Assembly: GCF_026616195.1 (NCBI RefSeq) | Contig: NZ_JANHDH010000001.1 | Span: forward strand, 1,240,001 to 1,304,000 | Reading direction: 5' to 3' | Source of the DNA: Haloarchaeobius amylolyticus | Lineage (GTDB): Archaea; Halobacteriota; Halobacteria; Halobacteriales; Natrialbaceae | DNA: 64,000 nucleotides | Shown: positions 1-64,000 of the stretch, piece by piece | Position numbering within the stretch: the first letter of the stretch is position 1 | Layout of the letters: each line of letters begins with the position of its first letter | Notes under the pieces: model-generated | What the model was told of the DNA's origin: nothing | Database searches by the model: none | The model's input: only the letters and a program-made list of their open reading frames with translations | Made by a program: the position numbers and the translations under genes

Positions 1-145
1 GGTAATTGGTAACAACCAGCAATTTTAACTTCAGAAACATAGAACGTTCCGCCACCAACGTATCTGGTTTTCCCTGATTTTCTCGCATTAGAGCATCCTA
101 ACGTAACAATCTCGCAAAGCTTTACGTCACCACACCGCGTATCCT

Positions 146-161
146 ATCAACATATATTGAT
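146..161 (+). promoter_or_regulatory. Inverted repeat overlapping the pilus ATPase start codon
   Basis: ATCAA (146-150), CATATA, then TTGAT (157-161) form a perfect 5-bp inverted repeat around an AT-rich core, and the right arm runs into the ATG at 160. The 156 bases before the gene are clearly AT-richer than the coding DNA and hold no convincing ORF. The repeat could be an operator or a hairpin over the start codon. It is short enough to be chance. Confidence 0.3.
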
Positions 162-2355
162 GAATTCCTACGAGAAAACCGACGAGGGGGAGGACCGCAC
201 GGACACCACCGACGGGGGTTGGGCGGTGACCGATGTCGAGTCGACGTCGACGGGTGAGTCGGCCGAGACGGAGACCGGGGGAGACGAGGCCGCAGCAGGC
301 CCGGAATACGGCCCACAGGTCGCCGAGGCAGCCACGGCCGAGGAGGCAGTGGACGCCGAGGAGACCGACAGCGACGAGACAGACGCTGCCGAGTCGACGA
401 CCGAGACCGAAGCCGGGGCGGCGACCGAGAGCGAATCACTCGTGCCCTCGGAGGAGACCGACGAGGAGCTGGAGCGACACCGCGGGGTCTCGACCATCTT
501 CGAGGACGGCGAGACGGACGAGGAGGACGCCGAGGGGGCCGCGTCCGAAGAACTCGTCCGCCGCGAGGAGGACCCGGAGACCGACGAGGCGACCGACGCA
601 CCCTCCGAGGAGCTGGTCCTCCGCGAGGAGGACCCGGAGACCGACGAGGACGACGACGAGGACCCGACCGAGTTCGGGCCCGACGACCTCGTGCTGTGGG
701 TCGAACAGCGCCAGACCGCGGCGCCCCGGGACATCGTCAAGGAGATACTGGACGACGTGAAGGCGTACTACGCCTCGGTCACGCTCGACACCGGCTTCGC
801 CGAGCGACCAACCGACGAGTTCATCGAGGAGCGCTGGTTCGACTTCTCGTACCTCGAGGACCTCGTCGAGGTCGAACGTTACTGGGTCAACCGCCCCTAC
901 GCGTACGTCTCCATCATGTTCGACCGGGCGGCCAAGGAGTTCCGCTACGAGGTCACCGAGGTCGACCTCGACGGCTTCGAGCGCTACGTCCGTGAGGACC
1001 TCACGCGCATCCTGCGCAACAGTCTGATGTACCACGACATCGAGTCCGAGCGCGGCCGCGAGTTCGTCTTCGAGGAGAAGGCCAAGGAGATCATCGCGGA
1101 ACACGCCGCCACGGTCGAGGACGGCAGCATCTACAAACTGCTGTACTACCTGCTGCGTGACTTCCTCGACTTCGGGAAGATAGACGCGATGATGCGCGAC
1201 GAGAACCTGGAGGACATCTCGTGTGACGGCATCGACGTCCCGGTGTTCGTCTACCACGGCGACTACCGCGACCTGCGCTCGAACGTCGTCTTCGACAAGG
1301 ACCGCCTGAACTCCTTTACGGTCAGGCTCGCCCAGCGCGCCGGCAAGCACATCTCCGTCTCCGACCCGCTCATCGACGCGAGCCTGCCGGACGGCTCGCG
1401 CATCCAGCTGACGCTGGGGTCGGACATCGCGACCCGCGGGTCGAACTTCACCATCCGCAAGTTCGCGGAGGTGCCGTACACCCCGGTCGACCTCATCAAG
1501 TGGAACACGTTCGACGTCGACCAGATGGCGTACTTCTGGCTCGCCATCGAGAACAACAAGTCGCTCGTGTTCGCGGGCGGTACGGGTTCAGGGAAGACGA
1601 CCTCGATGAACGCCATCGGGTTCTTCATCCCGCCGAACTCGAAGGTCGTCTCCATCGAGGACACCCGCGAGATCACGCTGCCCCACGACAACTGGATCCA
1701 GTCCGTCTCGCGCCCCGCCGTCACCGACGGTGGCCGCGGCGAGGTCTCGATGTACGAACTGCTCCAGGCGTCGCTCCGGCAGCGCCCCGAGTACCTGCTC
1801 GTCGGCGAGGTCCGCACCGAACAGCGCGTCGCCCTGACGTTCTTCAACGCCATCGCGACCGGCCACACCTCGTACACGACCATCCACGCCGACTCCGTCG
1901 AGGGCGCACTCGCACGCCTGGAGAACGCGCCGCTGTCGGTCCCGGTCCAGATGATACAGGACCTCGACGTGCTGGCCATCCAGAAGCAGATATTCACCGA
2001 CGACACCCGCGTCCGCCGCAACCAGGTCGTCGCGGAGATACACGCCAGCGACGACCTCACCGCCATCGAGACCGACGAGGTGTTCCGGTGGGACCCGCGC
2101 AGCGACGAGTACGAACACACCGGCGACTCGCGGCTGCTCGCGGAGATCGCGAGCGAGCGCGGCTGGACCACCGAGGAACTCGAGCGCGAACTGTCGGTCC
2201 GGACCGAGGTCCTCGAGTACCTCGTCGACAACGACATCACGGACTACCACGACGTCACCCGGACCATCCACACCTTCCAGCGCGACCGTGACGAGGTCCT
2301 GGAGGCCATCCGGGCCGACCGCCTGGACGACGTCGTCCGTGCGGAGGCGCGATGA
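160..2355 (+). CDS. Type IV pilus / type II-IV secretion ATPase (PilB/TadA-like)
   Basis: Cytoplasmic hexameric ATPase expected to power assembly of the pilin encoded two genes downstream. Of 731 residues, about the first 175 form a very acidic low-complexity extension with a near-duplicate segment (544-588 and 604-648). The ATPase core follows: Walker A GGTGSGKTT at about residues 473-481, a Walker B-like LLVGEVR near 547, and the ATGHTSYTTIHADS His-box region near 567-580. A TTG lies at 157, but the ATG at 160 is the better start. The stop overlaps the next ATG (ATGA), so the genes are translationally coupled. The family and the neighbours make the pilus role firm; the substrate is inferred from context. 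An archaellum role is less likely because no archaellin or fla genes are present. Confidence 0.93.
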   Translation: MNSYEKTDEGEDRTDTTDGGWAVTDVESTSTGESAETETGGDEAAAGPEYGPQVAEAATAEEAVDAEETDSDETDAAESTTETEAGAATESESLVPSEETDEELERHRGVSTIFEDGETDEEDAEGAASEELVRREEDPETDEATDAPSEELVLREEDPETDEDDDEDPTEFGPDDLVLWVEQRQTAAPRDIVKEILDDVKAYYASVTLDTGFAERPTDEFIEERWFDFSYLEDLVEVERYWVNRPYAYVSIMFDRAAKEFRYEVTEVDLDGFERYVREDLTRILRNSLMYHDIESERGREFVFEEKAKEIIAEHAATVEDGSIYKLLYYLLRDFLDFGKIDAMMRDENLEDISCDGIDVPVFVYHGDYRDLRSNVVFDKDRLNSFTVRLAQRAGKHISVSDPLIDASLPDGSRIQLTLGSDIATRGSNFTIRKFAEVPYTPVDLIKWNTFDVDQMAYFWLAIENNKSLVFAGGTGSGKTTSMNAIGFFIPPNSKVVSIEDTREITLPHDNWIQSVSRPAVTDGGRGEVSMYELLQASLRQRPEYLLVGEVRTEQRVALTFFNAIATGHTSYTTIHADSVEGALARLENAPLSVPVQMIQDLDVLAIQKQIFTDDTRVRRNQVVAEIHASDDLTAIETDEVFRWDPRSDEYEHTGDSRLLAEIASERGWTTEELERELSVRTEVLEYLVDNDITDYHDVTRTIHTFQRDRDEVLEAIRADRLDDVVRAEAR
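544..648 (+). repeat. Tandem 45-bp repeat in the acidic ATPase extension
   Basis: Two 45-bp units (544-588 and 604-648, offset 60 bp) encode near-identical peptides of the form SEELV(R/L)REEDPETDE, separated by five residues. The repeat lies within the non-conserved acidic N-terminal extension, in frame, and so can change the extension length without breaking the gene. Confidence 0.7.
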
Positions 2356-4418
2356 GCACCCGCGAGGGGAGTGGCATCGACACCCCCCTGAGCGAGGGCC
2401 AGACGCCGCTGCCCGACTACGAGGTCAGCCAGTACTTCCCGCGGTCGCGGGACATGACCCCCGAGGAACGGCGCGAACTGCGCGACCAGTACGGGGTCGT
2501 CCGCACGTACTTCAAGGCCCGCCCGGGCAAGTACCGCGACGTCCAGCGCTGGCTGAACCAGGCGCGCATCGGGACGACCTACGACATCTACCTCACCCAC
2601 AGCGCCATCCTCGCGATGGTCGGCGGGGCGGTCGGTGCCGTCACCGGCGTCCTGCTGACGTTCTGGCTGGCCAACATGGGCATCCTCGGCGGCCTCACCT
2701 CGCCGGTGTCGGCACCTGGCGGCATCACGTCGCTGGTGTCCTCGAACCGGTTCCTGTTCGCCGGGGGCGCCTCGGCGCTCCTGCTCGGCGGGACGGTCGG
2801 GGGCTCGATATGGGCCTTCCGCTACTACTACCCGCGCAACGTCGTCTCGAACCGCGAACGCGCCATCAACGTCGTCCTGCCCCACGCCATCACGTACATG
2901 TACGCGATGAGCTACGGCGGGATGAACCTCGTCGAGGTGTTCCGGGCGCTCGCGGACTCCCGGGACACCTACGGCGACGTGGCCGACGAGTTCGACATGA
3001 TCGTCCGGGACATGGAGCTGTTCGGGAACGACCTGTTCACCGCGCTCCGGAACGCCCGGAACCTCACGCCGAGTGACAACCTCGAACAGTTCCTCGACGA
3101 CCTCGTGAGCGTGCTCGACTCCGGTGGGGACGTTACCTCGTTCTTCGAGGACCAGTCCGGCCACTACGCCGAGACCGCCAAGGACGAACAGGAGGAGTTC
3201 CTGGAGACGCTCTCGGTGCTCTCGGAGATATTCATCGTCGCGTTCGTCGCCGCGCCGCTGTTCATCATCGTGACGCTGATGGTCATCAGTTTCCTCGGCG
3301 GCTCGACGCTGACCGGGATGGCGACGCTCATCTACGTCGGCCTCCCGCTGGGGATGGTGGGCTTCCTGTTGCTCATCGACGTGCTCTCGGCCCCGTTCGT
3401 CCAGAGCGGGGGCGTGACCCTCGCGGAGAAGCGCACCGAACCCATCGACACCGACGACGTCGCGGACGACGAGCGCTTCGAGGCCTACCGCAAGGAACAG
3501 CGCCACGAGCGCCTCGTCGAACTCGCACGCGACCCGCTGGCCGTGGTCAAGGCGACCCCGTACCTGTCGCTCGTGTTCACGGTCCCGGCCGCACTGGCGT
3601 TCACCGCCGCGGTCGTCGTCCAGGAGTTCGCGACCCCCTCGGTGGCCGGCTTCGAGGCCGCCCCGGTCGTGGCGACCACCCTGCTGGTCGTCCTGCCGCT
3701 GCTCATCGTCTCCGTGCCGCTGTCGTTCTTCCACGAACGCAAGCGCCGCCGCGAGAAGGTCCTCGCCGAGCGCTTCCCCGACACGCTGAACGTGCTGTCG
3801 AGTGCGAACTACATGGGCATCCCGCTCATCGACGCGCTCGACATGATCGCTCGCTGGTCGAAGGGCGTCCTCGCCGACGAGTTACGACTCGTCCGCAACG
3901 ACATCCACTGGAACCACGACCTCACGGCAGCGCTCGTCGGGCTCGGCAACCGGCTGAAGGTGCCCCACCTGACCCGCACCATCAAGCTCATCGCGGAAGG
4001 CGGGAAGTCCTCCGGCGACATGTCGAAGATCCTCGCCATCGCGGCCGAGGACACCCGCAACCGCCACCGCATCGACCGGGCCCGCCAGCGCGCGATGTCG
4101 TCGTACATCGCCATCGTGGTCATCGGGTTCCTCGTGTACCTGATGGTCATCGTGCTCATCGACGCGAGCTACTTCGGTGCCATCGCCCAGACGACCGCCC
4201 AGACGGAGAACCTCGCGGAGGCACAGGCGGCCGGGTTCGCCTCGCTGAGCAACGTCCCGCTGGACACCTACCGGGCGCTGTTCTTCCACTCCGTCATCAT
4301 CATGGCGGTGGGAAGTGGCATGCTCGCGGGCAAACTCTCGGACAACGACACCCTGTCGGGGTTGAAGTACAGTATCGGCCTGACGCTCGTCGCGGTCGCG
4401 ACGTTCGTCCTGGTCTGA
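2352..4418 (+). CDS. Type II secretion system F family protein (PilC/TadC-like platform)
   Basis: Polytopic inner-membrane platform protein of an archaeal type IV pilus, 688 residues. It has the duplicated architecture usual in haloarchaea: two T2SSF-type halves, each with a cytoplasmic helical part and clustered hydrophobic segments. Membrane segments are visible near residues 80-110, 130-150, 285-335, 400-460 and 590-680. Start ATG overlaps the ATPase stop codon. It should bind the ATPase encoded upstream and the pilin encoded 18 bp downstream. Assignment rests on the family pattern and on operon order. Confidence 0.92.
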   Translation: MSTREGSGIDTPLSEGQTPLPDYEVSQYFPRSRDMTPEERRELRDQYGVVRTYFKARPGKYRDVQRWLNQARIGTTYDIYLTHSAILAMVGGAVGAVTGVLLTFWLANMGILGGLTSPVSAPGGITSLVSSNRFLFAGGASALLLGGTVGGSIWAFRYYYPRNVVSNRERAINVVLPHAITYMYAMSYGGMNLVEVFRALADSRDTYGDVADEFDMIVRDMELFGNDLFTALRNARNLTPSDNLEQFLDDLVSVLDSGGDVTSFFEDQSGHYAETAKDEQEEFLETLSVLSEIFIVAFVAAPLFIIVTLMVISFLGGSTLTGMATLIYVGLPLGMVGFLLLIDVLSAPFVQSGGVTLAEKRTEPIDTDDVADDERFEAYRKEQRHERLVELARDPLAVVKATPYLSLVFTVPAALAFTAAVVVQEFATPSVAGFEAAPVVATTLLVVLPLLIVSVPLSFFHERKRRREKVLAERFPDTLNVLSSANYMGIPLIDALDMIARWSKGVLADELRLVRNDIHWNHDLTAALVGLGNRLKVPHLTRTIKLIAEGGKSSGDMSKILAIAAEDTRNRHRIDRARQRAMSSYIAIVVIGFLVYLMVIVLIDASYFGAIAQTTAQTENLAEAQAAGFASLSNVPLDTYRALFFHSVIIMAVGSGMLAGKLSDNDTLSGLKYSIGLTLVAVATFVLV

Positions 4419-4436
4419 AGGAACGGGGGAGAATCA

Positions 4437-6092
4437 ATGCAACACACCAACAAGACATTCAGAATCGGGGGTGACGAGCGCGGCGTCTCGCCGGTGCTCG
4501 GGGGTATCCTCATCTTCGGGCTCGTGCTCGCCCTGCTCGCGCTGACGCAGGTCAGTCTCGTGCCGGCGATGAACGGGAACGTCGAATTCGAACACAACCA
4601 GGGCGTCCAGGACGACTTCGAGGCGCTCCACAGCAGTACGTACCGCGTCGCCAGTACCGGCGCGCCGGAGTCGACCAGCATCCAGCTCGGCACCCGGTAC
4701 CCGGCCCGGATGTTCCTCGTGAACCCGGCGCCGGCCTCGGGGTCGCTCACCAGTGACCAGCTCGGCGTCACCATCGAGAACGTGTCGGCACTCGACGCCG
4801 ACACCCGGGAATACCTCCAGTCGCTGGGAGACACGCTCGACGTGAACACCAGCTCGCTGGTGTACCAGCCGCGGTACAACCAGTACACGACGGCACCCGC
4901 GACGGCGTACGAGTACGGCGTCGTCTACAACCGCTTCGGGAACGCGGCGACCACCCTCGTCGCCGACGAGGGGTTCATCGACGGGAACCGCATCACGCTG
5001 GTCGCCGTCGCCGCCGACATCAGTGAACAGCAGGTCGGCTCCAAGCAGTTGACCGTCCACCCGGTGAGCGCGCCCGCCCAGGGCATCGCGGTGACCAACA
5101 CCACCGGTGACACCCTCACGCTCCGGGTCAAGACGACCCTGCCCGAGGCCCGGTGGGACGAGATCCTCGCCGACCAGCAGGTCGCCAACGGCGGCAAGGT
5201 CGTCGCGTACACCTACACAACCGGCACGAACTACAACACGCTGGTCGTGACGCTCGCCTCGGGGCAGGTCTACGACCTCCGACTGGCCGGTATCGGCATC
5301 GAGGAGACCGTCGCGACGCCCTCCCTCGACGCGACGTACCTCGTCAAGCAGTCGGGTGGCGACCGCTACCTCACGGTGGGTGCGTCAGAGCCCCTCACCG
5401 TGCAGGTCAGAGACGCCTACAACAACCCCGTCAGTGGCGTCGTGGTCAACGCCTCCGTCAGCGGTAAGGGGTCGCTCGTGACCACCGCCGAGCAGACCGA
5501 CGAGGACGGCGAGGCGACCTTCCAGTACGACCCGGGGATGGACAACGGGAGCGCGACCGTCACGGTCTGGTTCGGCAGCAACGCGGCCGACCCGGTGAAG
5601 TCGACCACCTACGGCATCACCGTCGGTGACAAGCCCGAGGTCGACCTCGGCGACACCATCAACCCGGACTCCAGCGAAGGGAGCTTCCGCCTCGAGACCG
5701 CCTCGCGCGTCGGCGGTGCTGGCGGTGAGACCGTCGAGATGGAGTTCACCAACAACGGGACGGAACGGACCATCAGCGAGGTCCGGATCAACATGTACAT
5801 CCAGGGCAAGCCCGGGAACAACAACCCCCGGCCCATCTCCGCGGAGTTGACCGACGCGACCGGGTCGACCACCTACGCGACCGTCGCCGTCGGTGGGAAG
5901 TACGTCGAGATTCCCACGGCCGACAGGCCGACCTTCGGAGACGGCGCCACCGCGACGTTGCGCGTGAACTTCTACACCGACGCGGGAGCGACGACCGCGT
6001 ACAGCGCGTCGAACTCCGACGACTTCTTCGTCGTCTCGCTGACGTTCGACGACGGGGAGACGGCGGTGTACTTCGTCCCGTCGTACGTCTGA
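4437..6092 (+). CDS. Large type IV pilin-like adhesin with Ig-like domain
   Basis: Surface protein of 551 residues. The N-terminus has the archaeal type IV pilin signature: a short basic leader ending DERGVSPV followed by a 20-residue hydrophobic helix, the likely prepilin peptidase site. It is far longer than ordinary archaeal pilins (about 130-180 residues). Residues about 316-390 resemble a bacterial Ig-like (Big_1) fold, with a VQVRDAYNNPVSG motif followed by DEDGEATFQY. The rest is Thr/Ser/Asn-rich beta-type sequence. A purine-rich stretch (GGGGGAGAA) precedes the ATG. As the last gene of the pilus operon it is probably the minor or tip pilin, or the adhesin displayed by this machine; that role is inferred. 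Confidence 0.85.
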   Translation: MQHTNKTFRIGGDERGVSPVLGGILIFGLVLALLALTQVSLVPAMNGNVEFEHNQGVQDDFEALHSSTYRVASTGAPESTSIQLGTRYPARMFLVNPAPASGSLTSDQLGVTIENVSALDADTREYLQSLGDTLDVNTSSLVYQPRYNQYTTAPATAYEYGVVYNRFGNAATTLVADEGFIDGNRITLVAVAADISEQQVGSKQLTVHPVSAPAQGIAVTNTTGDTLTLRVKTTLPEARWDEILADQQVANGGKVVAYTYTTGTNYNTLVVTLASGQVYDLRLAGIGIEETVATPSLDATYLVKQSGGDRYLTVGASEPLTVQVRDAYNNPVSGVVVNASVSGKGSLVTTAEQTDEDGEATFQYDPGMDNGSATVTVWFGSNAADPVKSTTYGITVGDKPEVDLGDTINPDSSEGSFRLETASRVGGAGGETVEMEFTNNGTERTISEVRINMYIQGKPGNNNPRPISAELTDATGSTTYATVAVGGKYVEIPTADRPTFGDGATATLRVNFYTDAGATTAYSASNSDDFFVVSLTFDDGETAVYFVPSYV

Positions 6093-6264
6093 GACGCGCA
6101 TCGAGTCGGCCCCCGTTTCGAAATCTGAGTTACTCGTGAATATTAACCACCCTGCACACCACCCACTAGACGTGCTCACAGGGCGATAACGACCCCAGTT
6201 CGGCTGTTCCCAGGTGGGGCTGGCACGGCCGACGCGAAGAGGCACAGCTCTTGTCATAGGGAGA

Positions 6265-6281
6265 GCGGCGCGGCTCGCCGC
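6265..6281. terminator. GC-rich hairpin between convergent genes
   Basis: GCGGCG (6265-6270), a 5-base loop, then CGCCGC (6276-6281) form a perfect 6-bp stem just past the end of the EamA gene and beyond the pilin gene that converges on it. There is no T-tract on either side, so a terminator role is weak. The rest of the 216-bp gap shows nothing else. Confidence 0.25.
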
Positions 6282-6308
6282 ACACTCACATCCACAACGC
6301 CACGCAGT

Positions 6309-7202
6309 TCACGCGAACGTGATGAGCGTCGCACCCACGACCACCAGCAGCGCGCCCGCCGCCAGGCCGCGGGTCACCCGCTCCAGGTCGCCCAGCAGCA
6401 GGGCCGTGAACACCGCGACGAACAGGGGGGCGGTCCCGACCAGCGAGGAGACGATGGCGACGTTCCCGCGGTCGAGCGCGGCGAAGAACAGGAACAGCGA
6501 GCTCGCGTTGAGCAGCCCGGCGACGAAGAAGTAGCCGAGGGCACGCCGCGGGATGTCGACGGCGTCCCAGCCGACGCGCCCGCCGATGATGGCGACGAGC
6601 CAGAGCACGCCCCACGTCTCGTGCAGGGCGACCGCCTCCAGCGCAGTGACGGGCGTCTCGGTGAGGCCGAAGCGCCGGACCACGTCGCTGCCGCCGTAGG
6701 CGATGGCCGCGAAGATGGGGAAGACGAGCTCCCAGGGCTGCCAGCCCGAGAGGTCGCCGCCCTTCGAGAGGGTGAGGACGACGAGGCCGACCACGAGGAC
6801 GACGATGCCCGCCACCGTCACCTCGTTGACCACCTCGCCGATGAACAGGAACGCGAGGGCGGCGGCGAACAGCGGCCGCGTCGAGATGCCGGCGGAGTTC
6901 ACGCTCGCGCCGACCCGGTCGATGCCGACGAACGAGGAGAGGCGCGCGATGGCGGTCCCGACCGTCCCGGAGACGAAGAAGATGCCGAGGATGAACGGCG
7001 TGATTGGCGGGGTATGGCCGCTCGTGGCCGCGACGCCGCCGATGACGGTCCAGTAGCAGACCGCGTCCATCACCGCGACGACGAGCGAGCCCTGCAGGAC
7101 CGTGCCACCGTCGGCGAGGCCGCGTTTCTGGAGTGTCATCGAGAGCGCCCAGATGGCGGCCGCCGCGATCGCCAGTCCGGGGACGAGCAGTTCGCCGGTC
7201 AC
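6309..7202 (-). CDS. EamA/DMT-superfamily transporter
   Basis: Predicted ten-helix membrane exporter of the drug/metabolite transporter superfamily (297 residues), made of two EamA repeats. The reading frame is open upstream to 7373, but the GTG at 7202 places the first hydrophobic helix (LLVPGLAIAAAAIWAL) right at the N-terminus and clears the end of the oxidoreductase gene upstream by 52 bp. The second half begins near residue 150. Substrate cannot be read from the sequence. It probably shares a transcript with the upstream FAD gene. Confidence 0.85.
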   Translation of the reverse strand: MTGELLVPGLAIAAAAIWALSMTLQKRGLADGGTVLQGSLVVAVMDAVCYWTVIGGVAATSGHTPPITPFILGIFFVSGTVGTAIARLSSFVGIDRVGASVNSAGISTRPLFAAALAFLFIGEVVNEVTVAGIVVLVVGLVVLTLSKGGDLSGWQPWELVFPIFAAIAYGGSDVVRRFGLTETPVTALEAVALHETWGVLWLVAIIGGRVGWDAVDIPRRALGYFFVAGLLNASSLFLFFAALDRGNVAIVSSLVGTAPLFVAVFTALLLGDLERVTRGLAAGALLVVVGATLITFA

Positions 7203-7254
7203 GCAGAGGGGAATGAGACGGGGTATGGTGAGACTACCGGTTCCGGCGAAGGAG

Positions 7255-8292
7255 TCAGGCGAGGTGGTCGGCGACGCGGGCGCCGACCGTCCGGCCGTTC
7301 TCGAACGCGCGGTGGACGCGGCCCTCGCCGACAACCCAGTCACCCGCGACGAACAGGCCCGCATCCTCGGCACAGCGGGCGGCCTCGGCGTCGACAGCGG
7401 CGTCGGGGAGCGCGTATCGCCAGCCCTGCGAGTCGACCCAGTCCGGCTCGGTCAGCCGGTCGTCGTCCAGCAGGGTCGCCACGAGGTCGGCGGCTGCTGC
7501 GGCCGCGTCCTCGGCCGGGTCGTCGTAGTGGTCGACCGACCACCCGGGGCTCATCTGGGCGACGAGCAGGCTCTCGCCGTCGGGGACGTGCCCGGGCTTG
7601 CACTCCTCGCGCGAGAGCCAGCCCACGGGGTGCTCGCGGTCCGGGTTGACCAGCGCGTACCACGGCCGGTCGAGTTCGAACGGGTAGTGCAACACGAGCG
7701 TCCGGATGGTCCGGTAGGGGACGGCGTCGACAGCGTCGTGGAGCCGCGCGAGCCGGTCGTCGGCCCAGTCCGTGTCGGCGAGGAGGTCGGCGGTCTGTGG
7801 GGCGGGTGGCGTGAGCACGAGCACGTCGAAGGGGCCGTAATCCTCGCCGTCGGTGTCGGTGAGGTGCCAGCCATCCTCGTCGCGGTCGATGGACTCGACG
7901 CGGGTCGACTTGTGGACGGGGGCGTCTGCTCGCTCCCGGACGCGCTTGGCGAACTGGGTGATTCCCTGCACGTAGGTCCACTTGTGCGACTCGTCGTCGC
8001 GACCCTCCGCGATGGTCCCGTCGGCGTCGTGAGTCCACACGGGTTCTTCGATGTCCGCCAGTCCGTCTGTCCCGAGCTCGTCGAGCAGGTCGTCGACCCA
8101 CGCGTCCTCGCCCGGCTTGATGTAGTTCGCGCCGTGGTCGTAGCGACAGCCGTGCTTGCGGCGGGTCGCGGCCCGGCCGGAGATGCCTCTGCCCTTGTCG
8201 AACAGCGTCACCGCGGCGTCGGTCTCCCGGAGCGCGTCCGCGACGCCGACGCCGGCGACGCCGGCACCGACGACAGCGACCGTTCGTGTCAT
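7255..8292 (-). CDS. FAD/NAD(P)-dependent amine oxidoreductase-like protein
   Basis: Flavoprotein of 345 residues with an N-terminal Rossmann motif (VVGAGVAGVGVADAL, residues about 7-21) followed by the acidic strand end and a GRGISGRAATRR stretch typical of renalase-like NAD/FAD oxidoreductases. A C-terminal segment (DAGLFVAGDW followed by GRVHRAFENG) matches the FAD-closing motif of that family. A soluble cytoplasmic enzyme is expected; the substrate is unknown. ATG start at 8292. Confidence 0.85.
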   Translation of the reverse strand: MTRTVAVVGAGVAGVGVADALRETDAAVTLFDKGRGISGRAATRRKHGCRYDHGANYIKPGEDAWVDDLLDELGTDGLADIEEPVWTHDADGTIAEGRDDESHKWTYVQGITQFAKRVRERADAPVHKSTRVESIDRDEDGWHLTDTDGEDYGPFDVLVLTPPAPQTADLLADTDWADDRLARLHDAVDAVPYRTIRTLVLHYPFELDRPWYALVNPDREHPVGWLSREECKPGHVPDGESLLVAQMSPGWSVDHYDDPAEDAAAAAADLVATLLDDDRLTEPDWVDSQGWRYALPDAAVDAEAARCAEDAGLFVAGDWVVGEGRVHRAFENGRTVGARVADHLA

Positions 8293-8413
8293 GCGAGACA
8301 GTGGGACCTACAGGGGAAAAACCACCGCGCTCCCCGAGGGGCTTACCGGGAGGTCACCGGGGAACCACCCGCGGAACGAGTGTTAAGCGGGTCGGCGCCC
8401 TCTTCGGAGGTAG

Positions 8414-9670
8414 ATGCGCGGAATCGAGCCCCTGCTCGCGAGCGTCGTGGCCATCTTCGCCATCGCGTTCGTCGTGCGACGCCTGGTCGACCGCCGGAGC
8501 GACCTCTCGTACGCGAGCGTACTGGTCGCGGTCGGCCTCCTCGTCTCCGTGCTGGGAGTCGACTTCGGGCTCGAACTGTCCGCGGACCTCATCCTCGCGG
8601 TGTTGCTCCCGACCATCGTCTTCGAGGGGACGACGGGACTGGACGTCCGCGAGCTCCGGCGGAACGCGGTGCTGATCGTCGTCCTCGCGGTCGTCGGTCT
8701 CCCACTGGGGGTCGCACTCCTCGGGCTCCTCGGGACGGTCGCCTTCGGTTTCTCGCTCCTCGTCGCCCTGCTGTTCGCGGCGGTCGTCCTGCCGACCGAC
8801 CCGGCGGCGGTGCTCTCGCTGTTCGAGCAGTTCGACGTGGGGGACCGCCTGTCGGTGACCATCGAGGGCGAGAGCCTGCTGAACGACGGCGTCGCCATCG
8901 TCGTCTTCTCGACGCTGGTCGCGGCGTTCCAGCAGGCAGACGGTGCGGGCGGAGCAGTCGCGTCGCTGGCGACCGCCGACGAGGCGGCGTGGTTCGTGTT
9001 CGACGTGGCACTCGTCGGTGGCGGCGGCTTCGCCGTCGGAGCCGTGGTCGGCTACGTGGCACACCTGGGGGCGCGCCGACTGCGAGACAGGCTGGCGGTG
9101 ATGCTCCTGACGGTCGTCGTCGCCTACGGGAGCTTCCTGCTCGCGGAGTGGGCGCTCGGGGTCTCGGGCATCCTCGCGACCGTCGGGGCCGGGCTCCTGA
9201 TGGGGGCGCACGAACAGACCCACGAGCACATGTCTGCCCCGGAGTCGTTCGTCCAGCAGGTCTGGCACGTCGCCGCCTTCCTCGTGAGCACGGTGCTCTA
9301 CGTGCTCATCGGCGCCGCCGTCGACGTGGCGCAGTTCGTCCAGTACGGCGAGTTCGTCGTGCTGGCCGCGGTGCTGGTGGTGCTCGTCCGGGCGCTGACC
9401 ATCTACCCGCTGGTGACGGCGACGAACCGGGTGCTCGAGGACCCGCTTCCCCTGCGGGCCCAGCACATCATGGTGTGGGGTGGCCTGCACACCGTGGTGC
9501 CGGTCGGGCTGGCGCTGTCGCTCCCGCCGGGAGTGCCCGAACGCGAGGTGGTCCAGACGATGGTGTTCGGCGTGGCCATCGTCAGCGTGGTCGCCCAGGG
9601 TCTGCTGATGCCGGCGGTGCTCCGGGCGACCGGCTACGACCGGCCGGACCTGTCGCGGTCGGTGAGGTGA
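8414..9670 (+). CDS. Na+/H+ antiporter, CPA1 (NhaP-like)
   Basis: Membrane antiporter of 418 residues exchanging cytoplasmic Na+ for H+, relevant to ion balance in a halophile. It has about 12 hydrophobic helices. The PTDPAAV segment (about residues 117-123) and EGESLLNDG (about 152-160) contain the paired acidic/Asn positions of CPA1 transporters, including the ND pair of the ion-binding site. There is no soluble C-terminal regulatory domain. The start is well placed: GGAGG lies five bases before the ATG. Divergent from the FAD gene across 121 bp. Confidence 0.92.
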   Translation: MRGIEPLLASVVAIFAIAFVVRRLVDRRSDLSYASVLVAVGLLVSVLGVDFGLELSADLILAVLLPTIVFEGTTGLDVRELRRNAVLIVVLAVVGLPLGVALLGLLGTVAFGFSLLVALLFAAVVLPTDPAAVLSLFEQFDVGDRLSVTIEGESLLNDGVAIVVFSTLVAAFQQADGAGGAVASLATADEAAWFVFDVALVGGGGFAVGAVVGYVAHLGARRLRDRLAVMLLTVVVAYGSFLLAEWALGVSGILATVGAGLLMGAHEQTHEHMSAPESFVQQVWHVAAFLVSTVLYVLIGAAVDVAQFVQYGEFVVLAAVLVVLVRALTIYPLVTATNRVLEDPLPLRAQHIMVWGGLHTVVPVGLALSLPPGVPEREVVQTMVFGVAIVSVVAQGLLMPAVLRATGYDRPDLSRSVR

Positions 9671-9824
9671 GAACCGGGTCAGGAGTGGTGCGAATCAGGA
9701 TAAGTGTGGCGAACAGGCGACACGCACAGGAGAGAACGGAGACGGGTGTGTCGCGCAACCGCGGGACCGTCGCCGGCGATGGTCAGCTCATGCCAGGGGT
9801 GGCCGCGGCTTCGTATTTGAATCC

Positions 9825-11021
9825 TCAGCTGGTGGTGACGAGTTCGACGACCTCGCGGTGGTCGAGTTCGGTGTCGCCGCCGATCTGGCGCTTGGTCCTG
9901 CAGTTCAGGCCGTGGAGCAGGCCGTCGCCGATGTCGGAGTGGAGGTGGTACGCGAAGTCGGAGGTGGTCGCGCCCTCGGGCAGGAGGAAGCAGTCGCGCA
10001 TGACCCGACCCTGCTCGTCGCCCATGGCCTCGGCACCGCCGGGGAAGACGGCGATGACACCGAGTTCGTCGAACAGCGCGGTCTCGATGGCCTGCTGGAC
10101 GCCGGTACCGCCGTACTCGGTGACGAACTCGCGGATCTGTTCGAGGCCCTGCTCCTGCTCTTCGGAGACGTCGGCGACGATGTCGAAGTCCTCGTCGCCG
10201 GCATGGTAGTCCACGACACCCTGCTCGGCCGCGTTCTTGAGGGCCTTCTCGGCGTGAGCGCTGGCCGGGACGAAGGTGAGATGGTCGTAGTCGGGGTCGC
10301 TGGTGATCTCGTCCCAGTTCGCCTGGGCGGCCGGGGTGTCCATCTTGTTCGCCGCGATGACCATCGGCTTGGTGTACTGGCGGATCTCCCGGGCGAGGTC
10401 CTCGCGGTCCTGTTCGTCCCACGCCCCGGGTTCGAAGCCGAGGTCCAGTCGGAGGATGAGCTTCTTGACCTCGTCCTTGTTGATGCCGAAGGCGGACATC
10501 TGCTCGGCGAGTTCGACCTCGATGGCGAGTTCGTCCTGGCCCTGGTAGCGGTTCTGGAACTTCTCGATGCCCTTCTGGAGGATGCCGACGTACCACTGGT
10601 CGAGTTCGTTCTCGAGGAAGTCGATGTCCTCGCGGGGGTCGTGGCCCTCGGTGTTCTCGCCCTCGATGTCGGTGGTGCCCGAGAAGTCGACGACGTGGAC
10701 CAGCACGTCGGCCTCGTTCAGGTCGGTGAGGAACTGGTTCCCGAGGCCGCGGCCCTCGTGGGCACCGGGGACGAGCCCGGCCACGTCCACGAGTTTCGTC
10801 GGGACGTAGCGTGTGCCCTCCTGGCAGTAGCCCGTGTCGGGTGTACACGACTCGTCGAACTCCGGGGCCGCACAGTCGACCCGGACGTACGCCTCGCCGA
10901 CGGAGGGGTCGATGGTCGTGAACGGGTACGCGCCCTCCGGCACGTCGTTCATCGTCGCCGCGTTGAAGAAGGTGGACTTGCCCACGGAGGGCTTGCCCAC
11001 GAGACCGATCTTGTAGCTCAT
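9825..11021 (-). CDS. ychF: YchF/Ola1-family GTPase/ATPase
   Basis: Translation-associated P-loop NTPase of 398 residues, the usual length for archaeal YchF. G1 motif GKPSVGKST at residues 8-16; a G4-like NKMD near residue 209; a C-terminal TGS-type region. The frame is open 126 bases upstream, but MSYKIGLVGKPS at 11021 is the start conserved in this family. YchF proteins bind ATP or GTP and interact with ribosomes. The gene is monocistronic, convergent with the antiporter across 154 bp that show no clear gene. Confidence 0.95.
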   Translation of the reverse strand: MSYKIGLVGKPSVGKSTFFNAATMNDVPEGAYPFTTIDPSVGEAYVRVDCAAPEFDESCTPDTGYCQEGTRYVPTKLVDVAGLVPGAHEGRGLGNQFLTDLNEADVLVHVVDFSGTTDIEGENTEGHDPREDIDFLENELDQWYVGILQKGIEKFQNRYQGQDELAIEVELAEQMSAFGINKDEVKKLILRLDLGFEPGAWDEQDREDLAREIRQYTKPMVIAANKMDTPAAQANWDEITSDPDYDHLTFVPASAHAEKALKNAAEQGVVDYHAGDEDFDIVADVSEEQEQGLEQIREFVTEYGGTGVQQAIETALFDELGVIAVFPGGAEAMGDEQGRVMRDCFLLPEGATTSDFAYHLHSDIGDGLLHGLNCRTKRQIGGDTELDHREVVELVTTS

Positions 11022-11179
11022 TGGAATCGTCGAGGCCGGCGGGCGGCATAAGGCTTGAAATCCGCTCCTGCAGTGGTATGCGGCCGCATACCGGGGAGAT
11101 GGACCCCGGCCGGGCACCCGACTCCTGGGGGCTTTCCGATGGCCCAACGGCTAAGCGCCCCGCGGTCCGTTGACGGAAC

Positions 11180-12130
11180 ATGACCTTGCCCCTCGTCCTC
11201 GTCCCCCACAGCGTCGGACCCGACCGGGCCGTCGCGCTCCGCGACGCGCTGGTGGAGGCAGTTCCCGATGCGACGGTTCGCGCGACCACGACACCCGCAG
11301 AGACGGCCGACCTGCTCCCCGAGGCCGCGGGCTACGTCGGGTACCACCTCGACGCCGAGGCCCGGTCCCGGGCCGCGAACCTCCGCTGGATCCACTGCCT
11401 GAGCGCCGGCGTCGACCACTACGACCTCGATGCGCTCGCCGAGGAGGGCGTCGTGCTGACGAACTCCTCCGGCATCCACGCCGAACCCATCGCCGAGCAG
11501 GTGCTCTGGTACCTGCTGACCTTCGAGCGCGACATGCACGTCGGCCAGCGCCAGCAGGCCGCGGGCCACTGGGAGCGCTTCGAGGGCGGGGAGATACGCG
11601 GGAAAACCCTCGGCATCGTCGGCGTCGGTGCCATCGGCGGCCGGACAGCCGAACTCGCCAGCGCGCTCGGGATGGAGGTACTCAGCATCAAGCGGGACAC
11701 CAGCGAGGTCCCCGACGGGGTGGACGAGCTGGCCGGCCCCGAGGGCCTCCACGACCTGCTCCCACGGGTCGACTACCTGCTGCTCGCGTGTCCGCTCACC
11801 GACGAGACCGAGGGCCTCATCGGCCGCGAGGAACTCACGCTACTCGGCGACGAAGCCGTCCTCGTGAACGTCGCCCGCGGCGGGGTCGTCGACCAGGACG
11901 CGCTCGTCAGGGCGCTCACCTACCACACCATCGGCGGGGCCGCCCTCGACGTGTTCGAGGCGGAGCCCTTGCCCGACGACTCGCCGCTGTGGGACCTCTC
12001 GAACGTCGTCATCACGCCGCACATGGCCGGGTCGAGCCCGCACAAGCTCGACCGCTGGACCGAGATACTGGCCGAGAACTACCGGAAGCTCGCGGCCGGA
12101 GAGACGGACCTCCGGAACCGAATCGTCTGA
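11180..12130 (+). CDS. D-isomer-specific 2-hydroxyacid dehydrogenase
   Basis: NAD(P)-dependent dehydrogenase, 316 residues, that reduces 2-oxoacids to D-2-hydroxyacids or the reverse. The Rossmann motif [10 protein letters not shown] lies near residues 141-150. The catalytic triad of the family is visible: Arg in NVARGGVVD (about 234), Glu in EAEPLP (about 258) and His in TPHMAG (about 281). Overall layout resembles glyoxylate/hydroxypyruvate reductases and phosphoglycerate dehydrogenase; the exact substrate is not determinable. Divergent from ychF over 158 bp. Confidence 0.92.
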
Positions 12131-12216
12131 GTCACGGCGCGGGTCGGCGATGGGAGCTCCGTGCGGTTCTCTGGGCCGCCGCGACCACGGCCTCTTTGCC
12201 CTTCGCGCGCCTATCG

Positions 12217-12639
12217 ATGGACATGAGCGACAGTTCCTCCGAGACGAGACGAGACGTCCCCGAGACCGAGGCCGAGTGGCGCGAGCGCCTGGACGACGAG
12301 TCCTACAACGTGCTGCGCGAACAGGGCACCGAGGCCCGCTTCTCCGGCGAGTACGTCGACCACTTCGAGGACGGGAAGTACCGCTGCAAGGGCTGTGGCG
12401 AGGTCCTGTTCGATTCGGAGACGAAGTTCGACCACGGCTGTGGCTGGCCGTCGTTCTACGCCGCGGACGACGGGAAGATCGAGAAGCGCGAAGACCACAG
12501 CCATGGCATGCACCGAATCGAGGTCGTGTGTGCGAACTGCGAGAGCCACCTGGGTCACGTCTTCGACGATGGACCGGCGCCAACTGGCAAGCGGTTCTGT
12601 ATCAACTCGGTGGCGCTGGAGTTCGACGACGAGGAGTGA
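12217..12639 (+). CDS. msrB: Peptide-methionine (R)-S-oxide reductase
   Basis: Repairs methionine-R-sulfoxide in oxidised proteins using thioredoxin-type reductant. 140 residues, a complete single-domain MsrB. Zinc-binding pairs CKGC and CANC are present, together with GCGWPSF, HLGHVF and the catalytic Cys in RFCINS near the C-terminus. ATG at 12217 and ATG at 12223 are both possible; the second gives MSDSSS. The gene is embedded in a longer open frame that starts inside the dehydrogenase, which is a shadow. It follows the dehydrogenase after 86 bp on the same strand. Confidence 0.96.
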
Positions 12640-12691
12640 GCGCCCACCGACATACCTTCGATGCAGGCGCCGATGACCACGCTTTCAGCTG

Positions 12692-12733
12692 TTCTAACCC
12701 CCAGTTAGAAGTGAAGTCGTAGATACCTTTATC
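12692..12733 (+). promoter_or_regulatory. Inverted repeat plus TATA-like box in the msrB / monooxygenase gap
   Basis: TTCTAAC (12692-12698), a CCCCA spacer, then GTTAGAA (12704-12710) form a perfect 7-bp inverted repeat. It is followed by a TATA-like TTTATCC (12728-12734). No annotated plus-strand gene starts downstream; instead a string of hairpins begins about 25 bp after the box. This looks like an operator plus promoter for an RNA gene, though the repeat might alternatively act after msrB. Confidence 0.4.
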
Positions 12734-12756
12734 CCCGTAAGTGACCAACATACAAT

Positions 12757-12880
12757 CGGTTCTGGGGAGAACCAGGGGGACGGGTACGTCGGTCGGCGAG
12801 GGGCGCCTGTCGCACCAGCCGACGAACGCGTGAGGGGAGAGACGATCGGGCGAACACCCGACAGCGGGGGTGTCCGAATC
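12757..12880 (+). ncRNA. Candidate structured small RNA (unclassified)
   Basis: The intergenic stretch after the TATA-like box contains three simple hairpins on the plus strand: GGTTCT/AGAACC with a GGGG loop (12758-12773), GTCGGC/GCCGAC around 12785-12820, and ACACCC/GGGTGT (12854-12873). The first stem sits where transcription would start. A 30-codon GTG frame at 12741-12833 also crosses it, so a short peptide is the main alternative. High-GC DNA makes hairpins easily, so confidence is low. Confidence 0.3.
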
Positions 12881-12921
12881 AGGGGGAGTCGGAGTGGCGG
12901 CGCGGTGCTGCCGACGAGACG

Positions 12922-13224
12922 TTACTTTTCGGCCGAGATGAAGACCTCGTGAGATTCCATCTCGCTCTTCCCCGAGAACATCTCCTTCGGCGGGCGGTCG
13001 CGATGGGCCTCGCGGAACTCCTCGCTCTCTGTCCACGCGTCGAAGGCGTCCTCGGACTCCCAGTAGGTCAGGACGACGTAGCGGTCGGCCTCGACCGGGC
13101 GCAGGACCTCCATGCGGACGAACCCCTCGCGCTGGTCGACCTTCTCGGCGCGAGCCTCGAATCGTGCCTCGAACGCGTCTTCGTGCCCTTCGGCGACCGG
13201 GATGCGGTTGGCGACGACGAACAT
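12922..13224 (-). CDS. Antibiotic biosynthesis monooxygenase / HmoA-like heme-degrading domain protein
   Basis: Small ferredoxin-like alpha/beta protein, 100 residues, of the ABM superfamily. Family features visible: an N-terminal VVANRIPVAEGHEDAFEARF strand-helix, a central GFVRMEVLRP strand, and a YWESEDAFDAWTESEEF helix that carries the conserved Trp. Related proteins act as heme-degrading or quinol monooxygenases, but small ABM proteins vary widely and the substrate cannot be read here. ATG start at 13224, preceded by AT-rich sequence. Confidence 0.8.
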   Translation of the reverse strand: MFVVANRIPVAEGHEDAFEARFEARAEKVDQREGFVRMEVLRPVEADRYVVLTYWESEDAFDAWTESEEFREAHRDRPPKEMFSGKSEMESHEVFISAEK

Positions 13225-13287
13225 GGGTAAATCATCTCACGGAAAGAACAATAAGATATCGTCGGCGGGGCGCGACGCCCCGGTCGG

Positions 13288-13389
13288 TCAGTCGGCGCCG
13301 TGGGGCGGGACGTACCCGCATGCCGGGCAGCGATCGAGGTACGGTTGGTGGACGATTCCGCGACAGGTGGAACACGAATCACGCGTCAT
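13288..13389 (-). CDS. Zinc-finger microprotein (two CxxC pairs)
   Basis: A 33-residue protein with CSTC (residues 6-9) and CPAC (21-24), a spacing that fits one bound zinc ion. Such tiny two-knuckle proteins are common in haloarchaea and often regulate biofilm, swarming or stress traits, but this one is unassigned. An in-frame ATG at 13410 would add seven residues. It is divergent from nothing obvious and lies 63 bp upstream of the ABM gene on the same strand, so they could be co-transcribed. Confidence 0.7.
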   Translation of the reverse strand: MTRDSCSTCRGIVHQPYLDRCPACGYVPPHGAD

Positions 13390-13544
13390 TACAACTCTAA
13401 CAGCTACCATCCGGCATAAGCTTGTCCCGTGTCTGATAGTTTGTCCCGGCCGCCGCGTTCGCACGCCTCGCGGGTCACGGGCTGTCGTGGGTCGCCTGTC
13501 CCACCCGGCCCATGGCCGGTCGTCGGCCGACTCCCGTCCCGGGC

Positions 13545-14171
13545 TCAGGTCCAGGTCCACGAGTCCGGGCGGTTCGCGACCGACGCCTCGTCGGCGCCCT
13601 GTCGGTGCTGCTCCGGTTCGGCCTGCGACTGCATCTCCGTGGCCCGGTCGATCCAGATCTCGGCCCGGCGCTTCGAGACGCCGACCGCGGACGCGACGTG
13701 GTCCGGCCTGGCCATCGAGAGGCCGCCGAGCGTCGTGATGCCGGCAGACCGCAGCCGGTCGGCGTAGGTCGGGCCGAGCCCGTGTATCTCGGTCAGCTCC
13801 GACATCGCCCGGGCCCGGCGCTGCTCGACGGGCAGGTCCGACTCGTTCTCTGTCGTGGCGGGCTCGTCGACCTCGACCGGGGACGCGACCGGACCGTGGT
13901 CGACCTCGATGCCGATGCCCTCGCCGGTGGCCTCGCCCCAGGCGATCTCGTCGTCTCGCGAGGCGTGTCCGCCCACGACCGGCGCCGGTTCCGGCTCTCC
14001 GACGTCGAGGCTCGCCGCGACATCGTCGGGCACCACGAACTGCAGGTCGGCGTGTGGGACGAACCCCACCAGCTGCTTGCGTTTCTCGTCGTCGAAGAGG
14101 AGGACGCCCTCCTCGATGGCCTTGAAGTTCTCGCACGGGATGGATACGCCGCTCTTGGTTATCGCCTTCAT
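13545..14171 (-). CDS. Helix-hairpin-helix domain protein (haloarchaeal)
   Basis: 208 residues. The N-terminal 60 residues (MKAITKSGVSIPC...GVLLFDDEKRKQLVGFVP) form a compact conserved-looking domain. An acidic linker follows, and a helix-hairpin-helix unit at about 126-178 carries IHGLGPTYADRLRSAGI and VSKRRAEIWI. That unit resembles the N-terminal HhH of RadA or the terminal domain of RNA polymerase alpha, and usually binds DNA non-specifically or mediates protein contact. No catalytic domain is present. Function is unknown. ATG start at 14171. Confidence 0.75.
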   Translation of the reverse strand: MKAITKSGVSIPCENFKAIEEGVLLFDDEKRKQLVGFVPHADLQFVVPDDVAASLDVGEPEPAPVVGGHASRDDEIAWGEATGEGIGIEVDHGPVASPVEVDEPATTENESDLPVEQRRARAMSELTEIHGLGPTYADRLRSAGITTLGGLSMARPDHVASAVGVSKRRAEIWIDRATEMQSQAEPEQHRQGADEASVANRPDSWTWT

Positions 14172-14272
14172 AGCTCTCCCCGGGGAACGCGGTCCCCCGA
14201 TGGTCCCCTAGAGGCGACGGACGGGCACAAGTCTACCGCGGAGCTTCCAGCGTTGCGGGGTGTTCGGGCGAC

Positions 14273-15112
14273 TCACCGCGAGTCGTACTCCTGGTAGATG
14301 ACGTGGCCGCAGGCCTTGCAGTGCGAGGCGTCCGGGTCGTGGTAGGCGAGGCCGCAGGACTCGCAGGTGACCGACACCTTGTCGGTCGTCCACTCGCGGA
14401 CGATGCGACTCGCCTGCCAGGGGATGAGCACGACCCCGGAGATGATGGCCCCGGTCGTCACGATGCGGCCCCCCGCCGTCAGCGGGACGATGTCGCCGAA
14501 CCCGACCGTCGTGAGCGTGACGACCGTGAAGTAGAACGCGTCGCCGAAGTTCGCCACCTCCGGGTTCGCGACGTGTTCGGCCGCGTAGAACACGCCGGCC
14601 GAGACGAAGAAGATCGTCAGGACCGTCAGCAACAGTTTCAGGACCCGGAGCTCGTGGACCGAGATGGAGCCGAAGAAGAACTCCTCGTCCCGGGTGAACC
14701 GGTAGAACCGCATGAATCGGACGACACGAAGCGCCCGCAGGAAGCCGATGTCGAGCGCGAACACCGACAGCCCGGGCACCAAAAGGAAGGCGAACGTCGG
14801 GAGGATGGCGAGCAGGTCGACGACGGTGTAGACGTCGGTTGCCTCCTCGAACCGGTCGGGTGCCCCGTACAGCCGGAGGACGTACTCGAGCGCGAAGACG
14901 CAGGCGATGGCGACCTCGGCGGCCCACAGGAGCTGGCGCGTCTCCGCCGAGACCGAGTAGGTCTCGAAGACGAAGATGCCGACGAAGCAGAGGTTCAGCG
15001 CCATGAGCGCGATGTCGATGACCTTCCCGAGGGTCGTCCGGTGGTCCAGCAGGTAGAACTCGACCAGCTCCCGCGGCCCGCCGTCCGGGGGGCGCACGTC
15101 GCGGTTCTGCAT
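14273..15112 (-). CDS. Voltage-gated-type K+ channel with C-terminal zinc ribbon
   Basis: Six-helix ion transporter of 279 residues. A voltage-sensor-like S4 is seen in FLRALRVVRFMRFYRF, and the pore has the K+ selectivity sequence TTVGFGD followed by IVP. After S6 the chain ends in a zinc-ribbon module: CESC near residue 248 and CKAC near 265. The open frame extends to 15193, but ATG at 15112 avoids an unlikely Cys/Pro-rich leader. The cytoplasmic ribbon replaces the usual RCK/TrkA_N gating domain and is unusual. K+ is the likely ion given the TVGFGD filter. Confidence 0.88.
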   Translation of the reverse strand: MQNRDVRPPDGGPRELVEFYLLDHRTTLGKVIDIALMALNLCFVGIFVFETYSVSAETRQLLWAAEVAIACVFALEYVLRLYGAPDRFEEATDVYTVVDLLAILPTFAFLLVPGLSVFALDIGFLRALRVVRFMRFYRFTRDEEFFFGSISVHELRVLKLLLTVLTIFFVSAGVFYAAEHVANPEVANFGDAFYFTVVTLTTVGFGDIVPLTAGGRIVTTGAIISGVVLIPWQASRIVREWTTDKVSVTCESCGLAYHDPDASHCKACGHVIYQEYDSR

Positions 15113-15211
15113 ACTGGCACACGGGAGCGTCGGGCACATGTAGCCCGTGGGTTCCGGCCGGGCGCACCACGGTGTCAGCGCACCGAGCCCCATCGCCGCG
15201 GTGGCGGGGCG

Positions 15212-18049
15212 TCAGCGGGGCGGCAGCAGGTCGGTCTCCGTGTCCCGGCCGTCGTCGTCGGGAGCCGTCTCGCCCGGTGACCCGGTCGCCTGCTCGGCCA
15301 GCGCGATCGCTTCCTCGAGAGACGACAGCGACGATTCGAGCGCCTCCCGGAGTGCCACGGCGGCCGTCTGGTCGTCGGCCGTCTGGTCGTCGGCTGCCGG
15401 CGCGGTGTCCGCCCCGGCGTAGGCCAGGGCCTCCCGCAGCGCCGGCCGGAGGTCGGTGGCCAGGAGCGTGGTGAGGTCGTCGACGACCGCATCGCGCCGG
15501 CGGAGTTCGGCCTCGTAGCGCCACTCGGTGAGTTCGTGGCCGAGCCAGTCCGCGAGCAGTTCGACCATCGCGTTCCGGTTCGCCGTGAGCTCCATCGGCG
15601 TCTCGTCGTCGTCCACGAAGCAGATGACGCCCCAGAGGGTCTCCTCGACGAACACGGGCGCACCGATGTAGGACCCGAACGGGGCGTCCGCGACCACCGA
15701 CCCACCGTCGGTGTCGGCGAGGTTGCGCCCGTAGGTCGCCACCACGTCCTCCTCCTCGACGACGCGCTGGCAGACGGTCTCCTGGAGGGGGCTCACCGTC
15801 CCGGCCGACCGGCCGGTCGTCTCGCCGGTGGAGACGACGATCTCGTGGACCTCGTCGGCCACGTCGACCCGGCAGAGCTGTGCGTTGCTCACCTCGAGCG
15901 ATTCGCGGAGCGTCTCGAGTGGGCGTTCGATGCGCTCGGTCGCCGTGAGCGACGAGTCCGTCAGCAACTCGTGGAACTCGTCGAGGAGGTCGGCGATGGC
16001 AGCCTGGTCCGTCACGTCCCTGCTGATGCCGACGATGCCGACGAGCCGGCCGGCGTCGTCGTAGTGTGGATACTTCTCGCTCATGAAGACGCGCTCACGA
16101 CCGTCGATGACGTGGCGCTCCTCCTCCATGCGGGGTTCCTCGTGTTCGAGGACCCAGCGGTCGATGGGCAGCATGTCCTCGTCGGTGTCGAACAGTTCGC
16201 GGTCGACCCGCCCGACGACCGCCTGCGGCGAGCAGTCGAAATAGCGTGCCCCGGCCTCGTTGATGAACTCGTAGCGCCCCTCGCGGTCCTTGATGTAGAT
16301 GGCGTCCTGGGTGCGCTCGGCGATGGCCTGGAGCTGCCACGTCTGGCGGCGTCGTTCGGTGATGTCCTGGACGAACGAGAGCACGCTCACCGTCTCGCCG
16401 TCCTCGTCGAGGATGGCGCAGTTGTGCCACTCGCAGTCGACCTCGGCGCCGCTCCGGGTCACGTTCCGGTTGACGATGTGCTGGGCCGTGCCCTCCGTGA
16501 CGAGCTCCTCCCACACCTCGTCGACCGCGTCCCGCGACGAGTGCGGGACGATGAACTCGGCGTGCCGGCCGGTCGCCTCCGCGGTGGTGTAGCCGAACAG
16601 CTCCTCGGCGGCGGCGTTCCACCGGGCGACCTCGAAGTCGAGCGTCCACTCGATGACCGCCATCGGCGACTGGCGGAAGAGGTACTGGAGGCGCTGGTTC
16701 GCCCGCTCTAACACCTCCTTCCGGCAGCGACGGTCGCGGTTGTGGAGCGCGATGACGGCCTGGTCGGCGAGTTCGCCGGCGAACCGGACCTCGTCTTCCG
16801 CCCACTCGCGGGGTGCGCCGCCGGATTCGTTGCACAGGACGCCGACGACCTTCCCACCGCGCCTGATGGTCGCGTCGAGCATCGAGGTGATGCCGAGCGG
16901 TTCGAGGTAGGACGCACAGAGTTCGCCGGTCCGGGGGTCGGACTGGGCGTCGGTCGCCGGAATCGCCCGGTGTTCGACGAGTGCCTCGAAGTAGTTCGGG
17001 TAGTCGTCGACCACGAGCGTCGTCCCGGACTCGTGGTCGCGGCCGTTCCGGTCGTAGCAGTCGAGACACCGGAGCGTCTCGCGGTCGTCGCTGAACAGCC
17101 AGATCGACGACCGGTCCACGTCGAGCGTCTCGGCGCTCGTCTCCGTGATGCGTCGGGCCGCCGTCTCGAGTCGGCCCTTCGCGAGCAGCTCGTCGGTCGC
17201 GAGTTCGACGACGGCATCGCGCTGGCGCTCCTGCCGTCTGGCCCGGACGTACCGGTCGGTGATGTCCCGGAAGATGAGGACCACGCCGACCACGTCGCCG
17301 ACGTCGTCCGTGATGGGGGCCGCGCTGTCCGAGACGTAGCGTTCGGTCCCGTCGCGGGCGTGGAGGACGAGGTCCTCCTCGAGTTCGAGCGTGCTCTCGG
17401 CTTCGATGACCTGCTCGACGGGGTCACGCACCGGCCCGCTGGTCCGGGCGTCTTCGACGTGGAACACCTCCGCGAGGGGCCGACCGACGGCGTCCTCGCG
17501 GTCCCAGCCCGTCAGTTCCTCGGCGACCACGTTCATGCGTTCGACGGTCCCCGCGGTGTCGGTCGCGATGACGCCGTCGCCGATGGAGTCGAGCGTGATT
17601 CGGAGGTCGGTCTCGCGCTGGCTCAGGGCCGACCGCGTCCGGTGGTGCTGGGCCTCCTGCTCGATGGTCTGGGCCAGCAACCCGTACTGCGCCGTGGGGT
17701 CGCCGCCCTTCTGCAGGTAGCGGTTCGCGCCCAGGTTGAGCGCCTCCATCGCCACCTCCTCGCGGCCCTTCCCGGTGAAGATGATGAACGGGATGGCCTC
17801 GTCGCGGTCCTCTCGCAGTCGTTTGAGGAACTCGAGCCCGTCCATCTCGGGCATCTGGTAGTCCGAGACGACGATGTCGAAGAGTTCCGTCGCGAGTCGG
17901 TCGAGCGCGTCCGCTGGCGACGCCGTGGTCTCGACGGTGATGTCGGCGAATCGCGTCTCGAGGTACGTCTCTGTGGCCTCCAGCAGCGCCTCGTCGTCGT
18001 CGACGTAGAGGACGCTGATGCCTGCTCTCCCCGTGGTTGCGGCCCCCAT
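15212..18049 (-). CDS. Receiver-PAS-GAF-PAS-PAS-GAF signalling protein without kinase ATPase domain
   Basis: Cytoplasmic sensor of 945 residues. An N-terminal receiver domain (about 10-125) has the phospho-acceptor Asp in VVSDYQMPEMDG at about residue 63. It is followed by PAS (about 145-265), GAF (about 280-440), PAS (about 455-570), PAS (about 580-690) and a second GAF (about 695-850). The last 95 residues look like a worn-down HisKA helix (TTLLATDLRPAL): Thr stands where the phosphorylated His would be, and no HATPase_c motifs (N, G1, G2 boxes) follow. ATG at 18049 is preferred over GTG at 18073. It may receive phosphate and pass signals by contact. It is probably not an active kinase. Confidence 0.85.
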   Translation of the reverse strand: MGAATTGRAGISVLYVDDDEALLEATETYLETRFADITVETTASPADALDRLATELFDIVVSDYQMPEMDGLEFLKRLREDRDEAIPFIIFTGKGREEVAMEALNLGANRYLQKGGDPTAQYGLLAQTIEQEAQHHRTRSALSQRETDLRITLDSIGDGVIATDTAGTVERMNVVAEELTGWDREDAVGRPLAEVFHVEDARTSGPVRDPVEQVIEAESTLELEEDLVLHARDGTERYVSDSAAPITDDVGDVVGVVLIFRDITDRYVRARRQERQRDAVVELATDELLAKGRLETAARRITETSAETLDVDRSSIWLFSDDRETLRCLDCYDRNGRDHESGTTLVVDDYPNYFEALVEHRAIPATDAQSDPRTGELCASYLEPLGITSMLDATIRRGGKVVGVLCNESGGAPREWAEDEVRFAGELADQAVIALHNRDRRCRKEVLERANQRLQYLFRQSPMAVIEWTLDFEVARWNAAAEELFGYTTAEATGRHAEFIVPHSSRDAVDEVWEELVTEGTAQHIVNRNVTRSGAEVDCEWHNCAILDEDGETVSVLSFVQDITERRRQTWQLQAIAERTQDAIYIKDREGRYEFINEAGARYFDCSPQAVVGRVDRELFDTDEDMLPIDRWVLEHEEPRMEEERHVIDGRERVFMSEKYPHYDDAGRLVGIVGISRDVTDQAAIADLLDEFHELLTDSSLTATERIERPLETLRESLEVSNAQLCRVDVADEVHEIVVSTGETTGRSAGTVSPLQETVCQRVVEEEDVVATYGRNLADTDGGSVVADAPFGSYIGAPVFVEETLWGVICFVDDDETPMELTANRNAMVELLADWLGHELTEWRYEAELRRRDAVVDDLTTLLATDLRPALREALAYAGADTAPAADDQTADDQTAAVALREALESSLSSLEEAIALAEQATGSPGETAPDDDGRDTETDLLPPR

Positions 18050-18129
18050 GCTGGTAGGAGAGTAGGAAGCCACAGCACAAAGCCCGTGCGCTCGGACACA
18101 CCGGGGCGCCAGCCAGCAGGATCGGTGGC

Positions 18130-18375
18130 CTACCGGCCGGACGGCATCGCCTGGTTCGCCTCGTCCGTGGTGTTCGTGAGCCGGTCCGTCCCGGTCCGGT
18201 CGAAGCTCCGCTGGCAGCGCGCGACCCAGTCGCCCGGGTCGTCGCTGGGGGTCGCGTCGGCCCTCCCGTCGCGCTCTTCCGGTTCCGTGGCGGCCGGCGC
18301 GCTGTCAGGTGTGTTCGTCGGCTGGTCTGCCGTGGGGCGGTACTGCTGGGTCGCGGCGTGTGTATCGGTTCTCAT
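18130..18375 (-). CDS. Small haloarchaeal protein of unknown function, copy 1
   Basis: 81 residues from ATG 18375. The N-terminal 49 are Thr/Pro/Asp-rich and probably disordered. The C-terminal 32 carry a conserved core (W-A-CQ, FD, RL-N-TD, N-AM-G) that matches the product at 32114-32341 in 16 of 32 positions. Its start codon overlaps the stop of an upstream frame as ATGA, exactly as in the second copy. A longer frame runs to 18489, but the shared 25-bp promoter block lies in that stretch, which argues against the longer start. Function unknown; no signal peptide or membrane segment. Confidence 0.6.
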   Translation of the reverse strand: MRTDTHAATQQYRPTADQPTNTPDSAPAATEPEERDGRADATPSDDPGDWVARCQRSFDRTGTDRLTNTTDEANQAMPSGR

Positions 18376-18461
18376 ACGGGTCGTGTCGACGGTCGGCGGT
18401 CGGGTGGTCGGAGAGCGGCGCTGGGACGGAGAACGAGTCAGCGGTGTACCCGTACGAGCAT
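18372..18461 (-). other. Upstream leader frame of copy 1, interrupted by a stop
   Basis: An ATG at 18461 lies about 30 bp after the TATA-like core of the promoter, where a leaderless message would begin. The frame reads MLVRVHR and then meets TGA. If that stop is ignored it stays open for 29 codons and ends in the ATGA overlap with the main gene at 18375. The homologous frame of copy 2 (32338-32424) is intact. Either this copy is decayed, or only the seven-residue leader is used here. Confidence 0.4.
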
Positions 18462-18480
18462 CGGTACCAGTCACTCGACA

Positions 18481-18505
18481 CCAATCCATAATAAAAGTTC
18501 ATGTT
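18481..18505 (-). promoter_or_regulatory. Conserved 25-bp promoter block, copy 1
   Basis: On the minus strand it reads AACATGAAC, a TTTTATTA TATA-like core, then GGATTGG. It matches the block at 32443-32467 in 22 of 25 bases, with the same spacing to the leader ATG (20 versus 19 bp). The TATA core lies about 30 bp before that ATG. The conserved AACATGAA upstream of the core occupies the expected BRE position and may also be an activator site. Confidence 0.6.
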
Positions 18506-18614
18506 CGACTGTGGGCTCACGGGGGGTCGACGGAATCGCTAGCGGTCGTCGGGTCGGCGGTGGTGCCAGCCCGAAGAGTCACCATGTGCCGCGATACCAC
18601 TGTCCCTCCCATGA

Positions 18615-18620
18615 TTTAAA
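18615..18620 (+). promoter_or_regulatory. TATA-like box for aIF1A
   Basis: TTTAAA lies 24-29 bp before the GTG start at 18644, which fits a leaderless haloarchaeal transcript. No Shine-Dalgarno sequence is visible before the GTG, in agreement. Confidence 0.55.
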
Positions 18621-18643
18621 CGTGTACCCCACATATACTACGT

Positions 18644-18931
18644 GTGAGCGAAGAAACACAGGAGCGGCGGAACCTCCGCATGCCCAACAAAGACGAGCTT
18701 TTCGCGGTAGTCACAGAACACAACGGCGGCAACCACGTCCGCGTCCAGTGCGAGGACGGTGTCAGCCGAATGGGCCGAATCCCCGGCCGAATGAAGTACC
18801 GCACGTGGATCAACGAGGGCGACGTCGTCCTCGTCGAACCGTGGGACTGGCAGGACGAGAAGGCGAACATCGAGTGGCGCTACACCGGCCAGGACGCCGA
18901 CCAGCTCCGCCGCGAAGGCCACATCCAGTAA
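18644..18931 (+). CDS. eif1A: Translation initiation factor aIF1A
   Basis: Archaeal counterpart of eIF1A/bacterial IF1. It binds the ribosomal A site, helping mRNA scanning and start selection. 95 residues, typical length. The OB-fold core runs from [18 protein letters not shown] through [19 protein letters not shown] to VVLVEPWDW, which match the eIF1A family closely. The basic N-terminus and acidic C-terminus are usual. GTG is the start; it is the only one that gives the family N-terminus. Single gene under its own promoter. Confidence 0.96.
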
Positions 18932-19101
18932 TTCTACAGTTCTGACCGGCAGGCGAGAGTCTGCAGGCAGGTCCGTCACAGCCCGACCGCTGGCTGGTAC
19001 GGCGAGTGGTGACGCTGTCGCGTGTACGACACAGTGACCGACGAGAGACCCTTCTATCGATTCTCCGGTACCGTCCGACCGCGGACTTACAGGTTCCCGA
19101 C

Positions 19102-19815
19102 TCACGCACTCTCGGGGCCGTCCACACGGACGACCCGCGGGTCCGAGCCGGTGAGCCAGAGCACGTAGTCCTGCTCGTCGTCGCTGGGGTTCACGTCGCG
19201 GTGGACGAGGCCGGCCGGGACGTGGAAGCACTCCCCGGCACGGGCCAGCGCGCGGTCGTCGGGACCGGTCCCCCACTCGACGTACCCCTCGCCGGCGACG
19301 ACGTACCCGAACACGTCGTTGTCGCCGTGGTGGTGCCAGTCCGACTCGATGCGGCCCTCGGCGTGCCCGCGGACCTGCTGGACCGGAGCCTCCGGGAAGG
19401 GCATCAGCCGGGTCAGGTTCTTCAGGGGCGCGGTCGGCACGAGGTCGTCCGGGCCAGCGACGCGGGGGCTGGCGGCCGACTGTGCGCGCGCCGATTCGAC
19501 GAACGCGGTCAGCACGACCAGCTCGTCGGGCCCGGGGTTCTCGACCCAACGCCCGACAGCCGCCGGCGCGTGGACGAACGCTCCCGCCGCGGCGGCGACT
19601 GCATCCTCGCCGCCGTCGGTGGTGACCAGCCGGAGCTGCCCCGCGAGGACGTAGCCGTAGGCATCGCGGTCACCCCGAGTGTCCCAGTCGGTGGCTTCAC
19701 CGGGGGCGAGCCTCGTCCTCGTCAGCGCCACGTCCCCGGTCTCGAAGACCGTCGTCTGCTGGCCGTCCCCGCCGTCGTCCAGTGGGACGACGGAGACGGC
19801 CCGTGTCGATTGCAT
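19102..19815 (-). CDS. Bicupin domain protein
   Basis: 237 residues with two cupin barrels. The first (about 30-105) includes DAYGYVLAGQLRLVT and lacks most metal-binding His. The second (about 155-225) has HHHGDNDVFGYVVAGEGYVEW and HVPAGLVHRDVNP, a good metal-binding set. Bicupins include oxidases, dioxygenases and oxalate decarboxylase-like enzymes; the small size here suggests a storage, sensing or simple dioxygenase role. The frame is open far upstream into the epimerase gene, but ATG 19815 is the start consistent with the cupin fold. Confidence 0.75.
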   Translation of the reverse strand: MQSTRAVSVVPLDDGGDGQQTTVFETGDVALTRTRLAPGEATDWDTRGDRDAYGYVLAGQLRLVTTDGGEDAVAAAAGAFVHAPAAVGRWVENPGPDELVVLTAFVESARAQSAASPRVAGPDDLVPTAPLKNLTRLMPFPEAPVQQVRGHAEGRIESDWHHHGDNDVFGYVVAGEGYVEWGTGPDDRALARAGECFHVPAGLVHRDVNPSDDEQDYVLWLTGSDPRVVRVDGPESA

Positions 19816-19914
19816 GGTCTCGTGTGTACAGACGCGCCCAGGGGGCGTAACGCGCACGGGGCCGCGGGGCGCCTGACGCAGTAGCCCTTTCCGCCTGGCG
19901 GTCGCGGGTCGCGT

Positions 19915-20916
19915 ATGGACGTACTCCTCATCGGCGGGACCGGGCTCATCAGCACGGCCATCACCCGCCAGCTGGTCGACGCCGGCCACGACGTGACCAT
20001 CGCGACGCGGGGCGAGACCGACGCCGACCTGCCCGCGGCCGTCGAATACGTCACCTGCGACCGGAACGACGCCGCCCGCCTCCGGACGGTGGCCGAGGCG
20101 GTCGCCCCCGACTGCGTCGTCGACATGGTGTGCTTCGACCCCGAGCAGGCGCGCGAGGCGGTCGCGGCCTTCGCCGGCGTCGACCAGTACGTGTTCTGCT
20201 CGACGGTCGACGTGTACCACCGGCCGACCGCCAGCGTCCCGAGCACCGAGGACGCCGCCCGCGAACCCGGCGTCAGCGAGTACGGCCGGAACAAGGCCGC
20301 CGCGGAGGACGTGTTCTTCGACGCCCACGGGGACGCCTTCGCGACGACGGTCATCCGGCCGTGGAGCACCTACGGCGAGGGCGGGCCGGTCCTGCACACC
20401 CTCGGCACGGGCACCTACTACGTCGACCGCATCCGCGAGGGGAAGCCCATCGTCGTCCACGGCGACGGTACCTCGCTCTGGGGCCCCTGCCACCGCGACG
20501 ACGTGGCCCGCGCGTTCGTCGCCGCCGTCGGGAACGAGGCCGCCCGCGGCGAGGCGTACCACGTCACCAGCGAGTCGGTACTGACGTGGAACCAGTACCA
20601 CGAGACGGTCGCCCGCGCACTCGACGCTCCCGCCCCCGACCTCGTCCACATCCCGACCGACGCGCTCACCGAGGCCGTCCCCGACCGCACGGGGATGCTC
20701 CGGGACCACTTCCAGTACAGCACCGTCTTCGACAACGCGAAAGCCCGGCGCGACCTCGACTTCGAGCAGACAGTCTCCTTCGAGGACGGCGTGCGCCGGA
20801 CGGTGGCGTGGCTGGACGAACACGACGAGATAGAGCCGTGGGACAGCGAGAACGACGACCGGCTCGTGAGCACCTGGCGCGACGCCACGGCGGGATTCAC
20901 CGCGGCGTTCGAGTGA
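19915..20916 (+). CDS. NAD-dependent epimerase/dehydratase family protein
   Basis: Extended short-chain dehydrogenase, 333 residues. The NAD motif is present near the N-terminus as LIGGTGLISTAI (GxxGxxS/T type). The active site reads as FCSTVDVYH with Ser-Thr, and YGRNKAAAE provides the Tyr-x-x-x-Lys. It belongs with nucleotide-sugar or mRNA-binding-type (CSP41-like) SDR proteins; the substrate is not clear. Divergent from the bicupin across 99 bp. Confidence 0.88.
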   Translation: MDVLLIGGTGLISTAITRQLVDAGHDVTIATRGETDADLPAAVEYVTCDRNDAARLRTVAEAVAPDCVVDMVCFDPEQAREAVAAFAGVDQYVFCSTVDVYHRPTASVPSTEDAAREPGVSEYGRNKAAAEDVFFDAHGDAFATTVIRPWSTYGEGGPVLHTLGTGTYYVDRIREGKPIVVHGDGTSLWGPCHRDDVARAFVAAVGNEAARGEAYHVTSESVLTWNQYHETVARALDAPAPDLVHIPTDALTEAVPDRTGMLRDHFQYSTVFDNAKARRDLDFEQTVSFEDGVRRTVAWLDEHDEIEPWDSENDDRLVSTWRDATAGFTAAFE

Positions 20917-20928
20917 CGAGCCCTCTGC

Positions 20929-21180
20929 CTATCGCCCGCCGTGCTTCCGGAACCAGACCTGTTCGCCGACCGGCGACTCGCCCGGGTCGAGGTCGAGCCG
21001 CCGGGTGAACAGGTCGCGGATGGCGACCGTGACCACGAGTTCGACCTGCTCGCCGTCGTCGGTGTCCGTGACGGTGACCACGCAGTGCCCGTCGCGTTCC
21101 TCGAGGCGGTCGATGGTGCCCGTCCGCCAGCGCTCGCGGTCGTGAGTCGGCTCCCGGGCGTGGATGCGGTCGTGGGCCAT
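20929..21180 (-). CDS. Small haloarchaeal protein of unknown function
   Basis: 83 residues, with a charged N-terminus rich in His, Arg and Glu, then an RLEERDGHCVVTVTDTDDGEQVELVVT beta-rich segment that could form a small barrel. No known family was recognised. ATG 21180 overlaps the stop of the EamA gene upstream (ATGA), so both are translated from one message. The frame extends further upstream within the EamA gene; that part is a shadow. Confidence 0.65.
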   Translation of the reverse strand: MAHDRIHAREPTHDRERWRTGTIDRLEERDGHCVVTVTDTDDGEQVELVVTVAIRDLFTRRLDLDPGESPVGEQVWFRKHGGR

Positions 21181-22097
21181 CAGTCGCCCACCGCCGGTTC
21201 GCTCGATTCGAGGACCAGTTCCGCCAGCGCGCGCCGCTTGAGGAGGACGAAGCCGAGGAACACCACGCCGAACCCGGCGAGCGTCAGCGCGGTGATCTGT
21301 TCGTCGAGGATGAAGACGCCCGCGACCGTGGCGACCACGGGAACGAGGTAGGCGACGAGGCTGGTCTCCAGCGCGCCCTGGACCTCCAGCAGTGTGTAGT
21401 AGATGAAGAAGGCGACCGCGGTCGCGAACACGCCGAGGTAGACGACCGCGCCGACCGCCGTCGGGGCGGCCGGGAGGGTGAACGGTTCGCCGAGGGCGAC
21501 GCTGGTGCCGTGCAACAGCACCGCCCCGACGGCCATCGACCAGCCCGAGAGGGCGGCCCGGTCGAGCGTGGGCCGCGAGCGCTGGACGAGGACGCCCCCG
21601 AGCGCGACCGACGCGACCTGCCCGAGCACCAGCAACCGGCCGAGGGTGCCCGTGGCGAGGAGGTTGTCCGGGTCGGGCCTGACGATGAGGGCGACGCCGA
21701 GGAAGCCGAGCAGGATGCCGACGGCGCCGACCGCGGACACCCGCTCCTCGGGGAGGATACCGAGCGCCCACAGCGTCGTCGCGATGGGGACGAGGCTCTG
21801 CATGACGGCGGCCACCCCCGAGGGCACCGTCTGCTGGCCGACGAACAGCAGGGCGTTCCCCGCGACGAGGAAGACGCCGCCGGCGACGACCGCCGCGAGG
21901 TCGTTCCGGGCGGTCGGGTACCAGTCCGCGGTCCGGACGACCCCGTAGCCGACGAGCAACACGGCCGCGATGTCGTACCGGAACGAGGCGAACAGCACCG
22001 GGTCGAGCGACTCCAGCCCGACCGTGATGGCGGGGAACGAGAGCCCCCACAGCGTGGCCAGCAGGGCGAACAGCCCGACGACGAGACGAGTACGCAC
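21180..22097 (-). CDS. EamA/DMT-superfamily transporter (second copy)
   Basis: 305 residues with ten predicted helices in two EamA repeats. The start is unambiguous (MRTRLVVGLFALLATLWGLSF, helix 1). A conserved GYGVVRTADWY and PEERVSAVGAVGILLGFLG pattern matches RhaT/YdcZ-type permeases. Not closely similar to the transporter at 6309-7202. Substrate unknown. Translationally coupled to the small protein at 20929. Confidence 0.87.
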   Translation of the reverse strand: MRTRLVVGLFALLATLWGLSFPAITVGLESLDPVLFASFRYDIAAVLLVGYGVVRTADWYPTARNDLAAVVAGGVFLVAGNALLFVGQQTVPSGVAAVMQSLVPIATTLWALGILPEERVSAVGAVGILLGFLGVALIVRPDPDNLLATGTLGRLLVLGQVASVALGGVLVQRSRPTLDRAALSGWSMAVGAVLLHGTSVALGEPFTLPAAPTAVGAVVYLGVFATAVAFFIYYTLLEVQGALETSLVAYLVPVVATVAGVFILDEQITALTLAGFGVVFLGFVLLKRRALAELVLESSEPAVGD

Positions 22098-22270
22098 TGG
22101 GTGAATCCTGTGGCGCCAGTGGGTTATGCGTCTCGATTCGAAACCGGTGTCGCCACTCGGCGAGCTGGAGCGCGTCGTGACCGGGCGCTGGCGCTCTGGA
22201 GGAGTAGTCGTCGAAAGAAGCGTTGATACGCTCTGTCGCCCCGGTGGCGACTAGTCTCTAGAAATCCGAA

Positions 22271-22465
22271 TTATACGCGAACGACGTTCTTCGCGCGGGG
22301 ACCCTTGGGAGCGTCCTCGATATCGAATTCGATCTCAGTACCTTCCGTCAGGTCCTCGCCACCGACGTCCTCCATGTGGAAGAAAACGTCCTCGTCAGCA
22401 TCCTCAGTCGCGATGAAACCGTAGCCGCCTGTGTCGTTGAAGAAATCAACCTTACCGTTTGCCAT
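22271..22465 (-). CDS. cspA: Cold-shock domain protein, copy 1
   Basis: Single-stranded nucleic-acid chaperone, 64 residues, one OB-fold. RNP1 is GGYGFIAT and RNP2 is DVFFHMEDV, both intact. The Trp of KWF in bacterial Csp is Asp-Phe-Phe here (KVDFFND), as in haloarchaea. Nearly identical to the gene at 22848-23045, both in protein and in promoter. TATA-like CCTTATCC is 26-33 bp before the ATG, so the message should be leaderless. Confidence 0.95.
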   Translation of the reverse strand: MANGKVDFFNDTGGYGFIATEDADEDVFFHMEDVGGEDLTEGTEIEFDIEDAPKGPRAKNVVRV

Positions 22466-22507
22466 TGCAAATAGACCGAGCCGGGGCACACGGATAAGGG
22501 TTGGCAT
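22463..22507 (-). promoter_or_regulatory. Conserved promoter block of cold-shock copy 1
   Basis: This 45-bp block, from the start codon back past the TATA-like CCTTATCC, matches 23043-23087 with three differences, including a 25-base identical core. Similarity stops just beyond it. The 340 bases further upstream contain no gene, no tRNA and no clear repeat. Confidence 0.55.
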
Positions 22508-22847
22508 TCGTCTGTGAAATCGAGGTATCGGTACACATGCATTGCTGAAACGATGAGAATGCTGAACGAGCATCCACGACCATCGGGTTCTAGACAGTGT
22601 GGGTGCCCGGTTCGACAGAACGTCCCCGTACTTCCGCCGAATCCACAGTTCCCAGTGGCGACGACCCACACATCGGAGCGATAGCTCGTCAGCGCGGGTC
22701 GACTGACTCGGCGTCGCGGCTGCCGTAGCTCGGCGGACTGTGGTGTGTCGTGGTACTACGTCAGACCCGGCAGTCGCTCGGCGCTGGGTCACGAGAGAAA
22801 CGAAGTCACGCTACGCCGCCAGCTGGCGACCGTGCGGTAGAATCGAG

Positions 22848-23045
22848 TTAGTTAGTGCGAACGACGTTCTTCGCGCGGGGACCCTTGGGAGCGTCCTCGA
22901 TGTCGAATTCGATCTCGGTGCCTTCCGTCAGGTCCTCGCCGCCGACGTCCTCCATGTGGAAGAAAACGTCCTCGTCAGAGTCCTCGGTCGCGATGAAACC
23001 GTAGCCGCCAGTGTCGTTGAAGAAATCAACGTTGCCGTTTACCAT
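22848..23045 (-). CDS. cspA: Cold-shock domain protein, copy 2
   Basis: 65 residues, one cold-shock OB-fold with intact RNP1 (GGYGFIAT) and RNP2 (DVFFHMEDV). It differs from copy 1 at only a few positions (V2, N5, D to S in EDSDE, TN at the end) and also shares most synonymous sites, which points to a recent duplication or gene conversion. Same orientation, 382 bp upstream of copy 1, each with its own promoter. Confidence 0.95.
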   Translation of the reverse strand: MVNGNVDFFNDTGGYGFIATEDSDEDVFFHMEDVGGEDLTEGTEIEFDIEDAPKGPRAKNVVRTN

Positions 23046-23087
23046 TGCGAATAGACCCAGCCGGGGCACACGGATAAGGGTTGTCAT
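23043..23087 (-). promoter_or_regulatory. Conserved promoter block of cold-shock copy 2
   Basis: Counterpart of 22463-22507, including the TATA-like CCTTATCC and the GC-rich GTGTGCCCCGGCT leader region between the box and the ATG. The other 330 bases up to the CBS gene are relatively AT-rich and hold nothing recognisable. Confidence 0.55.
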
Positions 23088-23418
23088 CTGTCCGTAAATT
23101 CTGGGTTTTGAGAAACACACATCGTCGTTATCGCCAGAATCGAGTACATTCGACCATACAATGTCGGTTTCCCGTGGATATAGTGACCGGACCGTCGGAA
23201 CGAACGACTGCCCCTGTGGTATCGACAGTTCCCGTGGGTCACCAGCCCGCCTCGCCTCACCGCGAGGGGCTCCAGACACGTGCCACAGTAAATCGCGTTT
23301 GTAGACTGAATCGGCCAGTAATCACGGTTTCTGCGGGAAACTCTGGTAACTATTCTAGGACCTATACCACGTATGTCCACAGACACTAAATAGTGTGTCT
23401 CGCTAGCATGCACCAGTT

Positions 23419-23862
23419 ATGATAGAGACCACGGTCGACTCGCTGGCACTCCACTCGCTCGATACCGTCACGCCCGACACCCCGGTCCGTGATGCCGCCG
23501 AACGCCTCCGCTGCCCGTCGACCCCGGCACTGACGGTCGTCGACGGTGACACCGTCGTCGGGACCGTCACCGAGGCCGACATCGTCGCGATGGTCGCCGA
23601 GACCGGTGAGCGCCGCACCGTCGAGTACGTCATGTCGATGCCGGTCACGATCTCGCCGGCGGCGACCCTCCACGACGCCGCCGACACCATGCGGGCGACC
23701 GGCGTGGAGTACCTCCCGGTCGTCGACGAGACCTACTGCGGGCTGCTGTCGGTCGACACCCTCGCCCCGTACCTCTCCCGCCGGACGCTCGACTTCGAGA
23801 CGCGCGAGGAGTCGATGCCCGTCGAAGCCGCCGGGACCGGCGAGCTGGCCGCGGGGGACTGA
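23419..23862 (+). CDS. CBS-pair domain protein
   Basis: 147 residues, two CBS motifs in tandem (about 1-65 and 66-125) and a short acidic tail. Typical ligand-binding strands are seen: PALTVVDGDTVVGTVTEADIV and EYLPVVDETYCGLLSVDTL. Such stand-alone pairs bind adenosine nucleotides or SAM and regulate a partner; no partner domain is attached. Function of this one is unknown. It has its own promoter region, and converges on the gene at 23884. Confidence 0.85.
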   Translation: MIETTVDSLALHSLDTVTPDTPVRDAAERLRCPSTPALTVVDGDTVVGTVTEADIVAMVAETGERRTVEYVMSMPVTISPAATLHDAADTMRATGVEYLPVVDETYCGLLSVDTLAPYLSRRTLDFETREESMPVEAAGTGELAAGD

Positions 23863-23883
23863 CGGAACCGCAGGTCCCCGGCC

Positions 23884-24219
23884 CTACCCGATGTGGTGGT
23901 CGAACTCGCGCTCGGCCAGCGACTGCAGGATGCCCTTCGCCTGCCCGACCGTCTGGTCGTCGATGCCCTCGACCGCCTCGACGCTGTGGCCGCCGGCGTA
24001 GGCCGTCTCCAGGGCGTGCAGGTTCAGGTCCCCGTCGGGGCCGACGACCGGGAGCTGGAGGTCGCCGAAGTCCTCCGGCGGGAACCCGGTCGCAGAGAGC
24101 AGGAAGTGGTCGTCGATGGTCGAGAGGTCGTCCGTGTCGAAGTCGTGTTGCCGCGGTGCATCCCAGTCCGCAGTGGTCGTTCCAGCGTAGGAGACGCCGT
24201 GGAGTTCGTAGTCCGGCAT
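23884..24219 (-). CDS. Haloarchaeal hypothetical protein
   Basis: 111 residues, acidic and soluble. The middle carries HFLLSATGFPPEDFGDLQLPVVGPDGDLN and the end SLAEREFDHHIG; the pattern suggests a small all-alpha/beta domain seen only in haloarchaea. No catalytic motif was recognised. ATG 24219 is preferred; a start at 24282 would add 21 residues without a family-like pattern. Confidence 0.7.
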   Translation of the reverse strand: MPDYELHGVSYAGTTTADWDAPRQHDFDTDDLSTIDDHFLLSATGFPPEDFGDLQLPVVGPDGDLNLHALETAYAGGHSVEAVEGIDDQTVGQAKGILQSLAEREFDHHIG

Positions 24220-24319
24220 GGGCGAGACTGGCGCTGGCTGGCCGGTAAAGGTGGCACAAAACGTGGACTGGCCCGGGGACACCGTCCTGTCCGGAGCGCT
24301 GGCTGCGGCCCGTCCTCGC

Positions 24320-25879
24320 TCACCGCGGCAGCTGGCCGTTCATCGCCGGGAGCCAGTTACAGGTACAGTCCTTCGAGGGGCAACAGCAGCCGTTGTGGCA
24401 CGGCTCCGCCGCGTCGACCTGCACGACCGGGGCGTCGAGTGCGGCGACGAACGATTGCACGACCGTTCCCTCGCCCTCCCCGTCGACGAGGGGAACCCGC
24501 AGGCGCTCCCCTCCGTCTTGCTGTCCGTCGTCGCTCCCCTGGGGTTTCTCGGCTGCTCGGCCGGTCCGGGCCGAGCGTTTGCTGATGGCCGCGAGGCGCT
24601 GTGGTCCCTCCCCCTCGTGGAAGTCCCGCGGCAGGTACGCGAGCGACTCGCGGTCGAGAGCGCCGTCGTAGGAGACCGACCCGAACCGGCCTCGCTCGCG
24701 GGTGAACCCCGACTCCGCCGCCGTCCGCATCGCGGCGAGGTCGTCGCCGTGTTCGACCTCGACGACATCGGTCGGGCCGTCGGCGACCAGCATCGTCGCG
24801 CTGTTCTCGTAGAGTGCACCGTCGTCAAGGTGCCAGCCGCCGACGTAGAGCAACTGGTCGCCGCGACGGATGCGCCGGGCGTGGAACAGCGCCGGCAGCG
24901 GGCAGGGACACCCCGGCGGCTGGACCGTGACCGCCCCGACGAGCCATGGGGTCATCGCGGCCCTCCCGACGGTCGTCTCTCCGCCCCAGTTCGACGGGAC
25001 CGTCGACAGGCCGTCGTCGTCGCTGTCGCCGTCGCCCGAGTCGGCGACGAACCGCCACGAAGGCTCCTTCTCCTCGCCGGCGACGGTCGAGACGACGACG
25101 CCGGCTCCCATGCGTTCGACGGCGACGCCCCGGCTGCTGCCGCCGGTATCGACGTCGAGGTGGGCCGGGCGACAGGCCGCCTTCTCGTCGCCACTCGCCC
25201 CGCCGGCCCCGTCGGAATCGGCGTGCCAGCATTCCAGCCGGTCGTCGTCGGCTCCCGCCGTCGCCCGCCCCCAGACGAACATCCCCTCGTCGTTGGCGAG
25301 ACGCGTCGGCTCGGCGGAGAGCTGGTCGAGCAGGATCTCCGGCGTGAGCACGTCCGCGAGCGACTCCTCGCGGCCCGTCACGCTGGCGTCGGGCACCACG
25401 ACGACGAACCGCTGGGCGACCGTCGGCTCGGCCGCGAGGTACTCGAAGAGTCGTTCCATCGTTCCGTCGTCCAGCCCGTCGCCGTCACTGTCGAAGTCGA
25501 TATCGGTGCGCGGTCTGTTCGACCGGCTGCTGTTGTAGTCCTGCGCCGCCATCTTCGAGTCGGTGTAGATGCCCTCGAGTTCGACCGACCTGGAGACGCC
25601 CTCGAACTCGCCCCTGGCGACGATGGGGACGAACTCCATCGTGTACTCGGCCTCGACCTGCTGGCGCTCACCGGTCCGGTTCTCGCCGCCGGCGTAGAAG
25701 AACGACGGACTCGCCACCGTCGCCGAGACGACTCGCCCGGCGACCTCGTCCCCGAGCCGACCCCGGATATCCCCGATGCACCCGCTCAGCCCCGCCATCC
25801 CCACGGCACCGGCCGCGGCGAGCAGTTCCCGCCTGCGGATCGTCCCCGCCCCTCCCAGCTGTCGACTGTTAACACCCAT
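24320..25879 (-). CDS. Tat-exported lipoprotein with C-terminal Cys cluster
   Basis: 519 residues. The N-terminus has a Tat motif (RRRELLAAAG, about 15-24) followed by a lipobox LSGC at 31-34, so it should be anchored on the outside of the membrane. An Asp/Gly-rich loop DFDSDGDGLDD at 128-138 resembles a Ca2+-binding site. The extreme C-terminus packs six Cys into 14 residues (494-507, CHNGCCCPSKDCTC), unusual for an exported haloarchaeal protein. Otherwise no enzyme family was recognised. Expressed alone from its own promoter region; the 100 bases upstream are shared with nothing on that strand. Confidence 0.78.
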   Translation of the reverse strand: MGVNSRQLGGAGTIRRRELLAAAGAVGMAGLSGCIGDIRGRLGDEVAGRVVSATVASPSFFYAGGENRTGERQQVEAEYTMEFVPIVARGEFEGVSRSVELEGIYTDSKMAAQDYNSSRSNRPRTDIDFDSDGDGLDDGTMERLFEYLAAEPTVAQRFVVVVPDASVTGREESLADVLTPEILLDQLSAEPTRLANDEGMFVWGRATAGADDDRLECWHADSDGAGGASGDEKAACRPAHLDVDTGGSSRGVAVERMGAGVVVSTVAGEEKEPSWRFVADSGDGDSDDDGLSTVPSNWGGETTVGRAAMTPWLVGAVTVQPPGCPCPLPALFHARRIRRGDQLLYVGGWHLDDGALYENSATMLVADGPTDVVEVEHGDDLAAMRTAAESGFTRERGRFGSVSYDGALDRESLAYLPRDFHEGEGPQRLAAISKRSARTGRAAEKPQGSDDGQQDGGERLRVPLVDGEGEGTVVQSFVAALDAPVVQVDAAEPCHNGCCCPSKDCTCNWLPAMNGQLPR

Positions 25880-25952
25880 CTTATCAACTGGTTTAGGAGA
25901 TTCGCAGACATAACCGTATCTGTGGGTTCGGGGACAGGTCGGGCGGGGGCGG

Positions 25953-26807
25953 TCAGTACCCGAGCGTTTCGAGCGTCTCGTCGAGGGGTTCCAGGTACGC
26001 CTCGCCGAAGTGTCGAACGTGGGTCAGCAACGGGTAGAGCCGGTAGACGTGCCGTCGCTCGTCGTAGCCCGGGGCGACCCCGGCCACCGCACGGTAGCGC
26101 TCGAAGAACGCGTCGCCGGCCACCCCGGTCCACTCGGCGTAGGCCAGTTCGACCTCGGGGTCGGCGTAGTAACACGCCGGGTCGAGGAACGCCCGGACGG
26201 TCTCGCCGTCGGTCAGCAGGTTCGCCGACCAGACGTCGCCGTGGACGAGCGACGGCGTGGGGTCGTGGGCCAGCATCCCCGGGAGGTCGTCGCCGAGGGT
26301 GGTGAGTCGCTCACCGAGATGGGCCGGTAACACGCCCTCCTCGCGAGCGCGGGTCGCCGCGTGGGAGAGTCGCTCCTCGCCGAAGAACGTCGCCCAGTCG
26401 TCCCGCCAGGGGTTGGGCTGGCAGTACGCCCCCGTCAGCGTGTCGAACGGGAAACCGAACCGGTCGGCGTCGGTGGCGTGGAGGGCGGCGAGTCGCTCGG
26501 CCAGGTCGCGTTCGACTGCCGGGGATATCGTCGAGCCGCCCGCGACGAACTCCAGCACCAGCAGGTCCGGCGTGACGTGATAGACCTCGGGAACGCGGAG
26601 CTCACCCACCGACCGCAGGTGCGCGAGCATCTTCGCCTCCGTCCGCAGGTCGGTCTCGGCGGTCTTGACGACGACGCGGCGCCCGTCGGCGAGGTCGACG
26701 CGGTGGACGCTCCCGACCTGCCCGCCATCGAGTTCGGTCACGGTCGTGACGCTGCAGCCAGCCCAGTCGGCGACCGCCGCGGTGGTCGACTCGTCCATCA
26801 TCGACAT
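25953..26807 (-). CDS. Fructosamine kinase / aminoglycoside phosphotransferase family protein
   Basis: 284 residues of kinase-like fold. Recognisable features: the N-lobe VVVKTAE lysine, a LVHGDVWSANLL catalytic loop (Asp in HGD), and FLDPACYYADPEVELAYAEW as the DxD magnesium-binding segment. That set matches fructosamine-3-kinase (protein deglycation) best. Start ATG 26807 or 26801; the longer frame to 26822 adds five residues. Divergent orientation to nothing nearby; lone gene. Confidence 0.88.
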   Translation of the reverse strand: MSMMDESTTAAVADWAGCSVTTVTELDGGQVGSVHRVDLADGRRVVVKTAETDLRTEAKMLAHLRSVGELRVPEVYHVTPDLLVLEFVAGGSTISPAVERDLAERLAALHATDADRFGFPFDTLTGAYCQPNPWRDDWATFFGEERLSHAATRAREEGVLPAHLGERLTTLGDDLPGMLAHDPTPSLVHGDVWSANLLTDGETVRAFLDPACYYADPEVELAYAEWTGVAGDAFFERYRAVAGVAPGYDERRHVYRLYPLLTHVRHFGEAYLEPLDETLETLGY

Positions 26808-26974
26808 GCTGTCGGGCCCCACAGATAGCCTCTCTGGAAGCGGTGACCCGGGTGCAGCCCCCCGACAGCGCCTCGTCGAGGGTCCGCGGGACCGGACGGT
26901 CGTCCCCGTCGCTCGGTTCCGTGGCTGGTCGAGTGCTCGACTGGTGAGTTCGCGAGGAGTATCGCTGGGTACGA

Positions 26975-27307
26975 TTACTGCGACGCGAACGAGTTGATGC
27001 CACTCTGGACCCAGTACCAGGAGATGACCCCGAAGAAGAGGAACAGGAGGAAGACCGGCATCGGGTCTTTCTCCGTCATCGGCTCTGCTGCTTCGGAGAT
27101 CTGCCAGAGAACGATGATGTTCGCGAACGGGATGATGGCCAGAATCGGACTCAGACTCTGGTCGGTCCCCTCGTCGAGCATCTTCGCTGTCTTGTAGGTC
27201 CAGTATACCGGGTACAGACCGAACGTGATCACGGTCAGAACGACCTGCATTCCGAGCGACCCCGTCGAGAATGCGGAAGGGTTCGTCACCTGTGGTGTGT
27301 CAGACAT
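26975..27307 (-). CDS. DUF4234-type small membrane protein
   Basis: 110 residues with three to four hydrophobic helices (about 20-42, 62-80, 88-108). The TFGLYPVYWTYKTAKML segment fits the DUF4234 pattern, a YWxY motif after the first helix. Function unknown. ATG 27307 (MSDTPQ) is preferred over the upstream one at 27328. The 200-base AT-rich region upstream holds a plausible TATA-like stretch and no gene. Confidence 0.75.
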   Translation of the reverse strand: MSDTPQVTNPSAFSTGSLGMQVVLTVITFGLYPVYWTYKTAKMLDEGTDQSLSPILAIIPFANIIVLWQISEAAEPMTEKDPMPVFLLFLFFGVISWYWVQSGINSFASQ

Positions 27308-27530
27308 ACATGTGCCAGTAGAGGTCAACTAATAAATAATTACTTGCCAGCGAAAGGTCCGCCACGGTATCTGTCGTCGAAGCGGAGTACGGTGGAGTAC
27401 GTCGACACGGACCTGCAGGACGGTCCGAGAGAGAACTGGCCTCGGCACTCACGACTCACGATCTATCCATAGTGAATGTGTTTAGTGGAGCTATAGACGC
27501 CGTTCAATCCGTAATCCGTTCACTCTCTTG

Positions 27531-28100
27531 CTACTCCTCGCGCATGTGCTCTAGAATCTGGAAGAATCGAAATGCGGGTTCATCGAAACTCTTCTTCGTC
27601 TCTGATGCCCGCTCACGGAGTTCACGCACCCGTTCGGTGTACTCATCGTTGATTACGAGTTCTATCGACTCGTCGTAGTCTCTCTCAAACTGTTGTGTCA
27701 TCTCTTCTAACCCGTCCGTCAGATGACCCTCGGACACATACGGCGACCAGAACTGAAACCTGTACTCCTCAGCATCGTCAAAAACGCCCGTGACTAACTC
27801 GTAGTCTTCCTCGAATTTGTGGAAGATACGTTCGAGCGAGTGCTGATAGCTCTTGTTTCCATATTTACTCCACCATCCCTCCTCGTCGGGGGAGCCTGAA
27901 TATAGTGACCCTCGAATGTGCGTAACGATCTCGCAGGCATAGACCGTCTGTTCCCCGTTTGTTGATTTGACGCCAAGCACGTCGAGTTCCGTCTGTCTTC
28001 CCGCTTCTTTCGACCGCTGATTGTACGAGACGAGTTCACAGTCGCTGATGACTCGAAGGTATGCCCCGACAATTAGCTCGCCAATCTGTGCTTGAATCAT
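27531..28100 (-). CDS. Putative nuclease-fold partner of the DUF262 protein
   Basis: 189 residues, soluble. The first 65 suggest a PD-(D/E)xK-type arrangement: Glu8 in an N-terminal helix, Asp40 in TELDVLG and Glu57 in YACEIVTHIRG. The canonical Lys after the Glu (ExK) is not found; the position reads EIV. The C-terminal half includes FQFWSPYVSEGHLTDGLEEM, a pattern I associate with uncharacterised restriction-type proteins. Start ATG overlaps the DUF262 stop (ATGA). Base composition is AT-rich compared with the rest of the window. The nuclease assignment is inference; no function is proven. Confidence 0.55.
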   Translation of the reverse strand: MIQAQIGELIVGAYLRVISDCELVSYNQRSKEAGRQTELDVLGVKSTNGEQTVYACEIVTHIRGSLYSGSPDEEGWWSKYGNKSYQHSLERIFHKFEEDYELVTGVFDDAEEYRFQFWSPYVSEGHLTDGLEEMTQQFERDYDESIELVINDEYTERVRELRERASETKKSFDEPAFRFFQILEHMREE

Positions 28101-30217
28101 GGCTCCTCAACGGAGCGTACCAGTCGGTCACGCAGTTCGTCAATGTATCCCGAGTCGGGATGTAGTCGATACTGCATCTGGTCTCCCATCCATTCGTAAT
28201 CGATGAGACGGTACGTGAAGTCCTCACTGTATTTCCGGGTGAACCCCGAGAGGATGCCGGATATCGCTTGACCACCGCCCGTCGAAAGGTCATACTCGTC
28301 CTCCATCCGCTGACGGACATCCTCGTTCAGCATCCAACCACCGTTATCGAGCAGGATTCGAATGAACGCCTCCTGTCGGTTCGTTAACCGGCGGAAGAAA
28401 CTATCTGGGAGACTCTCGTACTCTATATCATCAGAGCCTTCGTCGATACTCGACCCGCCCGACGTCTGCGGTTCAGACGCAATCCCCCACTCTTCGAGTG
28501 CAAAGTCGACTATCTTCTGTTCCCGTTCCTCAATCTCGTCGCGTCCGAACTCGTCATAGTCAGCGAGGCTCTGCTGCACTCGCAGGTTCGAGGATTTGTA
28601 TTCCGCTTCACGCCCTTCGGGGGCAATCTTCTTTTGCTCGAAGGGCAGGTTGCCGTAGTTCTTGTTCCAGTACTCGCTCGCAACGGTGAGATTCCCGAGA
28701 CGGTGAACGTGGTCATCGAACTCCTCGTGCAGGTTTTCTGGGATATGTTCCTCGGGGAGTTTCCGGGCGAGGATGTGTTCGACCTCGAACGAGGTAGAGA
28801 GGATCTGTTCGAGGTCACGCTGTACGTCTTCGCGTATCTCGATGTCTAGGTTCTGTCCGTAGTGGTAGAACAAGTACCGAATGTCCTGACTCGACATCGA
28901 CTCGTAGAAGTCAGGGTCACGAAGATTGCGCTCAAAGCGGTCATCGTCGGTGTAGATGCGGGTAATCGAGTCGAGACGATTGACCACGTCTTCAAACAGA
29001 TACGAGTCGTCTGCATGAATCGAATGAGCGAGGCGCACTAATCTGCCTCGTCCCGTATCGGCCCGCCTGCCATCGGTTGCATAGACGCGGAAGACGAGCG
29101 TCTCGCAGCCGCGAATGATCTCCGCCATCTTGTCCGGTTCATCGTCACCGTACTCCATCTGTGCCGCCATCAGGACGGGGAGAACGTTCGCAACCCTGCC
29201 GAGTATGAGCAGGCGTTTCAGTGCGGAACCGACTTCATCTGGACGCTGTGAGGGATTGAACAGCGCAGCGAACGCTGACGCTGCTTCACGAAGATTCAGG
29301 GTGTATTCGTCAATTTCGTCCTGAACGGCATCGTACTCCCCGTTCCGGTACTGCTCTCGGAGCCTGTCTTTGAGCGTATCGAGACTGTTGAAATACTCGT
29401 CAGAATCGTATCCGTCGTAGATTCCCCAGTGGAACCGTTGCACACTGTCTTCGTCGAAATCACTCACTCTGTCATGCCCGTTTGAGAGGACGAACAGCTC
29501 ACGGTAGATGCTCCCGAATCGCTGCTTGATTTTTGTCTCAAGAGCACCCTGGTTGCTGGAGCGGTCGTCCATATACATCAGGAAGCTCTTCGTTTTGTCG
29601 AGCGAAGACAGCGGCTTCCCGCGGTCGTTTAGACTCTCGAAAATCGATGCCGCCTCCGAGTCGCTGTCTATCTCTACGACGTTGATTTTGCAGTCGTAGC
29701 GCAGGCGCTCGGATATCTCTCGAACAGGCAGGTCTTCAAATTCCGTCTGGAAATACTCCTTCGCGTATTCGAGACGTTCCTGTGATGGAGTTTCGCACTC
29801 TAAACTTGCATTCCCGAATAGGCTGTCACGGAAGAATTCACCGTCTTGATCCTGCGGCATTAGCCGGGGGCGCTCCTCGATGGGGAAAATCAGATTATCT
29901 TCTGAGACGGTTTCGTCAACCACATCATCGAATTGTGTGGCGACGTGAAGGAAGATAAGCGCGGTCGTCAATCGTTGTTGACCGTCAACCACATCATACA
30001 CGTCGAAGCGCCTTCCTCTGTCGGTTTGGTACTGTTGGTCTTTTTTGTCGAGGATGATGTTTCCGAAGAAGTGGTTGGATTCCTCGGGTAGATATTGGAG
30101 GTCGTCGACAAGGTCTGCTAACTGGGATTTCTCCCACGAATAGCTACGTTGATATGAGGGGATGTCAAAAAACCCATCCTGGTACAAGGATGCGACCGTT
30201 TCAGTACGGGTTTGCAT
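28097..30217 (-). CDS. DUF262/DUF1524 (GmrSD-like) protein, candidate restriction effector
   Basis: 706 residues. The N-terminal DUF262 part has PSYQRSYSWEK (about 20-30) and the nucleotide-binding-type signature DGQQRLTT (79-86), with ESLNDRGKPLSSLDK at 195-209. DUF1524 (HNH-type nuclease) follows, with VEHILARK at 479-486 and HRLGNLTV at 505-512, and Asn/Lys in NKNYGNLPFEQKK. Residues about 606-700 look like a winged helix. Known relatives, such as GmrSD and SspE, cleave modified or unmodified foreign DNA. Clearly AT-richer and with different codon preference from the flanks, suggesting transfer. Cotranscribed with 27531. Confidence 0.85.
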   Translation of the reverse strand: MQTRTETVASLYQDGFFDIPSYQRSYSWEKSQLADLVDDLQYLPEESNHFFGNIILDKKDQQYQTDRGRRFDVYDVVDGQQRLTTALIFLHVATQFDDVVDETVSEDNLIFPIEERPRLMPQDQDGEFFRDSLFGNASLECETPSQERLEYAKEYFQTEFEDLPVREISERLRYDCKINVVEIDSDSEAASIFESLNDRGKPLSSLDKTKSFLMYMDDRSSNQGALETKIKQRFGSIYRELFVLSNGHDRVSDFDEDSVQRFHWGIYDGYDSDEYFNSLDTLKDRLREQYRNGEYDAVQDEIDEYTLNLREAASAFAALFNPSQRPDEVGSALKRLLILGRVANVLPVLMAAQMEYGDDEPDKMAEIIRGCETLVFRVYATDGRRADTGRGRLVRLAHSIHADDSYLFEDVVNRLDSITRIYTDDDRFERNLRDPDFYESMSSQDIRYLFYHYGQNLDIEIREDVQRDLEQILSTSFEVEHILARKLPEEHIPENLHEEFDDHVHRLGNLTVASEYWNKNYGNLPFEQKKIAPEGREAEYKSSNLRVQQSLADYDEFGRDEIEEREQKIVDFALEEWGIASEPQTSGGSSIDEGSDDIEYESLPDSFFRRLTNRQEAFIRILLDNGGWMLNEDVRQRMEDEYDLSTGGGQAISGILSGFTRKYSEDFTYRLIDYEWMGDQMQYRLHPDSGYIDELRDRLVRSVEEP

Positions 30218-30317
30218 ACATCTGTCATCTACGGATTCTCTGTTAGTTCTTTGGGCAACGTCGGTTTGAGAGCATATCCACGGTCAATTAACGAAGTCTA
30301 TCTATTCATAAGACAAG

Positions 30318-30338
30318 AGACTGTCAATTTATAGACTG
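30318..30338 (-). promoter_or_regulatory. Promoter region of the DUF262 operon
   Basis: On the minus strand a TATA-like TCTATAAATTG lies here, about 110 bp before the DUF262 ATG at 30217, giving an AT-rich leader of roughly 80 bases. Two copies of AGACTG (30318-30323 and 30333-30338, plus-strand reading) flank the box 15 bp apart and could form an operator. Confidence 0.35.
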
Positions 30339-30548
30339 ATGTGGCTACTCAGAGTACGCTTTATTCAACTCCGGCTGATAAATTCCTTCTCTCAGAGCGG
30401 GAAAGCACCAATTTTTGACGTTATTTCACTTTTTTCGAAGTCCGCTGGAGAGAAGGTCGGCCTCGGCACTCATAGGGCTCGTCACCACCGGGAGCCACCC
30501 CGGCTCGGAGCGGTGCCTTCGTCATCGGCCATCGACAGCTACGCCGCG

Positions 30549-30592
30549 GGCCGAAAAGAGCGTTCTCACTCGGCTGCCGAGAGAACGTTCAT
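30549..30592 (-). terminator. Rho-independent-like terminator after the subtilase gene
   Basis: CGTTCT with CTCGG, loop CTG, then CCGAG with AGAACG (30561-30587) makes an 11-bp stem with a 2-base bulge, some 40 bp past the subtilase stop. On the minus strand it is followed by CTCTTTTC. Stem plus T-rich tail suits termination. The remaining 200 bases to the DUF262 promoter contain no recognisable gene. Confidence 0.55.
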
Positions 30593-30623
30593 GCGGTCAG
30601 GACACTCCTGACCGGGTGTCGGC

Positions 30624-31982
30624 CTACAGCGCGTCGAGGATGTTCAGGTAGCCACTCCCGTAGTACGTCTTGTCGTAGCCCTCGGGCACGTCGGCGGCTT
30701 GCTTGAGTGCAGCCTCGACCTGGTTGGCGTTGTAGTCCGGGTTCGCGCTCTTGACCAGTGCGGCGGCGCCGGCGACGTTGGGTGCGGCCATGGAGGTGCC
30801 GGCGAGCCAAGCGTAGCTATAGGACGCGCCCAAGTAATTGCCGTCGTCGTCGAAATTGGGTTCCGCGATGGTGTTGAATACGAGATCGTAGTACCAGCCT
30901 TCCGGGAAGGCCGGGTCGTAGTTCCCACCTGGCGCACCGAGGTCGACGGCGTTGGTACCGTAGTTGGTGTACCGCGCTGGACTGTGGGCAGGCTGTTTGA
31001 CACCCTCGTCGCCCCAGTTGAAACCGACCGGGCCAGTCGCCGAGACCGACAGCGCCTGTGCGCCCTCGTTAGGGAGGCTGATGACCGGGTTGCACTCGGT
31101 CTCCCCATCGTCGTCGAAGTCCATGCAGACACGCCCGTCGTGCTGGAGGTCGGCTGCGTCGTTGCCGGCCGCGATGACGAGCAGGGTTCCCTGGCTGTTT
31201 GCGTAGGTCATCGCACTGTTGAGTACCTTGCCGTAGAACGAGCCCATTCCTTGGCGGGGGACAGGGTACGCACCCAGCGAGAGGTTCGCCACGTCGGCGT
31301 CGATGCTCGCGCTGTAGACGACCGCCGCGAGTATGTCGCCGAAGGAAGCGAGTGAGTTCGGTGAGAACACGCGGCAGTCCACGAGGTCGGTGTCAGGGGC
31401 GGTCCCCGCAACACCCGTCTCATTGTCCGTACGCGCAGCAACGATACCGCCGACGTGGGTACCGTGGTAGCCGCCCGCCGGGTTGGCTGACCCGAGACCG
31501 TCGCCGGTGAAGTTCTTAGACAGGTCCTCGTTCACATTCAGGTCCGGGTGGCCGGCAGCTACGCCGGTGTCGATGATGGTGACCCGCGTCCCCTCGCCCT
31601 TCGTCGTCTCGTGGGCTGTCGGGACATCCAGGTCCTGCTTGTCCCACTGGAGGCCGTAAAATGGCTCGTCTGTAACACTCGTCTCCCCCACCCTCGGCGC
31701 GTCGGCGTTCACCGGCGGGTCGTCGAGTTCCATCTCGATGTCGGGCGCGTACTCCTTGACACCCCTCGCCGACTGGAGGGCCCCTTCGTCACCGGCGACC
31801 ACCGCGAGGTCGGTCCCCGGCATCTCGTGGACCACGTCCACGCCCTTCGGGACGCCTCGGCCCCGTGTTCGGACGATGAACCGGTCGGTCGAGGACGCCG
31901 CCGTGACCGTGGTTCCGACCGCGATTCCCCCGAGCAGTGCCCCGCTTACCTTGAGAACGTCTCGTCTGGTACGATGTACCAT
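30624..31982 (-). CDS. Tat-exported subtilisin-like serine protease (S8)
   Basis: Secreted protease of 452 residues. Tat signal TRRDVLKVSG at 5-14, a propeptide up to about residue 110, then the catalytic domain with Asp138 (IIDTG), His173 (HGTHVGG), Asn274 and Ser397 (AGTSMAAP). All catalytic residues are intact. A DFDDDGETEC loop (288-297) may bind Ca2+. It lacks the C-terminal extension of some halolysins. A TTTATG box 25-30 bp before the ATG suggests a leaderless message. A lone gene flanked by AT-rich gaps. Confidence 0.94.
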   Translation of the reverse strand: MVHRTRRDVLKVSGALLGGIAVGTTVTAASSTDRFIVRTRGRGVPKGVDVVHEMPGTDLAVVAGDEGALQSARGVKEYAPDIEMELDDPPVNADAPRVGETSVTDEPFYGLQWDKQDLDVPTAHETTKGEGTRVTIIDTGVAAGHPDLNVNEDLSKNFTGDGLGSANPAGGYHGTHVGGIVAARTDNETGVAGTAPDTDLVDCRVFSPNSLASFGDILAAVVYSASIDADVANLSLGAYPVPRQGMGSFYGKVLNSAMTYANSQGTLLVIAAGNDAADLQHDGRVCMDFDDDGETECNPVISLPNEGAQALSVSATGPVGFNWGDEGVKQPAHSPARYTNYGTNAVDLGAPGGNYDPAFPEGWYYDLVFNTIAEPNFDDDGNYLGASYSYAWLAGTSMAAPNVAGAAALVKSANPDYNANQVEAALKQAADVPEGYDKTYYGSGYLNILDAL

Positions 31983-31987
31983 GACAC

Positions 31988-32017
31988 AACGTTACAAGTA
32001 TCTGGCCATAAACGTTA
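31988..32017 (-). promoter_or_regulatory. Subtilase promoter with two AACGTTA repeats
   Basis: Plus-strand AACGTTA occurs at 31988-31994 and 32011-32017, and the TATA-like box (TTTATG on the minus strand, 32007-32012) lies between them. AACGTT is self-complementary, so both could be binding sites for one dimeric regulator. The 7-bp length makes chance possible. Confidence 0.4.
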
Positions 32018-32113
32018 TGTAGTGCTGACAATCCTTCCGGTTCCAGGTCCATCCAGTCGAGGTAATCACCAGCGACGGCCGGTATCGGCGCGGGAGAAGT
32101 CCGGCTGGCCGGG

Positions 32114-32341
32114 TCAGAGACCGTCGTGCATCGCCTCGTTCTCGTCGTCGGTGAGGTTCTTGAGGCGACCGCTGTCGGTGGTGTCGAACTGCTGCTGGCA
32201 GAGCGCGGTCCAGGAGACGTCGGTGGGCGGCGACTCACTGCCGGTGGTGGTCGTGGGCTCGGGCCGGGAGAAGTCGGTCGGCTCGTCGATTCGTGGGTTC
32301 GTGCGTCGGGTCTCGGGCGTGGCGTCGGGACGTGTGCTCAT
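32114..32341 (-). CDS. Small haloarchaeal protein of unknown function, copy 2
   Basis: 75 residues; disordered, Thr/Pro-rich N-terminus and a conserved C-terminal core (WTALCQ, FD, GRL-N-TDDENEAM) shared with the copy at 18130-18375. No membrane segment, signal or known motif; the shared Cys may be functional. ATG overlaps the stop of an upstream 28-codon frame (ATGA). The gene lies between the subtilase and a shared promoter block, in the same orientation as the subtilase. Confidence 0.65.
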   Translation of the reverse strand: MSTRPDATPETRRTNPRIDEPTDFSRPEPTTTTGSESPPTDVSWTALCQQQFDTTDSGRLKNLTDDENEAMHDGL

Positions 32342-32424
32342 GTGATGCGTCGTGTGGGTGGTGTGGTCGGGTACTGGCGTTCTGTCGGGGGTCGGACCGC
32401 GCGTGCTGCGAGTACGTGAAGCAT
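32338..32424 (-). CDS. Upstream leader peptide, coupled to copy 2
   Basis: An intact 28-codon frame from ATG 32424 to a TGA that overlaps the next ATG as ATGA. The product begins MLHVLAARAVRP and is basic and Pro/Thr-rich. Its ATG is about 30 bp after the TATA core, consistent with a leaderless start at the leader rather than at the main gene. Codon pattern alone would not support it. The matching frame and ATGA overlap at the other copy are the reason to believe it. Confidence 0.45.
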   Translation of the reverse strand: MLHVLAARAVRPPTERQYPTTPPTRRIT

Positions 32425-32442
32425 CGTATCACCACCTGCGAG

Positions 32443-32467
32443 CCAATCTATCATAAATGTTCATGTT
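32443..32467 (-). promoter_or_regulatory. Conserved 25-bp promoter block, copy 2
   Basis: 22 of 25 bases match 18481-18505. On the minus strand: AACATGAAC, ATTTATGATA as TATA-like core, then GATTGG. The gap on to the E1-alpha start at 32540 on the other strand holds nothing else certain. Confidence 0.6.
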
Positions 32468-32539
32468 GGTATCGGTGTTGCCGAGAGAAGTTTCGCCGGC
32501 AGGCACAGGTCTTTCTCCCCCGCCACGGTACGCGCTGGC

Positions 32540-33643
32540 ATGACAGACACGGCCGGTTCGGCCGAGCTGGTCCGGCGACTCGACGAGGACGGGACACCGG
32601 TCGAGGACGGGTACGAGCCACCGCTCGCCGACGACCGTCTCGTCGACCTCTACCGGGACATGCGGCTCGGGCGGCGCTTCGACGACCGGATGATCAGCCT
32701 CCAGCGACAGGGCCGGATGGGCACCTACGCCTCGCTGGCCGGGCAGGAGGGCTCGCAGTTCGGCGCCATGTACGCGATGGACGACGCGGACTGGCTGAGC
32801 TACCAGTATCGCGAGCACGCCGGCCCCATCGTCCGCGACTGTCTCGCGCCCTACATCCGGTACTGGATGGGGTACGAGGAAGGGAACGCGGCGCTGGTGG
32901 ACCACAACATCCACCCCCTGAACATCTCCATCGGGTCCCACATCCCCCACGCGACCGGGTTCGCGTGGGCCATGAAGCTCCGCGGCGACGACGCGGCCGT
33001 CGTCTGTCACTTCGGCGACGGCGCGACCTCGGAGGGGGACTTCCACGAGGGCCTGAACTTCGCCGGCGTCTTCGACGTCCCCGCCGTCTTCGTCTGCAAC
33101 AACAACCAGTGGGCAATCTCGATTCCGGCCGAGAGGCAGACCGCGAGCGCGACGTTCGCCCAGAAGGCCGACGCGTACGGTTTCGAGGGTGTCCGCGTCG
33201 ACGGGATGGACCCGCTGGCGATGTACGAGGTGACCCGCGACGCGCTGGCGACGGCGAAGGACCCGGGCGAGGACGAGTCCCGGCCGACGCTCGTCGAGGC
33301 CGTCCAGTACCGCTTCGGCGCGCACACCACCGCCGACGACCCGACGAAGTACCGCGACGAGGCCGAGGTCGACGCCTGGCGGGAGAAGGACCCCATCGCG
33401 CGACTGGAGGCGTTCCTGCGCGGGCGCGGCCTGCTCGACGACGAACGCGTCGAGGCCATCGAGGCCGAGGTGACCGAGACGCTGGCCGAGGCCGTCGACG
33501 CGGCCATGGCGGTCGACCCCGACCCGCAGTCGATGTTCGCCGACGTGTACGAAGAACAGACACGTCGGGTCGCCGAGGACGACCGGTATCTTCGTGCGCT
33601 GCGCTCGGCCGTCGGTGACGACGCAATGCAGCGGGACGAGTAA
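32540..33643 (+). CDS. Pyruvate/2-oxoacid dehydrogenase E1 component, alpha subunit
   Basis: Thiamine-diphosphate-dependent decarboxylase subunit, 367 residues. The TPP motif starts at GDGATSEGDFHE (about 156-167) and continues to NNNQWAISIP, with the phosphorylation-loop-like RFGAHTTADD near 257. E1-alpha needs a beta subunit, and usually stands in an operon with E1-beta, E2 and E3; none is near here, so it is either an orphan paralog or works with distant partners. Substrate (pyruvate or branched-chain oxoacids) cannot be decided. Confidence 0.92.
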   Translation: MTDTAGSAELVRRLDEDGTPVEDGYEPPLADDRLVDLYRDMRLGRRFDDRMISLQRQGRMGTYASLAGQEGSQFGAMYAMDDADWLSYQYREHAGPIVRDCLAPYIRYWMGYEEGNAALVDHNIHPLNISIGSHIPHATGFAWAMKLRGDDAAVVCHFGDGATSEGDFHEGLNFAGVFDVPAVFVCNNNQWAISIPAERQTASATFAQKADAYGFEGVRVDGMDPLAMYEVTRDALATAKDPGEDESRPTLVEAVQYRFGAHTTADDPTKYRDEAEVDAWREKDPIARLEAFLRGRGLLDDERVEAIEAEVTETLAEAVDAAMAVDPDPQSMFADVYEEQTRRVAEDDRYLRALRSAVGDDAMQRDE

Positions 33644-33928
33644 CCGACCCAGGGCGGCAACATCTACCGGTTTTCGAGATTGGTCAGGACGGCGGTTACT
33701 CGCACGAAACGCCTCAAAACCCGGAGGAGAGCGATTCTTCCGTGAATAAAAGTCCGGAAAGGTAACCATCTCGTTAATACGCCAGGGCGAGAATTGTACG
33801 ACTGTACACGGAATGGGGTTGGGAGGACATATCTCTGCAACGAGAGACGGGTCGCTGGCGGCACTGTGGCGGCACTGGGCAAGTGCCGGTGACCAGGACC
33901 GACACGTCATTCCGGTGCAGTATGGACC

Positions 33929-34678
33929 ATGACCAAAGAGACAGACACGACCGGTGACGCAGCACACATCCCGAGCGACGACCTCTTCGAGGCGCTCTCG
34001 GACCAGTATCGGCGGAAAGTGCTGTTCCATCTCCGGCAGAACGGACTCGCGACCATCGACGAACTCACCGTCGTCGCGGCCGAGACGGACGACGAGGCGG
34101 CCGACGTTCGCGATGCACTCCTCGACGACCACCTCCCGATGCTCGAATCGCTCGGACTGGTAGGTGTCGACGAGGACCAGGAGCGAGTCGAACTACTCGC
34201 GGACCCAGAGGACATCGGTGACTGGCTCGACCTCGCGGTACAGCGAGACGTGAAAGAAGACATGACAAACGATACCGAACAGAAACAGACGACCGAGGAC
34301 ATCAGGGTACTGCTCGTCGACGACGCCCCGGACTTCGTGAGCGCCGTCGCCGACCTGCTCGAACGTGAACACGACGACCTCGACATCATGACCGCCACGA
34401 GCGCGCCCGACGCGTTCACCGTACTGAAGAACGAACCCGTCGACTGCATCGTCAGCGACTACAAGATGCCGGCCATCGACGGGCTGGAGTTCCTCGACGC
34501 CGTCCGCGACGAGTACCCCGACGTCTCGTTCATCATGTTCACCAACAAGGGCAGCGAGAACACGGCCGGCGAGGCGGTCGCCATCGGGGTCAGCGACTAC
34601 CTCCAGAAGGAGACGAGTCCGGAGGGCTACGACAGGCTCGTCGACTCCATCAGGAACGCGGTGAACAAGGACGCCTGA
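33929..34678 (+). CDS. DUF7344-receiver fusion response regulator
   Basis: 249 residues. The N-terminal 105 form a DUF7344-like winged helix, recognised by LFEALSDQYRRKVLFHLRQNG. Residues 124-245 are a receiver domain with phospho-acceptor Asp177 (CIVSDYKMPAIDG) and FTNKGSEN. DNA binding plus phosphorylation makes it a likely transcription regulator of the pair. An internal ATG at 34264 (MTNDTEQK) could start a stand-alone receiver, so this may be a recent fusion. 13 bp ahead of the hybrid kinase, same operon. Confidence 0.82.
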   Translation: MTKETDTTGDAAHIPSDDLFEALSDQYRRKVLFHLRQNGLATIDELTVVAAETDDEAADVRDALLDDHLPMLESLGLVGVDEDQERVELLADPEDIGDWLDLAVQRDVKEDMTNDTEQKQTTEDIRVLLVDDAPDFVSAVADLLEREHDDLDIMTATSAPDAFTVLKNEPVDCIVSDYKMPAIDGLEFLDAVRDEYPDVSFIMFTNKGSENTAGEAVAIGVSDYLQKETSPEGYDRLVDSIRNAVNKDA

Positions 34679-34691
34679 GCCCCCGCCCTCG

Positions 34692-37600
34692 ATGAGCGAC
34701 AGGGACTACGAGTACGAGCACCACCGGGCCGAGAGCGGGCTGGAGAGCGTCATGACGCGGCCCCTGTCGGCCACCGCCGACATCCGGGTCCTCCACGTCG
34801 ACGACGACCGGGACCTCGGCGAGGCGACCGCAGCCTTCCTCGCGAAGATCGACGACGACCTGGACGTCGTCACCGAGACCGACCCCGAACAGGCGCTCGC
34901 TCGACTCGACGACGGTATCGACTGCATCGTCAGTGACTACGAGATGCCCGAGATGGACGGGCTGACGTTCCTCGAACGGCTCAGGGAGCGATACGAGACC
35001 CTCCCGTTCATCCTGTTCACCGGGAAGGGCTCGGAGGAAATCGCCGCGAAGGCGGTGTCGGCCGGCGCGAACGGCTACATCCGCAAGGAGGGCGGGACCG
35101 GGCAGTTCACCGTCCTCGCCAACATGATACGGGAGGCCGTCTCGAAGGTCCGGGCCGAGACGAACTACCGCGAGATATTCCGGGCGACCGCCGAGGGCAT
35201 CCTCATCGTCGACCCCGGGACCGGCATCGTCCTCGACGCCAACCCGGGTGCCTGCGAGTTGCTGCGGCGCGACGCCCACGAACTGGTCGGGCGAGCGCTC
35301 GGCGACCTGAGCCCGGACTACGAGCCACACACCCCGGAGACGCTGGCGAAGTGGCTCGAGCGCACCGTCGACGAGGGCTCCCAGAAGTTCGAGTGGCAGG
35401 TCGTCGACGGGTCCGGCGACCTCGTCTGGACGGAGATGCAGTTCAACCCGACCCGCCTCGGCGGCAGGGAGCGGGTGCTCGCCCTGCTCCGGGACATCTC
35501 CGACCGGAAGTTCCGAGAGCACGAACTCAGACGGCGCGAGCAGGAACTCGAGGAGGCAGAAGAGCGCTACCAGCTGGTCGTCTCGAACGTCGAGGACTAC
35601 GCCATCTGCGAACTGGACCCGGAGGGCTACATCACCTCGTGGAACGACACGGCCGCCCGCATCACCGGGTTCTCGACCGAGGAGGCCATCGGCACCCACC
35701 TGTCGCTGCTCTACACCGAGGAGGACGCCCAGAAGGACCTGCCCACCCGGCTGCTGGCGGAGGCAGCACGCGAGGGGCGGTCCGAGGACGAGGGCTGGCG
35801 CGTCCGTCGCGACGGCTCGCGCTTCTGGGCCAACGTCGTCATCAGCAAGCTCCAGGTCGGCGACGGCCAGGCCAGGTTCGAGGCGCTGACGCGGGACCGG
35901 ACGCGAGAGCGCGAGCGCGAGACGCAGCTCACCCTCGCCGAGGAGCGCTACCAGCAACTCGTCGAGCAGAACCTCGTCGGCATCTACGTCATCCAGGACG
36001 GCGTCTTCGCGTACGTCAACCCGCGACTGGCAGAGATATTCGGCTACGACCCCGACGAACTCCACGGCACGGACCCCCTCGACCTCGTCGCCGAGGAGTA
36101 CCGCGAGGAGGTCGCGGACCGGCTCCAGCGCCGCATCGAGGAGCGACTGCAGGGCATCGAGTACCGCTTCGAGGCCGTCCGGAAGGACGGCGAGCACGTC
36201 CTCGTCGAGGTCCACGGGAACTACATCGAGTACGAGGGCCAGCCGGCGGTGATGGGGTCGCTCATCGACGTGACCGACCACGCCGAGCGCCAGCAGGAGC
36301 TCGAACGCTACCAGCGCATCTTCGAGGCGATGGGCGACGGCGTCTACAAGCTCGACCTCGAGGGCCGCATCACGGACTGCAACCGGGCCGCCGAGGACAT
36401 CAGCGGTTACGACCGCGAGGAACTCGTCGGCGAGCACGTCTCCATCGTCATGAACGACGCCGACATCGGGCGCTGCGAACGCGGCATCCACGAGCTGCTG
36501 ACCGTCGGCGAGGAACGGGTCAAGCGCTACGAGATAGACATCAGGCACCGCGACGGCCACACCGTCCCCTGCGAACTCAACCTGACCGTCCTGCCGCTCG
36601 GCCCCCACGGCGAGTTGCGTGGGACCGTCGGCATCGTCCGCGACATCTCCGAGCGCAAGGAGCGCCAGCGGCGGTACGAGGCCATCTTCAACCAGACCTA
36701 CCAGTTCACCGGGCTGCTCGACCCGGACGGGACCATGCTGGAGGCCAACGAGACCGCCCTGGAGTTCGGCGGCCTCGACCGGGCGGACGTCGTCGGGCAG
36801 AAGATGTGGGAGACCGCCTGGTTCGCCGACGACGAGGACACCCAGGAACGGCTCCGCGGGCTGGTCGAGCGGGCGGCCGCCGGCGAGTTCGTCAGGTGCG
36901 AGATGGACGTCCACGGTCCCGAGGACGTGGCCGTCACCGACTTCTCCATCAAGCCGGTCACCGACGACGACGGTGCGGTCGTCCTGCTCATCCCCGAGGC
37001 CAGGGACATCACCGAGCGCGTCCGCATCGAGCGCGAACTCCGCGAGAGCCGCCGGAAGTTCTCGACGCTGCTGTCGAACCTGCCGGGGACGGCCTACCGG
37101 TGTGCGAACCGGCCCGACTGGCCGACCGAGTTCATCAGCGAGGGCTGTCTACCCCTGACGGGCTACCCCCGCGAGGCGTTCGAGTCGGGGGAGGTCTCCT
37201 GGGGCGGCGACGTCATCCACCCCGAGGACCGCGACGACGTGTGGGAGACGGTCCAGACCGCCCTGTGCGCCCACGAACCGTTCGAACTCAACTACCGCAT
37301 CGTGACCAGAGACGGCGAGGTCCGCTGGGCCTGGGAGCAGGGTGAGGGCGTCTTCGACGAGGACGGCCGGCTCGAGGCCCTGGAGGGGTTCATCACCGAC
37401 GTGACCGAGCGCCACCGCATGGAACAGGAGGTCCGCGCCGGCGAGCAGGCGCTGCGCGAACTCACGGACGTCGCCTCCAGCGTCGACCTGACCTTCGAGG
37501 AGAAGCTCCCGAGGATACTCGCCATCGGCTGCGACCGTCTCGACGTGGAGAACGGCCACCTCACCCGGGTCCAGCAGCAGTCCGACCTGCGGGAGATACT

Positions 37601-38660
37601 CGCCGTCAGCGACGACCACGCACACGTCACCGAGGGCGCGGTGATGCCCCTCTCGGAGACGTTCTGTGCGGACACCATCGACGCGGGCGAGACCATCTGC
37701 GTCCACCTCGGGGACGCCGACGAGAGCCCGTTCGCGACCTACGTCGGCACGCCCGTCGTCGCCAACGGCGAGGTCTACGGGACGCTCTGTTTCGTCGACT
37801 GCGACCCCCGCGACCCCCTGACCGACGCCGAGCGCTCGTTCGTCGCGCTCGTCGCGCAGTGGATCCGCTTCGAACTCGAACGCGCCGAGTACGAACGCCA
37901 GCTGGAGCGCGAGAACGACCGGCTGGAGGACTTCGCGAGCATCGTCAGCCACGACCTGCGGAACCCGCTCGACATAATCGCCATCACGCTCGAACTCCTG
38001 CGCCAGGACGGCGACCTCTCGCGCCTCGACGCCATCGAGCGGGCGACGGTCCGCATGAACGAGCTCATCGACGACCTGCTGGAGCTGACCCGGCAGGGCA
38101 AGGTCGTCGGGGAGACGAGCGTGGTCGACGTCGAAGCGGTCGCCCGGCGGGCCTGGGAGAACGTCGACACGGCCGCGGCGACCCTGTCGGTCGAGCCCGG
38201 CCTCGGCGAACTCGCCGCCGACGAACCCCGGCTCCTGCAGGTGTTCGAGAACCTCTTCCGGAACTCGGTGGAGCACGGCATCGGGTCCGACGCCGGGGGG
38301 CTCGAGGCCGCCCGTCCGGGCGTCACCGAGGACAGGAACCCCGACGGCGGCCAGCAGGCAGCCGGGGACACCCTGTCCATCCGCGTCGGGCCGCTCGACA
38401 CCGAGCACGGGTTCTTCGTCGAGGACGACGGCGTCGGTATCCCGCCGGGACAGCGCGACCGGGTGTTCGACCACGGGCACACGACCTCCGAGGCCGGGAC
38501 CGGCTTCGGCCTCTCCATCGTCCGTGACATCGTCGAGGCCCACAAGTGGCAGATCCGGGCGACCGAGAGCGAGTCCGGCGGCGCCCGGTTCGAGGTCCGT
38601 GAGCAGCCGGCCGGCGTCGTCGGCGAGTCGGCCGTCTCGCGGTCGGAGCGGGAGGAGTAG
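34692..38660 (+). CDS. Hybrid sensor histidine kinase (REC-PASx6-GAF-HisKA-HATPase)
   Basis: 1322 residues, soluble. A receiver at about 30-145 (Asp82 in SDYEMPEMDG) is followed by six PAS domains (starting near 157, 293, 418, 538, 660 and 785), a GAF domain (about 925-1065), the phospho-acceptor His1087 in IVSHDLRNPL, and HATPase_c with N box (NLFRNSVEHG), DDGVGIP and GTGFGLSIV near 1270. All kinase motifs are present. There are no membrane helices, so it senses an intracellular signal. Phosphate probably goes to the upstream DUF7344-receiver protein. Confidence 0.95.
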   Translation: MSDRDYEYEHHRAESGLESVMTRPLSATADIRVLHVDDDRDLGEATAAFLAKIDDDLDVVTETDPEQALARLDDGIDCIVSDYEMPEMDGLTFLERLRERYETLPFILFTGKGSEEIAAKAVSAGANGYIRKEGGTGQFTVLANMIREAVSKVRAETNYREIFRATAEGILIVDPGTGIVLDANPGACELLRRDAHELVGRALGDLSPDYEPHTPETLAKWLERTVDEGSQKFEWQVVDGSGDLVWTEMQFNPTRLGGRERVLALLRDISDRKFREHELRRREQELEEAEERYQLVVSNVEDYAICELDPEGYITSWNDTAARITGFSTEEAIGTHLSLLYTEEDAQKDLPTRLLAEAAREGRSEDEGWRVRRDGSRFWANVVISKLQVGDGQARFEALTRDRTRERERETQLTLAEERYQQLVEQNLVGIYVIQDGVFAYVNPRLAEIFGYDPDELHGTDPLDLVAEEYREEVADRLQRRIEERLQGIEYRFEAVRKDGEHVLVEVHGNYIEYEGQPAVMGSLIDVTDHAERQQELERYQRIFEAMGDGVYKLDLEGRITDCNRAAEDISGYDREELVGEHVSIVMNDADIGRCERGIHELLTVGEERVKRYEIDIRHRDGHTVPCELNLTVLPLGPHGELRGTVGIVRDISERKERQRRYEAIFNQTYQFTGLLDPDGTMLEANETALEFGGLDRADVVGQKMWETAWFADDEDTQERLRGLVERAAAGEFVRCEMDVHGPEDVAVTDFSIKPVTDDDGAVVLLIPEARDITERVRIERELRESRRKFSTLLSNLPGTAYRCANRPDWPTEFISEGCLPLTGYPREAFESGEVSWGGDVIHPEDRDDVWETVQTALCAHEPFELNYRIVTRDGEVRWAWEQGEGVFDEDGRLEALEGFITDVTERHRMEQEVRAGEQALRELTDVASSVDLTFEEKLPRILAIGCDRLDVENGHLTRVQQQSDLREILAVSDDHAHVTEGAVMPLSETFCADTIDAGETICVHLGDADESPFATYVGTPVVANGEVYGTLCFVDCDPRDPLTDAERSFVALVAQWIRFELERAEYERQLERENDRLEDFASIVSHDLRNPLDIIAITLELLRQDGDLSRLDAIERATVRMNELIDDLLELTRQGKVVGETSVVDVEAVARRAWENVDTAAATLSVEPGLGELAADEPRLLQVFENLFRNSVEHGIGSDAGGLEAARPGVTEDRNPDGGQQAAGDTLSIRVGPLDTEHGFFVEDDGVGIPPGQRDRVFDHGHTTSEAGTGFGLSIVRDIVEAHKWQIRATESESGGARFEVREQPAGVVGESAVSRSEREE

Positions 38661-38716
38661 CGAGGCAAGACCCGGCAGGCCACTGCTTTTTCGCGGTCGA
38701 ACCCGTAGCGACTGGC

Positions 38717-39664
38717 GTGACGCGATTCGTCTGTTACGGCGGGAAAGGGGGCGTCGGGAAGACCACCTGTGCGGCGGCGACCGGGCTGGCGCTGGCCGGG
38801 CGCGGCCACCGCGTGCTGGTCGTCTCGACCGACCCGGCGCACTCGCTGGGCGACGCCTTCGACACCACCGTCGGCGGCGAGCCCCGCGAACTCGCCGACG
38901 GTTGCTGGGGCGTCGAGGTGTCGCCCGAGACGGGACAGGCGGCCTACCGGCGCGTGGTCGAGGCGCTGGTCGCCGACTTCCGCGAGGCCGGCCTCCGCAT
39001 CGACGAGGAGACGCTCGAGGAGCTGTTCGCGGCCGGGCTGGTCCCCGGCGCCGACGAGGTCGCCGCGCTCGAACACATCGCCGACTACGCCGCGAGCGAC
39101 GACTGGGACCACGTGGTCCTCGACACCGCCCCGACCGGACACACGCTCCGGCTGCTCGACCTCCCCGAGGTCCTCGCGAGCACGCTGGGTGCGGCCGGCG
39201 AGGTGCGGGGACAGGTCCGCCGACTGGTCGACTCGGCCCGCAGCGCGATGTTCGGGCCGGCCGCGTTCTTCGGTCGCGACCGCGACGCACCCGACGCCGT
39301 GGCCGACCTGCGCGACCGGCTCGACGACGTGAGCGAGGTGCTCAGGGACCCCGAACGGACCGAGTTCCGGCCCGTCCTCGTCCCGGAGGCGATGGCCATC
39401 GCGGAGACCGAGCGACTGGTCGACCAGCTCGCGGCGGCCGAGGTCCCCGTCGGGACCATCGTCGTCAACCGCGTGCTCGAGGCCGACGACTGCGACTGCC
39501 ACCGGTGTACGACCAGACGGCAATTGCACGAAGAGCGCCTCGCGGACATCCGCGAGCGATTCCCGGACCGCGAGCTCTGCACGCTCCCGGTGCTCGACGG
39601 CGAGGCACAGGGGCGGGATGCGCTTGATGGACTTGCGAGGCGCCTCGACGCGACCTTCGAGTGA
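38717..39664 (+). CDS. ArsA/Get3-family ATPase
   Basis: P-loop ATPase of 315 residues. GGKGGVGKTT at 8-17 carries the deviant Walker A; STDPAHSLGDAF and DTAPTGHTLRLLDLP are family signatures. A CDCHRCTTRR cluster sits near residue 257. It could act in tail-anchored protein handling (Get3-like) or metalloid resistance (ArsA); no ArsB or ArsR is next to it, which favours the former. GTG is the start. Confidence 0.88.
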   Translation: MTRFVCYGGKGGVGKTTCAAATGLALAGRGHRVLVVSTDPAHSLGDAFDTTVGGEPRELADGCWGVEVSPETGQAAYRRVVEALVADFREAGLRIDEETLEELFAAGLVPGADEVAALEHIADYAASDDWDHVVLDTAPTGHTLRLLDLPEVLASTLGAAGEVRGQVRRLVDSARSAMFGPAAFFGRDRDAPDAVADLRDRLDDVSEVLRDPERTEFRPVLVPEAMAIAETERLVDQLAAAEVPVGTIVVNRVLEADDCDCHRCTTRRQLHEERLADIRERFPDRELCTLPVLDGEAQGRDALDGLARRLDATFE

Positions 39665-39688
39665 CCGGGCGGGCTGACTCTGGCGACC

Positions 39689-40378
39689 TCAGGCGAACAC
39701 GCCCGGGTCGATGTAGTCGTCGGGGTCGCGCTCCCGGTACGCCTCCGGGGCCGGGACGCTCACGGCCTCGCCGGTCTGGCAGTCGAAGCCCGAGAGCTGG
39801 TTCCCGTACACGCAGCCGGTGTCCAGCCCGACCGCGTGCTCGCTGACGAAGGGCGCGGCGAACACCCGGTGGCCGAAGAAGACGCGGAAGGGGCCGTGGT
39901 AGAACTCCCACCAGTACGGCCGGCCGTAGCCCGAATCCGTGAGCGACCCGACGTTCAGCAGGTCCTCCGGGACGTGCGACGCCAGTGGTTTGCGCGGGTC
40001 GATGCCGCCGTGGACGACCAGCACGTCCTCCCACGAGAGCGCCACCGGGAGCGACGCGAGCCACTGGCGCTGGCGCCCCGAGAGGGCCGGCAGGTCGACG
40101 GCGCCGTCGACCACCTTCTGCTCGTTGTTCCCCCGCACCGAGAGCATGTTCGGCGAGTTGCGGACGAGGTCGACCACGCCCGCGCTGTCGGGGCCGCGGG
40201 TCACCAGGTCCCCGACGAAGACCACGAGGTCGTCCTCGTCGACCCCGAGGGTGTCGAGCAGTTCCTCCAGCGGCTGGAGACAGCCATGGACGTCCCCCAC
40301 GACGTAGACGTCACGACCTTCGGTGTCGACCCGGCGGTGCTGGCGGGAGACGGCGGCGCCGAAGCGCGGGGGGTTCAT
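39689..40378 (-). CDS. PPP-type metallophosphatase (ApaH/serine-threonine phosphatase-like)
   Basis: 229 residues. Metal-binding motifs in order: GDVHG, GDLVTRGPDS, GNNEQK, then the two His residues VVHGG and FFGHR. These fit the PPP phosphatase family that includes bis(5'-nucleosyl)-tetraphosphatase and lambda-type phosphatases. The GNHE motif is GNNE here, also seen in relatives. ATG 40378 is preferred to the upstream frame. It lies downstream of the UspA gene on the same strand. Confidence 0.88.
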   Translation of the reverse strand: MNPPRFGAAVSRQHRRVDTEGRDVYVVGDVHGCLQPLEELLDTLGVDEDDLVVFVGDLVTRGPDSAGVVDLVRNSPNMLSVRGNNEQKVVDGAVDLPALSGRQRQWLASLPVALSWEDVLVVHGGIDPRKPLASHVPEDLLNVGSLTDSGYGRPYWWEFYHGPFRVFFGHRVFAAPFVSEHAVGLDTGCVYGNQLSGFDCQTGEAVSVPAPEAYRERDPDDYIDPGVFA

Positions 40379-40469
40379 GCAGGAGAGTACACGTGCGAGG
40401 GTCAAAAACAGGGACCCGACCGTGTCCGGGTCGGGGGCGTTCGCGGGTGTGCCAGATGACGGCCGGGCG

Positions 40470-40919
40470 TCACTCCGGGTGCCGGACGATGTGGACGTCG
40501 TACTGCGGGTCCTCCGAGATGGGCGAGCCGACGCTGGTCAGCGGCGTCGACACGCGGCCGGCGTTCTCGCTGCCGACGAAGAGGATCTCCGCGTCGACGT
40601 CGGCGGCGATCTGCCGGATGCGCCGGGCCACGTCCATCGGGAGCGTCGCGACGGGGTCTGCGTTCTCCTCGACCAGTTCACAGCGGAACTCGGCGTTCGG
40701 CGCGATGTCGTGGACGCGCTGGCGGAGTTTGCGCTCGATGACGCCCACGTCGAACGTGTCCTCCGGGTCGAGCCAGCCGCGCTCGCGGGCGTACTCGGGG
40801 TCGTCCGGGACGAGCGTGAGCACCACGAGCGAGGCGTCCGAGAAGTCCGCGAACTCCGTGGCGCGCCGCAGCGCGGTCGTCGAGAGGTCGGAACCGTCGA
40901 AGGGAACTAGCAGCGACAT
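40470..40919 (-). CDS. Universal stress protein (UspA family)
   Basis: 149 residues, one Usp domain: N-terminal LLVPFDGSDLSTTALRRA and C-terminal AEILFVGSENAGRVSTPLTSVGSPI, with a partly kept G-2x-G-9x-G(S/T) ATP-binding pattern. The role would be a stress-linked nucleotide-binding protein. ATG 40919. Between the MFS and phosphatase genes, likely co-transcribed with both. Confidence 0.88.
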   Translation of the reverse strand: MSLLVPFDGSDLSTTALRRATEFADFSDASLVVLTLVPDDPEYARERGWLDPEDTFDVGVIERKLRQRVHDIAPNAEFRCELVEENADPVATLPMDVARRIRQIAADVDAEILFVGSENAGRVSTPLTSVGSPISEDPQYDVHIVRHPE

Positions 40920-40951
40920 CGTGCGACGGTTCAGACGGCCGAGGCAATAAT

Positions 40952-42157
40952 CTATCCCCGACCCCCGGCGAGGTCTGCCGCCTCGGGCCGCGCCCGGAGC
41001 CGGAGCATCGAGAGCGTGCCCACCAGCGGCCCGACCGCCAGCGGGACGAAGGCGTACTGCCAGCCGACCGCGTCGGCCACGACCGGCGTCAGCTGGATGG
41101 AGGCCGTCGTCAGCAGGAAGCCGACCGCGGTCTGGAGCGTCAGCGCGCTCCCGACGTAGCTCGGGGCCGCGAGTTCGGACACCGCCGCCGAGAACTGCGC
41201 CGAGTCCGCGACGATGGCCACGCCCCAGACGAGCAGGAAGGGGACGAGCAGCCACAGCGGCGCGCCGAACAGCGGGACCGCGAGCAGACAGCACGCGCCA
41301 CTGACGACCATGCTGGCGCTCGTGAGGGTGGTCCGGCCGACCACGTCGGCGACCCGGCCCGCGGCCGCGGCGCCGAGCCCGCCGACCGCGATGGTCGCGA
41401 ACGCGAGGAGCGCGACGGTGTCGGCCCCGGCCGACTCCGAGAAGCCGGCGGTGAGGTAGAGCGGAATCCACGTCCAGACCGCGTAGAGTTCCCACATGTG
41501 GCCGAAGTAGCCGCCGTTGGCCAGCATGGTCGGGCGGTCCCGGAGGATGCGGCCGATGGCACCCGGGTCGAAGGGGGCCGCCGGCGCCTGGTGCGGGCCC
41601 GGTCTGGCCGCGAGCGCGAGCAGGCCACCGACGGCGCCGAGGGCGGCCGCCCCGTAGAGGACGGCCCGCGGGTCGCCGACACCGCCGGCGGCCCGGAGCA
41701 GGTGGGGCATGGCCGACCCGACCGAGAGCGCGCCGACGAGCGTCCCGATGGCGAAGCCGCGCCCGGTGTCGAACCAGCCCGCGATGAGCTTCATCCCCGG
41801 CGGGTAGACCCCGGCGAGGGCCGCGCCCGTCAGGAACCGGAGCGCCACGGCCGGGAGGAAGGAGCCGACGACGCCGGCGATGACGGCGGTCGCCAGCGCC
41901 CCGAGCAGCGACGAGCCGGCGAAGAGGTACCGGGGCGGGACGGTATCCGAGAGCGTCAGCCCCGCCGAGAGCAACGCCCCGGCGACGAAGCCAAGTTGCA
42001 CCGCGTTCGTCAGCCACGCCGTCTGCGCCGGCGACAGGTCCCACGCCGCGGCCAGCTCGGGGCCGACCGCCGACGCCGAGAACCAGAGCGTCATCGCGAG
42101 CAGTTCGGCCGTCGCCAGCAGGGCGAGCATCCGCCACTTCGGGTCGACTCGGGTCAC
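40952..42157 (-). CDS. Major facilitator superfamily transporter
   Basis: 401 residues, 12 predicted helices. Helix 1 is LLATAELLAMTLWFSASAV; the loop 2-3 region has a degenerate MFS motif A. Similar to cyanate/nitrate-type permeases of the MFS in general layout; substrate not assigned. GTG at 42157 and ATG at 42130 are both possible. Divergent from nothing; 73 bp upstream is the MscS gene end. Confidence 0.88.
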   Translation of the reverse strand: MTRVDPKWRMLALLATAELLAMTLWFSASAVGPELAAAWDLSPAQTAWLTNAVQLGFVAGALLSAGLTLSDTVPPRYLFAGSSLLGALATAVIAGVVGSFLPAVALRFLTGAALAGVYPPGMKLIAGWFDTGRGFAIGTLVGALSVGSAMPHLLRAAGGVGDPRAVLYGAAALGAVGGLLALAARPGPHQAPAAPFDPGAIGRILRDRPTMLANGGYFGHMWELYAVWTWIPLYLTAGFSESAGADTVALLAFATIAVGGLGAAAAGRVADVVGRTTLTSASMVVSGACCLLAVPLFGAPLWLLVPFLLVWGVAIVADSAQFSAAVSELAAPSYVGSALTLQTAVGFLLTTASIQLTPVVADAVGWQYAFVPLAVGPLVGTLSMLRLRARPEAADLAGGRG

Positions 42158-42230
42158 GTCGCGAGGTTCTCCGGCGGCCGATATAAACCGGCTGCGGTCC
42201 GACGGTCGGGATGCACTGCCGGCGTCGTCC

Positions 42231-43091
42231 TCAGGCGCCGTTCCCGACGACCTGTTCGGTGGTCTCGATGGAGCCCGAGAGTTCGCGCTGTGGCGCGGGC
42301 AGGGAGATGCCCTCGGCGTCGTACTGCGCCTTGACGTTCTCGACGAACTCCGACCGGATGCGGATGAAGTCGGTCCGGGCGGGCGTGTCGATCCAGAAGC
42401 GGGACTCGAGTATCACCGCCGAGTCGCCGAGTTCCTGGATGCGGACGCTCGGGCCGGGGCGGTCCAGGATCTCGTCGTGGGCCAGCGCCGCCTCCACGAT
42501 GATGGCCTGGGCGCGTTCGAGGTCGTCCTCGTAGCCCACGCCGAAGGGGAACGTCACCCGGAGGCGCTCCTTCGCGACCGGGTTCGTGATGGTGTTCTTC
42601 GTCAGCTCCGAGTTCGGCACCGTCACGAGTTCGTTGTCGAAGGTGTGGATGCGCGTCACCCGGAAACTGATGTCCTCGATGATGCCCTCCTTGTCCTTCC
42701 ACTGGATCCAGTCGCCGATGTTGTACGTCGGGTCCAGGACGATGAAGACGCCGCTGACGAGGTTGCCGAGCACGTCCTGGGAGGCGAACCCGATGGCGAT
42801 GGTCGCCCCGGCCGTGATGGCCTCCTTGGTCGCGAGGAAGCTCGCCACGCCGGAGACGGTGATGGCGGTGAACACCGCGAACAGCGCGAACCCGGCGTCG
42901 AGGACCTTGAGCAGCGGCAGTTCGAGCGTGTCGTCGACGTTCGCGGCGTCCATGAGCCAGCGCGCCCCCGGCACCACGAGGTACCGCCCCGGCAGGAAGA
43001 TGACGGCCGCGACGGCGACGAAGACCGCGGCGTCCTGCAGGACGGTCGCGAACTCGGTCAGCACCGCCTCCGGCGAACGGATCTGCAGCAT
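42231..43091 (-). CDS. Small-conductance mechanosensitive channel (MscS family)
   Basis: 286 residues. Three N-terminal helices, then the MscS pore/beta domain: AITAGATIAIGFASQDVLGNLVSGVFIVLD marks the pore-lining helix and beta start, and RIHTFDNELVTVPNSELT the conserved beta-domain signature. It releases osmolytes on hypo-osmotic shock. Start ATG 43091 rather than 43106 removes a Cys-containing leader. Confidence 0.93.
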   Translation of the reverse strand: MLQIRSPEAVLTEFATVLQDAAVFVAVAAVIFLPGRYLVVPGARWLMDAANVDDTLELPLLKVLDAGFALFAVFTAITVSGVASFLATKEAITAGATIAIGFASQDVLGNLVSGVFIVLDPTYNIGDWIQWKDKEGIIEDISFRVTRIHTFDNELVTVPNSELTKNTITNPVAKERLRVTFPFGVGYEDDLERAQAIIVEAALAHDEILDRPGPSVRIQELGDSAVILESRFWIDTPARTDFIRIRSEFVENVKAQYDAEGISLPAPQRELSGSIETTEQVVGNGA

Positions 43092-43183
43092 CGGCCGACA
43101 CTGCACGGCGGACGCTCTTAGTACCGTGGGTGCTCCCCCCGGAGAGCGAAAGACCTTCCGCGGTCGGGGGTGATAGGCGACGT

Positions 43184-43414
43184 ATGCCCCTCGGGGAGAC
43201 CGACGCCGACGTGCTCGCCTACGAGCTGAGCCAGACAGATTTCGACGCCGTCGAGCGCGACGGCTACCGCGCCGCGTGGAACGACGAAGGCACCGAGGTC
43301 CACGTCACCGAGCTGGCGACCGGCGAGGTCGCCGAGTACAACGCCGAGGACCTCGTCCGGGCGACCTCCGACCAGGAGGTCGAGAACGCGCGGAACACCC
43401 CCGAACCGCTGTAA
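43184..43414 (+). CDS. Small acidic hypothetical protein
   Basis: 76 residues, soluble, acidic, with an ERDGYRAAWNDEGTEVHVTELATGEVAEYNAEDL beta-rich centre. No family recognised. Start ATG at 43184 follows an AT-rich gap; the frame is open further upstream to 43130. Confidence 0.6.
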   Translation: MPLGETDADVLAYELSQTDFDAVERDGYRAAWNDEGTEVHVTELATGEVAEYNAEDLVRATSDQEVENARNTPEPL

Positions 43415-43486
43415 GGGACCGGTCTCGTTCTCCGTCGCTGGGAATCGGCAGCACCGTTGACGAGCGACGGCCGCGTAGCCGCACCT

Positions 43487-43789
43487 ATGACAGGAACCAT
43501 CGGCACGACGCAACGCGAGACGACGCAGGTGTGGATGGTCGAACGGACGTACTCGGCCGACTCCCCGAACATCCTCGTCATCGTCTACGCGACACCCGAC
43601 GGGAGCCAGTACCTCCAGAAGGAGTGGGCGTTCAACCGGTTCGGGACCGGTCGCGCGCCCGAGGTGACGGCCGCCAGGGAGGTGCCGACAGACGACCTCG
43701 TCCCGGTCGACGACCCGGAGACGCAACAGCGGTACGCCACCGAGGCCGACCGGATGGCCGAGCGACACGACCCCGACGACACGGTCTGA
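43487..43789 (+). CDS. Haloarchaeal hypothetical protein
   Basis: 100 residues. It contains QVWMVERTYSADSPNILVIVYATPDGSQYLQKEWAF, an alternating beta pattern, and a charged C-terminus. Unknown function. Start ATG 43487. A 72-bp gap from the previous gene suggests a possible shared transcript. The 278 bases after it contain no gene that I trust. Confidence 0.65.
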   Translation: MTGTIGTTQRETTQVWMVERTYSADSPNILVIVYATPDGSQYLQKEWAFNRFGTGRAPEVTAAREVPTDDLVPVDDPETQQRYATEADRMAERHDPDDTV

Positions 43790-44067
43790 GTCCGCCAGTT
43801 CTTCGCTTCCTCTCCCGACCCACGACTGGCCGTGCTGGACGCCGGCGGTCTGCTGCATTCCCTGACGCCCCGGACCGGCGTATCATACCGAAACCGATAC
43901 TATCCAGTGGGGGTAGGTTGCCGGCTGAAAGTAAGCGGTATCCCCCATCCTGTCGTTCGATTCTACCGCCTTCGACGGTCAGCACGAGCCCCTCCACCTG
44001 TTTTGAAACACACAGACATATCGACTGGTGGACAAAACTTATGTGACTGGTCGGCGGACCTCTGGAC

Positions 44068-45120
44068 ATGCCCTGCAGCCGACGGTCCCTCCTCCGGACG
44101 ACCGGGCTCTCCCTCGCTGGTGGCGCCCTCGCGTCACTGAGCGGGTGCATCGGTGAGTCGTTCACCTCCGACGGGGGCGGCACGACCGACGACCCCTCGA
44201 CCGATACCGGGACGGCAACCGACACGACGACCGACGCGTCGGACCGACCCGGGTCGACCGGGACGCCACCCGCGCTGGCGCAGTGGCTCCCCTCGCCGGC
44301 CGACTCACCGTACCACGACGGCTACGGCGTCGCGTACCACGACCTCGCCGCCATCGAGGCCCAGAAGGAGGTCCTCCACGAGAACGCCCACGAGCGCCTG
44401 CTGACCGAGGCGTCGCGTGCCAGCCGGGTCAAGGCGCTCGACGACTACGACCTCGGGCCGGTCGATGCCGCGATGCGGTTCGGTCTCCCCGGTATGCAGG
44501 TCGTCCTCGGCTCGTTCGACACCGGCGCCGTACGGGACCAGCTCACGGGCGTCAGGGGGACGTACGACGACGGCGAGGAACACACCGGCACCCACCTCGA
44601 CCGCTACCGCGGGTTCGACCTCTACGACACGGGGCCCGTCCTCGCCGTCTCCGCGGACGCCATCGTGACGACGGGCTACACGCCCGAGGAGGAGAAACGG
44701 GCCTTCGTCGAGGCCATCCTCGACGCGAAGGCCGGCGAGACGGACCGGTACGCCGACGCGAACAGCTACGTCGGGGCGTTGCTCGGCCTGGTCGACGACC
44801 CGCACGCGCTGACGTGCTACCCGGAGGCGATGGACGGGTCGACGACCCGGTGGGCCGACGGGCGTTCCGGCAGGCTCAGGTCGTGGACCTTCGGGTCGGA
44901 GACGACCGAGTTGACCTGCGCGTACACCTACGCCGAGGCCGAACAGGCCAGCACCGAGCAACTGGCGTCCCGCGTCTCGGCCGACCGTTTCGAGCCCTAC
45001 GACGGTCTCGAGGTACAGAAGAACGGAGAGATGGTGTGGACGACCGGGACGCTCCCGACGAACGAGTTCGACTACCTCTCACCCGGCGGTCCGGGCGACG
45101 GCGTCCACACGTCTCGCTGA
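44068..45120 (+). CDS. Tat-exported lipoprotein of unknown function
   Basis: 350 residues. A Tat motif SRRSLLR (4-10) precedes a hydrophobic stretch and the lipobox LSGC (Cys27), so it should be a membrane-anchored exported protein. A Thr/Asp-rich linker follows (30-70), and the rest appears to form a single domain with no known signature. TATA-like ACTTAT lies about 28 bp before the ATG. Lone gene, convergent with the Nif3-like gene. Confidence 0.8.
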   Translation: MPCSRRSLLRTTGLSLAGGALASLSGCIGESFTSDGGGTTDDPSTDTGTATDTTTDASDRPGSTGTPPALAQWLPSPADSPYHDGYGVAYHDLAAIEAQKEVLHENAHERLLTEASRASRVKALDDYDLGPVDAAMRFGLPGMQVVLGSFDTGAVRDQLTGVRGTYDDGEEHTGTHLDRYRGFDLYDTGPVLAVSADAIVTTGYTPEEEKRAFVEAILDAKAGETDRYADANSYVGALLGLVDDPHALTCYPEAMDGSTTRWADGRSGRLRSWTFGSETTELTCAYTYAEAEQASTEQLASRVSADRFEPYDGLEVQKNGEMVWTTGTLPTNEFDYLSPGGPGDGVHTSR

Positions 45121-45165
45121 GTCAGCGTCAGCGTCGGAGCCGGAGCCGGGAGTGACGCCGACGCC

Positions 45166-45939
45166 TCAGAGCCCGGTCGGCACGTCGAAGAAGGTCGTCT
45201 CCAGGTCCTCGTCCCACTCCTCGACCCACGACTGGAGGTTGCGCACGCCGAAGGTCTCCGTGGCGTAGTGGCCGGCGAGGACGACCGTGAGCCCGGCCTC
45301 CTGGGCCTCGTGGTACGTCTTCTGTTTCCCCTCGCCCATCACGACGGCGTCGACCCCCCTGGCGGCGGCCTCGTCGATGTAGTCCGAGCCGTCGCCGGTG
45401 ACGATGGCGACGTGCTCCAGTTCGTCGGGGCCGAAGTCGAGCACCTGCACGGGCTGGCCGCCGGTCGAGAGCTCGACCTCGAGCGTCTTGCACAGCTCCT
45501 CGGCGCTCTGTGGCTCGGGGAGGCGACCCTGCTGGCCGGCGTGTTCCGGGCCGACCTCGCCGAAGGGGGCCCGGTTCGCGAGGTCGAGCAGGTCGGCGAC
45601 GCCGGCCGCGTTCCCGAGGTCCGGGTGACCGTCGAGGGGCAGGTGCGAGACGTACAGCGCCACGTCGTTCTCCACGAGGGGCGCGATGCGGCCGTAGTGG
45701 CGGCCGGTGACGCGCTCGATGCCGCCCCAGGAGATGCCGTGGTGGACGACCATCGCGTCGGCGTCCCACTCCGCGGCCATGTGGAACGTCTCCTCGACCC
45801 CGTCGGTGCAGAACGCGACCCGCTCGACATCGGCCTCGGCGGGGCCGACCTGCAGGCCGTTCGCGCTGGCGTCGAGGCTCGCCCAGTCCTCGGTCCGTAG
45901 TTCCTCGTCGAGTCGGTCGCAGAACTCGGTGAGCTCCAT
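45166..45939 (-). CDS. Nif3-like dinuclear metal centre protein
   Basis: 257 residues of the NIF3/DUF34 family. The metal ligands are visible: DAMVVHHG near the middle of the N-terminal half (about 60), YVSHLPLDGHPDLGN, and VVLAGHYATE near the C-terminus. Family members bind two divalent metals; the biochemical role (possibly GTP cyclohydrolase-like or a hydrolase) is unsettled. The family start at ATG 45939 (MELTEFCDRL) is preferred over the frame to 46047. Confidence 0.88.
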   Translation of the reverse strand: MELTEFCDRLDEELRTEDWASLDASANGLQVGPAEADVERVAFCTDGVEETFHMAAEWDADAMVVHHGISWGGIERVTGRHYGRIAPLVENDVALYVSHLPLDGHPDLGNAAGVADLLDLANRAPFGEVGPEHAGQQGRLPEPQSAEELCKTLEVELSTGGQPVQVLDFGPDELEHVAIVTGDGSDYIDEAAARGVDAVVMGEGKQKTYHEAQEAGLTVVLAGHYATETFGVRNLQSWVEEWDEDLETTFFDVPTGL

Positions 45940-46071
45940 AGCGGACCAACGACCGCCGGCGGCTTGTACGCGGCGGTTCCCTGCCACCCTCAGTGTCGTG
46001 GGCCGCCCCTCAACTGGGCGGGCGGCGTAGCCTGTCGTGTTCCACACCGGACCGAACCGAGGTGAGACAGC

Positions 46072-46164
46072 ATGGGAAAACTCAGCAAGGCGATGCGAGC
46101 GTGGCGGCGGTTGCCGCGACGCGTCAGGCGACGAATCAAGCGGAAACTGAAACGGCTGACGTAG
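46072..46164 (+). CDS. Predicted 30-residue highly cationic peptide
   Basis: ATG 46072 to TAG 46164, 30 residues with 15 Arg or Lys (MGKLSKAMRAWRRLPRR at the start). GAGGTGA precedes the ATG by about eight bases and fits a Shine-Dalgarno site. A peptide so basic is most unlike the acidic haloarchaeal proteome. It could bind RNA or DNA, or a membrane. It lies divergent to the Nif3-like gene and just beyond the end of the agmatinase gene. Its size means that only the RBS and the composition support it. Confidence 0.45.
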   Translation: MGKLSKAMRAWRRLPRRVRRRIKRKLKRLT

Positions 46165-46227
46165 GGGACGTGACGCCCCGTCGGCCGGTCGTGCCGTCGA
46201 CTTCTCTCCGGCAGTGACGAACGGTAC

Positions 46228-47037
46228 TCAGCGCGAGGCAGCGTCGGCGTAGACGAACTCGCGGAGGAGCTTCCCGCCGAGTGCCGCGGCCTGGCCGTCG
46301 TCGCGGTCGTTGACCTCGACCACGTCGAAACCGGTGACCTGTCCGGACTCGCCGAGTGCGCGGATAACGTCCCGCATCTCCCGCGGGGCGAGGCCGAAGG
46401 GCTCCATCGTCCCGGTCCCCGGCGCGAACCCGGGGTCGGCCCCGTCGATGTCGACCGAGAGGTAGACCTCGCGGTCGCCGAGGTCGGGTTCCCAGTCGGC
46501 CACGTCTTCGGGTGGGACGACCGTCACGTCGGCCTCGGCGGCGCGGTTCCACTCCGCCTCGGAGCCCGTTCTGGCACCGAGGACGATGGCCTCCTCGGCG
46601 ATGTCGAGGACGTGCCTGGTCACGGTCGCGTGGCTCAACTCGTTGCCGTCGTACTCGGCGCGGAGGTCGAGGTGGGCGTCGAGACAGACGAACACCTCGG
46701 GTTCGACCGCCCGGACGTTCGCGAGCGTGATGGTGTGCTCACCCCCGAGCAGGAGGGGTATCGCGTCGTCCCAGACCGCGTCCCGGCAGACGCCCTCGAG
46801 GTAGTCGAGGTACTCTTCGGCGTCGTCCCAGGCGCGGACGTCGCCGTGGTCGTGGACGTGCAGGTCCGAGAAGTACTGGTCCGTCCGGTGGTCGTAGTCG
46901 TCGTACGTTTCGGCAAAACGACGGACGCGGTCCGGTCCGAACCGCGTCCCCGGTTGGAAGGTCGTCGAGACGTCGAGTGGAGCCCCGACGACCACGTAGT
47001 CCGAATCGTCGCGGTCGGCGCGGGCTCCCGGGAACAT
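46228..47037 (-). CDS. speB: Agmatinase / deoxyhypusine-type ureohydrolase
   Basis: Arginase-family enzyme, 269 residues. Mn-binding motifs present: GGEHTIT, DAHLDLR and SVDIDGADPGFAPGTGT. It hydrolyses agmatine-type guanidino compounds. The stop of aIF5A abuts this ATG directly (TAG then ATG), so the two are coupled. In haloarchaea, agmatine is attached to aIF5A and an agmatinase homolog then completes deoxyhypusine; the neighbourhood strongly suggests that role, which is inference for this gene. Confidence 0.92.
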   Translation of the reverse strand: MFPGARADRDDSDYVVVGAPLDVSTTFQPGTRFGPDRVRRFAETYDDYDHRTDQYFSDLHVHDHGDVRAWDDAEEYLDYLEGVCRDAVWDDAIPLLLGGEHTITLANVRAVEPEVFVCLDAHLDLRAEYDGNELSHATVTRHVLDIAEEAIVLGARTGSEAEWNRAAEADVTVVPPEDVADWEPDLGDREVYLSVDIDGADPGFAPGTGTMEPFGLAPREMRDVIRALGESGQVTGFDVVEVNDRDDGQAAALGGKLLREFVYADAASR

Positions 47038-47415
47038 CTAGACGATCTTGCGCTGGGCGTCGAGTTCGAGGTACTCGAGTTCGTCGTCGGGCGAGACGTC
47101 GAGGTCCGCCGGGATGGACATCGAGAACGTCTCGTACGTCTCGAGGTCCATGACCTGGGCGACGGTGTCGGACTCGACGGAGACGATCTGGCCCTGCTTT
47201 CGCTCGATGATGGGGACCCAGCACTTCGCGTCGACCGGCTGGGACATCGAGCGCTTCTTGCCGTCGAAGACGCCGACGGCCTCGACGCGGGCCTTCGCAC
47301 TGCCGTGCTTGCCCGGTTTGGCCGTGGAGTAGTGGTTGATCTTACACGCGGCGTCGTCGATCATCACGTAGCTACCCTCTTGGAGGTCACGAACTTCCTT
47401 TTGCTCTTTAGCCAT
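47038..47415 (-). CDS. eif5A: Translation initiation/elongation factor aIF5A
   Basis: 125 residues, an SH3-like domain followed by an OB-fold. The modification loop [12 protein letters not shown] places the hypusine Lys at residue 36. Required for translation of stalled motifs. First gene of a two-gene unit with agmatinase. TTTATACC (47439-47446) lies about 26-30 bp before the ATG, which makes the message leaderless. Confidence 0.97.
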
Positions 47416-47421
47416 GTTCCA

Positions 47422-47458
47422 GCGTTCCTCCCGTACTGGTATAAACGGTTTGGAACGC
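47422..47458 (-). promoter_or_regulatory. aIF5A promoter with inverted repeat around the TATA box
   Basis: GCGTTCC (47422-47428) and GGAACGC (47452-47458) form a perfect 7-bp inverted repeat with 23 bases between. The TATA-like box TTTATA on the minus strand lies inside it. The repeat could bind a repressor or activator of the aIF5A-agmatinase unit, or be chance in GC-rich DNA. Confidence 0.4.
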
Positions 47459-47577
47459 CCCAGCGACGGGGACCGGTCCCGAGGGCTGTTCGCGAGCCAG
47501 AGACGCCCGACTGGGGCTTTTTCTCACGGCGCTGGAAGTCTCGTCTCGATATAAGTCTTCGAATGGTGTATGGTACC

Positions 47578-48123
47578 ATGGGTGATTCACAGATGGCGAC
47601 GAGAGAACCCGAGATGGAACTGTTCGGCAGACAGACAGGCTTCGAGTATTCGGAGACGTGGGTGGGGTACGCCCTGCTCGGTATGCGGCTCACCATGGGC
47701 TGGGTACTGTTCTACGCGGGCATCGACAAGGTCCTCGCCGGCGACTGGTCCGCACAGGGCTACCTGATGGGTGCCGCCTCCGGCGAGAACTTCATGGCGG
47801 GCTTCTGGGAGGCCCTGGCCGCGGACTGGCTCTGGCTCATCGACCCACTCAACATGTGGGGGCTCACACTCACCGGGCTCGCCCTGCTCATCGGGGCGTT
47901 CGTGCGCTGGAGCGCCTTCTGGGCGGCCATCATGATGCTGTTCTACTGGCTGGCGAGCTTCCCGCTCCAGCACTCGTTCATCATCGACGACCACGTGGTC
48001 TACGCGATGCTCCTGTTCGGGCTGGGTGCGTTCGGTGCGGGTCGCATCCTCGGCGTCGACGCGTGGCTCGAGGACACCGAGTTCGTCGAGCAGAACCGCT
48101 GGATGACGTACCTGCTCGGCTGA
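47578..48123 (+). CDS. DoxX family membrane protein
   Basis: 181 residues, four to five hydrophobic helices: LLGMRLTMGWVLFYAGIDKVLAGDW is the DoxX/DoxD signature. Relatives form thiosulfate:quinone oxidoreductase or redox-membrane partners. ATG 47578 (MGDSQM) is preferred over 47563, and the longer open frame across aIF5A is a shadow. It is divergent from aIF5A across 162 bp. Confidence 0.88.
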   Translation: MGDSQMATREPEMELFGRQTGFEYSETWVGYALLGMRLTMGWVLFYAGIDKVLAGDWSAQGYLMGAASGENFMAGFWEALAADWLWLIDPLNMWGLTLTGLALLIGAFVRWSAFWAAIMMLFYWLASFPLQHSFIIDDHVVYAMLLFGLGAFGAGRILGVDAWLEDTEFVEQNRWMTYLLG

Positions 48124-48156
48124 CCGGGCAGGCACGACCGCGACGGCGAGGCAGTC

Positions 48157-48498
48157 TCAGTCGGACTGCCTGTCGACGACGATGTCGCCGTCGCTGGTCA
48201 CGCTGACGCACACGTCGGTCGGCGTGAGCTGGTACTCGCTCGCCGGCTTGCCGGCCGTCCGAACCCGGACACCTTCTTCGACGACGCCCGCGTCGCACAG
48301 TTTGTCGAGCTTCCGGTACGTCGTCGACGTCGGGAGGTCGCACGCGTCGGCCAGTTCCGGTGCGGTCCGTGCAGCGGTGCCGAGCGTCGCGAGGATGCGC
48401 TGGCAGTCCGGGTCGAGCACCGCCGCCAGCGTGTCGAGGTCGGACCTGTCCGTGATACCCGTCACGCCGTCACCCCGTCTGATCGTTGGGTCTGTCAT
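48157..48498 (-). CDS. Winged-helix transcriptional regulator
   Basis: 113 residues. An ArsR-like wHTH at about 20-85: DPDCQRILATLGTAARTAPELADACDLPTSTTYRKLDKLCDAGVV, the usual helix-turn-helix and recognition helix. The tail DVCVSVTSDGDIVVD may dimerise or bind ligand. Start ATG 48498 rather than 48540. Convergent with doxX, so its own target is unknown. Confidence 0.82.
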   Translation of the reverse strand: MTDPTIRRGDGVTGITDRSDLDTLAAVLDPDCQRILATLGTAARTAPELADACDLPTSTTYRKLDKLCDAGVVEEGVRVRTAGKPASEYQLTPTDVCVSVTSDGDIVVDRQSD

Positions 48499-48668
48499 GG
48501 CTTGGGAGCCGGTCCGGGTCCCACGGCAGGTCCCGTACACACTGGAAAGGTGACTGCCATCCTACATAGAGGTTACCACGATATGTCCGTGTTCCAGAGA
48601 GTCTATCGGGGCCGCGAGTCCCCCGGAGACGCGTTCGCGACCCGACTGCGAGCACGTCTCAATACGCC

Positions 48669-48675
48669 TATAAAT
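48669..48675 (+). promoter_or_regulatory. TATA-like box for the gene at 48699
   Basis: TATAAAT lies 24-30 bp before the ATG at 48699, consistent with a leaderless transcript. Confidence 0.5.
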
Positions 48676-48698
48676 CCTCTCGCGGCGTCAGGAACCCC

Positions 48699-48989
48699 AT
48701 GAGCACGACGATGCCCCACCCGGACGCCAGCTCCGTCGCGAAGATCTACTACGCCGACGACCAGCCCGCACAGGTCGACGCCGCCTTCGTCATCGAGGAC
48801 TGGGACTGGGTGGTCGGGTTCGACCAGGTCAACACCGACGACTACGACTACGTCTCCATCCCCATCGACCGCGTCGTCGGCGTGATGTCGCCGACGTACA
48901 CGCAGTTCTCGCACAACGGCCGCCGCGTCACCGCCTACGGCGTCGACGACGTGGAGATCGAGGAGTTCATCCACCTGCTCCCGCTCTGA
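48699..48989 (+). CDS. Hypothetical protein (haloarchaeal)
   Basis: 96 residues. The sequence holds AQVDAAFVIEDWDWVVGFDQ and then YVSIPIDRVVGVMSPTYTQFSHNGRRVTAYGV, a mostly beta pattern, with an acidic C-terminus. No known family. The 3' end overlaps the acetyltransferase gene of the other strand by 23 bases. Confidence 0.65.
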   Translation: MSTTMPHPDASSVAKIYYADDQPAQVDAAFVIEDWDWVVGFDQVNTDDYDYVSIPIDRVVGVMSPTYTQFSHNGRRVTAYGVDDVEIEEFIHLLPL

Positions 48990-49794
48990 GGCCGGGCTCG
49001 CGGTCGAGCGCGATACCGAATTCGTTCTGCAGTACCTCGTCCCAGTCCGTCTCGGAGACCGCCTCTTCTTCCAGTTCCGCACCCCACGACCGGGTCACCG
49101 TCTCCCTCGTGAGCTTGCGGTGGCCCGTCCCGGTCGCGATGGAGACGACGGGGTCGCCGGTGAACGTCGACTCCGGGGCGGTCGCGAGGTACTCGCAGGT
49201 CGCCTCGAAGTACGACAGCTCCCGGGGCACGTCCCGGAAGACGTACCGGTTCGACCAGTCGTCCTCGCCCGGTTTGCGGTACTGCGTGACGTAGTCCGCG
49301 TCGGGGCGGTCGCTCTCGCCGACGCGCCAGTCGACGCCGACCTCGTCCGTCAGCTCCTCGCCGTCGAGAGGAAGCGGCCGTCTGAGCACCGGAATCCCCA
49401 TGCCAACGTCGACGACGTAGCGCCGCCCGTCCAGCGTCACGACGTTCGTGTGGTGGTTCGCGGGTGGGCTCGGGTCGCCGTCGTCGCTCAGCATCATGGA
49501 GGCGACGCGGTCGCGCTCGTAGCCGAGTTCGGCCAGCAGCCAGCCGAACAGGCCGTTGAGTTCGAAGCAGAACCCTCCGCGGCGACGGTCGACGATCTTC
49601 TCGTACAGGTCGGGGAGGGAGAGCGAGACGCCCTCGCCGGCGTCCTCGCGGTGCGGGTGGCCCGTGATCGAGAGCGTCTCGAACGGGACGCTCGTGACGT
49701 GTGCCTGCTGGATGCGGGCGAGGGTCGCCAGGTCCGGCTCGTAGATGCTGTCGGGTTCGAGCCCGATGCGCCGGAGATAGCCAGTCGCCTCCAT
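48967..49794 (-). CDS. Arylamine N-acetyltransferase
   Basis: 275 residues. It transfers acetyl from acetyl-CoA to arylamines or hydrazines. The catalytic triad can be read: Cys in RRGGFCFELN (about residue 76), His in HHTNVV (about 117) and Asp in VVDVGMG (about 132). It follows the FMN reductase by two bases (start 49794, that gene's end 49797), so they are in one operon. Overlaps the end of the hypothetical gene opposite. Confidence 0.9.
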   Translation of the reverse strand: MEATGYLRRIGLEPDSIYEPDLATLARIQQAHVTSVPFETLSITGHPHREDAGEGVSLSLPDLYEKIVDRRRGGFCFELNGLFGWLLAELGYERDRVASMMLSDDGDPSPPANHHTNVVTLDGRRYVVDVGMGIPVLRRPLPLDGEELTDEVGVDWRVGESDRPDADYVTQYRKPGEDDWSNRYVFRDVPRELSYFEATCEYLATAPESTFTGDPVVSIATGTGHRKLTRETVTRSWGAELEEEAVSETDWDEVLQNEFGIALDREPGLRAGAGG

Positions 49795-49796
49795 GG

Positions 49797-50390
49797 TCAG
49801 GCTCGCCCCGTGGCCTCCGCCGGCTGGTCGCCGCGCTCTTCGGCCATCTCGGGATAGCGGTCGACGCCGGCGTACTCGACGAGTTGCTCGCCGAGTTCCC
49901 GGACCCGGCGCTCGATAGCCGGGTCGGTGATGCCGTCCCGGCCGACCGTCTCGTGGGAATCCGGGATGCCGACCTCGTGGGGGAGCGTCCAGGCGTTCAG
50001 GGTCCGGGCGACCCCGCGGAGGTGCGCCAGTGCGGGCTTCGGGTAGCTTCCGCCGGCGACCTCCAGCAGGCCGACGGTCGTCCCGCCGAACTGGTCGCGC
50101 TTGCAGTAATCGAGCGCGTTCTTCAGCGGGGCGGCGTAGGAACCGTGGTAGTTCGGCGTCCCGAGGAGGACCGCGTCGGCCGCGGCGACACGCTCGCGCA
50201 GGGCGTCGGCGTCGCCGGCGGCCATGTCGTCGGCGTTCACCGGCGGCAGGTCGTACTCGCGGAGGTCGAGAAGTTCGGTCGTTGCGCCGGATTCGGCCGC
50301 CGCGTCGAGGGCCTCGCGGAGGGCGGTTCTGGTCTTGCTGTGCTCGCGGAGACTGCCACAGATGGCGAGGACGTGTGGGTCGGCGGACAT
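49797..50390 (-). CDS. NADPH-dependent FMN reductase family protein
   Basis: 197 residues, flavodoxin-like fold. CGSLREHSKTR (about 10-20) binds phosphate; GTPNYHGSYAAPLKNALDY (about 80-98) is the family signature; GLLEVAGG is the third strand. Reduces FMN, quinones or azo compounds with NAD(P)H. Upstream partner of the N-acetyltransferase. ATG 50390. Confidence 0.9.
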   Translation of the reverse strand: MSADPHVLAICGSLREHSKTRTALREALDAAAESGATTELLDLREYDLPPVNADDMAAGDADALRERVAAADAVLLGTPNYHGSYAAPLKNALDYCKRDQFGGTTVGLLEVAGGSYPKPALAHLRGVARTLNAWTLPHEVGIPDSHETVGRDGITDPAIERRVRELGEQLVEYAGVDRYPEMAEERGDQPAEATGRA

Positions 50391-50604
50391 CGTGTTGTAC
50401 GCACACCTACCCGGGAGACCCACAAAAGCGCTCGCTGAGACGAATTACAGTATGGTTTCTTACACGTCCGCATCCGTGCCGTTCGCCACATCTGACGCGC
50501 CGAATCTCGCCGGAACTGGGGCCGAGCGACAGACCAAACAGATAGATTACAGAAACGTATTTCCGAAAAGTCACTTTTCCGTGGTATCCGTACCTCCACA
50601 CGTG

Positions 50605-51879
50605 ATGACCGACGTTCGCCCGCTCGTTCGACGGTTCTACCTCTACTACCTCACGAACTCCTACGGGCTCTACCTCCCGGTCAGCGTGCTCTACCTGCTG
50701 GAGGTCCGCCAGTTCGGGCTGGCCGAGATCGGGGCCATCAAGGCCGTCTTCTCGTTCGCCCTCGTCGCCGCCGAGATACCCACGGGCTACCTCGGCGACC
50801 GCATCGGCCGCCGGGCCAGTCTCGCGCTCGGGAACGGCCTCTCCGCGCTCTCGCTGGTCGCGTACGTCTTCGTCGACACGCCGGTCGAGTACATGCTGCT
50901 CAACGTGGTCTGGGCGACCGGCTGGGCCTTCCGGTCCGGCACGGTCGACGCGTGGCTGTACGAACTCCTCGCGAGTCGCGGCGCCGCGGACGACTTCGCC
51001 CGCTACCGCGGCCGGGCCAGCACCGTGTTGCTCGTGGTCTCCGCGGGCACGGCCCTCCTCTCGGGCGTGCTGGCCACGGTCGACTGGACCATCCCGTTCT
51101 TCGCGAACGCCGCGCTGGCGGCGTCGGGAATCCCGCTGCTGCTGACGCTCCCGGCGACCGCGGACGCGGCGGTCGAGGCGGATTCGGCGGACGCGGACGA
51201 GGCGCCCGAGGACGCCCCCGAGAACGCGCCCGACGACGAGCTGTTCACGGTCCGGGACGCCGTCTGGACCCTGCGACTCCAGCTCGGTCGCCCCTCGGTC
51301 CGGTGGTTCCTCGTCTACGCCGCGCTGTTCGCCGGCCTGTTCGGGCTGACGCGCTCGTTCGAGCAGCCCGCCGCCGCGGCCGTCGGCGTCCCCCTCCCGG
51401 CCTTCGGCGCGCTGTACGCCGCGTTCAAGCTCGTCTCCGCGGGTGTGGCCGCCTCGACCGGGTGGTTCGAGGACCACCTCGGCGTCGCCGGGGTCTTCCT
51501 CCTCGTCGCACCCGTCGTCGGCGTGTTCTACGCCGGCGCGCTGGTCCTGCCCGTGCTGGTCGTCCCGGTGCTGTTCCTGAACCGGGCGGTCCACACCATC
51601 CTCCAGCCGGTCCGGAACCAGTACCTCAACGACCGGCTCACGGACGTGGGCCGGGCGACGGTTCTCTCGGGCGCCTCGATGGCGCTCTCGCTCGCCTCCG
51701 GGCTGGCCAAGCTCGGCGGTGGCGCCGTCGCCGAGGGCACCGGTGCGGTCCGGACCATCGCCCTCGCCGGCGTCGTGGTCGCCCTCGGCGCAGGGGTGCT
51801 GTGGGTGGCGGTCTCGCCGGTCCGGTCGGCCTCGGGCGCCGGGAGCGTCGGGGAGAAACGGCCGTCGGTGGCGGACTGA
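50605..51879 (+). CDS. Major facilitator superfamily transporter
   Basis: 424 residues, 12 helices. Loop 2-3 reads GYLGDRIGRR, the MFS motif A, and GWAFRSGTVDAWLYE appears in helix 5. A charged loop (about 190-215) lies between the halves, and a DDHLG segment near residue 290. Sugar or drug efflux cannot be told apart. ATG 50605 preferred to the open frame beginning at 50224. Divergent from the reductase, across 214 bp that are AT-rich. Confidence 0.88.
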   Translation: MTDVRPLVRRFYLYYLTNSYGLYLPVSVLYLLEVRQFGLAEIGAIKAVFSFALVAAEIPTGYLGDRIGRRASLALGNGLSALSLVAYVFVDTPVEYMLLNVVWATGWAFRSGTVDAWLYELLASRGAADDFARYRGRASTVLLVVSAGTALLSGVLATVDWTIPFFANAALAASGIPLLLTLPATADAAVEADSADADEAPEDAPENAPDDELFTVRDAVWTLRLQLGRPSVRWFLVYAALFAGLFGLTRSFEQPAAAAVGVPLPAFGALYAAFKLVSAGVAASTGWFEDHLGVAGVFLLVAPVVGVFYAGALVLPVLVVPVLFLNRAVHTILQPVRNQYLNDRLTDVGRATVLSGASMALSLASGLAKLGGGAVAEGTGAVRTIALAGVVVALGAGVLWVAVSPVRSASGAGSVGEKRPSVAD

Positions 51880-51890
51880 GTGCGGCGAGG

Positions 51891-52964
51891 TCAGTCGCCG
51901 CCGTGCTCGATGACCCGGCTCACGCGGTCGAGTCCCTCTTCCAGTTCGTCGGTCGGTAGCCCGAACCCGAGCCGCCAGTACCCGTCGAATCCGAACAGGT
52001 CGCCCGGCGCGAGCACGACGCTCTCCTCCTCGACGACGGCGACACAGAACTCCCGGGCGTCCGCGAACCCCTCGGGCACGGAGACGAACCCGTTCACCCC
52101 CACCGGGTCGTACCAGTCGAGGTCGTGTTCCACCACGAACTCGCGGACGATGTCGCGGTTCGTCTGCGCCAGTTCGCGGTTCTCCGCCAGTATCTCCGCT
52201 TCCTGCTCGCCGAGGGCCTGCCGGGCGACGTGCTGGCCGAAGATGGGTGGCGAGATGGTGGTGTAATCCTTCCACTCGACGGCCTGCTGGACCACGTCCT
52301 CGGGGCCGGCGATCCACCCGAATCGCAGCCCTGCCAGTCCGTACGCCTTCGTCAGGCTGGTCGTCGAGATGCCCCACTCGCCCATGCTGGCCACCGGCGG
52401 AAGCGGGTCCTCGGCGAGCAGCCGGTACACCTCGTCGCAGAGCAGGTAGGCCTCGTGTTCGGCCGCGAGGTCGTACAGCTCCCTGACCCTGGCCTCGTCG
52501 TGGTACCGCCCGGTCGGGTTGTTCGGGTTGTTCAACACGACGAGCCTCGTCTCCTCGCGCATCGCGTCGGCGACCGCGTCCACGTCGAGTTCCCATTCGG
52601 GGGGCTCCAGCGAGACGGTGCTGACCTCGCCGACGGCCTCGGGCACCGACCGGAGCGCCTGGTAGGTCGGTGTGACGACGACCGCGTGGTCGCCCTCGTC
52701 CAGCAGCGAGAGGAAGACGAGCAGGTTCGCCTCCTGTGTCCCGCAGGTGAAACACACCTCGTCGGCACCGCGGCCGTACCGCTCCCCGACCTCGGCCCGG
52801 AACTCGGGGTCGCCGTCGGTCGGGATGACGTAGTTCAGCGTCCCCGGGTCCGTGTCGAAGCGCGAGGGCTCGAGCGGGCGGATGCCGGATTCGGCGAGCA
52901 TGATGTCGGCGCCGTGTTCGTACTGCCCGAACCACCGTTCGAGGCCGAAGGGCTCGATGTCCAT
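51891..52964 (-). CDS. PLP-dependent class I/II aminotransferase
   Basis: 357 residues. Fold-type I: NNPNNPTGRY (about 145-155) and SLTKAYGLAGLRFGW (about 213-227) with the PLP Lys in TKAYG. Aspartate/tyrosine-type transaminases share this layout; the amino acid substrate is open. ATG 52964 and MDIEPFGLERW as N-terminus. Convergent with the MFS gene over 11 bases. Confidence 0.93.
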   Translation of the reverse strand: MDIEPFGLERWFGQYEHGADIMLAESGIRPLEPSRFDTDPGTLNYVIPTDGDPEFRAEVGERYGRGADEVCFTCGTQEANLLVFLSLLDEGDHAVVVTPTYQALRSVPEAVGEVSTVSLEPPEWELDVDAVADAMREETRLVVLNNPNNPTGRYHDEARVRELYDLAAEHEAYLLCDEVYRLLAEDPLPPVASMGEWGISTTSLTKAYGLAGLRFGWIAGPEDVVQQAVEWKDYTTISPPIFGQHVARQALGEQEAEILAENRELAQTNRDIVREFVVEHDLDWYDPVGVNGFVSVPEGFADAREFCVAVVEEESVVLAPGDLFGFDGYWRLGFGLPTDELEEGLDRVSRVIEHGGD

Positions 52965-53079
52965 GCGTGGTCGTGGGTGGGGCTGGTAGAAATGTCGTTG
53001 GGTCCCGGCGTCGGCGCTGGCGGCGTGCGAACCCGGGCCCGGTGCGGGGGACGAGAGCAGGGCGGTCGCGCCGGCTCGC

Positions 53080-53292
53080 TCAGCCCTCGCCCGTCTGGTG
53101 CAGGCCGAACACCGCCTCCAGTCCGAACATGACGAGCGCCATCGTGCCGGCCTGCAGAATCAGGAACTCGTCGCTCACCAGCAGACCGGCCAGAAGGACG
53201 CCCACACCGCCCGACAGCCCGAAGAACAGTGCGTACTGGTATCGAGGGAGCCCCCGGAGCCACCGGTCGACCCGGTGGTAGAGGTGCCACAT
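53080..53292 (-). CDS. Small two-helix membrane protein
   Basis: 70 residues with two hydrophobic stretches (ALFFGLSGGVGVLLAGLLV and LILQAGTMALVMFGLEAVFG). Unknown family. It lies 9 bp downstream of the ABC1 kinase gene in the same direction, so it may be a small partner of that membrane kinase. Confidence 0.7.
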   Translation of the reverse strand: MWHLYHRVDRWLRGLPRYQYALFFGLSGGVGVLLAGLLVSDEFLILQAGTMALVMFGLEAVFGLHQTGEG

Positions 53293-53301
53293 GCTGGTCG
53301 G

Positions 53302-54984
53302 CTACTCGTTCCCGCGGCGCTCGCGCAGGTTCTGTCGGGTGAACTGCGGCTGCGCCCGGATGCCCTTCTTCGTCCGGAACGAGAGGTAGAGGCCGACGAG
53401 GGTGAACAGCGAGAACACCGCGATGACGGCGGCAGCCCGGACCTCCCAGACGCCGCCGGCGGCGTACAGCACCGACGAGGAGACCAGCCCGAACGCGAAG
53501 AACAGGGCGTAGACCAGCCGTTTCGCCAGTTTGTCGAGTGTCCCCGCCGAGTCGTTCAGCTCGATCTGTACCGTGAGGTTCCCGCGCTGGGCGCGGTCGA
53601 GCGTGTTCTCCAGTTTCGGCGGGACCCGCAGCATCGACTGGGCGGACTCCCAGGCCTGGTCGCGGGTGTCCCCGACGAACTGCTTGATGGACTCCTCGCG
53701 GTAGCCCTGCTCGGTGAGGTACTCCGTGGCAGTGCTGATGAAGTCGAAGTCGGAGTCGAGGGTGACACAGACGCCCTCCACGACGGTCGCGACGCGCAGG
53801 ACCAGCGCGAGGTTGGCGGGCAGCCGGAACGGGAACTCGTAGATGGAGTCCTCGATCTGGGCGATGATCTGGTTGACGCGGTACTGCTCGATGTCGTCAC
53901 CGCGGGCGTCCGCGATGGCGAGTTCCATCACCTCGCCCATGACCTGGCGGTCGGCGCTGGGCGAGAGCGTCCCGATGGCGATGAGGGAGTCGAGGATGCC
54001 GTCGATGTCCTGGTTGGCGACGGCGATGTAGAACTCGACGATCTTCTCCTGGACGAACGAGTCGACCCGGCCCGACATGCCGAAGTCGTAGAAGATGATG
54101 GAGCCGTCGTCCTGGACCGCGAGGTTCCCCGGGTGCGGGTCGGCGTGGAAGACGCCGTCCTCGATGATCATCTTCAGGTAGGCGCGCTGGAGCGTCTCGG
54201 CGACCTCGCTCCGGTCGATGCCCTTCTCGTCGAGGTCGTCGATGTCGTTGATCTTCGTCCCCGTGACGTAGTGCATCGTGAGCACGCGCGGCCCGGAGTA
54301 GCCCGCGAGCACCTCCGGGATGACGATGTCGTCGTCCTCGGCGAAGTTGCTCCGGATCTCGTTGAGCATCCGGGCCTCGCGCTGGTAGTCCATCTCCTCG
54401 CGGATGGTCTTCGCGAACTCGTCGGCGAGGTTCTCCAGCGAGAACGCCCGGGCCTCGCCCACGAAGCGCATGAGGAACGGGAGCGACCACTTGATGACGG
54501 TGAGGTCAGCGTTCACCAGCGACTCGATGCCCGGCCGGCGGATCTTGACGGCGACCTCCTCGCCGTCGACCCGGGCGCGGTACACCTGCCCGAGGCTCGC
54601 CCCGCTGATGGGGTCGTTGTCGAACTCGTCGTACACCTCGTCGACGGGGCCGAGTTCGTCCTCGATGACGACCCGTGCCTCCTCCCAGGGTGCGGCGGGC
54701 ACGTCGTCCTGGAGCGAGGAGAGCACGTCGATGTACTCCGGGGGCAGGATGTCGGGGCGGGTCGAGAGCAGCTGTCCGAGTTTGATGAAGGTCGGCCCGA
54801 GCGTGAGCAGGGAGTCGAGCAGTCGCTCGGCGCGGTAGACGCGCGTCTCTCGGTCGACCTGTCGCTTCCCGCCGAAGAGCAGGTACTTGCGGCGGTCGCG
54901 GGCGTAGGCGAGCAGCAACGGGAGGAACTGGCGCGCGACGACGAAGAAGCGCCAGTAGGCGCGGAGGGAGACCAGCGTGACCAC
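53302..54984 (-). CDS. ABC1/UbiB-family atypical kinase
   Basis: 560 residues. The KxGQ motif KLGQLLSTR (about 67-75) and the catalytic-like HADPHPGNL and FYDFGMSG motifs (about 285-305) are present. Two C-terminal helices anchor it. Family members act on quinone or lipid metabolism; the substrate is unknown in haloarchaea. GTG is the start. Six bases after the Hsp20 stop, so they form one operon. Confidence 0.92.
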   Translation of the reverse strand: MVTLVSLRAYWRFFVVARQFLPLLLAYARDRRKYLLFGGKRQVDRETRVYRAERLLDSLLTLGPTFIKLGQLLSTRPDILPPEYIDVLSSLQDDVPAAPWEEARVVIEDELGPVDEVYDEFDNDPISGASLGQVYRARVDGEEVAVKIRRPGIESLVNADLTVIKWSLPFLMRFVGEARAFSLENLADEFAKTIREEMDYQREARMLNEIRSNFAEDDDIVIPEVLAGYSGPRVLTMHYVTGTKINDIDDLDEKGIDRSEVAETLQRAYLKMIIEDGVFHADPHPGNLAVQDDGSIIFYDFGMSGRVDSFVQEKIVEFYIAVANQDIDGILDSLIAIGTLSPSADRQVMGEVMELAIADARGDDIEQYRVNQIIAQIEDSIYEFPFRLPANLALVLRVATVVEGVCVTLDSDFDFISTATEYLTEQGYREESIKQFVGDTRDQAWESAQSMLRVPPKLENTLDRAQRGNLTVQIELNDSAGTLDKLAKRLVYALFFAFGLVSSSVLYAAGGVWEVRAAAVIAVFSLFTLVGLYLSFRTKKGIRAQPQFTRQNLRERRGNE

Positions 54985-54990
54985 CCGGGC

Positions 54991-55350
54991 TTACTCGGCG
55001 TCCGTTATCTCGATGGTGGTCTCCTCGGCGGCCCCGCGTTTGGGGAGTGTGAGCCGGAGGACGCCGCGTTCGACGGTCGCCTCGGCCCCCTCGGGGGTGG
55101 CGTCCGGCGGCAGGGGGAGTTCGGCGTCGAGGAACATCGACCGGTCCTCCCGGTCGTAGCGGAACTCCGGCGGGACGTCCTTCTCCCGGCGTGCCTCGAT
55201 GGTGAGGCGGCCGCTCTTCACGGAGACGTCGAGCGTGTCGGCGGTGACGCCCGGCAGGTCGATGACCAGCAGATACGCCTCGTCGGATTCGAGGAAGTCG
55301 GCGAACACCGCGTCCGGAAGCTCCCGTAACGCGTCACGCAGCGCTGACAT
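54991..55350 (-). CDS. Hsp20/alpha-crystallin family small heat-shock protein
   Basis: 119 residues; one alpha-crystallin domain. DLPGVTADTLDVSVKSGRLTIEA and GVLRLTLPK near the C-terminus are signature strands. Holdase chaperone expected. First gene of the Hsp20-ABC1-membrane protein unit. Confidence 0.92.
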   Translation of the reverse strand: MSALRDALRELPDAVFADFLESDEAYLLVIDLPGVTADTLDVSVKSGRLTIEARREKDVPPEFRYDREDRSMFLDAELPLPPDATPEGAEATVERGVLRLTLPKRGAAEETTIEITDAE

Positions 55351-55425
55351 GGGCGACCCTTGGATTCGGGGGGCGAAAAAGGCCGCGGATGCGGTACCGC
55401 ATGGCCGCCCGGCCGTGAGACGGTC

Positions 55426-56223
55426 TCACAACAGGACGAGCGCGAAGCCGAGGCAGGCGACCCCGATGGCGAGCGGGACCACGGCGCGGAACGCCAGTCG
55501 GCGGACCGCCCCGCGCTCGGTGGTGTCGGAGACGAGGAACGGCGGCTCCAGCAGTCGCGCGAGCAGGTTCCCCAGCGGCCCGCTGTCGAGTCGCTGCGGG
55601 GCGCCGACGATGGCGTACAGCCGCGACCCGAACTCGCGGTCAGGGTCGGGTCGGCTGTGCCCGAGGACGTGGACCGTCTCGCCGACGTCGAGCCGTTCCT
55701 CGACGTAGCGCCGGTCGTTGCCCGTCTTGAGCCTGAACAACTTGAGGTCGACCGACGTGTTCTCGGAGTCGACCGCCTCGTTGGCGTCGATGAATTGCTG
55801 GACCTGCTCGGGCGGCATCGTCCCGCCGTCCACCTCGATACGACTCGATTCCTCGAGCGAGAACCGGGCGCCCTGCGGGTCGACGAGCACCTGCCCGGTG
55901 TCGTCCTCGACCCGGAACGGTCGCCACCAGGTCCCCTCGTCGACGGTCGCCCAGTGGCTGTTCTTCCCGCTGGTGCGGTACTCCTCGACCTTCCAGCGAC
56001 AGGCCAGACACTGCGTGTCGGTGAACGGCGACCGGACGTACTCCTCGTGCGGTTTCGCCGTCCCCTCTATCTCGAAGGGGCCGCTGTTGCGCGCCTCGTA
56101 GGCCGATTTCGGGTCGTTGGCGTGGATGCGGTAGGCGTCGCGGGCCGCGAGCCCGCCGTACCCGACGAGGGCGAACCCGGCGAGGGATGCGAGGAGACCG
56201 AACGTGGAGAGACCGAGGACCAT
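55426..56223 (-). CDS. GIDE-like domain membrane protein, copy A
   Basis: 265 residues; an N-terminal helix (about 3-25), a soluble domain with SPFTDTQCLACRWKVEEY and VLVDPQGARF, and a C-terminal helix. That layout resembles the GIDE domain found in membrane proteins beside mitochondrial E3 ligases and in many archaea. No RING or catalytic motif. Paralog-like gene next door at 56298. Confidence 0.7.
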   Translation of the reverse strand: MVLGLSTFGLLASLAGFALVGYGGLAARDAYRIHANDPKSAYEARNSGPFEIEGTAKPHEEYVRSPFTDTQCLACRWKVEEYRTSGKNSHWATVDEGTWWRPFRVEDDTGQVLVDPQGARFSLEESSRIEVDGGTMPPEQVQQFIDANEAVDSENTSVDLKLFRLKTGNDRRYVEERLDVGETVHVLGHSRPDPDREFGSRLYAIVGAPQRLDSGPLGNLLARLLEPPFLVSDTTERGAVRRLAFRAVVPLAIGVACLGFALVLL

Positions 56224-56297
56224 ACCGGCCCTTCAGCAGCGTTCCCGATAACTGTCACGTCTGCCTGCGCCGGCCCGGCCGGTGTCGATGCGCCGAC

Positions 56298-57104
56298 TCA
56301 CGGCGGCACCAGCCCCGGAACCAGCAGGTACGCCGCGGTCCATGCCGCCGCGAGGGCCAGCAGCAGGCCACCGAGGGTGTAGAACACGGCCGTCTTCGCC
56401 AGCCGCATCGCCGCCCACCGCTGGGACGTGTCCGCGACGACGAACCGGTCGTCGCCACCGTCCGTGATGGTGCCCGAGACCGCGCCAGTGCCGCCCTCGC
56501 GGTCGAGCCGGCCGAGGACGAGCACCTGCTCGCCCACGTCGAGACGCTTCTCGTGGAACTTGCGGTCGAGCCCGTAGGTCTCGGCGTCCATCTCGTAGCC
56601 GGCGAGGTCGACCTCGGACTCGTCGGAGAGGTCCTGCTCTTCGAGGAACGAGGCGATGCGGGCCGGTGGCTCCCGCCCGGAGGGGAGCGGCACCGACTCG
56701 CCGTCGAGCCGGCAGTCGGCGTCGGTCGGGTCCACGAGCAGGCGCTGGCCCTGTTCGGTCCGGACGAGGAACGGGGCGGGGACCGTCTCGCGCCTGGCCC
56801 GCTGGTACTCGTCGAGTATCGGGATGTAGTCGGTCGTCTTCTCCTGCAGTACGTCCACCTCGTAGGTGAGGCACTCGGTGGCCGTGATGGGCGCCTGCAG
56901 CGTCTCCTCGTAGGTCTCGGCCTCGCCCACGACGGCGACGTACTCGCCGGTCGGGTTTCCAGTCAGGAGGTCTGCCGGCTCGCGGGTGAGTGCGTGACGG
57001 ACCGCCCGGAGCTGGCCGACGCCCTCGGCCGCCGAGGCGAGGCCGAAGACGACCAGCGGGCTCATCAGGAGGACGATGACGACGCTCGCGAGGAGTCCAG
57101 CCAT
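56298..57104 (-). CDS. GIDE-like domain membrane protein, copy B
   Basis: 268 residues, same architecture as copy A: helix, ITATECLTYEVDVLQEK strand pair, LLVDPTDADC, and two C-terminal helices. Sequence similarity to copy A is low but the motif order matches. Function unknown. Same strand as copy A, 74 bp apart. Confidence 0.68.
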   Translation of the reverse strand: MAGLLASVVIVLLMSPLVVFGLASAAEGVGQLRAVRHALTREPADLLTGNPTGEYVAVVGEAETYEETLQAPITATECLTYEVDVLQEKTTDYIPILDEYQRARRETVPAPFLVRTEQGQRLLVDPTDADCRLDGESVPLPSGREPPARIASFLEEQDLSDESEVDLAGYEMDAETYGLDRKFHEKRLDVGEQVLVLGRLDREGGTGAVSGTITDGGDDRFVVADTSQRWAAMRLAKTAVFYTLGGLLLALAAAWTAAYLLVPGLVPP

Positions 57105-57177
57105 GGCCGCATATCAAACCGCCATCACTTAATCCTGCTCCCGCAGGCTTTTGCCACTTCCGGGCAGAGTTCCGTGC

Positions 57178-58398
57178 ATGGACGAGGACAGGAAGGAATC
57201 CGGGTTCAAGGAGCGGACGCGGGTCGACGACGCGCGGGAGGCGCTGGCCGACCGGGTGACGCAACTCGACCGGACGGAGACGGTCGCGGTGCCCGAGGCC
57301 GACGCGCGGGTGCTGGCCGAGCCGGTGGAGTCCGACCGGAACGTGCCCGACTACTCGCGGGCGGCGATGGACGGCTTCGCGGTCCAGGCGAGCGACACCT
57401 TCGGGGCGAGCGACCGCTCCCCGGAGGTGCTGCGCGTGGTCGAGGACGACCCGATGCCGGGCGAGGCGGTCCGGGTCCACACCGGGAGCGCGCTCCCGGA
57501 CGGGGCCGACGCCGTCGTCATGATCGAGCACACGGACCGGTTCGGCGACGAGGTCGAGGTGTTCGACGCACTGGCCGAGGGTGAGAACGTCGCGCCCGTG
57601 GGCGAGGACGTCCGCGAGGGCCAGCACCTCTACGACCCCGGCCACCGGCTCCGGCCGTCGGACCTGGGCCTGCTCCGGTCGGTCGGCATCGAGTCGGTGT
57701 CCGTGTTCGAGCCCCCGAGCGTGGGCGTCATCCCGACGGGCGAGGAACTCGTCGAGGCGGACCCCGGCCCGGGCGAGGTCATCGAGACGAACTCGCTGAC
57801 CGTCTCGCGGCTCGTGGACCGATGGGGCGGCGACGCGACCCGGTACGACGTGGTCACCGACGACCCGGACGACCTCGAGACGGCCATCGCTGCTGCCTGC
57901 GAGGAGCACGACGTGGTCGCGACGACCGGCGGCTCCTCGGTCGGCGAGCGCGACCTCGTCCCCGAGGTCGTCGACGAACTGGGCGAGGTGTTCGTCCACG
58001 GGGTCGCCCTGAAACCGGGACACCCGGTCGCCCTCGGCATCGTCGAGGACACGCCCGTCGTGATGCTGCCGGGCTACCCCGTCGCCTGCATCGTGAACGC
58101 GGTGCAGTTCCTCCGGCACGCCGTGAAGTGGACCGGCGAGCTCCCCGTCGAGGAACCCCCGACGAACCCGGCCATGCTCGACCGGAAGATACCGAGCGAA
58201 CCCGGCGTGCGGACCTACGCCCGGGTTCGGTTCGACTCGAAGGACGGCCAGCGCGTGGCGGTCCCGGTACGAGCCGGCGGCTCGGGCGTGCTCTCCTCTG
58301 TCGCACTGGCCGACGGCTGGGTCGAGATACGCGAGGGCATCGAGGGACTGCCCGAAGGTGACCTCATCGCGGTCCAGAACTGGGAGTGGTCCGCATGA
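57178..58398 (+). CDS. moeA: Molybdopterin molybdenumtransferase MoeA
   Basis: Inserts molybdenum (or tungsten) into molybdopterin. 406 residues. DYSRAAMDGFAV (about 58-69), GSALPDGADAVVMIEH, GVIPTGEELVE, GGSSVGERDLV and LPGYPVACIV match the family in order. ATG 57178 avoids the spurious upstream frame. Its stop overlaps the ATG of the second MoeA gene (ATGA). Divergent from the GIDE genes. Confidence 0.95.
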   Translation: MDEDRKESGFKERTRVDDAREALADRVTQLDRTETVAVPEADARVLAEPVESDRNVPDYSRAAMDGFAVQASDTFGASDRSPEVLRVVEDDPMPGEAVRVHTGSALPDGADAVVMIEHTDRFGDEVEVFDALAEGENVAPVGEDVREGQHLYDPGHRLRPSDLGLLRSVGIESVSVFEPPSVGVIPTGEELVEADPGPGEVIETNSLTVSRLVDRWGGDATRYDVVTDDPDDLETAIAAACEEHDVVATTGGSSVGERDLVPEVVDELGEVFVHGVALKPGHPVALGIVEDTPVVMLPGYPVACIVNAVQFLRHAVKWTGELPVEEPPTNPAMLDRKIPSEPGVRTYARVRFDSKDGQRVAVPVRAGGSGVLSSVALADGWVEIREGIEGLPEGDLIAVQNWEWSA

Positions 58399-60281
58399 GG
58401 AAGGAGTTCCGCGACCTGGCCCCGCCGGAGGAGGCGCACGAGGCCATCGCCAGCCTCGACCTCGAACCCGAGGCGGAGACGGTCCCGCTGCAGGACGCCC
58501 GCGGTCGCGTCCTCGCCGAGCGCATCGACGCGACCATCGACGTGCCCGGGTTCGACCGGGCGAAACTCGACGGCTACGCGCTCCGGGCGAAGGACACCTT
58601 CGGCGCGGACGAGGCCGACCCCGCGGTGCTGGACCTCGTCGGCGAGGTCCACGCCGGGACCGAACCCGACGTGGAGGTCGGCGTCGGCGAGTGCGTCGAG
58701 ATATCCACGGGCGCCGTGATGCCCGACGGCGCGGACGCGATGGTCATGGTCGAGAAGACCGACGAATCGGCCGACGGCGAGCACGTCGACGTCTACTCCG
58801 CGGTCGCCCCCGGCGACGGCGTGATGTTCGCCGGCGCCGACGTGGCCGCGGGCGAGCGCGCCCTCGGGCCGGGCACCCGGCTCACCTCGCGCGAGATCGG
58901 CCTGCTCTCGGCGCTCGGCGTCGAGGCGGTCCCGGTCAGGGGGAAACCGGTGGTCGGCATCGTCTCGACCGGCGACGAACTCGTCCGCCCCGGTGCGGAC
59001 CTCCACAGCGAGCGCGGCCAGATATACGACGTGAACAGCTACACGACCGCCACCGCCGTCGAGGAAGCGGGCGGGGTCCCGAAGCTCTACCCCCACGCCG
59101 GCGACGACTACGACGAGATGGAGCGCATCCTCGTCGAGGCGAGCGAGGAGTGCGACCTCGTGCTCTCCTCGGGGAGCACCAGCGCCAGCGCGGTCGACGT
59201 CATCTACCAGGTCATCGAGGACCAGGGCGAACTCCTGCTCCACGGCGTGGCCGTGAAACCCGGCAAACCGATGCTCATCGGCCGGCTCGAGGACTCTGCC
59301 TACGTCGGCCTCCCCGGCTACCCGGTCTCCGCGCTGACCATCTTCCGGGCGTTCGTCGCGCCCGCCATCCGCCGGGCCGCCGGGCTCCCGGAGCCACGGA
59401 CCGCCACCGTCGAGGGCGAGATGGCCGTCCAGGAACGCTACGCGGAGGGCCGGATGCGGCTGATGCCCGCCGGACTGGTCGAGGACGAGGACGGGAACAC
59501 GCTGGTCTACCCCGTCGACAAGGGCTCGGGCGCGACCACCAGCCTCGTCGAGGCCGACGGCGTGGTCGAGGTGCCCCCCGACACCGAGTACCTCGACGAG
59601 GGAGAGGGGGTACAGGTCCAGCTGTTCTCGCCCGACGTGCGCCCGCCGAGCGTCTTCGGCGTCGGCGAGGACGACCCGCTCCTCTCCCGGGTGCTCGACC
59701 GCGTGGACTCCCCGCGATACCTCTCGGTCGGGACCCGGCAGGGCCTGCGGCGACTGCGCTCCGGCGTCCCCGACTTCGCGGTCGCCGCCGGCCCACTCGA
59801 CCGCGAGGTCGATGCCGAGGTCGTCGGCGCGTGGACCCGCGAGTGGGGGCTCGTCGTCCCCGACGGGAACCCCCGGAACGTCGAGGGGCTGGCCGACCTC
59901 GCCGACCGCGACCTCCGGTTCGTCAACCGGACGACCGACTCCGGACTGCGGACCAGCCTCGGGAACGCGGTCGCGGACCTGGCCGAAGAACGGGGCGAGG
60001 ACCGCCACGACGTGGTCTCGGCCATCGACGGCTTCGACCTCTCCCTGCGGGCCCACGAGAGCCCGGCCCGGAAGGTCCTCGCCGGGACGGCCGACGCCGG
60101 CCTGGGCCTGCGGTCGACCGCCGTGAAGCTCGACGTGGACTTCGTCTCCCTCGGCCACCAGCAGGTGCAGGTGCTCGCGAACCCCGAGAGAGTGGAGAAG
60201 TCCGGGATGCAGGTGCTGGAGGCGGTGCTGGGGGCCATCGACGAGGACCTGGCGATACTCGCGGGCTACGAGGAGGCGTAG
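58395..60281 (+). CDS. MoeA fused to a periplasmic-binding-like domain
   Basis: 628 residues. The N-terminal 400 are a full MoeA (FDRAKLDGYAL, GAVMPDGADAMVMVEK, GIVSTGDELVRPG, SSGSTSASAVD, GLPGYPVSAL). The C-terminal 220 form a PBP-like domain (PF12727 type) that in archaea is commonly fused to MoeA and may sense molybdate or tungstate. The two-MoeA arrangement is common in archaea; the fusion may serve tungsten or regulation. Coupled to moeA by ATGA. Confidence 0.92.
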   Translation: MRKEFRDLAPPEEAHEAIASLDLEPEAETVPLQDARGRVLAERIDATIDVPGFDRAKLDGYALRAKDTFGADEADPAVLDLVGEVHAGTEPDVEVGVGECVEISTGAVMPDGADAMVMVEKTDESADGEHVDVYSAVAPGDGVMFAGADVAAGERALGPGTRLTSREIGLLSALGVEAVPVRGKPVVGIVSTGDELVRPGADLHSERGQIYDVNSYTTATAVEEAGGVPKLYPHAGDDYDEMERILVEASEECDLVLSSGSTSASAVDVIYQVIEDQGELLLHGVAVKPGKPMLIGRLEDSAYVGLPGYPVSALTIFRAFVAPAIRRAAGLPEPRTATVEGEMAVQERYAEGRMRLMPAGLVEDEDGNTLVYPVDKGSGATTSLVEADGVVEVPPDTEYLDEGEGVQVQLFSPDVRPPSVFGVGEDDPLLSRVLDRVDSPRYLSVGTRQGLRRLRSGVPDFAVAAGPLDREVDAEVVGAWTREWGLVVPDGNPRNVEGLADLADRDLRFVNRTTDSGLRTSLGNAVADLAEERGEDRHDVVSAIDGFDLSLRAHESPARKVLAGTADAGLGLRSTAVKLDVDFVSLGHQQVQVLANPERVEKSGMQVLEAVLGAIDEDLAILAGYEEA

Positions 60282-60357
60282 GCCCCCGACCACTCGCGGC
60301 GCCGATACACCTGTCCGGGGCCCAACATCTTTCTGACGGTCGGGCGAAGCCGGACCA

Positions 60358-62127
60358 ATGAGTTCGCTGCCCGCCCGCTCCGACATCGCACCCGAGTACC
60401 GATGGGACCGCTCGCTCGTGTTCGCGGACGACGACGCGTGGGAATCGGCGTTCGAGGCGCTCGACGCGCGCGTCGAGTCCACCGAACCGGTCGACGACTC
60501 CGTCGTCTCCGACGGCCAGACCCTCCGCGACGCACTCGACCTGCGCGAAGAACTCCTCCGCGAGCGTGGGCCGCTCTGGCTCTACCCCCAGCTCCGGTTG
60601 CTCGTCGACACCGACGACGAGGCCGCCGAGTCACGTCGCCAGCGCGCCCGCGACCTCCGGGGGCGCATCGACGGGCTGTTCAGCGGGCTGGAGCCCGCCA
60701 TCCAGCAGGCCGGCCGCGAGCGTATCGAAGGACTCGTCGCCGAGACGCCCGGACTGGCGCCCTACGAGCACTTCCTCGACGACGTGCTCCGGCAGGCCGA
60801 CCACACCCTCTCACCCGCCGAGGAGAGCCTGCTCGCCGACCTCGACGAGACGCTCGATGCCCCCTCGCGGGTCCTCGAACGCATCGACTCGACCGCGGTC
60901 GAGCCCCGGACCGTGACGGTCGAGGGCGACGAGGTGACCGTCACCGGTCAGTCCTTCGGCAGGCTCCTGAGCCACCCCGGCCGCGAGGTGCGAAAGCGGG
61001 TCCACCACGCCTACCGCGGCGCCCTCGCCGAGCATCGCGTCGCCACCGCGCAGGCCTACGCCGAACACCTCCGGGCGGCCGACGCCCGCGCCGGCGTCCG
61101 GAACTACGACTCGGCAATCGACATGGCGACCGACGACCTCCCGACCGAGGTCCACGAGGCGCTCTCGGAGGCGGTCCTGGAGCACTACGAGCCCTTCGAG
61201 CGCCGGCTCGAGTACATCCGCCAGGACCTCGACGGGGACGACCTCCACAACTGGGACCGGGCGGCGCCTCTCGTGGCGGGCGAGGGGCCCGAGATTCCGT
61301 ACGAGGAGGGCGTCGAACACGTCCTCGCGGCGGTCGAACCCCTCGGCAGCGACTACCGCGACCGCCTCGCCGAGATACTGGACCAGCGCCGGGTCGACGT
61401 GTACGAGACCCAGGAGAAACGCGGCATCGTCGCGGCCGCCTTCGGCAGCTACGAGGTCGGCTCGTTCGTCCACCTGAACTACGCCGACGACCTGTGGTCG
61501 CTGCTGTTCTTCGCGCACGAACTCGGCCACGTGATGCACAAAGAGCACTTCGACGCGGCCCAGCCGACGACCTACCAGTCCTACCCCGACCACGTCGCCG
61601 AGATCGCGAGCTTCTGCCACGAGGCGCTGCTGGTGCGACACCTGCTCGACACGTTCGCGGACGAGCGCGACCGGCTGCACCTCCTCGACACCTTCACCCG
61701 GAAGCTCCCGATGCTCGCGGCCGCCCGCGGGATGACGTTCGTCCGCCAACTGTTCGCCGACATCGAGGCCGGCGAGACGCTCACCGCGGACCACATCGAC
61801 GCCCGGAACCTGGAGACGATGCGGCGGTTCTACCCGGACGTGAGCTTCGAGGAGGCGGACGCGACGCTCTGGATGAGCCAGAACCTCGACCGCGAGCCCT
61901 GTCACGCCTACTGGTACCTGCTCGGCTCCGCGGGCGGGCTGGCGACGGCCCGGCGCCTGCTCGACGGGGACCTCGCGCCCGGGGCCTACCGGGACTTCCT
62001 GCGGGCCGGGTCGAGCGAGTACGCGATGGACCTGCTCGGGCGCCTGGACCTCTCGGTCAGGGACGGTGGCGTGGTGGCGACGGGGCTCAGAGAGTACGGA
62101 GACTATCTGGACGCGCTGACGGAATAG
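60358..62127 (+). CDS. M3 family oligoendopeptidase (PepF-like)
   Basis: Cytoplasmic zinc peptidase, 589 residues. Active site HELGH (in FFAHELGHVMHKEH, about 386-399) and a downstream Glu in the ASFCHEAL helix. It degrades short peptides. It starts at ATG 60358, 77 bp after the MoeA fusion, and is probably separately transcribed. Confidence 0.93.
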   Translation: MSSLPARSDIAPEYRWDRSLVFADDDAWESAFEALDARVESTEPVDDSVVSDGQTLRDALDLREELLRERGPLWLYPQLRLLVDTDDEAAESRRQRARDLRGRIDGLFSGLEPAIQQAGRERIEGLVAETPGLAPYEHFLDDVLRQADHTLSPAEESLLADLDETLDAPSRVLERIDSTAVEPRTVTVEGDEVTVTGQSFGRLLSHPGREVRKRVHHAYRGALAEHRVATAQAYAEHLRAADARAGVRNYDSAIDMATDDLPTEVHEALSEAVLEHYEPFERRLEYIRQDLDGDDLHNWDRAAPLVAGEGPEIPYEEGVEHVLAAVEPLGSDYRDRLAEILDQRRVDVYETQEKRGIVAAAFGSYEVGSFVHLNYADDLWSLLFFAHELGHVMHKEHFDAAQPTTYQSYPDHVAEIASFCHEALLVRHLLDTFADERDRLHLLDTFTRKLPMLAAARGMTFVRQLFADIEAGETLTADHIDARNLETMRRFYPDVSFEEADATLWMSQNLDREPCHAYWYLLGSAGGLATARRLLDGDLAPGAYRDFLRAGSSEYAMDLLGRLDLSVRDGGVVATGLREYGDYLDALTE

Positions 62128-62133
62128 CCGGCG

Positions 62134-62826
62134 TCAGTCGCTCGCGGTACCGGAATCCACCTGCTCCCACAGGTCCTCGAAGGTCGAGACGCGGTAGTCG
62201 CCCATGACGCAGTGGCCACGCTTCTCGTGGCCGTGGCGCTCGACGTGGATGGCGTCGAGGCCGGCGTTCCAGGCCGCACCAACGTCACAGCTGCCGTCGC
62301 CGGCGAGGACGCCGTCCGCGACGGAGCCGACCCCGCCGTCGGAGGCCACGCGCCGGTACTCGACGTCCATGTCCGCGAGGGCGCGGTACACCGGGTCCGG
62401 GTCGGGCTTCCAGCCGGTGTCGTCCGTACAGCAGACGATGGTGTCGAACCAGTCGCGGATGTCGAGGTGGTCGATGACCGGGTCGGTGAGGAACTGCTGG
62501 CAGTGGGTCACGAGCCCGACGGGCGCGTCGAGCTCGCCGACGAACTCGGCGTCCGGGTGCAGGAACGTCCGTTCGGCCCGGACCTCCGGGTTCTCGATGG
62601 AGTGGAACGCGGGCCAGAACTCGGCGGGGTCGATGCCCCACGCCCGGAGCTGGTCGTCGCGCTTGCCCGTCAGCCCGTTCCAGATGATGTGTGCCTCGCG
62701 GTCTGTGAACTCCCGGCCGAGGATAGCGCCGACGTCGTCGAACACCTCGCGGGTGTACGACCAGTCGACGTCGATGAGCGTGCCGTCGAGGTCGAACAGC
62801 CAGAAGTCGTAGTCCGCAGGTCGCAT
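62134..62826 (-). CDS. HAD-superfamily hydrolase (phosphatase-like)
   Basis: 230 residues. FDLDGTLID is the catalytic motif I, LVTHCQQ motif II-like, and KPDPDP plus DGVLAGDGSCD the later motifs. Likely phosphoglycolate-phosphatase-type. The C-terminus has an extra 30 residues. The frame is open much further upstream through the M48 gene, which is shadow. Convergent with pepF, 7 bases apart. Confidence 0.88.
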   Translation of the reverse strand: MRPADYDFWLFDLDGTLIDVDWSYTREVFDDVGAILGREFTDREAHIIWNGLTGKRDDQLRAWGIDPAEFWPAFHSIENPEVRAERTFLHPDAEFVGELDAPVGLVTHCQQFLTDPVIDHLDIRDWFDTIVCCTDDTGWKPDPDPVYRALADMDVEYRRVASDGGVGSVADGVLAGDGSCDVGAAWNAGLDAIHVERHGHEKRGHCVMGDYRVSTFEDLWEQVDSGTASD

Positions 62827-62919
62827 GAGGAACGAAGAGTAGGCAATATTCGTGTAAATGCTTTCCGGCTTTCGTGACACGACAGAAGAATTATCGGCCG
62901 CGGCCCCGGGTGCTCTGGT

Positions 62920-63930
62920 ATGTCCCGCACCCTCGCGCTCTCCCTCCGGCTGCTGGTCGCCCTGGTCGGCCTGCTCGCCGTCACGCTGGCGCTCGGGAGC
63001 ATTCTCTTCGCCGTCTTCGCCGGTGCGACCCTGTTCGTGCTCGGCCTTACCGGGTCGAGCACGGGGAGCGCCCTCGCACCCGCAGCCGTCGTCGGGTTGG
63101 CCGCCACACTCGGGCTCATGGGCTGGTCGGTGCGCCGGGAACTCGGCGACTCGCCCCTGCACGACATCGGCCGCCACCGGACGGACGTGCCCGGCGGGCT
63201 GACACGACTCGTCACCACGACCAGTCAGCAACTCGATGTGCCGGCCCCGACGGTCCGCCTCGTCGAGAGCGAGACGCCCCTGGCGATGGTCACCGGCCTG
63301 CGCCGACGGGAGGCGACACTGGTGCTCTCGACCGCGGTCACCGACACGCTCGGGCCCGACGAACTGGCCGCCGTCGTCGCCCACGAACTCGCCCACGTGG
63401 CGAACCGCGACGTGACGCTCACGAGCCTGTGTGCGATACCGGTGTTCGTCGCCGACGACCTGTTCGAGTGGGGGCTCGGCCGGCTCGGGAGCGACGACAT
63501 GTTCCAGCAGGACGGGAACCTCCTGCAACTGGTCGCCGCCGGCCTCTCGGTCGCGGTCGGGGGCTGCTTCCTCGCGGTCGGGCGCGGCCTCCTCCTGCTG
63601 TTCTCGCGCCAGCGCGAACTCGCCGCGGACCGGACCGCCGTCACGGTGACGGGCGACCCCGGTGCCCTCGCGAGCGCCCTGGCGAGCCTCGACGAACGGT
63701 TCGCCGGGGCGCCGGCCCTCGACCGCCGGGCCGCAGACGGCGTCGAGGCGTTCTCCATCGTCCCGCCACCGCCCGAAGACCCGGAACCGGACGTCATGCT
63801 CGGCCCGGAGGGCACGCGGAAACCCTACGGCTGGGGCTTCGAGAAGGTGCGTATCCAGCTCACGAACCGGCTGCCCGGCACGCATCCGAGTACGGCGGCG
63901 CGGGTCGAGCGGCTGCGCCAGTCCGGATGA
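62920..63930 (+). CDS. M48 family membrane metalloprotease (HtpX-like)
   Basis: 336 residues. Two N-terminal helices, then HELAH (in VVAHELAHVANRD, about 149-161), two further helices, and the third zinc ligand in ELAADRTAV (about 228-236). HtpX-type quality control of membrane proteins is expected. The ATG is 93 bp from the HAD start on the other strand; a short AT-rich promoter region lies between. Confidence 0.93.
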   Translation: MSRTLALSLRLLVALVGLLAVTLALGSILFAVFAGATLFVLGLTGSSTGSALAPAAVVGLAATLGLMGWSVRRELGDSPLHDIGRHRTDVPGGLTRLVTTTSQQLDVPAPTVRLVESETPLAMVTGLRRREATLVLSTAVTDTLGPDELAAVVAHELAHVANRDVTLTSLCAIPVFVADDLFEWGLGRLGSDDMFQQDGNLLQLVAAGLSVAVGGCFLAVGRGLLLLFSRQRELAADRTAVTVTGDPGALASALASLDERFAGAPALDRRAADGVEAFSIVPPPPEDPEPDVMLGPEGTRKPYGWGFEKVRIQLTNRLPGTHPSTAARVERLRQSG

Positions 63931-63937
63931 AGCCCGG

Positions 63938-64000
63938 TCAGTCGTCGTCCTCGACCTGTATCGAACTCCCGAGGTACTTGTTCAGCACCTCGTGGACCGA
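63938..64000 (-). CDS. C-terminal end of a gene running off the window
   Basis: An open frame on the minus strand, from the window edge to TGA, encodes 20 residues ending IQVEDDD. An acidic tail is typical of haloarchaeal proteins. Too short to assign. Confidence 0.5.
   Translation of the reverse strand, partial: SVHEVLNKYLGSSIQVEDDD

Follow-up and report, generated by a model that had tools for sequence, protein, structure and literature searches.

Haloarchaeal mRNAs are mostly leaderless and are therefore thought to make little use of control through the 5′ untranslated region (UTR). In bacteria, translational attenuators such as the erm-type leaders combine a helix over the next start with a leader ORF that is very short and marked by distinctive codons or residues. 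Coupling between neighboring ORFs has been described in H. volcanii, where −4 overlaps are the commonest type of gene pair and reinitiation is abolished at a gap of 22 nt (PMC10666635); of 14 overlapping gene pairs examined across H. volcanii and E. coli, 13 showed coupling (PMC6728339). Small upstream ORFs (uORFs) have also been listed for H. volcanii, with 15 to 31 amino acids in UTRs of 150 to 250 nt (Babski et al. 2016, PMC4983044), and a message is taken as leaderless when its 5′ UTR is up to 5 nt (PMC4983044).

A stretch of 64,000 nt from Haloarchaeobius amylolyticus (the window) carries two small genes, here called locus A and locus B, each preceded by a short leader ORF that, judging from the sequence, probably couples to the main protein's translation and may gate it. 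The following features were identified at locus A:

32443 to 32465, minus strand: promoter block CATGAACATTTATGATAGATTGG (BRE/TATA), gene-specific, 23 nt
32338 to 32424, minus strand: leader ORF, long form, 28 codons, translated as MLHVLAARAVRPPTERQYPTTPPTRRIT followed by a stop
32413 to 32415, minus strand: rare valine codon GTA, codon 4 of the leader
32338 to 32341, minus strand: ATGA, the main start ATG sharing bases with the leader stop TGA
32114 to 32341, minus strand: main small protein, 75 amino acids, without a curated family

The corresponding features of locus B, together with its divergent neighbor, were as follows:

18481 to 18503, minus strand: promoter block CATGAACTTTTATTATGGATTGG
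18438 to 18461, minus strand: leader ORF, short form, 7 codons (MLVRVHR, then a stop), of which the third and fifth are GTA
18448 to 18458, minus strand: helix arm 1, CUCGUACGGGU, inside the leader ORF, 11 bp
18371 to 18381, minus strand: helix arm 2, ACCCGUAUGAG, over the main AUG
18130 to 18375, minus strand: main small protein, 81 amino acids, paralog of that at locus A
18644 to 18931, plus strand: aIF1A gene (Pfam PF01176), divergent from locus B

At locus A, the leader ATG lies 18 nt past the promoter block (32465-32443), and translation of 32424-32338 on the minus strand gave the 28-codon frame reported in the preliminary description, its TGA overlapping the main ATG. The stop and start thus overlap by −4 nt, which, with −1 nt, is the spacing that marks a termination-reinitiation pair. 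A lone frame of 28 codons ending in an ATGA overlap carries no significance by itself; by our own estimate its chance is ~15% (~1/3 for the frame and ~1/2 for staying open), and the significance comes from the relatives rather than from locus A alone. All 7 copies of locus A from Haloarchaeobius and a sister genus preserve both the frame and the −4 overlap, with leaders of 28, 29, or 34 codons. Locus A is neighbored by a subtilase gene (PF00082; 30624-31982, minus strand) and a gene for a dehydrogenase E1 component (PF00676; 32540-33643, plus strand), neither of which, as far as seen, accompanies the small gene as a conserved partner.

The 29-codon frame previously claimed for locus B proved to be a misreading across a stop codon. 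Positions 18461-18372 on the minus strand translate as MLVRVHR, a stop, and LVLRP..., the in-frame TGA at codon 8 leaving 7 codons and lying 62 nt upstream of the main ATG. This stop rules out a conserved leader of 28 to 29 codons in both paralogs, and neither length nor overlap is kept between them. Both peptides do start with ML as described, but the one at locus B is not Pro-rich. The 62-nt gap exceeds the limit for reinitiation, set at below ~20 nt, and an 11-bp helix pairs CUCGUACGGGU inside the leader with ACCCGUAUGAG (p = 0.010 against shuffles). A short form like that of locus B was also found in a congener (L014/L027). The two small proteins are paralogs, as had been proposed (35% identity; E value, 4e−10).

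The position of the gene for initiation factor aIF1A beside the small gene recurs in other genera, in several Natrialbaceae and Halobacteriaceae, which suggests that this linkage is old. The aIF1A-adjacent copy has the short form in Haloarchaeobius and Natrialbaceae and the long form in Halobacteriaceae. As a clue to the role of the main protein, the repeated adjacency is only a hint. Many small-gene copies in Natrialbaceae adjoin a glycosyltransferase-like gene (“DVSFVVPARNEADYL”) instead (L028, L032, L033, L037, L038, L044-L046, L048-L050, L122-L124, and L131).

Promoter block, conservation, and predicted transcript start

The promoter block said to be shared by the two loci was recovered at both, with two occurrences in the window against 0.00 expected from window shuffles, and these were the only two genome-wide at up to 3 mismatches. 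It was present in 42 of 125 genomes of the family and 126 of 392 of the order, while a reversed-pattern control matched a handful of genomes only. Using a stricter pattern (the block plus the following ATG), 17 contigs were matched in a named genome collection, all of them haloarchaeal. Across Halobacteriales, the same architecture was seen, in which the block is followed 15 to 22 nt on by an ATG, a short ORF, and a small main ORF. It was present in dozens of genera from Natrialbaceae, Haloarculaceae, Haloferacaceae, Halobacteriaceae, and one further family, the family names of relatives being less certain where a family had no named contig. In three Haloarculaceae loci (L107, L108, and L110), the block stands before small ORFs whose sequence appears to be different (e.g., MIDETSLSDDAPLVPEL...), and no leader ORF of this type is present. 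One Natrialbaceae copy (L031, 1501-1560) has lost the leader ORF, and its main ATG lies 31 nt after the block.

The main ORFs encode 39 to 122 amino acids and often end in F...RLxNLxDxxNxA, the F, R, N, D, and N positions being invariant in the family. Searches of Pfam, NCBIfam, and PDB with the main ORF returned nothing above cutoff, and a single weak match to a PHROGs family of unknown function was obtained (E value, 0.09). No relevant RNA element was identified in Rfam for seven representative loci. Across 12 genomes of Natrialbaceae and Haloferax, the Natrialbaceae leader motif matched no more than once in each, giving no sign of a wider regulon within one genome, and at that stringency the matches were confined to Natrialbaceae.

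A TTTAT begins about 31 to 36 nt upstream of most leader ATGs, and in ordinary genes of this genome the distance from TTTAT to the start peaks at 28 to 31 nt. This TATA spacing places the predicted transcript start about 0 to 6 nt before the leader ATG, compared with the 0 to 5 nt of a leaderless message. The promoter is placed for the leader ATG and not for the main ATG, which bears on whether the leader could be a chance ORF in an untranslated 5′ UTR, with the main ORF initiated independently, either on a separate transcript or in the usual leadered way. Haloarchaeal leadered initiation without a Shine-Dalgarno sequence is possible according to the literature, and the ~15% chance of a frame such as that at locus A also speaks for this explanation. 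With the same architecture, locked phase, and GTA codons repeated in dozens of genera, however, we regard it as very unlikely.

Signs of translation in the leader

Leader ORFs were collected from 108 loci, of which 50 were non-redundant after similar leaders were removed. Within leader nucleotides 3 to 36, the tetranucleotide GTAC fell in the phase of the leader ATG in 131 of 131 cases (59 of 59 in the non-redundant set), compared with 3/1/3 by phase in a control stretch further downstream. The first GTA was offset by 6, 9, 12, 15, 18, or 21 nt, all multiples of 3. GTA made up about 80% of the valine codons in non-redundant leaders (77 of 96), compared with 1.6% over the whole genome and 5.5% within codons 2 to 11 of ordinary genes, and was not used for any of the 60 valine codons of the corresponding main ORFs. 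Other A-ending codons, such as CGA, CTA, and TCA, were not enriched in leaders relative to codons 2 to 11. The GTA valines often stand in a V-x-V-R context that recurs at the leader N terminus across families. Both the long and the short leader forms carry the GTA signature, which is thus not explained by the helix described below.

The frame itself is also maintained. The start codon was ATG throughout, except for one GTG (L088). In Haloarcula, the −4 overlap was kept in 28 of 30 loci through leaders of 27, 28, 29, 31, and 32 codons, with the exceptions L203 and L204; since the leaders share descent, such counts do not represent separate events, yet any tree would require several changes of length that keep the frame. 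Selection at the peptide level was weak, with frame-0 pN/pS of 0.65 in Haloarcula and about 1.1 in Haloarchaeobius. Among the tRNAs examined (most, not all, of 50 predicted), one gene for tRNA-Val(UAC) was identified.

These observations bear on two further explanations. In one, the GTAC stretch is a nucleotide element only, a site bound by a protein, as an operator or an RNA motif, immediately past the transcript start, and the frame is incidental. Strong nucleotide conservation in Natrialbaceae (GTACAGATGTCGGTCGTACACGTA), the palindromic appearance of CGTACGCGTACG in Haloferax, and the weak peptide-level selection all fit such an element. A binding site would nevertheless need no particular phase, and every GTAC lies in the ATG frame at offsets in steps of 3; the start codon is kept, and long-form frames stay open despite in-frame length changes, which makes a purely nucleotide element unlikely. 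In the other, function resides in the leader peptide itself, which would act in trans or bind the main protein. The recurrence of the V-x-V-R N terminus across families would agree with this, but the leaders range from 7 to 62 codons, their remaining sequence is unrelated between lineages, and 7 to 8 residues is very short for a product. The pN/pS values do not favor a functional peptide, since the peptide is not clearly conserved as a product, and the GTA codon is kept more strictly than the pattern of residues would require. We consider a peptide product quite unlikely.

Given that GTAC phase, GTA codon choice, and upkeep of the frame agree, we infer from sequence comparison that the leader is probably translated. 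The proposal in the preliminary description of a translated leader controlling the main protein was thus borne out in part. The GTA codons standing in frame across 108 leaders and the conserved coupling geometry point to it, whereas the reason originally given, that length and overlap are kept, does not stand. Across homologs, the check that had been suggested, the frame was conserved but its length was not.

Long and short leader forms

In most loci, the main AUG lies 70 to 95 nt from the leader AUG, and leaders take two main forms, which are alternatives. The long form, seen in locus A, its sister copies, Haloarcula, and some Halobacteriaceae, has 24 to 34 codons and a −4 overlap (ATGA or GTGA) with the main start. 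The short form, seen in locus B, most Natrialbaceae, and Haloferax, has 7 to 14 codons and a stop 41 to 104 nt upstream of the main start; both forms are present in Halobacteriaceae. Distances from leader to main start were nearly all 2 mod 3 for the long form and were distributed 19/18/13 by phase for the short form. Several leaders have another geometry, their overlap with the main start exceeding 4 nt and reaching tens of nucleotides in some (L028, L036, L037, L111, and L123/L124). With a gap of at least 41 nt, short-form leaders end too far from the main start for reinitiation, given that 22 nt abolishes it in H. volcanii.

As a class, short-form leaders are predicted to pair with the main start or its vicinity. 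Energies from RNAduplex, in which internal loops are allowed, told little (median z, −1.2); in their place, gapless helices were tested against shuffles, against partners swapped between lineages, and against the interior of the main ORF. By this test, short-form leaders carry lineage-specific gapless helices of 8 to 11 bp that join the leader ORF to the main start or to the region upstream of it (Fisher p = 2e−10 against shuffles). Individually, 12 of 26 leaders reached p < 0.05 and the helix was not significant in the other 14; in some, the best partner lay 30 to 45 nt upstream of the main start rather than at the start itself. For the long form, the combined test gave a Fisher value of 1.0, and none of 16 leaders was significant (p = 0.001 for 12/26 versus 0/16). 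A single helix for all leaders was ruled out, as the long form has none. When partners were swapped between lineages, the true partner was better (fraction, 0.21; 0.5 expected), which indicates that the helix arms covary. The short-form helix also exceeded the main-ORF interior control (p = 0.003), whereas long-form leaders paired less than that control, and long-form leader RNA was less paired than shuffles at locus A (z, +2.2) and in one Haloarcula leader (z, +2.1). In Natrialbaceae the helix pairs AUGUCGGUCG with CGACCGACAU, and helices in two other lineages (L091 and L096) pair UCGUAUGCUG with CAGCAUACGA and CAUCGUAGC with GCUACGAUG.

A conserved stretch, approximately GTAyCGC..tTCGAC, was also observed about 20 nt past the short-form leader stop. 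It is unexplained by the main helix and pairs with the leader ATG region in L116, L121, and L135.

We consider it probable that a conserved leaderless uORF links the passage of ribosomes at the mRNA 5′ end to translation of the small downstream protein, by reinitiation or by helix opening. A ribosome would load on the leader AUG, at or a few nucleotides from the transcript start, and would then read an N-terminal stretch containing rare GUA valine codons. In the long form, it would terminate at the stop overlapping the main AUG and reinitiate there; in the short form, the helix would sequester the main start until melted by the leader ribosome. We infer that translation of the leader would turn the main ORF on, with the GUA codons as a putative regulated pause. 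It is possible, though doubtful, that the system is an archaeal translational attenuator, in which the GUA codons of the leaderless leader would sense charged tRNA-Val(UAC) or general elongation speed and set expression of the small protein, the one encoded next to aIF1A in several genera, the output being switchable between helix opening and termination-reinitiation over evolution.

Comparison with known systems

If this coupling is true, an order-wide leaderless micro-ORF would show how leaderless mRNAs can still be translationally regulated. Related genes would couple by reinitiation or by a long-range helix depending on lineage, a natural experiment in which Haloferax and Haloarcula could be compared, and the GTA codon signature offers a concrete sensor hypothesis.

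The long form, including locus A, resembles the ATGA/GTGA termination-reinitiation pairs of H. volcanii (Huber et al. 2019, PMC6728339; 2023, PMC10666635) in its −4 overlap, with no scanning over a distance. Those pairs consist of ordinary genes, whereas the upstream partner here is a conserved, leaderless, rare-codon micro-ORF. The short form is like known coupling in which the downstream start region pairs with the upstream ORF and should be freed by ribosomes on it, but its upstream ORF has only 7 to 14 codons, is leaderless and archaeal, and has a helix partner that varies by lineage. As small ORFs upstream of haloarchaeal genes, the leaders are comparable to the uORFs of H. volcanii (Babski et al. 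2016); they differ in beginning at about the transcript start, in lying within leaders of mostly 70 to 130 nt, and in having often 7 to 14 codons. The short leaders share with the erm-type attenuators a very short ORF, distinctive codons, and a helix over the next start, and are set apart from them by their archaeal host, a main start at which no Shine-Dalgarno sequence was seen, and the lack of a known inducer.

Follow-up and report, generated by a model that had tools for sequence, protein, structure and literature searches.

Does the intergenic region between the nif3-like and speB genes of Haloarchaeobius amylolyticus contain a protein-coding gene that has been overlooked, and what might its product do? 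The region lies within a 64,000-nucleotide stretch of DNA, here called the window. The first-pass annotation had drawn attention to a 30-residue ORF with 15 basic residues behind a GAGGTGA sequence. Re-translation confirmed this description. The ORF at 46072 to 46164 (plus strand, stop codon included) encodes the peptide MGKLSKAMRAWRRLPRRVRRRIKRKLKRLT, which contains 15 Lys or Arg among its 30 amino acids and neither Asp nor Glu, and a Shine-Dalgarno (SD) sequence, GAGGTGA (46059 to 46065, plus strand), is located 6 nt before its ATG. The micro-ORF occupies a 288-nt gap that extends from the start of the nif3-like gene (45939, minus strand) to the stop of speB (46228, minus strand). Since spurious Arg-rich frames are frequent at the G+C content of the window (68%), we compared the micro-ORF with the ATG ORFs of 20–60 amino acids on both strands of the whole window, taking the longest one per stop codon. 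Among these 145 ORFs, it alone reached a K+R content of at least 40%, the runner-up having 34%, and it was one of two whose SD match was 6 nt or longer and spaced by 4–9 nt. Both its composition and its SD sequence are beyond chance within the window.

For comparison, we assembled 61 distinct members of 30–42 amino acids from loci L071–L089 and L092–L162 and from the window, deduplicated by coding plus upstream DNA; they are related and not independent sequences. In the resulting alignment, termed A2, 56 distinct peptides including the window copy occupy columns 1–30 free of gaps. Five residues are invariant in these 56 sequences (M1, K3, W11, P15, and I22) and L14 is near-invariant. A core of the form MxK...W...P...I starting at the ATG of a frame of 30–42 amino acids is thereby shared by the window copy and 55 others. 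The K+R content ranges from 32% to 53% across the 61 members. Very small haloarchaeal proteins have likewise been described for Haloferax volcanii, where the available text of PMC10716476 deals with micro-proteins of less than 70 amino acids, zinc-finger ones among them. Unlike these, the present family has no Cys zinc site, because Cys is absent from all 61 members.

The substitution pattern argues for translation of this frame. In 426 pairs of related sequences, pN/pS was 0.30 in the coding frame, and the other two forward frames gave 1.20 and 1.90. Substitutions numbered 14982, 12096, and 27549 at the first, second, and third codon positions, respectively, with the third position being highest. 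Of the 61 members, 49 match the SD sequence exactly over at least 5 nt within 22 nt upstream, compared to only 12.9% of control stretches taken from further upstream. Comparison among relatives shows that 46072 to 46164 encodes a protein of a haloarchaeal family of microproteins with 30–42 amino acids and about 45% K+R, and that its frame, judged by these substitutions, is under purifying selection and not a chance ORF.

Alternatively, what is conserved could be an RNA that acts in cis or as an antisense transcript, with the ORF present by accident. This explanation is largely refuted by the same data and appears extremely improbable: substitutions cluster at the third position of codons, and among the forward frames only the coding one has a low pN/pS. 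Hairpins with a stem of at least 6 bp are present in the leaders of 22 of the 61 members, compared to 7.6% in shuffled sequences, which speaks for an RNA element. However, the leader folding energy is hardly below that of shuffles (mean z of –0.66), the leader of the window copy forms a hairpin of no more than 4 bp, and no Rfam match was obtained for positions 45900–46300 of the window. The stem sequences of the hairpins, which lie within 60 nt before the ATG, differ by member (e.g., L076, L080, L085, L112, L113, and L145). They could possibly serve autoregulation by the peptide.

The genomic neighborhood of the micro-gene is conserved as well. Its divergent upstream neighbor, 132 nt away, is the nif3-like (DUF34/NIF3) gene at 45166 to 45939 (minus strand; Pfam PF01784, E = 8e-57). 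Convergently oriented downstream is the agmatinase-like gene speB at 46228 to 47037 (minus strand; Pfam Arginase PF00491 and NCBIfam TIGR01230), which is adjoined by the gene for aIF5A, the eIF5A homologue, at 47038 to 47415 (minus strand; Pfam IF5A-like_N PF21485, E = 2e-14). The order nif3(←) micro-gene(→) speB(←) is found in 44 of the 61 members, i.e., the window and 43 of the 60 others. A further 11 retain one of the two neighbors (nif3 in five cases, speB in six; some flanks are short), so that nif3 and/or speB accompany the micro-gene in 55 of 61 members. Neither gene occurs in the flanking DNA examined of the remaining six, some flanks again being short. Beyond speB, aIF5A is also conserved in the comparison loci. 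The usual place of the family, as shown by comparing these loci, is the nif3/speB/aIF5A locus. Together with sequence conservation, frame-specific purifying selection, and the conserved SD sequence, this synteny lends good support to the earlier claim of a real micro-gene that had been overlooked.

According to the available text of PMC5178350, H. volcanii has an essential agmatinase-like gene that is found in a cluster with aIF5A, and its product has been proposed to play a role in the deoxyhypusine modification of aIF5A. The neighbors of the micro-gene point to this aIF5A deoxyhypusine pathway; as evidence for a pathway the linkage is weak, because speB and aIF5A are encoded on the other strand. 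Two further features of the neighborhood were noted. In many loci (e.g., L120 and L147), a GTTAAG box with the sequence GCCACCA, read by eye upstream of nif3, lies about 20–30 nt from the nif3 start, an arrangement that looks like a leaderless nif3 promoter and is perhaps shared with the micro-gene. In the window, positions 44068–45120 encode a 350-amino acid protein with a lipoprotein-like start and no Pfam match.

The occurrence of the micro-gene is patchy among haloarchaeal families. A search with the single peptide yielded at least 51 genomes of the order at E ≤ 0.05, three of which (G032, G273, and G278) were dropped as partial; this leaves at least 48 of 392 genomes, i.e., the window's own and at least 47 others, whose match starts at residue 1 and reaches residue 27 or beyond. 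A profile of 20 members matched at least 45 genomes and, after G046, G329, and G340 had been dropped, at least 42 of 391, including the window's, from residue 1 to at least residue 30. Profile searches by family covered f1, f4, f5, and f6. The peptide was found in at least 15 of 18 genomes of f6, at least 20 of 170 of f5, and at least 15 of 146 of f4, the family that includes Halocatena (placed in Haloarculaceae). Within f1, the family of H. amylolyticus itself, at least one of 125 genomes gave a full-length profile match, namely the window. The first-pass annotation had named conservation in related haloarchaea as one check of its claim. Relatives do exist across haloarchaeal families; conservation is strong in the other families, but almost none is seen in that of H. 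amylolyticus. Because of this patchy distribution, the peptide is no core component of translation.

Weaker matches do not extend the family. At E ≤ 1, the single-sequence search matched at least 60 of the 125 f1 genomes including the window's, and the best other match among those listed reached 57% over residues 4–24 (E = 0.018). Some of these other matches carry internal stops, and we take all of them to be chance. At E ≤ 0.01, the profile search returned at least two of the 125 f1 genomes, the window's and G046; the latter match is partial (10–30), lies inside a 63-amino acid frame (E = 0.0016), and was likewise taken as chance. In a phylum-wide set of 294 genomes, some of them from the order itself, at least five matched: four from the order and G741, whose partial match (11–34) inside a 535-amino acid frame (E = 4.7e-4) was also regarded as chance. 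No credible member from beyond the order was present among the matches listed for these 294 genomes. A strict DNA pattern searched against named genomes recovered 22 stretches, all with haloarchaeal titles: Halomarina, Haladaptatus, Haloarcula amylovorans, Halegenticoccus, Halogeometricum limi, Halogranum, Halobium, Halalkalicoccus, and seven Halobacteriales MAGs. The collected member closest to the window copy differs from it at 21 of 84 nucleotides.

The nif3 gene is far more widespread than the peptide. It is present in at least 121 of the 125 f1 genomes, nearly all of which lack the peptide. We examined 118 of the 121 nif3 loci found (G035, G040, and G090 were left out): in 20 of these, the sequence read also contains speB, and among the 20 the window's alone has the peptide. 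In the sister genome G005, nif3 and speB are linked across a 159-nt gap that contains no ORF for the peptide.

Conversely, some copies of the micro-gene are found away from the usual locus. In five loci, nif3, speB, and aIF5A are all unmatched within about 10 kb. Two plasmids of Halocatena salina carry copies (NZ_CP096020, 227427–227525, and NZ_CP096021, 315944–316042) with identical peptides, and no gene is listed at either place in the incomplete gene tables. Next to these copies, the DNA is similar to the speB end (53% over 30 residues and 47% over 47 residues). In the same comparison, the speB of L143, a locus of the same genus that has kept the usual arrangement, reached 78% over 58 residues. 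We read the plasmid copies as a copied stretch in which the speB end has probably decayed and the peptide has stayed intact, which would mean that the micro-gene matters on its own. For a third displaced copy in this genus, L144, no credible speB end was detected (a 12-residue match at chance level, E = 4.6). Four other displaced copies, L165–L168 (G442, G375, G499, and G502), share about 120–230 bp around the micro-gene. Their flanks are shared in part, with a stretch of about 80 bp common to all and longer blocks between some pairs, and three of the four contain a GTTAAG box. Of seven ORFs that flank two displaced copies, Pfam identified one as a universal stress protein, one as a cytochrome P450, and one as an HTH_10 regulator; a fourth matched DUF5795 below threshold, and the other three had no match. 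No tRNA genes were detected next to seven loci that carry displaced or reference copies.

These observations bear on the main rival to the role that we propose below, namely that the peptide binds a protein: its basic amphipathic helices would dock on an acidic haloarchaeal protein and thereby modulate it, with agmatinase, aIF5A, and Nif3 as examples of such a partner. The proteins of halophiles are acidic, the linkage to nif3, speB, and aIF5A is conserved, and the invariant W11, P15, and I22 together with L14 suggest a protein surface. Against this stand the five loci without any of the three genes, the two Halocatena plasmids, and the much wider spread of nif3. On balance, we regard a protein-binding peptide as rather unlikely.

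What form the peptide might take was predicted with AlphaFold2, which placed helices at residues 3–12 and 16–29 (mean pLDDT 82.8, pTM 0.31). The model suggests two short basic amphipathic helices joined at Leu-Pro, of which the Pro is invariant. Hydrophobic positions are predicted at 4, 7, 8, 11, 14, 22, 26, 29, and 30, the rest being basic, and seven of them (4, 7, 11, 14, 22, 29, and 30) are hydrophobic in at least 96%. The hydrophobic moment of residues 4–14 was reached by less than 10% of shuffles in 48 of the 61 members, that of residues 16–30 in 56 of 61. The amphipathic, helical character suspected in the first-pass annotation is therefore borne out as far as hydrophobic moment, AlphaFold2, and position-specific conservation go, all of them computed. 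The choice between Lys and Arg is nearly fixed at several positions: among the 56 peptides, Lys occupies position 3 in 56, position 6 in 48, and position 25 in 49, and Arg occupies position 12 in 52, position 16 in 49, and position 20 in 48, with K/R interchange at positions 19 and 27. Such fixed identity is only partly informative, since Lys and Arg rarely replace each other where their usual codons, AAR and CGN, differ by two bases.

The family matched no entry in any library searched. Searches with all 56 peptides gave six Pfam families with one or two members each (best E = 0.047), one NCBIfam family with two members (best E = 0.062), four PHROGs families (best E = 0.0024), and no PADLOC match. 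The 20-member profile matched a single PDB entry, a 14-residue stretch of an aldehyde dehydrogenase (E = 1.8), and the 56-member profile matched three chains, at best a 17-residue stretch of mL78 (E = 0.42); both were rejected. Across Pfam, NCBIfam, PHROGs, PADLOC, and PDB, there was no credible relative and no homologue of known function, and Foldseek found no match for the predicted fold. One peptide searched for phage origin gave no phage match, and no viral contig carries the micro-gene by the strict exact pattern. None of the literature titles and abstract openings listed describes the peptide; supplementary tables may still list it.

Amphipathic cationic helices with a single Trp would also suit a peptide that acts on membranes, either inside the cell or after secretion, perhaps as a toxin-like or antimicrobial agent. 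The best PHROGs match could be taken in this sense, as nine of the 56 members weakly match "RelE-like toxin" (phrog_1213). However, the window copy covers only positions 10–31 of this 88-position profile, over a basic stretch (E = 0.025), and in view of this partial coverage we rejected membership. Position-specific conservation that includes K3 and P15, the usual locus beside housekeeping genes, and the missing PADLOC match also argue against membrane activity, as does the medium itself: high salt screens charge attraction. We consider this explanation unlikely.

In size, extreme basicity, and helical form, the peptide resembles the archaeal and eukaryotic ribosomal protein eL41 (eS32), which is 25–37 amino acids long in the available text of PMC7005279 and is likewise strongly basic, largely helical, and easily missed by annotation. 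The generic features of this type (about 25–40 amino acids, highly basic, helical) are found in our family at 30–42 amino acids. The same text describes an eL41 pocket on the 30S subunit lined by h27, h44, and h45, and bS22 as a 33-residue actinobacterial ribosomal protein at the eL41 site; bS22 and the mitochondrial mS38 both occupy this site and, unlike the peptide, belong to bacteria and mitochondria. The peptide could accordingly be imagined as a haloarchaeal counterpart of eL41 or a tenant of the same pocket. However, the family profile scores eL41 within the range of shuffles (168 and 267 of 500 shuffled eL41 sequences reach its score), hhalign gives a probability of 0.4%, the profile's PDB matches at E ≤ 10 include no ribosomal eL41, and Foldseek returned none. 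Homology to eL41 was discarded on the grounds of shuffles, hhalign, and PDB profile search. In contrast to eL41, the micro-gene family has an invariant W11 and P15, two predicted helices, and a patchy occurrence within one order. Archaea can do without eL41, since Methanosarcina acetivorans lacks it according to the available text of PMC12605026. We consider an eL41 counterpart or pocket tenant very unlikely; that the peptide works like eL41 is possible.

Our best guess, to which we assign a probability of about 40%, is that the peptide acts in trans as an accessory RNA-binding component of the translation machinery. We infer action in trans because six of the 61 members lack nif3 and speB in the flanking DNA examined and because the identical Halocatena plasmid peptides lie beside an apparently degraded speB end. 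An RNA-binding, translation-linked role is favored by the aIF5A-pathway neighbors and by extreme basicity in an acidic proteome; near-fixed K/R identity and a position close to the aIF5A and agmatinase genes make RNA or translation the more likely field of action, short of proof. In such a role, the basic face of the peptide would run along the phosphates of rRNA or mRNA, and W11, L14, and I22 would form the face that docks on the surface of a protein or RNA. The peptide would be useful in some lineages only and often be lost. A more specific version is highly doubtful: the peptide would be an optional part of the ribosome or translation apparatus in particular haloarchaeal lineages and would occupy the small-subunit pocket of eL41, bS22, and mS38 without being their homologue. 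If true, the peptide would be a further independent tenant of this site, gained and lost by species.

The micro-gene is a clear example of a conserved gene of 30–42 codons without a match in the family libraries searched, and it occurs among organisms with otherwise acidic proteins. The A2 profile can be used to annotate the family. The usual place of the micro-gene beside the aIF5A and agmatinase-like genes makes a role in translation directly testable in the named carriers, Haladaptatus, Halogranum, Halogeometricum limi, Halomarina, and Halalkalicoccus.
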